Shown piece by piece: positions 1 to 44,817 of a DNA stretch of 44,817 nucleotides. The DNA is from Paludibacter sp. GTDB lineage: Bacteria; Bacteroidota; Bacteroidia; Bacteroidales; Paludibacteraceae. Made by a program: the position numbers and the translations under genes. How positions within the stretch are numbered: the stretch's first letter is position 1; each line of letters begins with the position of its first letter. Under the pieces are notes generated by a model that was given only the letters and a program-made list of their open reading frames with translations, had not been told where the DNA came from and did not search any database. Location of the stretch: the NCBI GenBank assembly GCA_030653695.1, contig JAURYY010000189.1, forward strand, positions 1 through 44,817, written 5' to 3'.

Positions 1-318
1 CAGTTGAGGATATATATCCGCTTTCATTAACTTATAAAACTCCGATTGAGCCATAAAGTTATCGGATTTAAAATTAACAACAGTTATCGACAGCTTATTC
101 GGGCTCAGATAAATTTTCGCACCTCTTTGTGTAGCTGTTAAAGTAACTGGTTTGCCCATTATTTGTTCTCCATACTGATTTAGTTTGAACGTCAATAGAT
201 TCGTACTCCCATTGATAGTCAAAATACTGCTTTTATCCAATGTTACTGTAATATTGGTTTGAGAGAAAAGAAAACCATGCCAAATTAGAAACAATAAATT
301 AAAAATGAATCGCTTCAT
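1..318 (-). CDS. YceI-like secreted protein, truncated by window edge (106 codons read: MKRFIFNLLFLIWHGFLFSQTNITVTLDKSS...YKLMKADIYPQL)
   Basis: Manual translation from ATG at 318 on the minus strand; signal peptide and YceI-like pattern; open to window edge (absent from ORF track). Confidence 0.7.
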   Translation of the reverse strand, partial: MKRFIFNLLFLIWHGFLFSQTNITVTLDKSSILTINGSTNLLTFKLNQYGEQIMGKPVTLTATQRGAKIYLSPNKLSITVVNFKSDNFMAQSEFYKLMKADIYPQL

Positions 319-387
319 ATATCAAAAGTGCATAAAATAACCGGCAAAATCTTCATCCTGCCGGTTCATTATTTATTTACAATCAAT

Positions 388-1764
388 TTAAAAACCTACA
401 ACAGCCTGAGCTACAATTCCATTAAAGTTGCCCTTGTTTCTAATATCATTATACAGGAATCCGCCGTAATTTTGGTTTGAATATTCAAGTTTTGCCATTA
501 CGTTTTTGGTAAGAAACCACCCTGCGCTGATGGCAAGACGATTTATATTTACATCATACATTCCCTTCGTCACTGCATCAAAAGCCGGTAATGTGCTACT
601 GACGGCTATTGCCGGAAGGTCGGTTGCAAGATATTGTTGAGAGTTTACAACATTGTATCGAGCCCCTACCCAGAAGTTCTCATCACTACCAAACCGGTAA
701 ACCAAATCAGTTGCAATTTGAGTAACTTTGCGTTCGCCAGTTGCTTCAGTTATCGAACGACCCGAAATACTCTCGACTGTTGTAAACCATTCCAATCCAT
801 GAAATTTTACAAACAAATTACCCATTAAAGCCGAAATCTTGTCGGTTAATCTCGGGTTGTAACGACCGGTAGTGAAGTTTGCCGTACTTGGTGCAGAAAA
901 GTCCATTACGCCAAAATAATTTGAACCTGCACGGTCGCCACTCAATAATGTGTTACTTACAGCGCCTGCAGTGTAATAAACCGAACCGGTTAAGCGAAAC
1001 CGCAAATCCTCGTTTAATTGTTTATCGTAACCCAATTTTGCAATAAACGCCGGATTGTTTTTGCCAGCCGAAATTAAGGTCTTGGGTGTTGTTGAAATAT
1101 TAAAAGTCGAATCTATAACACTGATATTAGCTTTTAGCAAGCCATTGGTAATCGATGCAACACCTACAATTCCATGATAGTTTACGTTCGCCTCCATTCC
1201 TACTTCAGTAGCAAATTCATCCAAAATATTGTTTTCGATAAACGGGTTGTAAATGGCGTTTCCACCGTCGGTACGACGAAAATGTGCATCCCCGTAGTTC
1301 ACTTCCATTTGACCAACTTTTACAGTCGTATATTTCATAATATTATCAATAAAATCCAATTTCATAAAGGGCACTTTATCAAATTGAATATACCCGCCTT
1401 TTACCCAGGTTTCGTTGTGATGTCGCGAAGCAAGATATAACTCCATATTCAGCGCAACTCCATCGGCTAATTGAGTTTTAATCAAAAGATTAGCCGAAGC
1501 CAAATTGAAACCTGGCCTGATTCGGGTTAGTTTGTTCTGATCTACACCTGAAACAAGTTTAGGCGTTGCCAAATTACTGTGTTTCAAGGTTTGAAAACCT
1601 TGCGTAAAACCACCGCCAAACACCACTTTTACGCCATCAAATTCCATTTCTGTTTTAGGAACTTCAAATACATTGATTCCCGTTTTATCCGTTGCACGAA
1701 ATTGTGCAAATAGCACGTTACCTGTCAGTAAGGTTGCTGCAAAAATTGCAATTGTTTTTTTCAT
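388..1764 (-). CDS. Outer-membrane beta-barrel (porin-like) protein
   Basis: 458 aa, signal peptide, alternating beta-strand pattern, C-terminal aromatic (VVGF). Confidence 0.7.
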   Translation of the reverse strand: MKKTIAIFAATLLTGNVLFAQFRATDKTGINVFEVPKTEMEFDGVKVVFGGGFTQGFQTLKHSNLATPKLVSGVDQNKLTRIRPGFNLASANLLIKTQLADGVALNMELYLASRHHNETWVKGGYIQFDKVPFMKLDFIDNIMKYTTVKVGQMEVNYGDAHFRRTDGGNAIYNPFIENNILDEFATEVGMEANVNYHGIVGVASITNGLLKANISVIDSTFNISTTPKTLISAGKNNPAFIAKLGYDKQLNEDLRFRLTGSVYYTAGAVSNTLLSGDRAGSNYFGVMDFSAPSTANFTTGRYNPRLTDKISALMGNLFVKFHGLEWFTTVESISGRSITEATGERKVTQIATDLVYRFGSDENFWVGARYNVVNSQQYLATDLPAIAVSSTLPAFDAVTKGMYDVNINRLAISAGWFLTKNVMAKLEYSNQNYGGFLYNDIRNKGNFNGIVAQAVVGF

Positions 1765-1827
1765 TTTTTTTGTTGATTTAATTGATTCATATTTCTGTTT
1801 GTTGTTTTGAACTCGAGTTTTTTCATT

Positions 1828-2427
1828 CTAATTCTGTGTTAATTGTGCGCCCTCGAATAAAGCATCGTATTTAATTGTTACTGCATCTCCAACTCTCATC
1901 AAACCCATCATGGCTGTAGGTGGAGTCATTTTGAAGTCGGTCATTTTAAGTGCAATGCTGCCTTTGAACTGGTAAGCTCCCTGTTTAACTTTTTTTCCGG
2001 ATGACTTGATAGTAATTTTTTTGGTGAATCCTGCCATTGTTATATTGCCGGTCAATACAACATTTATGTTCTCACCATCCATTTCTAAAGCCGATACTTC
2101 TATCAACTTGAAAGTAATATTGGGGTTTTTGTCGGCGTTAAAAGCTTCATAAGTCTTGGTGTCCATCAGTTTTTCCTTGCTTCTAATCGATTTTACAGGG
2201 ATGTTTACTATCATAGATTGCACCTGATTAGTTTCTCCCAAAACAATCTCGCCATTAATCTGCGTAACTTTTGTTTCAAAATCATGCACATTGGTTGTGC
2301 CCGAAATGACCATGTTAAATGATTTTGGATTAATTTTCAGACTTTGAGCCGATGAAAAGTTTACACTGATGAGCACGCTGCAAAATATAAGCAACATACT
2401 CCGTTTAAATAATTTAGTTATATACAT
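1828..2427 (-). CDS. YceI family protein
   Basis: 199 aa with signal peptide; YceI-type 'GTTNVHDF...MDTKTYEAFNADKNPNITFKL' pattern. Confidence 0.8.
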   Translation of the reverse strand: MYITKLFKRSMLLIFCSVLISVNFSSAQSLKINPKSFNMVISGTTNVHDFETKVTQINGEIVLGETNQVQSMIVNIPVKSIRSKEKLMDTKTYEAFNADKNPNITFKLIEVSALEMDGENINVVLTGNITMAGFTKKITIKSSGKKVKQGAYQFKGSIALKMTDFKMTPPTAMMGLMRVGDAVTIKYDALFEGAQLTQN

Positions 2428-2736
2428 TTTGGTAATTTTTTTGAAATGAATATTTTGTTTTTACGTTAGTATTCCTATAATATATATAGCATATAAAAGA
2501 TTTTAAAAAAAATAAAATTAATATTTTCACCACAAAGGTTATTGTTTTAAATCTCAGGTTCAGACTTCAAATTATAGAACTACTATTCCTATAGCATTTG
2601 TAGTAATAGATATTAAAAAAATGAAAAATCACTATCAAATTGTCGTTCCAATCACAATATTTAAAAACTTCTTTAAAAACTCAAGTGAACTACAACTAAT
2701 CAACCTAATAATTTATATATTTGACAGATAGACTCA

Positions 2737-3159
2737 TTACTTTACAAACTCAATGTGAGGTGCTTTCATAATTTCATCGAGATTTTTTGTCATAAGCAAT
2801 TGCTCCAATTCTGTTTTAAACTCCGACCAGTAACACAATGCTTTACAATCTTGCTGTGATCTTTCGCAAAACCATTTATTATTAACACATTCAACCACTT
2901 CAATTTTTTCAAAAGCAGTATAAATGTCGTACATGGATATTTTATTCGGCATTCGAGTTAGTTTATACCCGCTTCCTCTACCTTTTGCATTAGCTATTAA
3001 ACCTTTAAGTTTCAGTGAAGAGATAATACAATCTAAATACTTTAATGAAATATTTTGATTTTTTGCAATATCCTTTTGCAAGATACCACCTTCATCGGTT
3101 GCATTGGCAATTTCAATCATTGTTCGCAATCCATATCTTATTCTCGTACTGACTCTCAT
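2737..3159 (-). CDS. Rrf2 family transcriptional regulator with four-cysteine cluster
   Basis: MRVSTRIRYGLRTMIEIA...QKDIAKNQNISLKYLDCIISSLKLKGLI; C-x6-C-x6-C-x3-C. Start placed at internal Met (3159). Confidence 0.85.
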   Translation of the reverse strand: MRVSTRIRYGLRTMIEIANATDEGGILQKDIAKNQNISLKYLDCIISSLKLKGLIANAKGRGSGYKLTRMPNKISMYDIYTAFEKIEVVECVNNKWFCERSQQDCKALCYWSEFKTELEQLLMTKNLDEIMKAPHIEFVK

Positions 3160-3289
3160 ATTCAGGTTGGGCAGAAAATTGACTACTAAAAAATATATTT
3201 TCTGCAAAGATATTACAATTTCTTTAATCCTATTCTTTTAGTAGCATTGTTTTAGTTTATTTATAATAATTCTATTTAACAAACTATTT

Positions 3290-6148
3290 TCAATGCGCTT
3301 CAAACCAGTTCACTCCCACGCCGCAGTCTGCAATCAGGGGTACCCTTAGTTTAATGGCATGCTCCATTTCTTCGACCACCACTTTTCGAGCCAGTTCATT
3401 TTCGTCGTTTGGAACGCTAAAATTCAACTCATCGTGGACCTGCATTGTCATTTTGGTTTGCAAATTTTCGATCTCCAAGCGGTTTTGAATATTAACCATC
3501 GCTATTTTAATGATATCGGCAGCCGATCCTTGTATGGGAGTGTTTATGGCATTGCGTTCGGAATAGCCGCGCACAATGCTGTTTTGGGAGTTTATGTCCG
3601 CCAAAAATCGTTTTCGTCCGAAAAGAGTTTCAACAAATCCGTTTTCTTTGGCTCTACGAATGGCTTCGTCCATATATCGTTTTACATCCGGGTAAGTAGC
3701 GAAATAACCCTCAATTAGTTCTTTGGCTTCAGCCCTCGGAATGCCCAACCGATCGGAAAGTCCGAAAGTGGAAATGCCGTAAATAATTCCAAAATTCGCC
3801 GTTTTGGCTTTGCGTCGCATATCGGAAGTGACTTCTTCAATCGGTATTTTGTAAATTTTGGCAGCAGTAGCCGTATGAATATCGAGTCCGCTGTTGAATG
3901 CTTCGAGCATATTGGCATCGCCGCTCAAGTGTGCCATAATACGCAATTCGATTTGCGAATAATCGGCACTCAGAAAAACACATCCGTCATCGGGAATAAA
4001 TGCTTTGCGTATTTCCTTACCTTGCGCATCGCGAATGGGTATATTCTGTAAATTTGGATTGGTAGAACTCAACCTGCCGGTAGATGTAACTGTCTGATTG
4101 AATGATGTATGTACTTTTCCGGTTTTTCCGTTAATGAGTTGAGGCAAAGCATCAATATAAGTGCTTAACAATTTCCTTAGACCCCGGTAATCTAAAATTT
4201 TCCCAATTATCGGGTGTCTCGATCGTATTTTTTCCAATACATCTTCGGCTGTCGAGTATTGTCCGGTCTTCGTTTTTTTTGCTTTGTCATTTAATTTCAA
4301 CAAATCGAAAAGCACCTCGCCAACCTGCATGGGCGAACTTACATTAAACGTGACACCGGCTATCTTGTGAATTTCGGTTTCTAATGCTGTCATTTCGTTG
4401 GTCAGAATTTCGGAACTCAGGCTCAATGCATCGCTGTCAATCCTCACCCCATTGCGCTCCATTACTGACAGTACGCGCATAAGCGGCATTTCAATTTCGT
4501 AGAACAGGTTTCCAAGCCCGTTTTCAAGGATTTGTTTTTCAAGGATTTGTTTTAACTGAAACGTAATGTCAGCATCTTCGGCAGCATAATCGCACAATAA
4601 ATCAATATCGACAAAACGAATATCAATTTGATTTTTCCCTTTTCCGCCCACTAAATCATCGTAACGAATGGTGCGGTAACGCAGGTAAATTTCGGCTAAA
4701 TAATCCATGCCATGTCTTAATTCGGGCTGAACAAGATAATGTGCAATCATGGTGTCGAACAATTTTCCCTTCAATTCGATGCCGTACATTGAAAGCATCA
4801 ATAGATCAAATTTTATGTTCTGTCCTATTTTTTCGATATGTTCGGTTTGAAAAAATGCTTTGAATTCCTTTAGTATTGCAATGGCTTCAGTTCTATCGTG
4901 GGGGAGAGTTACATAATACGCTTCGCCTTTGTTGAAACAAAACGACAGTCCCACCAAATCGGCTGTAAACACATCCACACCGGTAGTCTCTGTGTCGAAA
5001 CAAACCGATTTGTGCATGAAAAGTTTAGAAATCAGATCGGCACGCTTTACTTTTGTGTCGATAAGGATATAGGTATGTGGTACATTTTTAATGGTAAGCA
5101 AGCCGTTTTCGGGTGCAGGTTCGGGCAACTGCGGGGCTTTTGTTACAGGTTTTGGTGTTTTTTCGGGCATTGGGTTATCCGCTTGGTCGAAAGCATCGAA
5201 AAGCGAAGTTTGACCTGCAGGAGATTTTTTTCCGGCAAACTGAATAGCGTTGACAGGCACATCGGGCGGAAGCGATGTAAAAGGTTTTGCGAACTTAGTT
5301 TGTGTCATCGTTCTGAATTCAAGTTCTTCGAATAATGTGCGAAGTTCCAGCTCATTTACAGGTTCAATTTCTAACGATTTTTCATTAAACTCAACAGGCA
5401 CATCAGTTTTAATTGTCGCCAGGAAACGCGAGAAAATAATCAGTTCTTTGTGTTCTTCCACTTTTGTTTTCAGCGCTCCTTTTAGTTCGTCGGTACGGAC
5501 GAGCAAAGCATCGATACTTCCAAATTCTTTCAATAATTTCACGGCTGTTTTTTCGCCTACGCCCGGGCACCCGGGAATGTTATCGGACGAATCGCCCATT
5601 AATCCTAACAAATCAATTACCTGCTCATGACTGTCTAAATCGTATTTTGCTTTCACTTCATTGGGCCCCATAATCTCGAATCCCCCTGTGTGTCGGGGGC
5701 GATACATGAAAATATGGTCCGAAACCAACTGTCCGTAATCTTTGTCGGGCGTAAGCATATAAACCTCGAAACCTTCTTTTTCGGCTTGTTTGGCAATAGT
5801 TCCAATCACGTCGTCGGCTTCGTATCCTTGTACTTCGAGCACCGGGATGTTATAAGCTTCAACAATTTTTTTGATAATCGGAACAGCTAATCGAATATCT
5901 TCGGGTGTGGATTCGCGCTGCGCTTTGTATTTCTCATAAGCGTCGTGACGGAAGGTTTTTCCTTTGGGGTCGAACGCAACGGCTATGTGAGTTGGTTTTT
6001 CGCGTTTGAGTACATCTTCGAGCGTGTTTACAAATCCGTAAATAGCCGAAGTGTTTAATCCTTTCGAATTTACGCGTGGTGCACGGATAAAAGCGTAATA
6101 AGCACGATAAATGATAGCATAAGCATCAATTAGAAATAGCTTTTTCAT
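3290..6148 (-). CDS. polA: DNA polymerase I (5' nuclease, 3'-5' exonuclease with DTETTG, polymerase domain)
   Basis: MKKLFLIDAYAIIYRAYYAF; LSADYSQIELRIMAH; MQVHDELNF. Start at internal Met, 6148. Confidence 0.97.
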   Translation of the reverse strand: MKKLFLIDAYAIIYRAYYAFIRAPRVNSKGLNTSAIYGFVNTLEDVLKREKPTHIAVAFDPKGKTFRHDAYEKYKAQRESTPEDIRLAVPIIKKIVEAYNIPVLEVQGYEADDVIGTIAKQAEKEGFEVYMLTPDKDYGQLVSDHIFMYRPRHTGGFEIMGPNEVKAKYDLDSHEQVIDLLGLMGDSSDNIPGCPGVGEKTAVKLLKEFGSIDALLVRTDELKGALKTKVEEHKELIIFSRFLATIKTDVPVEFNEKSLEIEPVNELELRTLFEELEFRTMTQTKFAKPFTSLPPDVPVNAIQFAGKKSPAGQTSLFDAFDQADNPMPEKTPKPVTKAPQLPEPAPENGLLTIKNVPHTYILIDTKVKRADLISKLFMHKSVCFDTETTGVDVFTADLVGLSFCFNKGEAYYVTLPHDRTEAIAILKEFKAFFQTEHIEKIGQNIKFDLLMLSMYGIELKGKLFDTMIAHYLVQPELRHGMDYLAEIYLRYRTIRYDDLVGGKGKNQIDIRFVDIDLLCDYAAEDADITFQLKQILEKQILENGLGNLFYEIEMPLMRVLSVMERNGVRIDSDALSLSSEILTNEMTALETEIHKIAGVTFNVSSPMQVGEVLFDLLKLNDKAKKTKTGQYSTAEDVLEKIRSRHPIIGKILDYRGLRKLLSTYIDALPQLINGKTGKVHTSFNQTVTSTGRLSSTNPNLQNIPIRDAQGKEIRKAFIPDDGCVFLSADYSQIELRIMAHLSGDANMLEAFNSGLDIHTATAAKIYKIPIEEVTSDMRRKAKTANFGIIYGISTFGLSDRLGIPRAEAKELIEGYFATYPDVKRYMDEAIRRAKENGFVETLFGRKRFLADINSQNSIVRGYSERNAINTPIQGSAADIIKIAMVNIQNRLEIENLQTKMTMQVHDELNFSVPNDENELARKVVVEEMEHAIKLRVPLIADCGVGVNWFEAH

Positions 6149-6313
6149 GTCAATTGAAATAAAATAATTTTTGAAAAAACAAAGATATGGTTTTAAATTG
6201 AAAAGTATTTGCAATTTTTTTCTCAGAACCTAATTTTATAATAGATTTGTAATTGCAGATCACAATATTTTATTTACTTTTGAAGAATAAATAATTAACA
6301 ACACAAACATATT

Positions 6314-6739
6314 ATGAAAACTAAAAGATTTTGTTTTTTTATAATTCTTCCCTTACTTTTTTCTTCGTGTGCCATGAATTATTTTTACACCTTTCAGCCC
6401 GAAAATGCGAATACCGGCAAAGTAGTTATCATACCCATAGCTCCCACTTCATACACTTATGTCAAATTGAACGATTCGCTTATCATCGCCAATAAAAATA
6501 TAAAAACACTGACACTCGAAAACTTGCCCTATGGCACTTATACCATGCAATATGCAAGTTATAATCCAGCCTACAAAGCCAGCCACGATAAACATTTGAT
6601 TTTTAAGGTTGAAAATGATAGTAAACAAACACAAATAGTAAGTGTGCCGCCCATAAGTTCCGGATATTGGATTTATGCAGGACTGATTACTTCTACCTTG
6701 TATGCAGTTTTGTATATGCCTTTGATTTTTGCGAAATAA
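6314..6739 (+). CDS. Hypothetical lipoprotein
   Basis: Lipobox LLFSSC; 141 aa. Confidence 0.6.
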   Translation: MKTKRFCFFIILPLLFSSCAMNYFYTFQPENANTGKVVIIPIAPTSYTYVKLNDSLIIANKNIKTLTLENLPYGTYTMQYASYNPAYKASHDKHLIFKVENDSKQTQIVSVPPISSGYWIYAGLITSTLYAVLYMPLIFAK

Positions 6740-6765
6740 TATTTACAAAAAAAACACAGTAAATT

Positions 6766-7212
6766 ATGAAAAAATTGTTGTTTTATTTGTTATTGTTGTT
6801 AGTGTTTACAAGTTGCGATAAAGATGATCATTACCCCAAAGTACGTGAATCAATATCAATAGAAAATATGACAGACACAATGTTTGTTGTTGACGCCAAG
6901 TTGATACGAAACCTCAATGCCCCAAAAAACGATACTGTTTGGAGTACCGCTAGAATATGGTTTAATATTGACGAAAATAGCTATGATATATGGTTGACCG
7001 AAAAGCAATTTAACACATTGATACCAGCACTTAAAATTTATCGAATAGAAGGAAACGACACCCTTTTTGTTGATAAAAAGTATTATAATAACCTGAAGAT
7101 GTGGGACAATGAATTTTACAGGGATGACTGGCTCTTCAGTATATACTACTACAACTCACATCGATTGAAAGTAACACCTGCCATGTTTGTCAAAAAAGCC
7201 ACTTTACCATGA
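6766..7212 (+). CDS. Hypothetical lipoprotein
   Basis: Lipobox LVFTSC; 148 aa. Confidence 0.6.
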   Translation: MKKLLFYLLLLLVFTSCDKDDHYPKVRESISIENMTDTMFVVDAKLIRNLNAPKNDTVWSTARIWFNIDENSYDIWLTEKQFNTLIPALKIYRIEGNDTLFVDKKYYNNLKMWDNEFYRDDWLFSIYYYNSHRLKVTPAMFVKKATLP

Positions 7213-7973
7213 AAAAATCAAAATTTTTCATTTTTTCCGCCATATTTCTATTTTTTTCGTGCAGCCCCAGGTACTACTTGCCCACCAAACAAAACGTTAT
7301 GGTTTTTGAAGAAAAGGGCGATGCGTTGATAACACTAAATTTGGGAACCGACCAAATGAATGGTATGGAGGCGGGCTTTGCCATAACCGACAATATAGCT
7401 CTATATTCAAGTTTTAATAGTTTCGAGATTTCAAAACATGACAAATCATCCAATTTTCTGGAAGATTTTATTTGGGATAACGAGTTGATATTATTTAAAA
7501 ACTTCAATAATAACATATATGGTGCTGTGAATTTTGGTGCTGGTTTTGGCGAATTGAATGTAAATAATCCATATTACTATCTGACCTTAAACCGGCAATT
7601 TATCCAACCTACGATAGGTAAAACAATTTTAGAAAATTTCAAAATAGCCTTTTCGCTCCGATTTACACAACTCGATTACAAATTAACACCAACAGCAGAT
7701 TTATTGTCTGAATACGACATGAATATTATGCAACAATATTTCAGGTTCGGCGAAATAGGAAAAAAAAAGTTCTACCTATACGAACCCGCAATGACAATTG
7801 GATGGAATTTTGAATTTTTCAATTTGAGAATTCAATTATCGGGAGTGAAAGACTTTACAGAGAGCAATTTCTATTATGTGCCTATCTCTATGACTACATC
7901 GCTGAGTTTAAACTTAAATAAATTATTTTTTAATCCTACCGACAAAACAAAAAAACTGCGTTGGACGTTGTAA
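7209..7973 (+). CDS. Hypothetical lipoprotein / possible outer-membrane beta-rich protein
   Basis: Lipobox FLFFSC; overlaps preceding stop by 4 nt (ATGA). Confidence 0.6.
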   Translation: MKKSKFFIFSAIFLFFSCSPRYYLPTKQNVMVFEEKGDALITLNLGTDQMNGMEAGFAITDNIALYSSFNSFEISKHDKSSNFLEDFIWDNELILFKNFNNNIYGAVNFGAGFGELNVNNPYYYLTLNRQFIQPTIGKTILENFKIAFSLRFTQLDYKLTPTADLLSEYDMNIMQQYFRFGEIGKKKFYLYEPAMTIGWNFEFFNLRIQLSGVKDFTESNFYYVPISMTTSLSLNLNKLFFNPTDKTKKLRWTL

Positions 7974-8057
7974 GTAAAAATATATATTTTGGCTAAAATC
8001 ACATTATGCTATTAATTTAATTACTTTTGTAGCATAAATATTTATTATATACACTTT

Positions 8058-9032
8058 ATGAATTTAATTGACAATATTCGACAACCGATAATTGAAGAAT
8101 TACATGTTTTTAAAAAAACTTTTGGAGATGCATTAGAAACAAATAATCCATTGTTATTGAACATTATAAAATATATTCTTGAAGGTACCGGCAAGCAATT
8201 GCGCCCATTGTTAGTGATACTTTCGGCAAAATTATGCGGTGAGGTAAATGTTGCAACTTATAACGGAGCATTGTCGCTCGAACTGCTTCATAATGCCAGC
8301 CTGATACATGATGATGTTGTGGATGACACACACGAACGTCGCGGTCGAATGTCAATTAATGCGCGTTGGACAAACAAAATTGCAATATTAACGGGAGACT
8401 ATTTATTGTCGAATGCCTTGATTAGTGCTACCCGAACAAAAAATCTCGAAATCCTGTATTCTATCTCGCAAATCGGTATGGAACTTTCCGACGGAGAATT
8501 GATTCAGCTTTCGAGCTCACAACAATCGAAAATTAACGAAGAAGATTATTTTAAAATTATCAAAAAGAAAACCGCACTACTTTTTGCAACCTGCACCGAA
8601 GTGGGTGGTTTGTCGGTAAATGCGGATCGTGAAAGTTTAATCCATTTACGTAATTACGGCGAATATATGGGACTTTGTTTCCAGATAAAAGATGATATTT
8701 TTGATTATTACAACGATATAGAGATTGGCAAACCAACAGCAAATGATTTGCAGGATGGGAAAATTACTTTACCTCTCATTTATGCTTTGCAAAATTCTTT
8801 CGATTCAGAAAAAGAACGGGTAATGATGATGATTGATACAAAAGATTTTACGAACGATAATGTAAACTTTATCATGCGTTTTGCCCACGAAAAAGGCGGA
8901 GTTGACTATGCCACCAAACGCATGAACGAATTCAAAATTAAAGCCATAGCTGAACTCGATAACTTTCCGGACAATGAGATAAAAAGAGCACTTATTATGT
9001 GTGCTGAGTTTGCTGCTTCGAGGGAAAGTTGA
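8058..9032 (+). CDS. Polyprenyl synthetase (trans-isoprenyl diphosphate synthase)
   Basis: GKQLRPLLVIL; LIHDDVVDD; FQIKDDIFDY motifs. Confidence 0.95.
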   Translation: MNLIDNIRQPIIEELHVFKKTFGDALETNNPLLLNIIKYILEGTGKQLRPLLVILSAKLCGEVNVATYNGALSLELLHNASLIHDDVVDDTHERRGRMSINARWTNKIAILTGDYLLSNALISATRTKNLEILYSISQIGMELSDGELIQLSSSQQSKINEEDYFKIIKKKTALLFATCTEVGGLSVNADRESLIHLRNYGEYMGLCFQIKDDIFDYYNDIEIGKPTANDLQDGKITLPLIYALQNSFDSEKERVMMMIDTKDFTNDNVNFIMRFAHEKGGVDYATKRMNEFKIKAIAELDNFPDNEIKRALIMCAEFAASRES

Positions 9033-9076
9033 TTAACAAAAAAGGATTCGACAATTGCCGAATCCTTTTTTGTTAA
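9033..9076. terminator. Bidirectional intrinsic terminator, perfect 18-bp inverted repeat
   Basis: TTAACAAAAAAGGATTCG (9033-9050) / 8-nt loop / CGAATCCTTTTTTGTTAA (9059-9076), immediately after stop codon at 9032. Confidence 0.9.
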
Positions 9077-9292
9077 CTCAGAGGATATTAAAAGTATATT
9101 ACATCTCTCCATTCAATCGAACTCAGCAAATTATTTGCTATCCGACTTTCCACAAACCGATTAATTTCCAAATTGCGTCCCAAACCGCACAAACTACAAT
9201 TGACGGAACAATCCATGCAAAAGAGTTTATACATTTTCCGTTTTTTTTTTTAATTTATAGTGTTGATATATTACAAAACCATGAATTAAAGT

Positions 9293-10090
9293 TTAATAAT
9301 CCCCTAAAACAGTTGCACCTGTCATAATAGAAACGCTTGCTCCGCAACCTAAGCGATTAGCACCGGCTTTTATCATTGCAACTGCAGTATTATAATCTTT
9401 TATTCCACCGCTTGCTTTTACACCCATAGTTGGACCAACAATTCTACGCATTAAAATAATATCTTCGACAGTTGCTCCACCTCCGGAAAAACCTGTGCTT
9501 GTTTTCACAAAATCGGCACCTGCTTTTTTTGAAATTTCACAGGCAAGAATTTTTTCTTTTTCAGTTAGCAAATTCGTTTCAAATATCACTTTTAAAATGG
9601 TATTTGCACGAGCTGCTCTTCTTACGGCTCGTATATCTTCTTCTACTAATTTTAAATTTCCTGATTTTAAAGCACCAATATTGATAACCATATCAATTTC
9701 TTTAGCACCACTTTCTATCGCATTTTGAGTTTCGAATGCTTTACTACGACTATCCATTCCGCCCAAAGGGAAACCAACTACTGAACAAACTAAAATGCCT
9801 GAACCTCTTAATTTTTTTGATACATAGGAAACCCAACTTGAATTTACGCATACAGATTTGAATTTGTACATCAATGCTTCTTTGCACAATTGATCAAATT
9901 GTTCTTCTGTAGAGTCGGGTTTCAACAAAGTATGATCTATATATTTTGCTAATTCTGCTAGTGGAATTGGTAAAATATTTTGTTTTTCTTGATTATTTTC
10001 TCGATTAGGAAGATTTTGTAATCCTGATTTTTCATTTAATTTTAACATTACCTGTTCGGTAATTTTGTCAATTAATTCGTCTTTATTCAT
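9293..10090 (-). CDS. deoC: Deoxyribose-phosphate aldolase with N-terminal encapsulation-peptide-like helix
   Basis: AKYIDHTLLKPDSTEEQ...VIFETNLL...FVKTSTGF...GVKASGGIKDYNTA; N-terminal MNKDELIDKITEQVMLKLNEK plus linker. Confidence 0.93.
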   Translation of the reverse strand: MNKDELIDKITEQVMLKLNEKSGLQNLPNRENNQEKQNILPIPLAELAKYIDHTLLKPDSTEEQFDQLCKEALMYKFKSVCVNSSWVSYVSKKLRGSGILVCSVVGFPLGGMDSRSKAFETQNAIESGAKEIDMVINIGALKSGNLKLVEEDIRAVRRAARANTILKVIFETNLLTEKEKILACEISKKAGADFVKTSTGFSGGGATVEDIILMRRIVGPTMGVKASGGIKDYNTAVAMIKAGANRLGCGASVSIMTGATVLGDY

Positions 10091-10097
10091 TTTTGTT

Positions 10098-10580
10098 TTA
10101 TTTTTTTTCTACCGACATCATTTTATTTATTCTAACCCAGTGCCTTCCTCCTTCAAAACCGGTTTCGAGCCAAAGTTTTGCCATTGAACAAAGTTCATCG
10201 GCTTTATGATTTAGCGTTCCCATGGTTAAAACATTTGCGTTGTTATGTTCCCGACTATTCATTATTGTTTTTGTATTCCAACATAAAGCTGCTCTAATAC
10301 CATTTACCTTATTGCAAACCATAGATGAGCCTATTCCGGCGCTATCGAGCATAATTCCACGATCACAATCTCCACTTGTTACTTTTTTTGAAACAGCTAC
10401 TGCAAAATCAGGATAATCTACTTTTGTGGTACTGTCGTTGGTTCCAACATCGACTATTTTATAGCCAACACAAGTAAGGTAAGATTTTATAATTTCTTTT
10501 GCTTCGTAAGATGCATGGTCAGAGCCAATTGCAACCCTACTAACATTCCGATTCCCTGTATTACTTTCCATTGCTGACAT
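10098..10580 (-). CDS. RpiB/LacA/LacB family sugar-phosphate isomerase, BMC-associated
   Basis: AIGSDHASYEAKE...GIMLDSAGIGSSMVCNKVNGIRAA...REHNNANVL...FEGGRHWVRI. Confidence 0.9.
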   Translation of the reverse strand: MSAMESNTGNRNVSRVAIGSDHASYEAKEIIKSYLTCVGYKIVDVGTNDSTTKVDYPDFAVAVSKKVTSGDCDRGIMLDSAGIGSSMVCNKVNGIRAALCWNTKTIMNSREHNNANVLTMGTLNHKADELCSMAKLWLETGFEGGRHWVRINKMMSVEKK

Positions 10581-10598
10581 ACTTTTGTTTTTTCGTTC

Positions 10599-10865
10599 TC
10601 ATGAAATCATATCAACTATTGCATAAACTATTGTTTTTACTGTAAGTGAATCCGGCTCATTTAAAACTGCTCTGGCAGAACCGCCCTCGTCTACAACTAA
10701 AACTGTATCACCAACTCCTGCCTGTATAGCATCTATGGCGAGAAATGATTTTCCAATTGCTGTTCCAGCTTTGTCAATAGGTTGAACAATCAAAATTATT
10801 TTTGATTCATATCCTTTCACTTTGGCTGTTGAAACCACATTTCCAATTATTTTTCCTAAAATCAT
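10599..10865 (-). CDS. BMC-P vertex protein (EutN/CcmL family)
   Basis: MILGKIIGNVVSTAKVKGYESKIILIVQPID...AIQAGVGDTVLVVDEGGSAR. Confidence 0.92.
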   Translation of the reverse strand: MILGKIIGNVVSTAKVKGYESKIILIVQPIDKAGTAIGKSFLAIDAIQAGVGDTVLVVDEGGSARAVLNEPDSLTVKTIVYAIVDMIS

Positions 10866-11194
10866 TTTTGTTCTTTTTGATCAGCGTGAGGTTTTGAAAA
10901 CACTTGTTTTTCGACCACATATTTTTTATCAATAATTCCCATTACTGCTACATCACAAGGGTTCATCGTGCTTTCAATCACTCTGCTTGCTTCCCTGCTT
11001 GTTTCGTAGTAAATAAAATCGCCTACTCCTGCTTTTATTGTGTCAATTCCTACAATTGGCAATCCTACAGTTTCATAATTTTCATCCAAAGGTTGTATGA
11101 GCAACAGCCTTGATCCCTCAAAAGATTCAACTTTTACTGTGCTTACAACGTTTCCTATGATTTTTCCGAATTTCATTTTTATATTAATTACCAA
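10862..11194 (-). CDS. BMC-P vertex protein (EutN/CcmL family) with C-terminal extension
   Basis: MKFGKIIGNVVSTVKVESFEGSRLLLIQPLD...TIKAGVGDFIYYETSREASRVI. Confidence 0.9.
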   Translation of the reverse strand: MVINIKMKFGKIIGNVVSTVKVESFEGSRLLLIQPLDENYETVGLPIVGIDTIKAGVGDFIYYETSREASRVIESTMNPCDVAVMGIIDKKYVVEKQVFSKPHADQKEQK

Positions 11195-11197
11195 ATT

Positions 11198-12610
11198 CTA
11201 AACAATTCTAAAATAATCAACTATAGTGCAACGGCGTTCTCGAGTAAATGTTCTAGCTCTTGTAACTCCATCTCCAGTTGGACTTGCAATGGTAAATGAT
11301 GCAAAACCTGCACCTCCATGTCCTAAACCTGCGTAACTCGGTCCATTTTTTATAAAAATTGAGCAATTCATTATTCTTGCCATTTTGCTAAGTTTAGCAA
11401 TATTCAACGAGTGCATAATTGCGGTATGTTTAAATCCATGCTCACATTCAACTGCCAAATCAATGGCGTCGTCAACATTACCGACACGAACAATAGGCAT
11501 TACCGGCATTAATTGTTCTGTCCAAACTAATGGATGGTTTTTGTCCACTTCGCAAATCAATAAGCGAGTTGAAGTCGGAACTTCCAGGTTGATACGTTTG
11601 GCAATATATTCAGCATTTTTACCTACAAATTCTTTGTTAGCTGCCCCTTCATGTCCTTTACGGCCTGGGTCAGCAATGACAAGTTCGGTTATTTTTTTAA
11701 TTTGCTCTTGATTTAATTCAACACAATTGTTATTTTTCATTTCAGCCTTTAAGTAGTCGGCAACTGAAGCAACAACTATAACTTCTTTTTCGCAAATGCA
11801 AATTACATTATTATCAAAACTTGCCCCGGCTACAATATCTTTTGCTGCTTTTGGAATGTCAGCGGTTTCATCGACAACACAAGGTGGGTTTCCCGGACCT
11901 GCTGCTATTACTTTTTTGCCACTGTTCATAGCAACTCTAACAACTGCCGGACCTCCGGTAACGACAAGTATCGCAATTTTCTCATTACTCATTAAATCTT
12001 TTGCCGATTCTATTGTTGGCTCTTCAATACAAGTAAGTAGATTTTCAGGACCTCCAGCATTTACAATGGCTTTATTCAAAAGATTTATTAAAAAAGCAGA
12101 TACTTTTTTAGCAGATGGATGAGGATTAAAAACAACGGCATTGCCAGCAGCAATCATTCCTATTGCATTACTTATTATCGTAACGGTTGGGTTTGTACTT
12201 GGAGTAATAGAACCAATTATACCGAAAGGAGCTTTTTCAACGATTGTTAAACCGTGTTCATCAGAAAAAGCTTCAGGCATAATATCTTCAACTCCTGGTG
12301 TTTTATGAATTCCAAGATTGTTTTTAACAATTTTATCTTCATATCTTCCCATGCCGGTTTCTTCCCAAGCCATTTTTGATAAAACTTCAACATTTTCCAA
12401 AGAAATTTTTCGGATACTTGTAATAATATCTTTTCTAATTTCTAATGAAAGTTTGTTGAAGATTTCGTATGCTTTTTCTGCAGCCAATATGGCTGTATTA
12501 ATATTCGAAAAAACTCCAATCGTATTGGTATTCCGGGTTTCAGGAAATATATTTAAGTCTTCAATAACCTCCTGAACTAATTTTCGGATATCATCTGTTA
12601 AGTTTTCCAA
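11198..12610 (-). CDS. CoA-acylating aldehyde dehydrogenase (PduP/EutE-like), BMC-associated
   Basis: EKAPFGIIGSITPSTNPT; AGPGNPPCVVDETAD; DNNVICICEKE catalytic Cys region; N-terminal amphipathic helix. Confidence 0.93.
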   Translation of the reverse strand: MENLTDDIRKLVQEVIEDLNIFPETRNTNTIGVFSNINTAILAAEKAYEIFNKLSLEIRKDIITSIRKISLENVEVLSKMAWEETGMGRYEDKIVKNNLGIHKTPGVEDIMPEAFSDEHGLTIVEKAPFGIIGSITPSTNPTVTIISNAIGMIAAGNAVVFNPHPSAKKVSAFLINLLNKAIVNAGGPENLLTCIEEPTIESAKDLMSNEKIAILVVTGGPAVVRVAMNSGKKVIAAGPGNPPCVVDETADIPKAAKDIVAGASFDNNVICICEKEVIVVASVADYLKAEMKNNNCVELNQEQIKKITELVIADPGRKGHEGAANKEFVGKNAEYIAKRINLEVPTSTRLLICEVDKNHPLVWTEQLMPVMPIVRVGNVDDAIDLAVECEHGFKHTAIMHSLNIAKLSKMARIMNCSIFIKNGPSYAGLGHGGAGFASFTIASPTGDGVTRARTFTRERRCTIVDYFRIV

Positions 12611-12712
12611 TTTTGTTTCTCCTTTTTTTTATACAAAATGAGGTTTTCTGTTTGTCGATGAGGGAATATGACCTGTTACCACAAAAGATTTTATGTTAAT
12701 AAATACAATAAA

Positions 12713-13000
12713 TTATTTGATGTACACAAACTTATCATCTTCTGAAATTCTGTCAATAATCCCAACGATAAGTGCATCGAGTGGCTTGTTTGTTGTTATC
12801 AGTGTTTCTCGTGCCGAGGTGCTTTCAGAAATCATAACCATTTCGTCGTACCCGGCTCCAATTATATCAACTGCAACAATAAACTCCCCCATTTTTTCTC
12901 CTTTTTGGTTCGTTTTTTCGATGAGTAAAAATGGAGCTCCGTCAATATTTAAACTTCTTGTATTACTTACCACAGAACCTACAACTTTTCCTAAAATCAT
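12713..13000 (-). CDS. BMC-P vertex protein (EutN/CcmL family)
   Basis: MILGKVVGSVVSNTRSLNIDGAPFLLIEKTN...IIGAGYDEMVMISESTSARET. Confidence 0.92.
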   Translation of the reverse strand: MILGKVVGSVVSNTRSLNIDGAPFLLIEKTNQKGEKMGEFIVAVDIIGAGYDEMVMISESTSARETLITTNKPLDALIVGIIDRISEDDKFVYIK

Positions 13001-13006
13001 ATTTTT

Positions 13007-13300
13007 TTAATTCTTTTGATAGGTATAAACTCCATCTTTTTCAATAATATCCACAATTGCAATAACGGCAGAATCTGTTGGCATACCATCAGTTACAGTA
13101 GTAAATCTTGCACTACTTCCCGAAACAAAAAAGACAATCTCTCCTGTTCCGGCACCGACACTGTCCATCGAAACAACAAAATCGTTTTTACCTTTTAGTG
13201 TAACAGGGTCAATTTTTTCTAAAAGTAATAATTTTATTCCTTCAATTTTTTCTGCTTTTTCTGTCGCTACAACAGTTCCTACTACTTTGGCTAAAATCAT
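13007..13300 (-). CDS. BMC-P vertex protein (EutN/CcmL family)
   Basis: MILAKVVGTVVATEKAEKIEGIKLLLLEKIDP...SVGAGTGEIVFFVSGSSAR. Confidence 0.92.
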   Translation of the reverse strand: MILAKVVGTVVATEKAEKIEGIKLLLLEKIDPVTLKGKNDFVVSMDSVGAGTGEIVFFVSGSSARFTTVTDGMPTDSAVIAIVDIIEKDGVYTYQKN

Positions 13301-13501
13301 ATTATTAAATAAGTAATTTCCTAAATATTTATAACGAATTTTTTAATTCAGATAAAAACAGGTACATTCTGAACTATAGAACAGAACGACCCATAATAAG
13401 CCCCAAGTTTATAAAAGATATAAACCAAACTATAATTAACAAGGAAGTACGGTGTAAAACTAAAGAATATAAAAAGTTAATCCAAATTCTCAGTTTAATT
13501 T

Positions 13502-14122
13502 TTAATACTCTTGTCTGCCGGTTATTTCAGCTAATCTTTTTTCTACGTTTGTTTTACATTCCAGCACTTCAGCTTCTTTACCGCCGATATATACTCTGCC
13601 AAATTTACCAAAGCCGAGAACTTCAATAATGTTGATGTTTGCTGATTTTTCTGCTTCATTTGCTGCAAAATAGGCATAACCTGCCGGTTCTATTTCTAAA
13701 ACAAAAAGGGTATCACCTCTTAACAACATCATGCCATTTCTACTTCTGTTTATAAGTTGAGCATGATGATCTTCAACGTTTCGAATTAATTGGCTTGTCA
13801 ATATTCTTGGTTTTATTCTATCGTCTTCAGTTTTTTCAATTGCTTTTAAAACTGCTTCTCCAGCCATTCTTGTATCTCCTTGACTGTCGGAATGAACTTC
13901 CAGCATACCATAAGCCCGTTCTACAATTTGCATACCAGGTGTAACATTGGTAGCTTTAAGTGCGACATCAGTTAGCGTATTAATTTCAATTCCGGGAGCA
14001 ATTTCTATAATGCAACATGCCTGTCCTCCAACTGGTAAATATCCTTTAGAAACTGTTGAAAGATAGGAAGCCATCTGTAATTGCAATGAATCTAAAAAAA
14101 CATAAGTTCTTAAATCAATCAT
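13502..14122 (-). CDS. BMC-T (tandem-domain, trimeric) shell protein
   Basis: 206 aa: MIDLRTYVFLDSLQLQMASYLSTVSKGYLPVGGQACCIIEIAPGIEINTLTDVALKATNV...VERAYGMLEVHS. Confidence 0.88.
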   Translation of the reverse strand: MIDLRTYVFLDSLQLQMASYLSTVSKGYLPVGGQACCIIEIAPGIEINTLTDVALKATNVTPGMQIVERAYGMLEVHSDSQGDTRMAGEAVLKAIEKTEDDRIKPRILTSQLIRNVEDHHAQLINRSRNGMMLLRGDTLFVLEIEPAGYAYFAANEAEKSANINIIEVLGFGKFGRVYIGGKEAEVLECKTNVEKRLAEITGRQEY

Positions 14123-14125
14123 GGT

Positions 14126-14431
14126 TTATTCTCCTTTTTTTGAATTTGTTATGCCCGAAAACATAACCGAATCCACGCTTTTATGTGGTCTTGGAATTAC
14201 ATGGCTTGATATTATTTCGCCAACCTTTTCAGCTGCTTTTAAACCTGCATCTACTGATGCTCTTACAGATGCAACATCTCCACGTACAATTACAGAGATG
14301 TATCCTCCACCGGTTTTTTCAAATCCAATAAGATCAACTTTAGCTGCTTTTACCATGGCATCAGAAGCTTCTATCATTGCAACAAAACTTCTAGTTTCAA
14401 TCATGCCTAATGCTTTTTCATTTTCTTCCAT
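14126..14431 (-). CDS. BMC-H hexameric shell protein
   Basis: MEENEKALGMIETRSFVAMIEASDAMVKAAKVDLIGFEKTGGGYISVIVRGDVASVRASVDAG; start chosen at internal Met because a TAnnTTTG-type box lies just upstream. Confidence 0.95.
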   Translation of the reverse strand: MEENEKALGMIETRSFVAMIEASDAMVKAAKVDLIGFEKTGGGYISVIVRGDVASVRASVDAGLKAAEKVGEIISSHVIPRPHKSVDSVMFSGITNSKKGE

Positions 14432-14470
14432 TTCAATAGATTTTAATTTGTTAGTTATCATTTTATAAAT

Positions 14471-14479
14471 GCAAAAGTA
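14471..14479 (-). promoter_or_regulatory. Candidate Bacteroidota -7 box (TACTTTTGC) for the BMC operon
   Basis: GCAAAAGTA on plus strand = TACTTTTGC on minus, ~40 nt upstream of BMC-H ATG; -33 element not clear. Confidence 0.45.
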
Positions 14480-14544
14480 ATTTAAAAATTTCAAATAATA
14501 AAAATATAAGTGCTATGACAAATATAATGTCGTATTTTATAAAA

Positions 14545-14730
14545 AGAATTGCGCGCCGATTTTCACGGATTAAGCGGATAAGAACGGATAATAATTAATC
14601 TGATTTAAAACCGATTTCAGTCATGCAAGCATGACTGATAAGACAGTAAATATCTAAATATCAATTTCAACTTATCGAAATTAAAATCCTTTTTTAATCC
14701 GCTATATCAGCGTTTATCCACGTGCTATTC
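14545..14730. repeat. Intergenic inverted-repeat element
   Basis: gaattgcgcgccgattttcacggattaagcggat ... aatccgctatatcagcgtttatccacgtgctattc form imperfect complementary ends. Confidence 0.5.
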
Positions 14731-14834
14731 TTCAATCATTTTTTATTCGATTATAAAACATTATTTAGTTCCACTTACTTACACCACATTTAAATCTTAA
14801 TTTCTCATCTCACTTTATTAATAAGTAAAGTTTC

Positions 14835-15200
14835 TTAACTTTCGTCAAGATACTTTATTTTCATATTTTCAAGATGTCGTATTTTATCTCGCATGGTTTT
14901 TTTTATCATATTTTTTTCAAAGGCATCAGTAAGATTCACGCCAGTTTGATTGGCTAAACAAATCAAAACCCACAGCACATCAGCCATTTCATCAGCCAGA
15001 TTGTAGGCAACATCTGACTCTTTAAACGATTGATCACCATATTTTCGGGCAATTAAGCGCGCCAGTTCTCCGACTTCTTCGGTCAATATTACCATGTTGG
15101 TTAACTCACTGAAATACCTTACACCAAAAGTCTGAATCCATTCGTCAACCTGCTGCTGGGCTTCTTCGATAGTTAAAGAGTTATTCATTGAGGCGGGCAA
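14835..15200 (-). CDS. MazG-like nucleotide pyrophosphohydrolase
   Basis: EEVGELARLIARKYG...LADEMADVLWVLICLANQTGVNL (EExxE-x-EXXD pattern). Confidence 0.88.
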   Translation of the reverse strand: MPASMNNSLTIEEAQQQVDEWIQTFGVRYFSELTNMVILTEEVGELARLIARKYGDQSFKESDVAYNLADEMADVLWVLICLANQTGVNLTDAFEKNMIKKTMRDKIRHLENMKIKYLDES

Positions 15201-15849
15201 TAATCGTTTCGTTTCCGGTGGTTTTATCGCCTACCTGAACAAAAATCTCTGAATCCATTGGAAGGTACATATCAACCCTTGACCCGAATTTTATAAAACC
15301 CAAATGTTCATTCAGATGACACTGCTTTCCGGCATGTGCATAGGTTACGATGCGCCTTGCTAAAGCTCCTGCTATCTGACGGACCAGTATTTGTGTGCCA
15401 AATGTGGTTTCAATAACGATAGTTGAGCGTTCGTTTTCATGACTCGATTTTGGTAGATAAGCGCCTATATGCCGTCCATTGTGATGGGCTGTTTTTATTA
15501 CTTTTCCTTCGACAGGATACCAATTGGCATGCACATTGAATACCGACATAAATATTGAAACCTGAATGCGTTTCTCTCCAAAATATTCTATCTCTTCGGT
15601 AGGTTCTACTACTACAATAGTACCATCCGCCGGAGCTATTACCAAACCGGGATCATCAATCTCAAAAATTCGGGTGGGATTTCGGAAAAAGAAAGCAAAA
15701 AATAGCATGATGCCTGCCGAAAATATTGTTGCAATTGCCATGGCAACCTGCGGAAAACGCATGTAAATATACAGGTTAATAACAAACAGAATAAATAGTA
15801 ATGTGACCAAAATAAGTCTGCCTTCTTTGTGTATCTTAATATATTTCAT
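15181..15849 (-). CDS. psd: Phosphatidylserine decarboxylase family protein
   Basis: FFRNPTR; SVFNVHANWYPVEG; LGFIKFGSRVD self-cleavage motif. Confidence 0.93.
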   Translation of the reverse strand: MKYIKIHKEGRLILVTLLFILFVINLYIYMRFPQVAMAIATIFSAGIMLFFAFFFRNPTRIFEIDDPGLVIAPADGTIVVVEPTEEIEYFGEKRIQVSIFMSVFNVHANWYPVEGKVIKTAHHNGRHIGAYLPKSSHENERSTIVIETTFGTQILVRQIAGALARRIVTYAHAGKQCHLNEHLGFIKFGSRVDMYLPMDSEIFVQVGDKTTGNETIIARLNE

Positions 15850-16109
15850 TATTATCAGTTATTATTTTTGCATATAAATTATTGTTAAAAAATGACCTCT
15901 CGTGTTATGAATTAATGAACAAAAATACATTAATTCTTTCAGCAATACAAGTAATAATATCAAACTTTTCTATTCCCACATATTTGTTTAACTTTGCATT
16001 ACAAATAAAACGTATTCGGGTTTAATTAATTTTCGGTTTAACTTTCAAGTTCGATTTTATATAAATCTCATTATTTCAGTTATTTATTTATCCAAATTAT
16101 TTATCGTTT

Positions 16110-17453
16110 ATGAATTTATCTGAGCTTTCAGCCATTTCGCCTATCGATGGTAGGTATCGTTCGAAATCGGAATCTTATGCAAATTATTTTTCAGAATTTG
16201 CTTTAATACGTTATCGCGTTCAAGTCGAAATTGAATATTTCATAACATTGTGCGAAATTCCCCTTAAACAACTCGAAGGGGTACCTTCTCAGATTTTTTC
16301 AAAATTACGAACTATTTATATCGAATTTAATCAGACCGATGCAGCAAAAATTAAAGAAATTGAAAAAACCACAAACCATGATGTAAAAGCTGTTGAGTAT
16401 TTTATTAAAGAAAAGTTCGATTTGCTTGGTTTAAAAGTATTTAAAGAGTTTATTCACTTTGGATTAACTTCGCAGGATATTAACAATACATCGGTGCCAC
16501 TTTCGGTAAAGGATGCGTTGAATCATGTATATTACCCCGAAATTGAAAAAGTATTAATGATGTTGGACCGAATGGCTGACGAATGGCGCGATGTGTCGAT
16601 GCTTGCCAAAACGCACGGGCAGCCGGCTTCGCCCACCCGATTAGGCAAAGAAATCAAAGTTTTTAGCAACCGGATTAATCAACAACTTGAAATGTTACGA
16701 AACACTCCGATTTCGGCAAAATTTGGAGGCGCTACCGGAAATTACAACGCCCATGTGGTTGCTTATCCCGCCATCGACTGGAAATTATTTGGAGATAAAT
16801 TTGTGGCAGAAAAACTCGGTTTGGAAAGGGAACAATGGACGACCCAGATATCGAATTACGATTATCTTGCCGCCCAGTTCGATGCCATGAAAAGAATAAA
16901 CACCATTTTAATAGATTTTTGCAGAGATATCTGGACTTATGTATCGATGGAATATTTCAAACAGAAAATTAATGCCGGTGAAATAGGTTCTTCGGCTATG
17001 CCGCACAAAGTAAATCCCATCGATTTTGAAAATGCCGAAGGGAACTTAGGAATGGCAAATGCTATTTTTGAATTTCTGTCGGCTAAACTTCCTGTTTCGA
17101 GACTGCAGCGCGACCTGACCGACAGTACTGTTTTGCGGAATATTGGCGTTCCTTTCGCTCATACACTCATTGCTACCCATAGTATTTTGAAAGGACTTAA
17201 AAAATTACTGCTCAACGAAACAGCAATTTACCGCGACCTTGACAATACCTGGGCTGTGGTTGCCGAAGGAATTCAAACAATTTTGCGCAGGGAATCGTAT
17301 CCGCAACCTTACGAAGCACTCAAAGCGCTGACCCGAACAAATGAGGCAATTACTGAAACATCTATCCGCGATTTTATAAATTCGCTCGATATTGATGAAC
17401 CCGTAAAAGACGAATTGAGGCGGATAACGCCCAGAAATTATACAGGAGTTTGA
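16110..17453 (+). CDS. purB: Adenylosuccinate lyase
   Basis: SPIDGRYRSK; TSQDINNTSVP; GSSAMPHKVNPIDFENAEGN. Confidence 0.96.
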   Translation: MNLSELSAISPIDGRYRSKSESYANYFSEFALIRYRVQVEIEYFITLCEIPLKQLEGVPSQIFSKLRTIYIEFNQTDAAKIKEIEKTTNHDVKAVEYFIKEKFDLLGLKVFKEFIHFGLTSQDINNTSVPLSVKDALNHVYYPEIEKVLMMLDRMADEWRDVSMLAKTHGQPASPTRLGKEIKVFSNRINQQLEMLRNTPISAKFGGATGNYNAHVVAYPAIDWKLFGDKFVAEKLGLEREQWTTQISNYDYLAAQFDAMKRINTILIDFCRDIWTYVSMEYFKQKINAGEIGSSAMPHKVNPIDFENAEGNLGMANAIFEFLSAKLPVSRLQRDLTDSTVLRNIGVPFAHTLIATHSILKGLKKLLLNETAIYRDLDNTWAVVAEGIQTILRRESYPQPYEALKALTRTNEAITETSIRDFINSLDIDEPVKDELRRITPRNYTGV

Positions 17454-17472
17454 TGTGGTGATTGGATGCTAG

Positions 17473-17492
17473 CAATGGGGCATGCCCCATTG
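17473..17492. repeat. Perfect 20-nt palindrome CAATGGGGCATGCCCCATTG
   Basis: Read directly; 19 nt after purB stop. Confidence 0.85.
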
Positions 17493-17552
17493 TTTGGGTG
17501 ATTGGGTGAATAATAATTAGTTTTTTAATTTTCTGTAACTCATTTAATTTTA

Positions 17553-19391
17553 ATGCTTAAATTTTTCACATTGCTCAAGCGGTTTCTCCCGCCCTATAAA
17601 AAATATGTGTTTTTAAGTTTGCTGTTGAACTTACTTTCAACAGTGCTCAGTTTATTTTCCTTTGCTGCCATCATTCCTATTCTGCAAATTCTTTTCGGAA
17701 TCGAAAAAACAGCAGTTCCATATCAAATCTGGTCATGGTCAGATAAATGGAGTGAAATAGGCGAAGCTGTGAAAAATAATTTATTGTATTTTGTAGAAAA
17801 AAATATTACACAGGTTGGAGCTATTACCGCACTGCTATATTTAGGATTGTTTTTGATAATAATGACGGCACTGAAAGTAGGAGCGTCATATTTTGCATCT
17901 TGGTTTCTTGTTCCTATCCGTACAGGTGTGGTACGAGATTTAAGAAACCGGCTGTATCATAAAATTATGAGTTTGCCCATCGGGTATTTTACCGAAGAAC
18001 GCAAAGGAGATATTATGTCGCGCATTACCAGCGATGTAAACGAAGTGGAAGTTTCTATCATGAGTTCGCTCGATATGGTAATAAAAAACCCTGTTGTAAT
18101 ATTAACTTACTTAGTGGTAATGTTTGTAATGAGCTGGCAATTAACATTGTTTGTTTTATTAGTACTGCCCATCAGTGCTTGGTTGATCGGCCGAATTGGG
18201 CGGAGTCTGAAGCGGAAATCCACCTTAGTACAGGAACAAACCGGTGAATTGCTTTCGCAATTAGAAGAGACATTAGGTGGTTTGAGAGTAATAAAAGCCT
18301 TTAATGCTGAAACTAAATTAGAAAACCGTTTCGGAGCATTGAACGAGAAAATCCGAAAAACATTCACAAAAATTCACAACCGGTACAATTTGGCACATCC
18401 CGTGAGCGAGTTTTTAGGTACAGTGGTAATAGCTTTACTTTTATGGTTTGGCGGCACATTGATACTGAGCAATAGCAGTTCAATAAGTGCAGCGGGTTTT
18501 ATTTACTATATTGTTATTTTTTACAGTATTATCAATCCCGCCAAAGAATTATCGAAAGCAACGTACAGCATCCAGAAAGGATTGGCATCGCTCGAAAGAG
18601 TTGATAAAATTTTTGATAGCCAAAACACCATCAATGAACCGCTCCATCCTGAAATAATACATACTTTTTCTGACAAAATAGAGTTTCGGAATGTGAGTTT
18701 CCGCTATCAAACCGATTGGGTGCTGCAAGATGTAAATTTAACCGTCGAAAAAGGGAAAACCATTGCTTTTGTCGGACAATCGGGTGCCGGCAAATCAACT
18801 TTAGTCGATTTGGTACCGAGATATTACGATCCCGAAACTGGAAGTGTTTTAATTGATGGTGTTGATATAAAAGAGTTTAACACAAAAGATATTCGCTCTC
18901 TTATGGGAAATGTAAATCAGGAAGCAATATTATTTAATGACACTTTTTATAACAATATTACTTTCGGTGTCGAAAATGCAACCATGGAACAAGTAATAGA
19001 GGCAGCAACAATTGCTAATGCACACGACTTTATCATTGCCACCGAAAAAGAATACGAAACCAATATAGGCGACCGCGGCAACAAACTTTCGGGCGGACAG
19101 CGGCAACGGCTTAGTATAGCACGCGCAATTCTGAAAAACCCGCCAATATTAATACTCGATGAAGCTACTTCGGCACTCGATACCGAATCGGAAAAACTTG
19201 TGCAGGAAGCGTTGGAAAATCTGATGCAGCACCGCACTACTTTAGTTGTGGCTCACCGCCTTTCCACCATTAAAAAAGCCGATGAAATCTGCGTACTACA
19301 CGAAGGACGCATCGTTGAACGCGGAAACCATGATGACTTGCTACGACTTGATGGATACTACAAACGGTTGTATCTGATGCAATCGTTTTAG
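17553..19391 (+). CDS. ABC transporter, fused permease/ATPase (MsbA-like)
   Basis: Walker A GQSGAGKST; LSGGQRQRLSIARA; ILDEATSALD. Confidence 0.95.
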   Translation: MLKFFTLLKRFLPPYKKYVFLSLLLNLLSTVLSLFSFAAIIPILQILFGIEKTAVPYQIWSWSDKWSEIGEAVKNNLLYFVEKNITQVGAITALLYLGLFLIIMTALKVGASYFASWFLVPIRTGVVRDLRNRLYHKIMSLPIGYFTEERKGDIMSRITSDVNEVEVSIMSSLDMVIKNPVVILTYLVVMFVMSWQLTLFVLLVLPISAWLIGRIGRSLKRKSTLVQEQTGELLSQLEETLGGLRVIKAFNAETKLENRFGALNEKIRKTFTKIHNRYNLAHPVSEFLGTVVIALLLWFGGTLILSNSSSISAAGFIYYIVIFYSIINPAKELSKATYSIQKGLASLERVDKIFDSQNTINEPLHPEIIHTFSDKIEFRNVSFRYQTDWVLQDVNLTVEKGKTIAFVGQSGAGKSTLVDLVPRYYDPETGSVLIDGVDIKEFNTKDIRSLMGNVNQEAILFNDTFYNNITFGVENATMEQVIEAATIANAHDFIIATEKEYETNIGDRGNKLSGGQRQRLSIARAILKNPPILILDEATSALDTESEKLVQEALENLMQHRTTLVVAHRLSTIKKADEICVLHEGRIVERGNHDDLLRLDGYYKRLYLMQSF

Positions 19392-19492
19392 AAATTTAAT
19401 AATTGCTTATTATCAATTTATTCTCACTATCAATAACGAATTGTAACACAAACAAGAATAAAACTTTCAAACTGTTTTGTTTTTTAAAAAAT

Positions 19493-19506
19493 TGATTATC
19501 TTTGCC
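19493..19506 (+). promoter_or_regulatory. Candidate Bacteroidota promoter -7 element (TATCTTTGC)
   Basis: ctgtTTTGttttttaaaaaattgatTATCTTTGCcctcg: TTTG - 17 nt - TAnnTTTG. Confidence 0.6.
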
Positions 19507-19554
19507 CTCGAAAGGCTTTGGTTTGAAAATAAACTACTCGTTTTGAATCATACG

Positions 19555-19584
19555 GAGTGCTTGCTTACCACAGGCACTCTTTTT
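19555..19584 (+). terminator. Leader intrinsic terminator / candidate attenuator
   Basis: GAGTGCTTG-cttacca-CAGGCACTC followed by TTTTTA; 9-bp stem, between promoter box and start codon at 19625. Confidence 0.7.
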
Positions 19585-19624
19585 ATTAAGCGTTAAAATC
19601 TTTTTACTAAAAATTATTATTTCT

Positions 19625-21073
19625 ATGCAAAAAATCAAATTTTACAGTGGCGAAAACGTCCCACTTGAACTTCACAAAGTACGCATTGTACAAAAACTCC
19701 ATCTTGTTCCTATCGAGCGTCGGCTCGAAGCACTTTACGAAGGGGGTTTCAACACATTCAGGTTAAACACTATGGATGTTTTTTTGGATATGTTGACCGA
19801 CTCTGGGACAAATGCTATGAGCGACAACCAATTAGCTGCCATGATGCAAGCCGATGATGCTTATGCCGGTTCGCAAAGTTATTTTCGTTTGCAAAAAGCG
19901 GTTGAGGATGTGCTGGGCAAAAAATATTTCTTGCCGGTTCATCAGGGTCGCGCAGCCGAAAGCATCATTTCGATTGCTTATGTGAAAAAAGGCAGTTTAA
20001 TACCTATGAATTACCACTTCACCACCGCAATGGCTCACATCACCATTAATGGAGGTAAAATTGCTGAATTGCTTTACGATGAAGCTTATGTGATCAATTC
20101 GGATCATCCTTTCAAAGGGAATATGAATATCGAAAAATTAGAAGAAACGATTATCGAACATGGAGCTGTCAATATTCCGTTTATTCGTATGGAAGCTTCT
20201 ACTAACCTGATCGGCGGTCAGCCATTCTCGGTACAAAATTTACGCGATGTTCGTGCTGTTGCCGATAAATATGGTATTCGCGTGATACTCGATGCAAGTT
20301 TATTGGGCGAAAATGCCTATTTGGTTTTGCAGCGTGAAGAGGAATTTAAAAACTCGAATATGACTGAGATAATGAAAATAATGACTGCCCAAGCCGACTT
20401 AGTTTATTTCTCAGCCCGAAAAATAAGTTCATCGCGTGGTGGCGGTATGTGTACCGACCGAATGGAAATATACAAAGAATTGGATGCACTTGTACCTTTA
20501 TACGAAGGATTTACAACTTATGGCGGTATTTCCATTCGCGAAATTGAAGCCATGGCAGTTGGACTTTACGAAACCCAGGATGAAACCATGATTTCCCAAA
20601 GTCCTTCCTTTATTAAATATTTAGTTGATGCACTCGATGCTAAAGGAATTCCTGTTATTAAACCTGCAGGCGTGTTGGGTGCTCACTTAGATGCTATGCA
20701 GATTTGTGCGCATGTTCCGCAAACCGAATATCCTGCGGGTGCGTTGGCAGCTGCTTTGTTTTTGATTTCGGGTGTTCGCGGCATGGAGCGCGGCTCTATA
20801 TCGAACCAGCGCGACGAAGATGGAAACGAAACTTACGCCGATATGGAATTACTTCGTTTGGCTGTACCTCGTCGTGTTTTTACACTCTCACAATTAAAAT
20901 ATGTTGAAGATCGCCTGAACTGGCTTTACGATAATCGCAAATTAATCGGTGGATTGCGTTTTGTTTACGAACCTCCGGTTCTTCGATTCTTTATGGGAGG
21001 TTTGGAACCAACGACTGACTGGCCACAGAAACTTGTAGCCAAATTCAAAGTAGATTTCGGTGAAAGTTTGTAA
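19625..21073 (+). CDS. Beta-eliminating lyase (tryptophanase / tyrosine phenol-lyase family)
   Basis: 482 aa; HQGRAAE; PLP-Lys region VYFSARKISSSRGGGM; GVRGMERG; FVYEPPVLRFF. Confidence 0.88.
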   Translation: MQKIKFYSGENVPLELHKVRIVQKLHLVPIERRLEALYEGGFNTFRLNTMDVFLDMLTDSGTNAMSDNQLAAMMQADDAYAGSQSYFRLQKAVEDVLGKKYFLPVHQGRAAESIISIAYVKKGSLIPMNYHFTTAMAHITINGGKIAELLYDEAYVINSDHPFKGNMNIEKLEETIIEHGAVNIPFIRMEASTNLIGGQPFSVQNLRDVRAVADKYGIRVILDASLLGENAYLVLQREEEFKNSNMTEIMKIMTAQADLVYFSARKISSSRGGGMCTDRMEIYKELDALVPLYEGFTTYGGISIREIEAMAVGLYETQDETMISQSPSFIKYLVDALDAKGIPVIKPAGVLGAHLDAMQICAHVPQTEYPAGALAAALFLISGVRGMERGSISNQRDEDGNETYADMELLRLAVPRRVFTLSQLKYVEDRLNWLYDNRKLIGGLRFVYEPPVLRFFMGGLEPTTDWPQKLVAKFKVDFGESL

Positions 21074-21086
21074 AAAAAATTGAACC

Positions 21087-21120
21087 CAAAAAGCAGCGTC
21101 TTGTCAGGCACTGCTTTTTT
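21087..21120 (+). terminator. Intrinsic terminator after lyase gene
   Basis: AAAAAGCAG...CTGCTTTTTT hairpin. Confidence 0.7.
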
Positions 21121-21347
21121 ACTTTTATTAGGAGTGAGACTTGAAGTTGCACTCCGAAAAATACAGGAAATTAATTTTCTGCTTTGTTGTTTTTTTGCGA
21201 CAGTTACATTTTTTGAATTATATTTTTTTCTACTACTTCGAAGCAGATGCAATAGTTTATTTTTACAAATAATAAAGAGTTGAGCAAAAATATTTACTGT
21301 TTCTTTATCAGAAAAAATCTTGCCTCCGCCTTCGCCTCCGCCTCTTT

Positions 21348-22943
21348 TTACAATTGTGGTCCTGATTGTATCAACGCTCTGCCTGCCTCGGTATCGCAGT
21401 ATTGTTCGAAGTAGCTCATGTATTTTGCAGCAAGCGATTTGGCTTTTGATTCCCATTCAGCCATTTCGGTGTATGTTTTACGTGGGTCAAGTATTTCAAC
21501 ATCAACATTTTTTAAAGTTGTTGGCGTAACCAAATTCAGGATAGGAATTCTGACTGTTTCGACTTCTTCGATTGACCCGTCGATAATGGTATCGATAATA
21601 GCACGTGTGTTTTTCAACGATATGCGTTTTTTTGTTCCATTCCAACCGGTATTAACTAAATAAGTTTTTGCTTTGTGTTCTTTTATTTTTTCGGCCAGTA
21701 CATGGGCATAAACGGTCGGGTGCAAAGTTAAAAATGCTTCACCAAACGCAGGTGAGAAAGAAGGAACGGGTTCGATGATGCCGCGTTCTGTTCCGGCTAA
21801 TTTCGAAGTATAACCGCAAAGAAAGTGGTATTGAGCGGACTCCTCATCGAGTATTGATACCGGAGGTAAAACACCGAATGCATCGGCCGATAAGTAAATG
21901 ATTTTCTTTGCATGTCCTGCTTTGGAGGGAGAAACAATTTTGTTAATATGATAAATGGGGTATGAAACGCGTGTATTTTCAGTTTTTGAATCTTCTTTTG
22001 AATAATCAGGAGTTCCGTCGGGTAAAACAGTTACGTTCTCGAGTAAGGCATCTCGTTTGATAGCGCGCCAGATGTCGGGTTCATTTTCTTTGCTTAGATC
22101 GATAACTTTAGCATAGCAGCCACCCTCAAAATTAAATATGCCATGATTGTCCCAGCCATGTTCATCATCGCCTATCAAGTAGCGTTTCGGGTCGGCTGAC
22201 AGCGTGGTTTTTCCTGTACCCGATAATCCGAAGAAAATGGCTACATCGCCAGCTTCGCCTACGTTAGCTGAGCAGTGCATCGAAGCAATCCCTTTCAATG
22301 GCAGATAGAAGTTCATCAATGAGAATATTCCTTTTTTCATTTCGCCGCCATACCATGTTCCGCCGATAACTGCCATTTTTTCAGATAAATTGAAAAGTAC
22401 AAATACTTCCGAATTTAAACCCTGTTCTTTCCATTTCGGATTGGTTGCATGCGAAGCATTCAACATGACGAAGTCGGGTTCGCCGAAGTTGGCTAACTCG
22501 AAGTGCGAAGGACGGATAAACATGTTGGTTACAAAGTGAGCCTGCCAAGCAACTTCCATGATAAAACGCACTTTCATGCGAGTGTCGGCGTTAGTTCCGC
22601 AAAAACAATCCACTACATACAATTTTTTATCGTGCGCTAATTGTTCGGTTGCCAAATATTTGCAATATTCCCAAACTTCTAAACTCACAGGTCGATTAAT
22701 GGTACCATCCCACCACAAGTGTTTGTTGGTGAGTTCATCTTTTACGAAATATTTATCTTTTGGCGAGCGACCTGTAAAGATGCCAGTATCAACAGCTACT
22801 GCTCCGGTATTTGTTAATACGCCTTTTTCGTATCCTTCGTTAACAGGATTTACTTCATCGTGAAAAAGAGCTTCGTACGAGGGATTGTAAATGATTTCGA
22901 AATCGCCCGAAATGCCATATTTATTTAAATCAAAGGTTGCCAT
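21348..22943 (-). CDS. pckA: Phosphoenolpyruvate carboxykinase (ATP)
   Basis: [36 protein letters not shown]. Confidence 0.97.
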
Positions 22944-23304
22944 TTTTTAGGATTTTAAGGTTTGAAACAGTTTTTGTGAAATTTTTAAACATTTCTTAAA
23001 TGTATGCAAATTTAATATTATTTTTGTTTCCACAAAAATTAAATTGACCAATAAATGTATATATATACTTTTTCCGTTTCGATTTATAACTCAATAAAAA
23101 TATGAACATTTGCACCACTATAGTAAGTGTGGTTTTTTTTTAAAACAATATGCGTTTGTAAAATAAAAAAAAACACAAAAACAAAATATCTTATCAGAAA
23201 AAATATTTTTTTCGGTTACAATGTAAAAGTGATAACAATAAAAAATTGTATTTTTGTGCCAATGCTGTAAATAGCATCTATTATTTCTTAAAAAAAAAGC
23301 ATCA

Positions 23305-23739
23305 ATGAAAATCAATATAGTAAATCGTTCGAAGCATTTGGTGCCCGAATATGCTACAATTCATTCGGCAGGAATGGATCTAAGGGCTAATTTAACGGAT
23401 CCGGTCATTCTTAAACCTTTGGAACGAAAATTGATACCCACAGGTTTATTTATCGAACTTCCCGAAGGGTATGAAGCACAAATTCGTCCCCGTAGCGGTC
23501 TGGCAATTAAAAAGGGTATTACCGTACTCAATTCGCCCGGAACTATTGATGCCGATTACCGGGGTGAAATATGCATTATTCTGATCAATTTATCATCCGA
23601 TGATTTTGTGATAAATGATGGTGAGCGCATTTGCCAGATGGTTATAGCAACACATACAAGGGCAGAATGGACTGTTGTGGATGAACTCGGTGAAACAACA
23701 CGAGGCGGCGGAGGTTTCGGACACACGGGTAAACTTTAA
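23305..23739 (+). CDS. dut: dUTP diphosphatase
   Basis: [36 protein letters not shown]. Confidence 0.97.
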
Positions 23740-23768
23740 ACGTGATTTTTGATGTGCAAGATGAAAAT

Positions 23769-25523
23769 ATGAATGGTAAAATGAAAATAAACAAATATAT
23801 AATATTAGTTGCAGGACTTATTTTGTTAAGTTCTTGTTCTACATCGAAAAAACTGAAAATTGATCGTGTATTTCCTGTGCACCTGAACCAAGAATTACAA
23901 AAAAAGTTTGATTATTTTTTTTACGAAGGATTAAAACTAAAGGAGGAGGAAAAGTATGACCAGGCCTTAGACGCATTTCGTTTCTGTTTGTCTGTTGATT
24001 CGACTGACGCAGGTGTGCTTTCTGAAACAGGTGTTCTTTATGCTATCATCGGTTTAAGCGATGAAGCATTGAATTGCCTGAAAAATGCCGTGAAATATGA
24101 CCCCGAAAACTGGTGGCATACTGTGCGCCTTATTAATTTATATTCGGAAACAAATGATAAAGAGAATGCGATAAAAATCGCAGAAAAACTCAAATCGTTG
24201 TATCCTAATAAAGAAGAAGTGCATAATATGTTGATTTCGTTATACAAACAAACAAAGCAATTTAATAAAGCAATTGCTGCTTTGAACAAGTTGGAATCAC
24301 TTACAGGAATTGAAGAAACAATATCATTCGAAAAATTCAGATTGTATCTTGAATTGAAGCAACTGAAAAAAGGAATTGACGAAATTGATAAACTGATTAA
24401 TAAATATCCTGCCGAATCGCGTTACAGGGTACTAAGGGGAGATATATATCTGCAACAAAATTTACCAATAAAAGCGTACGAAATTTACAGCAAGTTACTG
24501 ATGGAAGAGCCCGTCAATCCTTATGTGTATGTTTCTTTATCCGACTATTACAATATTAAAAAAGAGCCTGAAAAGGCCATGGAGTCGATTTTGAAAGCTT
24601 TGAAAAATGAACAGTTCGGAGTGAATGATAAAGTTCAGATTTTAGGACAATATGTCCAGAATTTACTTCGAGATACAGCACGCTTTAACGAAACAGAATC
24701 ATTGTTCAAATTATTGGTTGATCGTTATCCGCTTGAAGAACAAGTGCATAATTATTACTCAATTTTTCTTCAATTCAGAAAAAGAATTCCTGAAGCAATT
24801 TCGGCATTAGAAACAATGCTGAATATAAACTCAAAGAATGAACAAACGTGGATGCAGTTAATTCAACTGAATTTAGCATCGAAAAACTTCGAACAATTGG
24901 TTGAGATTGCCGACAGAGCCATTTTGAATGTACCTGAAATACCCCAATGGTATTATTACAAAGCAATATCACAATATCAGTTGGGTAAATATATCGAGGC
25001 AGTTCACACGTGCAAAACGGGGATAATGACTGTGAAGCCCGAGCAAAATGCGTTAAAAAGTGATTTTTACGCTCAAATAGCCGACAGCTGGTTTAAGTTA
25101 GAGATGAAAGATTCTGCTTTTATTGCTTACGAAGATGCTTTGAAAATAAATTCGCAAAATATTTACGTGATGAATAATTATGCTTATTATTTATCGTTAG
25201 AAAAGAGAGAGTTGAAAAAAGCGGAAAGAATGAGTGCAATAACTGTTGAAAAAGAACCAAAAAACAGTACTTATCTTGATACTTATGCCTGGATATTTTA
25301 CCAGACAGGAAATTATGAGCTGGCAAAAATTTATATCGAGCGTGCCATTGATAACCTTGCGCCCGATCACGACCCCGGAGTAATCATGGAACATTACGGT
25401 GATATTTTGTGGATGATGAAAGATGACAGCAAAGCCATCGAAATGTGGCAAAAATCCTACGATTCGGGGAACGTAACCGATGAATTAAAGAAAAAAATTG
25501 ATGAAAAAGGATGGAAACGCTAA
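23769..25523 (+). CDS. TPR-repeat lipoprotein
   Basis: Lipobox LLSSC, multiple TPR-like repeats; start at internal Met. Confidence 0.8.
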   Translation: MNGKMKINKYIILVAGLILLSSCSTSKKLKIDRVFPVHLNQELQKKFDYFFYEGLKLKEEEKYDQALDAFRFCLSVDSTDAGVLSETGVLYAIIGLSDEALNCLKNAVKYDPENWWHTVRLINLYSETNDKENAIKIAEKLKSLYPNKEEVHNMLISLYKQTKQFNKAIAALNKLESLTGIEETISFEKFRLYLELKQLKKGIDEIDKLINKYPAESRYRVLRGDIYLQQNLPIKAYEIYSKLLMEEPVNPYVYVSLSDYYNIKKEPEKAMESILKALKNEQFGVNDKVQILGQYVQNLLRDTARFNETESLFKLLVDRYPLEEQVHNYYSIFLQFRKRIPEAISALETMLNINSKNEQTWMQLIQLNLASKNFEQLVEIADRAILNVPEIPQWYYYKAISQYQLGKYIEAVHTCKTGIMTVKPEQNALKSDFYAQIADSWFKLEMKDSAFIAYEDALKINSQNIYVMNNYAYYLSLEKRELKKAERMSAITVEKEPKNSTYLDTYAWIFYQTGNYELAKIYIERAIDNLAPDHDPGVIMEHYGDILWMMKDDSKAIEMWQKSYDSGNVTDELKKKIDEKGWKR

Positions 25524-25529
25524 GAATAA

Positions 25530-26342
25530 ATGAGAAAAATGAATAAATCTAATTTTCTGTTTTTTTTAATATTGATTACTTTTGTAGTATCCTGCAAAAC
25601 TACCCGAAATATTGCAAAAAAAGAAGTAACCACTGATACTATAAATACATTGATTAAAAATGTGCAGCTCACCCAGCCGGTATTTAAAACTGCAAATGTT
25701 AGTAAAATGGGTTTGATCATCAATTTTAATTCCCGAAAAATCAATGTAGCCGCAAGTTGTAAAATAAAGAAGGATTCCGCTATTTTTGTTTCGGTACAAC
25801 CTATGTTTGGTATCGAACTGTTTAAAGCAGAAATTACCCCCGATAGCATATTGATTTTTGATAAAATGAACCGAACTCTTTACGCGGTGAGCTACACATA
25901 CTTGAAGAGTAAACTTGGTATAAATGTAAATTATTTCAATATACAGGCTTTAATTTCAAACCAACTTTTTTGTGTTGGCAAAAGAGAAATCAGTTCGAAA
26001 GGATGGTCGTTTAATAAACTCTCGAACGGGAAAACAGAGATTGGGTTCGAGGTTGATAGACTGAATCAAAAAACGCTTGTTACCGAAAACTACCAAATCG
26101 AAAAAGTGCTTATAGGAGCAGCCGACTTTAAATACGAATTGACAACAGAATATACGAACTTTCAGTTAGCGGACAGTATAAACTTTCCGATGAAAATCAA
26201 TATTTCGGCAAATAGTTTACGAACAAAATTCAGCTGTGATTTCAATATTGCTAAAGTCCAATTTAATTCAGATTTTACACTTACAACGAGCGAAAAAAAC
26301 AATTATTCGCGTGCAAATATTGATCAGTTTTTTAAAAAATAA
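25530..26342 (+). CDS. DUF4292-like lipoprotein
   Basis: MNKSNFLFFLILITFVVSC...; gene order TPR-DUF4292-EnvC common in Bacteroidota. Confidence 0.65.
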   Translation: MRKMNKSNFLFFLILITFVVSCKTTRNIAKKEVTTDTINTLIKNVQLTQPVFKTANVSKMGLIINFNSRKINVAASCKIKKDSAIFVSVQPMFGIELFKAEITPDSILIFDKMNRTLYAVSYTYLKSKLGINVNYFNIQALISNQLFCVGKREISSKGWSFNKLSNGKTEIGFEVDRLNQKTLVTENYQIEKVLIGAADFKYELTTEYTNFQLADSINFPMKINISANSLRTKFSCDFNIAKVQFNSDFTLTTSEKNNYSRANIDQFFKK

Positions 26343-26354
26343 TCAAATTCAGTT

Positions 26355-27665
26355 ATGCAACAACTTATTTTCAATAGAATTATCATCGTCATCATATTGT
26401 TGAGTTTTTTTTCGTTTTCATTCGCGCAAACGGTTAAAGAGCTCGAAAGTCAGCGTGTGCAGGCGTTGGATCAACTTGAAACTATGAATAAAATGCTCAA
26501 TGAAACCAAAAAATCGAAACGCAGCTCTTTAAACAAAATAACTATTATAACCAAAAATATTAATGAGCGGAAAAAGCTGATAACCAACATGACTACCGAA
26601 ATTGACAAACTTAATTATGAAGTTCAACAATTAAGTCAGGAAAAAAAAATATTAGAAAACAGACTCAGTAATTTGAAAAAGGATTACGCTCGTTTGGTTC
26701 AAGAAGCCCATATTAATAAAAGCATTTATACGCGAATCATGTTTATTATGTCGGCAAAATCTTTCGATCAGTCGTACCGGCGATTGCGTTACCTGCGCGA
26801 GTATTCGGATTACCGTAAACTTCAGGTAAAAAAAATTCAGAAAGTTACTACCAGCATAGGCATTAAAACAGAAAGTCTGAACAAAACAAAAACAAGCAAG
26901 GTCGAAGTTATTAAGTTAAAAGAATCTGAAAATCAGAAATTAACAAAAGACCAGCAAAAAGAAAAAGTCTTGATGACTGATTTGCAGAAAAAAGAAAAAA
27001 AACTATTGGCTGATTTAAGAATTCAACAAAAAAAAGCCAATGATATCAACAATAGGATTCAACGCATTATTGCCGAAGAAATAAGAAAAGCGGAAGCAAA
27101 GAGAGCCGAAGAGGAAAGAAAAACTACCAAAACCGAAAGCAAAAGGGAAAAAACAGAGGTAACAACTTCAAAAGATACATCAATCGGTGCAAAATCGACA
27201 AGCACTGCAAGTTCAGTTTCAGTTATGACAAAAGAGGAAACACTCCTTTCAGGAAATTTTGCAACCAATGCCGGACGACTTCCGTGGCCAACCGAAAAAG
27301 GTTTTATCAGCGGGCATTACGGTATTCATTCACATCCGGTTTTGAAACATGTTACCACCAACAACAAAGGCGTTTACATCCAAACTCCTGCCCGAAGCAA
27401 TGCCCGTGCAGTGTTCGAAGGTGAAGTTACACAACGGTTTTCAATTCCGGGGAGTAATAATGCTGTAATTGTTAAACACGGCGAATACAGAACTGTATAT
27501 GCGAACCTTACCGATATATATGTAAACGTGGGTCAGAAAGTGAGTGCCAAACAATCCATCGGGAAAATTTATACCGATGATGAAAGTGACAATAAAACAG
27601 AACTGTATTTTCAGATTTGGAAGGGAAAAATTTTGCTTGATCCGGAGAGCTGGATTGCAAGATAA
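26355..27665 (+). CDS. EnvC-like coiled coil + M23/LytM domain protein
   Basis: Signal peptide, long coiled coil, C-terminal LytM fold lacking canonical metal ligands. Confidence 0.8.
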   Translation: MQQLIFNRIIIVIILLSFFSFSFAQTVKELESQRVQALDQLETMNKMLNETKKSKRSSLNKITIITKNINERKKLITNMTTEIDKLNYEVQQLSQEKKILENRLSNLKKDYARLVQEAHINKSIYTRIMFIMSAKSFDQSYRRLRYLREYSDYRKLQVKKIQKVTTSIGIKTESLNKTKTSKVEVIKLKESENQKLTKDQQKEKVLMTDLQKKEKKLLADLRIQQKKANDINNRIQRIIAEEIRKAEAKRAEEERKTTKTESKREKTEVTTSKDTSIGAKSTSTASSVSVMTKEETLLSGNFATNAGRLPWPTEKGFISGHYGIHSHPVLKHVTTNNKGVYIQTPARSNARAVFEGEVTQRFSIPGSNNAVIVKHGEYRTVYANLTDIYVNVGQKVSAKQSIGKIYTDDESDNKTELYFQIWKGKILLDPESWIAR

Positions 27666-27772
27666 TGACCCCCAACCCCCTGAAGGGGGCTTTGGGATGT
27701 CAGACAGATATATTTAAATATTTTTAAAAACAAACAAAACAAACATAATTCCACTAAAGGGGATAGGGGTCA
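27666..27772. repeat. Intergenic element with TGACCCC...GGGGTCA terminal inverted ends
   Basis: TGACCCCCAACCCCCTGAAGGGGG...CCACTAAAGGGGATAGGGGTCA, abutting parE ATG. Confidence 0.55.
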
Positions 27773-29647
27773 ATGGAAGAATTAAATATCACAAAAATAG
27801 TTGATTACGGCGATAGCAACATAATCACCCTCGAAGGGCTTGAACATGTACGTCGTCGTCCTGGTATGTATATCGGAAAATTGGGTGATGGAAGTCATGT
27901 CGATGATGGAATTTATGTGCTCCTGAAAGAAGTACTCGATAACTGCATTGATGAATACCGCATGGGAGCAGGTAAAATGATTGATGTGCGTATATCGGAT
28001 GGTCATGTCGAAGTTCGCGACTATGGTCGTGGAATCCCGCTGGGCAAAATGATTGACGCAGTTTCGATAATGAATACCGGAGGAAAATACGACTCGAAAG
28101 CATTTAAAAAATCTGTTGGGTTGAATGGTGTCGGACTTAAAGCCGTAAATGCATTATCGTCAAGTTTTGTGGTCGAAAGTTTTCGGGATGGACAAAGTCG
28201 CAGGGCTGAATTTATACAGGGAAAATTATTGAACGACAGCGATATTCTTGATAATGGAAACGAACGCGGAACTTATCTATATTTCATTCCTGACGAAACA
28301 CTTTTTACCGGTTACAAATATCAGGATGAGTTTATCGAAACCATGTTGCGTAATTACGCGTATCTTAACACGGGTTTGATAATAAATTTCAACGGAAAAA
28401 AAATACATTCGAAAAACGGATTACTTGATCTGCTGAACGAAAATATGACTTCGGATCCTCTTTATCCGATTATTCATTTAAAAGATGAGGATATTGAAAT
28501 AGCATTTACACACAGCGACCAGTACGGAGAGGAATATTATTCGTTTGTTAACGGACAGCACACCACACAAGGCGGAACGCATCAAAGCGCATTTCGCGAA
28601 GCGGTAGCACGCACCATCAAGGAGTTTTATTCCAAAAATCACGAATTGACCGACATACGCAACGGGATTATTGCCGCAGTGGCCATCAGTGTTGAAGAGC
28701 CAATTTTCGAATCGCAAACCAAAACCAAACTCGGTTCACGCGATATGTCGCCTACCGGTGGACTTTCAGTTAATAAATTTATTTCTGATTTTTTAAAAAA
28801 AGAATTAGATAACTTTCTGCACCGCAACAGTGAAACATCAGGAATATTGCTGCAAAAAATTCAGGATTCTGAAAAGGAGCGTAAAGCCATTGCCGGTATA
28901 ACCAAATTAGCGCGCGAACGAGCTAAAAAAGTGAATCTGCACAACAAAAAACTACGCGATTGTCGGTTTCATTACAATGAGTCGCTCACTAAAGATGAAA
29001 AGAAAAATGAAGCCATTCAAGGGTCATGTATTTTCATTACTGAGGGCGATTCGGCGAGTGGTTCCATTACCAAAAGTCGCGACGTGAATACACAGGCGGT
29101 ATTCAGTCTGCGTGGTAAGCCGCTCAACAGTTACGGGCTTACCAAAAAAATTGTGTACGAAAACGAGGAATTCAACCTGCTTCAAGCCGCTTTGAATATT
29201 GAAGATGGCATTGACAGTTTGCGGTACAACAAGGTGATAGTAGCTACCGATGCCGATGTGGACGGAATGCATATCCGCTTACTGCTGATTACTTTCTTCC
29301 TGCAGTTTTTTCCTGATCTGATAAAAAAAGGACACGTTTACATCCTGCAAACTCCGCTTTTCAGGGTGCGGAACAAAAAAGAAACCATTTATTGTTATTC
29401 GGAAGAAGAACGCATGGCAGCAATGGCTAAACTTGGTGTAAACCCCGAAATCACACGATTCAAAGGGTTGGGCGAAATATCGCCGGATGAGTTCGTACAT
29501 TTTATCGGAAAAGATATACGCCTCGATCAGGTTACACTGAAAAAAGAAGATGCCGTGCAAGATTTATTGTCGTTCTATATGGGAAAAAATACTTCGGAGC
29601 GCCAGAATTTCATTATTGAAAATTTAGTCGTTGAAGAAGACGTATAA
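27773..29647 (+). CDS. parE: DNA topoisomerase IV subunit B (GyrB/ParE family)
   Basis: [41 protein letters not shown]. Confidence 0.93.
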
Positions 29648-29723
29648 AAATTTGCAATTTAAAAATTTACGATAGGATGTGTTTGTTTTATGAAATACAT
29701 TCATTTAAGAAAACACACATTTA

Positions 29724-30809
29724 ATGTCTGAAAATAAATATGACATTCGTACCGAAGGTATTAAATATGCAGGTTCGAAACTGAAAATTATACCCTACAT
29801 TGCCGAAATTCTTACGGAATTACCTGATGTAAAAACAGTTTTAGATGGTTTTAGCGGCACAACAAGGGTTTCTCAGGCATTTGGAAGATTAGGTTATGAC
29901 ACAACTTCAAGCGATGTTTCAGTTTGGTCTGAAGTTTTCGCAACTTGTTATCTTAAATCAACAAAACAAGATAAATACTACCAAGACATTTTAGATCATT
30001 TGAATAATTTAAAAGGTTATAGTGGTTGGTTTACGGAAAATTACGGAGGTGAAGAGTCTGATATTAAGCGACCTTTCCAAGCTAAAAATACAAGGAAATT
30101 AGATGCTATTCGAGATGAAATTGAAACTTTAAATCTACTATGGGAAGATAAATGTGTTTTATTGACAAGTTTAATTTATGCTTTAGATTCAGTCGATAGC
30201 ACTTTAGGACATTATGTTGCCTATTTATCAGCTTGGTCACCAAGATCTTATAATGATTTGAAACTTAAATTACCCATGCGATTTCCAATTTTGACTGAAA
30301 ACAGGGTAATTAAAGGAGATATTTTTGATACAATTTCAAAAAACGAGTTCGATTTTGTATATTTTGACCCACCTTATGGTTCAAATAATGAAAAAATGCC
30401 TCCAAGTCGCGTTCGTTATAATTCATATTATCATATTTGGACAACGGTAATTCAAAATGATAAACCAACAATTTTTGGGAAAGCTAACCGCAGAGAGGAT
30501 TCTCGAGATACCGTGGATGCTTCTGTTTTTGAGGAATTCAGAAAAGATAGTGATGGACATTTTATAGCCATGAAAGCATTGGGTAAATTAATTAAAGAAA
30601 CCAAGGCACATTATATTTTACTTTCGTACAGTTCGGGCGGAAGAGCAACAAAACAAGAGTTGAACGATATCATTTCCGAATCGGGTAAACTACTGCGTGC
30701 TGTCGAAATTGATTACAAAAAAAATGTGATGGGCAATATGCGCTGGACGAATGAATGGATAAACAGCGACGGGAAATACCACGAATATCTGTTTTTGATG
30801 GAGAAATAA
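29724..30809 (+). CDS. D12-class (Dam-like) adenine-N6 DNA methyltransferase
   Basis: KYAGSKLKIIPYI; FSGTTRVSQAF; FDPPYGSNN. Confidence 0.88.
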   Translation: MSENKYDIRTEGIKYAGSKLKIIPYIAEILTELPDVKTVLDGFSGTTRVSQAFGRLGYDTTSSDVSVWSEVFATCYLKSTKQDKYYQDILDHLNNLKGYSGWFTENYGGEESDIKRPFQAKNTRKLDAIRDEIETLNLLWEDKCVLLTSLIYALDSVDSTLGHYVAYLSAWSPRSYNDLKLKLPMRFPILTENRVIKGDIFDTISKNEFDFVYFDPPYGSNNEKMPPSRVRYNSYYHIWTTVIQNDKPTIFGKANRREDSRDTVDASVFEEFRKDSDGHFIAMKALGKLIKETKAHYILLSYSSGGRATKQELNDIISESGKLLRAVEIDYKKNVMGNMRWTNEWINSDGKYHEYLFLMEK

Positions 30810-30882
30810 CCGTGATTCTATTGCATATTTAAAAGATAAAAGTTGTAGGAATAATTTAATGTTGCATATTAAGAAGTGTGAT

Positions 30883-30974
30883 TTTTTTTGAACGCAAAGA
30901 CACAAAGCCGCAAAGACACAAAGAATATATTAACTTGGCGACTTAGCACCGTTGCAACTTAGCGTTCAAAAAAA
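30883..30974. repeat. Intergenic repeat element with 13-bp inverted ends and internal tandem repeat
   Basis: TTTTTTTGAACGC (30883-30895) / GCGTTCAAAAAAA (30962-30974); internal CGCAAAGACACAAAG twice. Confidence 0.75.
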
Positions 30975-31058
30975 CGACATTACATTCGTAACATTACTTA
31001 TTTGTGATTTTTGCAATAAAAAAAATCCAAAAATAAGATTCATAAAAACACATTCGTT

Positions 31059-31535
31059 ATGCCGACAAACTACTACACTGAAAATAACTCGAAAGATTCA
31101 AACCCTGATCTTTATTTTATGAAACAGGCTTTGATCGAAGCTCAAAAGGCTGGCGAACGCGATGAAGTACCTGTGGGAGCGGTCATCGTTTGTCAGGGTA
31201 GGGTTATTGGTCGCGGTCATAATCTCACCGAAACGCTGACCGATGTGACCGCTCATGCCGAAATGCAGGCAATAACCGCGGCAGCTCAGCTGTTGGGTGG
31301 CAAATACCTTATTGATTGCACTTTGTATGTTACCGTTGAGCCCTGCGTAATGTGTGCTGGAGCATTGGGATGGTCCCAGATAAGTAGAATTGTGTACGGA
31401 GCCGACGATGAAAAACGCGGATTCACACACTTTGCACCCAAGGCATTACACCCAAAAACAAAAGTTGTATCAGGACTTATGGAGGAAGAGTGCAGTAAAT
31501 TGATGAAAGATTTTTTTAAACGCAAGAGAGACTAA
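31059..31535 (+). CDS. tadA: tRNA adenosine(34) deaminase / nucleoside deaminase
   Basis: DVTAHAEMQAI; EPCVMCAGALGWSQI. Confidence 0.92.
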   Translation: MPTNYYTENNSKDSNPDLYFMKQALIEAQKAGERDEVPVGAVIVCQGRVIGRGHNLTETLTDVTAHAEMQAITAAAQLLGGKYLIDCTLYVTVEPCVMCAGALGWSQISRIVYGADDEKRGFTHFAPKALHPKTKVVSGLMEEECSKLMKDFFKRKRD

Positions 31536-31547
31536 TGTGAATAATGT

Positions 31548-31606
31548 AATGTGCCAATAAAAGAAATTACTAAGCATTTATCGGCACATTATATTATTGG
31601 CACATT
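31548..31606. repeat. Inverted repeat AATGTGCCAATAA / TTATTGGCACATT
   Basis: 13-bp perfect arms in the convergent intergenic region between tadA and the phosphoesterase gene. Confidence 0.75.
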
Positions 31607-31608
31607 GG

Positions 31609-32457
31609 TTAATATTTCAAATGAATTACCACCACTTCCGATTGGCTTCCAATGCGGTATTGCGGTCCCCAGAGACCGAGACCGGATGAAACATAATAAT
31701 GCGTTTTACCTTTTTTGGCATAACCGTAACCTACTTCGTGAATTCGTTTTACAAACCAGCTGCCGGGGAAAAATTGTCCGTTATGCGTGTGTCCTGAAAT
31801 CTGTAAATCAACATCATTCTCCTGCGCTTCGTTTAAATGATAGGGTTGATGATCGAGTAGAATAATCGGTTTCGACCTGTCAATGTCTTTCATTATTTCT
31901 TGCAGGGGCTTCCGATGTTTATTTGTCCTATCATCGCGCCCCACCAAATAAAAATCATTTTTCACAAGCAAAGCAGTATCACGCAAAACATGTATGCCCG
32001 ATTCGTTCATGAAATCAGCCGAGGCATGAAGATTTTCGGCATAAAAGTCGTGATTACCCATAATAGCAAAAACACCCAGCGGGGCTACAATCATTTGCAA
32101 CTCTTCTTTCATGTTCTGATCAATCAGCGGTTTCACCCCACGGTCCGAAATATCACCTGCAATAAGTACAATATCCGGGTTTTGTGAATTAATAAGTTTT
32201 ACATACTTTTTTAACTGACGCTTATCAATCGAAATTCCAAGATGAATATCACTTACTGCAACAATTTTAATTTCTTTGTTGAGTTTTACCTTTTCAGTCG
32301 AAATGTCAAGTTTTGCAATTTCGGGATGATTAAATTTGTAATGTCCTACAGCCATTACCGAACCGATTAGCAACAAACTTGCCAGCATCGACCAATAGCG
32401 GAAAGCACCCATTCCTTGCGAAGCAAAATGAGTAAAATGGTTTGTCAACCGAACAAG
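31609..32457 (-). pseudogene. Metallophosphoesterase, C-terminal (catalytic) fragment of an interrupted gene
   Basis: VAVSDIHLG; LIAGDISDRG; IMGNHDFY; SGHTHNGQFFP; 5' end lacks the membrane-spanning N-terminus, found separately at 33960-34220. Confidence 0.75.
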
Positions 32458-32458
32458 C

Positions 32459-33391
32459 GATTATCTGAAAAACCAACAGCTTGATTTTGTTGTAGGTTTC
32501 AAAGTTGTACGGTCTAACCACTATTTCGATTGTTCTGTTTGTGATTCCTTGAAAGGAGATTACCCGAAGACGTTTAAGTTCACAAGTTGGCACGTTCAAT
32601 GTCGTTGCCACGTAATTGACATTCTCGCCACCGAAGACGAATTCATTAATCAGCAAAAGAAAATCCTTGCCGGAGAAAAGAATCCAGTCATTCAATCCGA
32701 AAACGAAGTAACCGATCTACCGAAAGGTTTTACTAATTGGGTTGCAGATAATAAAGACCGTATTAGTGCAGCGAAAGAAAATGGAACGTTGCCGTATTTT
32801 TTGAGGGATAATGAAAAATCTATGTTTATTGACAAGGCTAAAAGTTTTGCTGCCAAATTTAATGATAAATCAAAAAATATAGCAAATGAAATAGGATGTT
32901 TTGTAACTAATGTAAATATAAAATCATTAACCAGAACGATAGAAAAATCAACCGCTGATTATGCTGGCGATGTTACGTTATGTAAAGATATTATTAGAAA
33001 TACATTTGTCGTTACAGATAATAAGATAGAAAATACCATTAAAAAAATATCAGAGGAGTTTGATGTAGATAGAATTAAAAGACAAAGTTCAAAGTTAGGA
33101 TATAGAGGAACAATTATAAATGTAAAAACAAGTAATAATACGTTTGCTGAAATTCAAGTTACTACACCGCAAGTTATTTATGGAAAGTCAAGCAATGCCA
33201 TTGATTATATTGGAGAAAAGTTCTTTACGGAAATTAAAAAGTTATCTGGACTTGAAAACGGATTAGGGCATAAATTATATGAAGAATGGAGAAAGTTAGA
33301 TGCATTAATTCCATTGCAATCAAAAAGAATGAAAGAGATAGAGAAATTGTCATCTGATTATTATTCTAAGTTGCGAAATTTAAAATTATAG
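32459..33391 (+). CDS. 3' remnant of phage MuF (Mu gpF-like) protein fused to RelA/SpoT-like toxin-type domain
   Basis: Frame open upstream of the listed TTG start: DYLKNQQLDFVVGFKVVRSNHYFDCSVCDSLKGDYPKTFKFTSWHVQCRCHV; C-terminal KSLTRTIEKSTADYAGDVTLCKDIIRNTFVV...LGYRGTIINVKTSNNTFAEIQVTTPQVIYGK...GHKLYEEWR. Confidence 0.7.
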   Translation, partial: DYLKNQQLDFVVGFKVVRSNHYFDCSVCDSLKGDYPKTFKFTSWHVQCRCHVIDILATEDEFINQQKKILAGEKNPVIQSENEVTDLPKGFTNWVADNKDRISAAKENGTLPYFLRDNEKSMFIDKAKSFAAKFNDKSKNIANEIGCFVTNVNIKSLTRTIEKSTADYAGDVTLCKDIIRNTFVVTDNKIENTIKKISEEFDVDRIKRQSSKLGYRGTIINVKTSNNTFAEIQVTTPQVIYGKSSNAIDYIGEKFFTEIKKLSGLENGLGHKLYEEWRKLDALIPLQSKRMKEIEKLSSDYYSKLRNLKL

Positions 33392-33455
33392 TTATTATTT
33401 TTTTTATTCAAATATTATAGTTATCTTTACATACCAATTAATTTACTATAGTCGT

Positions 33456-33644
33456 ATGGGAATCAAATATGTATATGATGCTTTTGAAGATGTCATTGTG
33501 AAAATAGACAATGGTCGTTACTTTATGAAGTTTAAGGGCAAACCTGAATTTGAAAGCTATAAAGAAAAGAGCAATGTACTTTGTGATATATTGTTAGACA
33601 ATAACAAGAAGTATGTCACTAAAGACGAGTATGAAAAATTTTAA
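33456..33644 (+). CDS. Small hypothetical protein; candidate immunity/antitoxin for the RelA/SpoT-like domain
   Basis: 62 aa, position directly downstream, promoter-like TTATCTTTAC upstream. Confidence 0.45.
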   Translation: MGIKYVYDAFEDVIVKIDNGRYFMKFKGKPEFESYKEKSNVLCDILLDNNKKYVTKDEYEKF

Positions 33645-33725
33645 ACTAAATAGCGGACAAGGCTTTTGCAATAGCAATGGCGCATGAAACAAGGCGGTAG
33701 GATGCGAGTGGCTGAAAAATGGTTT

Positions 33726-33753
33726 AAAAGAGATGCAGATTTGCATCTCTTTT
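33726..33753 (+). terminator. Intrinsic terminator
   Basis: AAAAGAGATGCA-gatt-TGCATCTCTTTT followed by T-run. Confidence 0.88.
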
Positions 33754-33929
33754 TTTTGTGCCTTATCGCACTGTTTATATATGTCAACAAACAGGTTGTC
33801 AGCAAGTTGCCAAGTTAAACTAACTTAATTCAGCGAAAATAAATGTTCTTATTGCGTACACTTTCAATTATATTTTGTAGATTTACATATTAATTCAACA
33901 CAAATTTATAAACAGTTAAAACTTAGAAA

Positions 33930-34220
33930 TCATGAAAGCAACAGCAAAGAAACCGAAAACAACAGAAATGAAAACATCAGGTAAATCATGACAATGAAAT
34001 ACGAAAACCCTGCAAAGCTAAGTGTTTTTGCTACCGATGGTTGTAAATAATTTCCAAAAATCATACTTCCCAGCATCGACAAAAAAAGCAGTATGGAACT
34101 AATCAGATACAAAACTCTGAAATTTCCGGCAGGCTGCAATGCCTGCCAACCACGAAACAATACATAACTTAAAAGCGATAGAAGAAAAACAAGTGCGAAA
34201 ACAAAAAAACCGTATTTCAC
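33930..34220 (-). pseudogene. Metallophosphoesterase N-terminal transmembrane fragment
   Basis: 96 aa, multi-TM MKYGFFVFALVFLLSLLSYVLFRGWQAL...SYFIVMIYLMFSFLL; native part predicted to end near 33960, same strand as the catalytic fragment. Confidence 0.65.
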
Positions 34221-34591
34221 GTGTAAATAATTTGTATTTAAGAAGTTATATTCAATTCAGATTTTATTTGAACATATTTCGTAAGCCAGATGATAATTCA
34301 TTTCGGGTGTTGATCGTTGGTAAACCCAATTGGTGAACCTCAGTGTTGACCGTTGGCTTATGCTCGTTCTATGATCATTGTATAGGCTTGATTGCATTAT
34401 GAAACGAAAATTGTATGATTTTGTTTTGCAAAAATACAAAACATATCCGACAGCTTTACAAAAATGCAACCAATTGCATTTATATATATAATTAAATATA
34501 AGCATATTAAAACTTGCGAATAAGATTATAATTGTTTTAAAATACCGAGATAATTTTTTAACTTTGCCACTTCAAATAAAACCTATTTGCA

Positions 34592-36889
34592 GTGAAAACT
34601 TTCATTCTTATTTTACATGTTTTTTTAATCGCATTTTCAACGCTATCGGCACAAAAAGTAGGTGTTGTATTGAGCGGAGGGGGTGCAAGAGGCATTATTC
34701 ATATTGGAGTAATCAAGGCACTTGAAGAAAATAATATCCCGATTGATTATTTGGCTGGCACTTCGATTGGAGCTGTAGTGGGAGGAATGTATGCCATGGG
34801 TGTTTCGCCCGACGAAATAATCACGATTTTAAAATCAAATGATTTTAAAATCTGGTCAATGGGTGAAGTTGAAAAAAAATACATGAATTATTACCTGAGT
34901 TCAGACCCCAAGCCTAATGTGGTTGAATTGCCGGTTCGTTTCAATCGGGTGGTATCGAACCAGATTAAACCTAATTTTTTGCCCACCAACATTTTGCCGC
35001 CTCACCAGATGAATTATGCTTTTTTAGTTTTGTTTTCGCAGGTCAATGCTGTAACTAATGGTAATTTCGACAGGCTTTTCGTACCGTTTCGATGTGTGGC
35101 ATCCGATATTTACAAAAAAGAAGGTGTTGTTTTTCGTCAGGGTGTGTTAGGCGATGTCATTCGGGCTTCGATGACTTACCCTTTAGTGTTTAAACCCATT
35201 GTGATTGATAACCGCTTATTGTTTGATGGTGGTATTTTTAATAATTTTCCTGTTGATGTGATGCGGGACGATTTTAAGCCTGATGTAATTATTGGCAGTA
35301 ATGTTTCTAATCAACTTCCTCAACCCAACGAATCGGATATAATAAGCCAAATTGGGAATATGGTTATCAATAGAACCGATTTTTCGATTGACAAAAATGA
35401 AGGTGTATTGTTCGAATTTGAAAATATAAATATCAGTGGATTTGATTTTTCAAAAGTTGATGAATTAGAAAAAATTGGATATGACTCGGCAATGAGTCGC
35501 ATGGATGAAATCAAAGCCCGGATTTCACGCAGGATGCCATTAAGAGAACTGACTGAGCTCAGGAAAGAGTTTCGTGCCCGATTCCCTGAATTGAAGTTTC
35601 AGCGAGTTTATATTGAAGGTGTTGATAGTTTAAAACACAGGTACGTTGAACAAAATTTTCATCACAATAACGAAGTTTTTAATATAGAAGACTTTAAAAA
35701 AGCTTACTACAAACTTATTTCGGATGATAAAATTATGGAAGTAGTTCCTCATGCCATTTTTAATCCATCTACAAATAATTTCGATCTTCATTTAAACGTA
35801 AAAATGATGGACAGGCTAAAAATACTTCTGGGTGGCAATATTTCCTCCTCAACTTCTAACCAGGCATACTTCGGGCTTATTTATCAGCATTTAAAAGAGT
35901 ATGCTCAATCGGCATATTTCGATGCTCAGTTTGGCAGGATGTATAACGGGTTGGGGTTGGGTTCAAGAATTGAAGCACCGGTTAACAAAAACTGGTTTAT
36001 GAAAGTGGCTTTAGTACTGCATAAATTCGACTATTTTGAAGGAAACGGCTTGTTTTTTGCCGATTACAGAGCTGCAAATTTCTCACAGTACGAAGCATAT
36101 AGTAAACTTAGCGTGGGGTTTCCGTTATTTGCAAACGGACGTATGGAATTTGGTGTTGGATATGGTGCTTTGACCGACAATTATACGCAAAGCGCTGATA
36201 CGCTCGTTTATTCATCAAAACTCGACAAGAGTATATTCTATCTTGGAAGTATTTTTGGGCGCGCTGAGAGCTCAACGCTCAACAACAGAATGTACGCCAC
36301 AAATGGTCATAATTATACTTCATTACTTCAATTGATCACCGGTGTCGAAATTTTTAAATCGACCATAAATCCTTTATATAATATGTCAGGCGAGTATGAC
36401 AACTGGATACAATTTTCAGGAAAAATTGACAACTACTTTCAAATAAGTCCCCAATTTACAATCGGTGCTTATGGTGAACTGGCTTTGTCTTCACGAAATC
36501 TTCTTCAAAATTATACTGCCAGCATCATTCAGGCACCATCGTTTCGTCCTACTCCACACAGTAAAGCGGTTTTTAACCGCGCTTTTTGCGCCAATCAGTT
36601 TGCAGCTATAGGAGTAAAACCAATATATCATCTGACTGATCAGCTCCATCTTCGCGCCGAAACATATTGGTTTATCCCCTATAAAACTATTTTGAGGGCA
36701 TCAAATAACGCTGCTTATTATTCCGCTCCGTTCAAGTCATCGCAATTTCTTGTAGAAACTTCGCTTGTTTTTGATTTCAAAATTGCATCGGCGGGTTTGT
36801 TTGCAAATTATTACAGTGCCGGCACAAGTAGGCTGAATGTTGGAATAAATGTAGGAATTCTGTTGTTTAATAGAAAATTTACCGAATAA
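34592..36889 (+). CDS. Patatin-like phospholipase with C-terminal outer-membrane beta-barrel (GTG start)
   Basis: GVVLSGGGARGIIHIGVI; GTSIGAVVGG; DGGIFNNFPVDV; POTRA/barrel-like C-terminus. Confidence 0.9.
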   Translation: MKTFILILHVFLIAFSTLSAQKVGVVLSGGGARGIIHIGVIKALEENNIPIDYLAGTSIGAVVGGMYAMGVSPDEIITILKSNDFKIWSMGEVEKKYMNYYLSSDPKPNVVELPVRFNRVVSNQIKPNFLPTNILPPHQMNYAFLVLFSQVNAVTNGNFDRLFVPFRCVASDIYKKEGVVFRQGVLGDVIRASMTYPLVFKPIVIDNRLLFDGGIFNNFPVDVMRDDFKPDVIIGSNVSNQLPQPNESDIISQIGNMVINRTDFSIDKNEGVLFEFENINISGFDFSKVDELEKIGYDSAMSRMDEIKARISRRMPLRELTELRKEFRARFPELKFQRVYIEGVDSLKHRYVEQNFHHNNEVFNIEDFKKAYYKLISDDKIMEVVPHAIFNPSTNNFDLHLNVKMMDRLKILLGGNISSSTSNQAYFGLIYQHLKEYAQSAYFDAQFGRMYNGLGLGSRIEAPVNKNWFMKVALVLHKFDYFEGNGLFFADYRAANFSQYEAYSKLSVGFPLFANGRMEFGVGYGALTDNYTQSADTLVYSSKLDKSIFYLGSIFGRAESSTLNNRMYATNGHNYTSLLQLITGVEIFKSTINPLYNMSGEYDNWIQFSGKIDNYFQISPQFTIGAYGELALSSRNLLQNYTASIIQAPSFRPTPHSKAVFNRAFCANQFAAIGVKPIYHLTDQLHLRAETYWFIPYKTILRASNNAAYYSAPFKSSQFLVETSLVFDFKIASAGLFANYYSAGTSRLNVGINVGILLFNRKFTE

Positions 36890-36972
36890 AAAATGTTTCG
36901 GAAATTTTGTATTGTCTTTTTAATGCGGTAAAGTTGTGTTACAGCGGTTTATTTGATTAGAATCAATGAACA

Positions 36973-38316
36973 TCAAAATAATCCACCATAAATTAATCCC
37001 GAAACGGTAGCCATACTAATAACCAACAATACAAAAACCGCTGTTTTTTTTATTCCAAGAACTCCTCGAATTACCAGCATATTAGGCAACGACAACGATG
37101 GACCGGCTAACAACAGAGCCAGTGCCGGACCTTTGCCCATTCCCGATGTTATCAAACCTTGAAGTATTGGCACTTCGGTTAAGGTTGCAAAATACATAAA
37201 TGCACCTACTACTGAAGCAAAAAGATTAGAAAAAAATGAATTGCCGCCTACCAATGCCACAATCCACTCATTCGGCATGATCCCTGCAATGGTTTTTCCA
37301 TCATGCGTTGAACCCAACAAAAATCCCGCTACAACTACACCAATAGCGAGTAAAGGTAAAATTTGTTTAGCATAACCCCATGTTGAAAGTGTCCACTCTT
37401 TGTTGTCCGGATTCTTTTTGTCGAGAAGTGTTATAATAGTCAATGCAGCAATTCCCGCAATCATGGGAACTATCGGAATTAGTTCCCTATTCTGAATAAA
37501 TTGATTTGCTAATACAATCGATGCACCGGTTGCCAAAGTAGCATAAAACACCCATTGCCATTTTATTTTCAGAATATATAGGAGTGAAAAAACCAGCTGT
37601 AAACTAAAAAACCCTGTAATAAACCATTTATAAGCCCACAAGTAATACCAAACGCTTGAAACATCTCCGCTTGAGGGTGCACCCCAGTTTGCAAAAACAA
37701 GAATCAGCACCAATGTGAAAAAGTGAAAAGATGTTTGCCATATAGGACGTTTCTCTGGTTCAAGTTCAATATTCTTTTGTTCATCACGCTTCGCTTTTTC
37801 TTCTTTTCGATAAATGAACGACATGATTACGCCAATAATCACACTGAATGAAATGGCTCCAATGGTTCGCGCCATACCCATTTCGAAACCTAAAATACGC
37901 CAGGTAAGTATAATGGCAAGAATATTAATAGCCGGACCGGAATATAAAAAAGCGATAGCCGGACCTAAGCCGGCACCGCGTTTGTGAATACTTGAAAACA
38001 GTGGTAATATGGTGCAACTGCATACAGCTAATATTGTTCCCGAAACAGCTGCGACCGAATATGCCAACCATTTTTGGGCATTAGCTCCAAAATACCTGAG
38101 TACCGATCCCTTACTTACGAAAACGGAGATGACGCCTGCGATAAAAAATGCAGGCAAAAGGCATAGTATAAGGTGTTCACGGGCATACCATTTTACAAGG
38201 TCGAAAGATGCTGCAACAGCCGTATTAAACCTCATACTTTCGATGGGAAGAAAAAATGCCGTACCGAATAATACAGTAATCAAAAGCAGCATCTTTAATT
38301 CGTGTTTTGTTTCCAT
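36973..38316 (-). CDS. Permease (DUF318/UPF0718 family, ArsP-like)
   Basis: VCSCTILPLFSSIHKRGAGLGPAIAFLYSGPAINI; many TM segments. Confidence 0.82.
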   Translation of the reverse strand: METKHELKMLLLITVLFGTAFFLPIESMRFNTAVAASFDLVKWYAREHLILCLLPAFFIAGVISVFVSKGSVLRYFGANAQKWLAYSVAAVSGTILAVCSCTILPLFSSIHKRGAGLGPAIAFLYSGPAINILAIILTWRILGFEMGMARTIGAISFSVIIGVIMSFIYRKEEKAKRDEQKNIELEPEKRPIWQTSFHFFTLVLILVFANWGAPSSGDVSSVWYYLWAYKWFITGFFSLQLVFSLLYILKIKWQWVFYATLATGASIVLANQFIQNRELIPIVPMIAGIAALTIITLLDKKNPDNKEWTLSTWGYAKQILPLLAIGVVVAGFLLGSTHDGKTIAGIMPNEWIVALVGGNSFFSNLFASVVGAFMYFATLTEVPILQGLITSGMGKGPALALLLAGPSLSLPNMLVIRGVLGIKKTAVFVLLVISMATVSGLIYGGLF

Positions 38317-38339
38317 TTAGTTTTTTGTTAAATAATTAT

Positions 38340-38359
38340 TGTTCGTAACAATACGAACA
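38340..38359. promoter_or_regulatory. Candidate ArsR operator 1 upstream of permease
   Basis: TGTTCGTA-acaa-TACGAACA, perfect 8-bp arms. Confidence 0.8.
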
Positions 38360-38483
38360 TTTTGGGTAAAAAAAATTTCTTGTGTAGCAATGATCGTATA
38401 TGTAAGTCGAAACCATTAAAAAAAAACTTTATACGCGGCTTTTTGCATCGTGAATGCATTCAATATAAAAAAATCAGAGATGA

Positions 38484-39182
38484 TTATAAGAAGAAAATCA
38501 CCACATAATAAATGCCAACGCCGATAAAAATAACCGATACAACACGCCGAAACCAACGCTCAAAAACTTTTATCTGATTGTAAAGTTTTCCTACATTTCC
38601 GACAGCAAAAGCCAATAGCCATGCAAATAAAATAACCGGTAACCCGGTAGCGATAGCAAACAGCACCGGAAGATACAATCCGCTGGCACTGGCTACTGTT
38701 ATTGGAATAAGCATAGCAAAATACAAAACGCCACTGTACGGACAAAATGCCAGTGCGAACGCCATCCCCAATAAAAGCGTACTCCAGTAACTTCCTTTGC
38801 TCTTTTCGCCAATCTTATCGGTTAAGCCCTGAAAACCCGGAAACTTAATTTTTATTATATCGAGCATTAACAACCCGATAATTATTAGTGCCGGACCTAA
38901 TAATTTTTCTCCCCAACCCTGAAAGATGATTGAAATATTTATTTTGCCGGCACCAAAGTATATGATAACTGCCAGTCCGGTGTAACTTATAGCTCTACCC
39001 AGTGTATAAACTAATCCGTTGATAAAAACCCTGCGGTGATTATCAATATCACGACTGATAAAACCGATAGCTGAAATATTGGTAGCTAAAGGACAAGGAC
39101 TGATGGCTGTCATCAGACCTAAAATAACAGCGGTTACAAAAGCGTATTGCGAATTTTCTAAAATGTTTTGCAAAATCTCCAT
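38484..39182 (-). CDS. ArsG/DsbD-like (sulfite exporter TauE/cytochrome c biogenesis fold) membrane transporter
   Basis: MTAISPCPLATNISAIGFI; LAFCPYSGVLYFAMLIPI; neighbourhood. Confidence 0.75.
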   Translation of the reverse strand: MEILQNILENSQYAFVTAVILGLMTAISPCPLATNISAIGFISRDIDNHRRVFINGLVYTLGRAISYTGLAVIIYFGAGKINISIIFQGWGEKLLGPALIIIGLLMLDIIKIKFPGFQGLTDKIGEKSKGSYWSTLLLGMAFALAFCPYSGVLYFAMLIPITVASASGLYLPVLFAIATGLPVILFAWLLAFAVGNVGKLYNQIKVFERWFRRVVSVIFIGVGIYYVVIFFL

Positions 39183-39201
39183 CTTTCAATATTAAATGGT
39201 A

Positions 39202-39221
39202 ATCCCGATAGCTATCGGGAT
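39202..39221. repeat. Perfect 20-nt palindrome ATCCCGATAGCTATCGGGAT
   Basis: Read directly; intercistronic between CxxC protein and ArsG-like gene. Confidence 0.85.
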
Positions 39222-39236
39222 AAATAGTAAATTAAA

Positions 39237-39662
39237 TTAAAGCAAAGGATCAATTGTTTTCTTCAATTCAGCTCTCCATTTTTTTTGGCTGCTTTTGGCG
39301 TACATAAATCCTTTATCAGTTAAATCAATGCGTTTAGAACCGCTAATAATTAAGAGTGCCTGTCCTTCTACCTGACATTTTTTAGCAAGCTGTTCATTTT
39401 CTTTAGTATCCAGATTTATTGATTTAAAAGTAATCTGCTCCATTTTGAATTGTGAAGGATAAAGTGCTTCAATGGATGTTTTTGTTTCATTTTCAATAGC
39501 ATTACAAGTTATACATCGACGGGTAAAATGAAAATAGTAAACCTCAATTTTTGCTGATTTAACCGATGGGTTTTTAGTTTTTTTGTCTGCAGCAATGCCG
39601 CTAACTGCAAAAAATGATATTGACAAAAAAAGTAATGTGGTTATGGAAAGTAACTTTTTCAT
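39237..39662 (-). CDS. Exported thioredoxin-like protein with CxxC (RRCITCNAIE)
   Basis: Signal peptide; YYFHFTRRCITCNAIENETK. Confidence 0.7.
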   Translation of the reverse strand: MKKLLSITTLLFLSISFFAVSGIAADKKTKNPSVKSAKIEVYYFHFTRRCITCNAIENETKTSIEALYPSQFKMEQITFKSINLDTKENEQLAKKCQVEGQALLIISGSKRIDLTDKGFMYAKSSQKKWRAELKKTIDPLL

Positions 39663-39907
39663 ATTCTGAATATTTTAGTTGTTAGTATTTCTTTCAGTTC
39701 TTCATTAGATGGGACACGTCCTTTAACAACAATTTTTCCATCCACTATCAAAGCCGGTGGTGAAATAACATTGAATTTCATAATTTCCATAATATCTTCC
39801 ACTTTGGTAATCTCTGCACGAATTCCGTATTGTTCAACCACTTCGCGCGTTATTTTTTCAAGTAACTTGCACTTCGGACATCCAGTGCCCAGAATTTTAA
39901 TTTTCAT
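39659..39907 (-). CDS. Thioredoxin-like small redox protein
   Basis: MKIKILGTGCPKCKLLE...VISPPALIVDGKIVVKGRVPS. Confidence 0.88.
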   Translation of the reverse strand: MKIKILGTGCPKCKLLEKITREVVEQYGIRAEITKVEDIMEIMKFNVISPPALIVDGKIVVKGRVPSNEELKEILTTKIFRI

Positions 39908-39936
39908 ATTGATAAAAATTTGTGTGTTTAAACTTA

Positions 39937-40272
39937 TTATTGACTGCAGAAAATGGATTTTTCCTGGCAGTTTTCAAAAAAAGCATTGAAATATTTTTGT
40001 GCTATTGTCCAGTTCTCACGATTGATGCAGTATTTTACTTTGGGTGTTTCAATTTCACCCTGAATCAATCCTGCTTCTTTTAATTCTTTCAAATGTTGCG
40101 ATACTGTGGCTTTAGCTATCGGTAATTCGTTGTGAATATCTCCGAAATAACAACAATCCAACGTAGCTAAAAAATGTAGAATGGTTAGTCGTGCCGGATG
40201 TGCCATAGCTTTTGCAAATCGCGCAAGTTTTTCGTTATCAATTGTATATTCTTTGTTTTTGTAAGAATTCAT
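39937..40272 (-). CDS. ArsR-family transcriptional regulator
   Basis: [52 protein letters not shown]; start at internal Met. Confidence 0.92.
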
Positions 40273-40296
40273 TTCCAAATTGTATGAATTGATTGT

Positions 40297-40316
40297 TGTT
40301 CGCAAATATACGAACA
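40297..40316. promoter_or_regulatory. Candidate ArsR operator 2 upstream of arsR
   Basis: TGTTCGCAAATATACGAACA, near-identical to operator 1. Confidence 0.8.
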
Positions 40317-40542
40317 TTATTTACAATGTCATTATAAATTGACTCATTATTTTTTTTTACTTGTTTTTTATCATTCTGAATGTAAAAGGGTGAACATCGG
40401 TTAAAGCAAAACCAATCTGCGTAACTCGTGATTTCGATGTTTTGCATTTTTGTACATTCATATACCTTTAGATCATTTGACAATTGTTCCTTTCACCTCT
40501 CATTAAATTATGCTTATCTTTGCACCCGAAATAAAACACAGA

Positions 40543-41094
40543 ATGAAACGAATAGGAGAAAGAATAAACCGCAAGCGGGAGATGCTGGGATTGCAACTTA
40601 ATGATCTGGCTAAAAAGGTGGGAATAAGTTCAAGCGGATTATCTCAAATAGAAAAATCAAAGGCTTCCCCCTCAATATTTACATTGAAGTTAATTGCAGA
40701 GAATCTTCACACTACAGTAGGGGAGTTAATTGGCGAAAATGAATCGCTTCACAATAACCCTGTTGTACGGAAAGACGAATACAAATTTATTGAAAAAAAC
40801 GTGAGTGGTACCGAAATTTATCTTCTTTCTCAACACGATTTGAGCAAAAAGATGGATACTTATTTACTTCGCTTGATAAAAGGGTCGGATATTGAAGGTT
40901 TTTTTAAGTATTATTCGGGTCAGATTTTCGGGTACATTTTGTGTGGTGAAATTCATTGCATTGTCGAAACAGAATCGTACACTTTGAGCGCAGGCGACAG
41001 TTTTTATCTAAACACAAAGCAGCATTACAAAATATTGAATAATTCGGAGTTGGCGGCTGAATTATTGTGGGTTTTTTCCGGTTCAGGATATTAA
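40543..41094 (+). CDS. XRE-family regulator with C-terminal cupin domain
   Basis: RINRKREMLGLQLNDLAKKVGISSSGLSQIEKSKASPSIFTLKLIAENL; cupin-like C-terminus. Confidence 0.9.
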   Translation: MKRIGERINRKREMLGLQLNDLAKKVGISSSGLSQIEKSKASPSIFTLKLIAENLHTTVGELIGENESLHNNPVVRKDEYKFIEKNVSGTEIYLLSQHDLSKKMDTYLLRLIKGSDIEGFFKYYSGQIFGYILCGEIHCIVETESYTLSAGDSFYLNTKQHYKILNNSELAAELLWVFSGSGY

Positions 41095-41525
41095 TTAGGT
41101 TAAATTATGAATTATTTTGATTTAAAATTAAGTAACACTTCATTTATTAAGTAATAATTTAGTATCTTTGTGCCCGAATTCAGATAAATATTAAATTAAA
41201 AGCTGTAATTTTGTGCCGAGATGTTACAAAAATAGAAATAACCATATCTTTTAGTCAAATAAAAACGAAGCTGATAAAAACTCTGATTAAGACATTGCAA
41301 TTAGTGATAAAAAGAAAATACTATTAATGAATCAGACTTGTCGAAATTTAAGATAGTGGTAAAAAGCAGTAATCAATATTGAAAAGAAAATCCATTTTTT
41401 AGTTAGGGTAAAAAGTAGTGAGGATGTAGAGAAAACCAAGAAATGTGATTTTATTTGTATGAATTTTTTGCTAAAAATATTCCTGTATTAAAAATCAAAT
41501 AGAAAACAATAAATAATAATCAATT

Positions 41526-43415
41526 ATGAATGACTTTTTTAAAACAATGGACAAAAAGCAGGTTTTTTTGCCTGAAGAAGTAAAAACCTTACTGAATGCA
41601 TGTAAGAAGTTCACTGTGTTCGAAACAGTGGAGCAATTAGCTACAGCAGCAGTAGGAGGAGAAAACAGCAATTCCTTTGACGTGAAGTACGATGTTCCGG
41701 GAATAGGCGAATATACAGAGGCAGTTGTGCATAAGGTAACCAATGGTGTTTCGGCAAACTACACCGATGCATACATGCGTCGCAGAGACCCGGACACCAT
41801 GTCGATAGCTGATGACCTACCAAGCGACAAAGAGCGTTTCAGCGATAAATATGGTTATAAATTCGATACCTTGAAAGAAGAAACTTTTGAATGGTTAAAA
41901 AATCAGGAGTTGGCAATATTTTTCTACTTTGCCGGCAATAAAGGCATAGGTATCGGTGGTATTGCAATTGCTCCTGCCAACGCCGGTTTCTTTGCCATGG
42001 GATTAGCCATGTTGCAGCACATTACCCCAATCGATCAACTGGACAGCAAATTTAATATTGATTCAGTAATTTATGTAGCACCTACCTTCCGCCATACGCA
42101 TTTCAAAGGAAAACAAGTAGTGGTTCACAACAGAACTGAAAACAGACATGAAATTTATTCGTATAATCTTTATCCGGGTCCAAGCGCCAAAAAAGGATTA
42201 TACGGAGCGTTATTAACAAAAGGCGAAAGAGAAGGATGGATTACCGCGCATTGTTCTTCGGTACAATCAGTTAGTCCTTATGACAATATTACTACATTCA
42301 TGCACGAAGGCGCAAGCGGAGGTGGAAAAAGTGAAATGCTGCAACATATCTTGCGCGAACCAAACGGACAGGTATTAATTGGCGAAAACCTTGTTACATC
42401 TGAAAGACGCTTGATAAATCTTCCGATTTTCTCTTCTTTTAATCCAATTTCCGATGACATGGCATTATGTCACCCGAGCATTCAGAAACACAATGGAAAA
42501 CTAACCATACTCGATGCCGAAAATGCCTGGTTTATCCGCGTTGACAGTGTAAATGACTACGGAGATGATCCATCGCTCGAAAAAATTACCATCAAAGCAG
42601 TAAAACCCCTGCTATTTCTCAATATTCAGTCAAATCCCGGAGCCACTGCGTTGATCTGGAATCACATTGAAGATGAGCCGGGAAACAGATGTCCAAATCC
42701 ACGCGTGATTGTACCCCGTGATATTGTGCCCAATGTGATTGGCAATCCTGTGTCGGTTGATGTGCGAAGTTTTGGTGTACGCACTCCTCCAAGTTCAGCT
42801 CAACATCCAAATTATGGAATTGTAGGTCTTTTCCATTTGTTACCGCCTGCTCTGGCATGGTTGTGGCGTTTGGTTTCTCCTCGCGGACATGCCAACCCGA
42901 GCATTGTAAGTGCCGGAATTATGGGTTCCGAAGGGGTGGGCTCATACTGGCCCTTTGCCACCGGAAAAATGGTGACGCATGCCAACTTGTTGCTTGAGCA
43001 AATTTTAGCAACACCTGCTACACGTTACACTTTAGTTCCTAACCAGCATGTTGGGGTTTGGAAAGTAGGTTTTAAACCACAGTTGCTGATGCGCGAATAC
43101 CTTACTCGACGCGGAAATGCAAAACTCAGAAGCGATCAGTATAAACCTGCACGCTGTCCGCTGTTAGGTTACGAATTGAATTATGTAACTATTGAGGGCG
43201 CAAAAATTCCTTCGCGTTTCCTGCAAGTGTATAAACAAGATGAAGTTGGTATTGAAGGCTACGATGCAGGTGCTAAAATATTGTATGATTTCTTCAGAAA
43301 AGAACTCCCAAAATATTTGACTCCAGAATTGTCGGAAACAGGCAGAAGAATAATTGAAGCTTGTTTGGCGGATGCTACCATTGAAGAATACAATGCAATC
43401 ATACCCATGAACTAA
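41526..43415 (+). CDS. DUF4914-type, PEP-carboxykinase-like P-loop protein of unknown function
   Basis: FMHEGASGGGKSEMLQHIL; 629 aa. Confidence 0.75.
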   Translation: MNDFFKTMDKKQVFLPEEVKTLLNACKKFTVFETVEQLATAAVGGENSNSFDVKYDVPGIGEYTEAVVHKVTNGVSANYTDAYMRRRDPDTMSIADDLPSDKERFSDKYGYKFDTLKEETFEWLKNQELAIFFYFAGNKGIGIGGIAIAPANAGFFAMGLAMLQHITPIDQLDSKFNIDSVIYVAPTFRHTHFKGKQVVVHNRTENRHEIYSYNLYPGPSAKKGLYGALLTKGEREGWITAHCSSVQSVSPYDNITTFMHEGASGGGKSEMLQHILREPNGQVLIGENLVTSERRLINLPIFSSFNPISDDMALCHPSIQKHNGKLTILDAENAWFIRVDSVNDYGDDPSLEKITIKAVKPLLFLNIQSNPGATALIWNHIEDEPGNRCPNPRVIVPRDIVPNVIGNPVSVDVRSFGVRTPPSSAQHPNYGIVGLFHLLPPALAWLWRLVSPRGHANPSIVSAGIMGSEGVGSYWPFATGKMVTHANLLLEQILATPATRYTLVPNQHVGVWKVGFKPQLLMREYLTRRGNAKLRSDQYKPARCPLLGYELNYVTIEGAKIPSRFLQVYKQDEVGIEGYDAGAKILYDFFRKELPKYLTPELSETGRRIIEACLADATIEEYNAIIPMN

Positions 43416-43663
43416 CAAATTTGAATATTTAAGCAGAAAAACCGCCGGTATCGAAATGAATGCAGAAATCTAAAATAAAGTTGCCATACAATTTTTTAAT
43501 TTTTTGTTTTCTTACCGGTTTTTTTCTGCTACAATTTATTAAAACAACACTTTAACAAATTAAAGTGACAGTTCGATGTTGCTAAATAATTTAGAGGTAA
43601 CCAAAATTACATTTTGTTAGTTATTATCGACGACGAAAAATTTAAATCAAGAAAGATTAACGA

Positions 43664-44629
43664 ATGGTAATCGGAAAAGATGTTGACAAAGCTGCAGGTT
43701 TTATTCGCAATGGCGGACTTGTGGCATTTCCAACCGAAACAGTGTACGGGTTAGGTGCAGATGCACTTAACCCGTTAGCTGTTGCGGCAATTTTCAAGAC
43801 AAAGAAACGTCCAACTTTCGATCCGCTGATTGTGCATATTTCCGATATAGCACAAATTGAGGATTTGTTCGAGAAGCCGATAGCTCCTGTAGTTTACAAA
43901 CTTGCAGCACATTTTTGGCCGGGTCCACTTACCATAGTTCACCGCAAAAGCACATTAGTACCTGACATTGTTACCTCGGGAATGGATACGGTGGCTGTTC
44001 GTATGCCAGCCCATCCGCTGGCACAGGAGCTAATCAGAAAAGCGGGAGTGCCTGTGGCTGCCCCCAGTGCCAACCGTTTTGGGCAACTCAGCCCCACTCG
44101 ACACGAACATGTAGTAAAACAAACAATGGAAATTGATTATCTGTTGGTGGGCGATTATGATATTATTGGCATTGAATCCACCGTATTGTACGTTGATAAT
44201 GAAACCGTCAGCATCCTCCGTCCGGGATATATAACTGCAAAAGATATATTGGAACTTGATCGGAGTATAACCATCATCAATAAAGGCGAAAACTTGAAAG
44301 TATCTTCGCCAGGTTTGCTTAAAAGTCATTATTCACCATTGAAACCTTTGTATTATTTTACGAATGATATGCAGGAATTGCCCGAAAAGTCGGGTTTAAT
44401 TCTTCATCAGATAAGAAAAACAGAACCGATTGCCGAAAAAATCATTTATACATCAAGAACCGGCAATTTGTTCGAAACAGCAGCTAATTTATTTACCGCC
44501 TTACACGCAATGGAAGATAATCCGGCTATTGATACCATATTTATTGAACCTGTACCCGAAACCGGACTGGGAATTGCTATTATGGACAGATTGCGAAAAG
44601 CAACATACCGCTATTCAAAAACGAAATAA
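43664..44629 (+). CDS. Threonylcarbamoyl-AMP synthase (Sua5/YciO/YrdC)
   Basis: GGLVAFPTETVYGLGADA; KKRPTFDPLIVHI; PSANRFGQLSPT; SPGLLKSHYSPLKP. Confidence 0.93.
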   Translation: MVIGKDVDKAAGFIRNGGLVAFPTETVYGLGADALNPLAVAAIFKTKKRPTFDPLIVHISDIAQIEDLFEKPIAPVVYKLAAHFWPGPLTIVHRKSTLVPDIVTSGMDTVAVRMPAHPLAQELIRKAGVPVAAPSANRFGQLSPTRHEHVVKQTMEIDYLLVGDYDIIGIESTVLYVDNETVSILRPGYITAKDILELDRSITIINKGENLKVSSPGLLKSHYSPLKPLYYFTNDMQELPEKSGLILHQIRKTEPIAEKIIYTSRTGNLFETAANLFTALHAMEDNPAIDTIFIEPVPETGLGIAIMDRLRKATYRYSKTK

Positions 44630-44742
44630 ACAAAAAATTGATAATTGGTGGTATTGCAACCATTAGTTTTTTTTAATACCTAAATTCAAGTGTTAAACGC
44701 AACTTTTAACAGATTGAGATTTTTTCGATTATATATTTTTTA

Positions 44743-44775
44743 GGAAAAGAGGAAGAAAGATTCCTTCCCCTTTTC
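44743..44775. terminator. Hairpin (possible terminator)
   Basis: GGAAAAGAGGAAG-aaaga-ttCCTTCCCCTTTTC, imperfect stem. Confidence 0.4.
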
Positions 44776-44817
44776 ACTAATGGAATAAATGTTCGACCTT
44801 TGCATCCTCAATCGCCA

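What the first reader, a model, noticed from the sequence alone, without database searches (positions are those of the whole stretch)
9293..14431. Compact sugar-phosphate (DeoC/RpiB) bacterial microcompartment operon in a Bacteroidota genome
Seen: collinear minus-strand cluster BMC-H, BMC-T, BMC-P, BMC-P, AldDH, BMC-P, BMC-P, RpiB-like, DeoC. Knowledge: BMC loci with DeoC and an RpiB-type isomerase have been named sugar-phosphate-utilising (SPU) and are poorly characterised. Inference: DeoC cleaves deoxyribose-5-P (or a related sugar phosphate) into acetaldehyde plus G3P, and AldDH converts the sequestered acetaldehyde to acetyl-CoA.
Basis: partly seen in the sequence, partly recalled or inferred. 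Interest (0 to 1): 0.88.

Follow-up and report, generated by a model that had tools for sequence, protein, structure and literature searches.

The report
Microcompartment operon replacing housekeeping deoC gene
This nine-gene operon encodes a small protein organelle predicted to break down deoxyribose phosphate from DNA, and in this bacterium it sits exactly where its relatives keep their ordinary deoxyribose-phosphate aldolase gene, of which only a broken stub remains.

Summary
Window 9293-14431 (-) is a compact bacterial microcompartment (BMC) operon: BMC-H, CcmP-like BMC-T, BMC-P x2, acylating AldDH, BMC-P x2, RpiB-like, DeoC. It meets the published definition of the sugar-phosphate-utilisation (SPU) type, so the kind is known. 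DeoC and AldDH carry encapsulation-peptide-like N-termini; DERA catalytic residues are intact. The RpiB-like protein has Asp where RpiB's catalytic Cys should be, as in all seven SPU homologues tested.

New here: the operon occupies the site (purB-psd-mazG-[ ]-polyprenyl synthetase-polA) where 44 of 48 genomes of the genus carry an ordinary deoC of a different type. That deoC is gone except for a fossil of its last 23 codons (9159-9091). One other genome of the genus (G747) has the operon, at the same site, with the same fossil. Between the two, the 5.2-kb cassette is 93.6% identical (dS 0.13-0.35) while flanking genes are saturated: it moved recently between species. No other of 395 class genomes sampled has BMC-P. 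Best reading: a transferred SPU organelle displaced the housekeeping aldolase in place and holds the only detected DERA, independent evidence that SPU cleaves deoxyribose-5-phosphate. No biochemistry was tested.

The parts
14126..14431 (-). BMC-H hexameric shell protein (101 aa)
   Evidence: PF00936 3.4e-30; HO BMC-H 5djb among closest solved relatives
13502..14122 (-). BMC-T, CcmP-like double-stacking trimer (206 aa)
   Evidence: NF053796 CcmP 2e-85; CcmP 5lsr 5.6e-69
13007..13300 (-). BMC-P 1 pentameric vertex protein
   Evidence: PF03319 5.8e-24
12713..13000 (-). BMC-P 2 pentameric vertex protein (41% identical to BMC-P 1)
   Evidence: PF03319 2.3e-23
11198..12610 (-). Acylating aldehyde dehydrogenase, EutE/PduP-like, with encapsulation-peptide-like N-terminus
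   Evidence: NF011927 5.6e-202; N-terminus MENLTDDIRKLVQEVIEDL
10862..11176 (-). BMC-P 3 pentameric vertex protein
   Evidence: PF03319 6.7e-22
10599..10865 (-). BMC-P 4 pentameric vertex protein
   Evidence: PF03319 2.7e-20
10098..10580 (-). RpiB-like isomerase; Asp79 and Ala81 stand where RpiB has its catalytic Cys and Thr
   Evidence: PF02502 4.3e-47; alignment to CtRpiB 3he8 and housekeeping RpiBs
9293..10090 (-). DeoC, deoxyribose-5-phosphate aldolase with N-terminal helix 3-21 and disordered linker
   Evidence: TIGR00126 8.9e-86; D133, K196, K225 invariant; AlphaFold2 model
9088..9174 (-). Fossil 3' end of the ancestral housekeeping deoC (last ~23-28 codons and stop)
   Evidence: tblastn of congener DeoC: 70% identity over residues 270-292, E 1.6e-4 in the whole window; same fossil in G747, 87%, E 3.5e-7
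9270..14506 (-). Cassette 93.6% identical to G747/L056, sharply bounded
   Evidence: blastn; dS 0.13-0.35 inside, saturated outside
14472..14479 (-). Bacteroidota-type -7 promoter box TACTTTTG, conserved in L056
   Evidence: sequence and alignment; consensus from general knowledge
14835..15200 (-). mazG-like flank gene, left neighbour of deoC in congeners
   Evidence: synteny
8058..9032 (+). Polyprenyl synthetase, right neighbour of deoC in congeners
   Evidence: PF00348 4.9e-65; synteny

Best explanation
A compact SPU-type metabolosome. Deoxyribose-5-phosphate enters the shell (probably through the gated CcmP-like BMC-T); [quoted passage not shown] EP-tagged acylating AldDH turns the trapped acetaldehyde plus CoA and NAD+ into acetyl-CoA and NADH. 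The operon reached this genus by horizontal transfer, displaced the ordinary cytosolic deoC at its own locus (leaving a 3' fossil), and its DeoC is now the only DERA found in the genome. Shown: genes, intact DERA residues, EP-like helices, displacement, fossil, recent spread. Inferred: shell assembly, encapsulation, substrate flow. Unresolved: the role of the Asp-type RpiB-like protein and how CoA and NAD+ are regenerated.
For: Families. EP-like N-termini on DeoC and AldDH, seen also in relatives from other phyla; helix 3-21, then a linker of pLDDT <50, then the barrel. Only one DeoC in the own genome. 44/48 congeners have the housekeeping deoC; the two with the BMC lack it. Same syntenic slot, fossil in both genomes. 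Other SPU genomes for which the BMC deoC was recovered (G800, G802-G805) also show only that DeoC. The Aminicenantes SPU locus L059 lies directly after 5'-nucleotidase, thymidine kinase, uridine kinase, phosphoribosyltransferase, adenosine deaminase and Na+/nucleoside symporter genes, which supports a nucleoside-derived substrate.
Against: DeoB (TIGR01696) and the pyrimidine-nucleoside phosphorylase family (TIGR02644) are not found in the genome, so the classical route to deoxyribose-5-phosphate is not complete by these models (the Bacteroides control lacks DeoB too, while having DeoC). No PduL. An isomerase is not needed for deoxyribose-5-phosphate cleavage. No expression or biochemical data; the genome is a 98%-complete draft of 383 contigs.
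Confidence: 0.78

Rival explanations
1. The organelle processes a different sugar phosphate: the RpiB-like isomerase converts an aldose phosphate to a ketose phosphate, which a repurposed DeoC cleaves to another aldehyde.
For: An isomerase is always linked in SPU; deoxyribose-5-phosphate cannot be isomerised at C2 (chemistry); the RpiB-like active site is altered, Cys to Asp and Thr to Ala, in 7/7 SPU homologues against Cys in 10/10 housekeeping RpiBs of the genus.
Against: DeoC is above the DERA equivalog cut-off (286.7 vs 117.3) with catalytic residues intact; it displaced the housekeeping DERA in place.
Confidence: 0.14
2. A relic or non-assembling shell: the operon merely supplies a cytosolic DeoC.
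For: One BMC-H and one BMC-T only; no PTAC, alcohol dehydrogenase or regulator in the locus; relative L058 has more shell genes.
Against: All nine frames are open and all nine genes have dN/dS 0.07-0.22 against G747, i.e. purifying selection on shell genes too; promoter box conserved.
Confidence: 0.06
3. The displacement happened once in the common ancestor of G000 and G747, and the low divergence of the cassette is due to extreme constraint, not to transfer between species.
For: Same site and same fossil in both genomes.
Against: Synonymous divergence is 0.12-0.28 (pS) inside and 0.71-0.78 outside, changing within about 130-400 bp; constraint on protein does not do that. Lower GC3 in the operon (0.18-0.32 vs 0.34-0.42 in the flanking genes) also fits recent acquisition.
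Confidence: 0.1

Closest known systems
SPU (sugar phosphate utilisation) BMC, Axen 2014 PMC4207490; Sutter 2021 PMC8217296 (subtypes SPU1-7, >280 loci, 26 phyla)
   Same: Shell genes plus PF01791 DeoC, PF02502 RpiB-like and AldDH; CcmP-like BMC-T as in SPU2/SPU3
   Different: In class Bacteroidia, where 1 of 395 sampled genomes has BMC-P; four BMC-P; no PTAC in the locus and no PduL in the genome; occupies the housekeeping deoC locus. Subtype not assigned (their HMMs were not available)
Haliangium ochraceum (HO) BMC
   Same: Shell proteins among the closest solved relatives of BMC-H and BMC-T; EP-tagged DeoC reported elsewhere in some HO genomes
   Different: DeoC and RpiB-like lie in the main operon here
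EUT metabolosome
   Same: EutE-like acylating AldDH acting on acetaldehyde
   Different: No ethanolamine ammonia-lyase, EutD or EutG; the aldehyde comes from an aldolase
RpiB / LacAB isomerases
   Same: Superfamily, Asp-His and His-Asn active-site motifs
   Different: Catalytic Cys replaced by Asp79, Thr by Ala81; MtRpiB (Glu75) is the exception quoted in PMC3755991

Membership tests
SPU BMC | BMC-H/T and BMC-P shell genes clustered with enzymes | tested here: met
SPU BMC | PF01791 DeoC and PF02502 RpiB-like in the locus (the two enzymes shared by all subtypes) | tested here: met
   definition in PMC8217296
SPU BMC | Acylating AldDH of the BMC type with encapsulation peptide | tested here: met
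   (EP by sequence and homology, not by experiment)
SPU BMC | PduL-type phosphotransacylase (present in most loci of 2014, absent in Marinimicrobia per PMC4207490); usual but not defining in PMC8217296 | tested here: not met
   PF06130 not found in the whole genome
SPU BMC | Assignment to subtype SPU1-7 | not testable with these tools
   BMC Caller HMMs not available
Deoxyribose-phosphate aldolase (DERA) | Schiff-base Lys, second Lys and Asp | tested here: met
   K196, K225, D133 invariant; 8.9e-86 to TIGR00126; activity not tested
Ribose-5-phosphate isomerase B (equivalog) | Catalytic Cys base; score above the TIGR01120 cut-off | tested here: not met
   Asp79 instead of Cys; 133.9 bits vs cut-off 138.65. 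Membership in the wider PF02502 superfamily is met
SPU BMC | Assembled shells and deoxyribose-5-phosphate catabolism | not testable with these tools
   needs TEM, growth and assays

The most novel reading that the evidence does not exclude
The SPU organelle operon behaves as an alternative allele of deoC in this genus: it moves between species by recombination through the mazG-side and deoC-3' ends, swapping a cytosolic aldolase for an organelle that contains the cell's only DERA.
Probability: 0.5. Interest if true: 0.75.

Novelty: new member of a known kind. Interest (0 to 1): 0.6.

Why it matters
SPU is one of the most widespread BMC types, yet I found no paper in the held library reporting its experimental characterisation. 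In-place loss of the housekeeping DERA when the organelle arrives is a natural complementation experiment that argues for deoxyribose-5-phosphate as substrate. It also shows how a metabolic organelle can displace a single-step cytosolic enzyme, and the nine-gene, single-BMC-H version is a convenient minimal system to build and assay.

Tried and rejected
Looked for SPU loci in other Bacteroidota from 20 BMC-H regions: none is SPU; most are lone BMC-H pairs. Looked for remnants of the extra BMC-H/BMC-T genes of L058 in the two gaps of the operon: none. RNA families and tRNAs in the window: none. Folding of the conserved 201-nt gap: z -1.68, not convincing. Literature searches for BMCs in Bacteroidales, for deoC displacement and for SPU biochemistry gave nothing relevant.

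Full report
OBSERVATION. The minus strand of 9293-14431 carries BMC-H, BMC-T, BMC-P1, BMC-P2, AldDH, BMC-P3, BMC-P4, RpiB-like and DeoC, tightly packed. All nine match the expected families. The BMC-T falls just under the PF00936 cut-off but is clearly CcmP-like. The BMC-H is close to the Haliangium shell protein. AldDH is of the EutE type (NF011927, 5.6e-202) and its nearest solved relatives are aldehyde dehydrogenases 5jfl, 6gvs and 4c3s.

KIND. Axen 2014 (PMC4207490) and Sutter 2021 (PMC8217296) define SPU by shell genes with a PF01791 DeoC and a PF02502 RpiB-like enzyme, with AldDH. This locus meets that. Most SPU loci of 2014 also had PduL; none was found in this genome. The same minimal enzyme set, with four BMC-P, is found in L056 and L058, and as far as the short contig reaches in L057.

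CARGO. DeoC has a 44-residue N-terminal extension, MNKDELIDKITEQVMLKLNEK..., conserved in L056, L058 and L062; AldDH starts MENLTDDIRKLVQEVIEDL.... AlphaFold2 gives helix 3-21, a disordered linker (20-38 below pLDDT 50) and a confident barrel. That is the architecture of an encapsulation peptide. The DERA residues D133, K196 and K225 are invariant.

RPIB-LIKE. In CtRpiB (3he8) the motif is VICGTGLG; here it is MLDSAGIG. The position of the catalytic Cys is Asp79 in this protein and Asp in all seven SPU homologues aligned (own included), while ten housekeeping RpiBs of the genus keep Cys. The genome also has a housekeeping RpiB (C31, 42% identical). LacB C65A is inactive, and MtRpiB Glu75 is described as the exception to the Cys rule (PMC3755991). 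So the protein may still isomerise with Asp as base, but R5P isomerase activity is not established; it is also under the TIGR01120 cut-off.

DISPLACEMENT OF deoC. The genus holds 48 genomes. Forty-four have an ordinary ~292-residue DeoC of a different type; two draft genomes have none detected; the remaining two are this genome and G747. Of the 36 congeners also searched with the BMC DeoC, only these two have the BMC type. In congeners the order is purB-psd-mazG-deoC-(convergent) polyprenyl synthetase-polA. In the window the BMC operon sits exactly between mazG and the polyprenyl synthetase. A tblastn of a congener's DeoC finds its last 23 residues (270-292) at 9159-9091, 70% identical, E 1.6e-4 over the whole window, in the expected slot, strand and frame and with the stop codon: NRFVESRIANNLLSSIEWRDVIYF* against FRFGASRLANNLLSSIEGQEVKYF*. 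G747 has the same fossil beside its polyprenyl synthetase (87%, E 3.5e-7). In G747 a restriction/defence island lies between the operon and the fossil; the type IIG gene split between contigs C36 and C44 (profile positions 1-923 and 965-1099) argues that they adjoin. The chance that both BMC genomes lack housekeeping deoC, given four of 48 lacking it, is 6/1128 = 0.005 (ignoring kinship); the fossils are the direct evidence.

RECENT SPREAD. Between the window and G747/L056 (G747 contig C44 is L056, labelled Paludibacter sp. Chersky.4_43) the segment 14506-9270 is 93.6% identical, and identity falls to about 75% or none just outside. dS is 0.13-0.35 in the nine genes but at or near saturation (pS 0.71-0.78) in the ABC transporter, purB, psd, mazG, polA and polyprenyl synthetase genes. 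dN/dS of 0.07-0.22 shows purifying selection on shell and enzyme genes alike. The Bacteroidota -7 box TACTTTTG upstream of BMC-H is conserved. The first ~33 bases of the fossil are identical in both genomes and the rest diverged, which would fit a crossover inside the deoC stub; this is suggestive only.

DISTRIBUTION AND ORIGIN. BMC-P occurs in 1 of 395 class genomes sampled (197 genera): this one. BMC-H occurs in 80 of 396 phylum genomes; apart from this genome, all lie in other classes. That the class is Bacteroidia is inferred from the names of the close relatives. Named relatives of the AldDH: L056 95%, L057 (Lentimicrobium sp. MAG) 89%, L058 (Bacteroidetes GWA2_32_17) 75%, Aminicenantes 59%, Spirochaetales 57%, Anaerolineales 55%. 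L058 lies in a different gene neighbourhood and has an extra BMC-H and a further BMC-T. The DeoC tree puts window, L056, L058 and Spirochaetales L062 together (100/97), away from housekeeping DeoC; other SPU DeoCs are unresolved. The donor is unknown.

FUNCTION. Deoxyribose-5-phosphate to G3P and acetaldehyde, then acetyl-CoA, is the best-supported route. Independent support: the displaced gene was the housekeeping DERA; SPU genomes reached here show no other DeoC (G801 is uninformative because its SPU contig ends before deoC and it has a different DeoC); the Aminicenantes SPU genes follow a nucleoside uptake and salvage cluster. Open points: source of deoxyribose-5-phosphate (no DeoB or TIGR02644 match), cofactor recycling, and the RpiB-like enzyme. 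No biochemical step was shown here.

Noticed in passing
L046 8854-9840 and regions L036-L055; DeoC loci L133-L159: Other Bacteroidota classes often carry lone tandem pairs of BMC-H with no BMC-P detected nearby, inside housekeeping neighbourhoods, and many of the same genomes have a DeoC with an EP-like N-terminus and a Cys-rich insert (CCxDGxCxDxLCxxHN), sometimes 8-15 kb away: a possible dispersed SPU-like organelle.
   Followed up: partly
L123 4523-12735 and L056 11088-12316 (genome G747): A defence-like island (SNF2/HKD helicase, type IIG restriction-methylase split over two contigs, PsyrA-like/DprA-like gene, small HEPN/nucleotidyltransferase-looking pair) lies between the BMC operon and the deoC fossil, so the site may be an insertion hot spot.
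   Followed up: partly
L059 7105-8520: In an Aminicenantes MAG the RpiB-like protein and DeoC are one fused ORF of 471 aa with a Cys-containing linker, after a nucleoside uptake and salvage cluster.
   Followed up: partly
L062 2800-4026: The Spirochaetales SPU DeoC is followed by an ATP-grasp/ATP-citrate-lyase-like (acyl-CoA ligase type) gene, a possible way to recover CoA and ATP from acetyl-CoA without PduL.
   Followed up: no
L058 11468-11866: An ORF that by eye looks like the four-helix-bundle 23S rRNA intervening-sequence type sits inside the BMC operon between AldDH and BMC-P3.
   Followed up: no
window 13301-13501: A 201-nt non-coding gap between BMC-T and BMC-P1 is well conserved with L056 but has no significant fold and no shell-gene remnant.
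   Followed up: yes
window 14507-14780: About 270 bases between mazG and the operon promoter are absent from L056; origin unknown.
   Followed up: no
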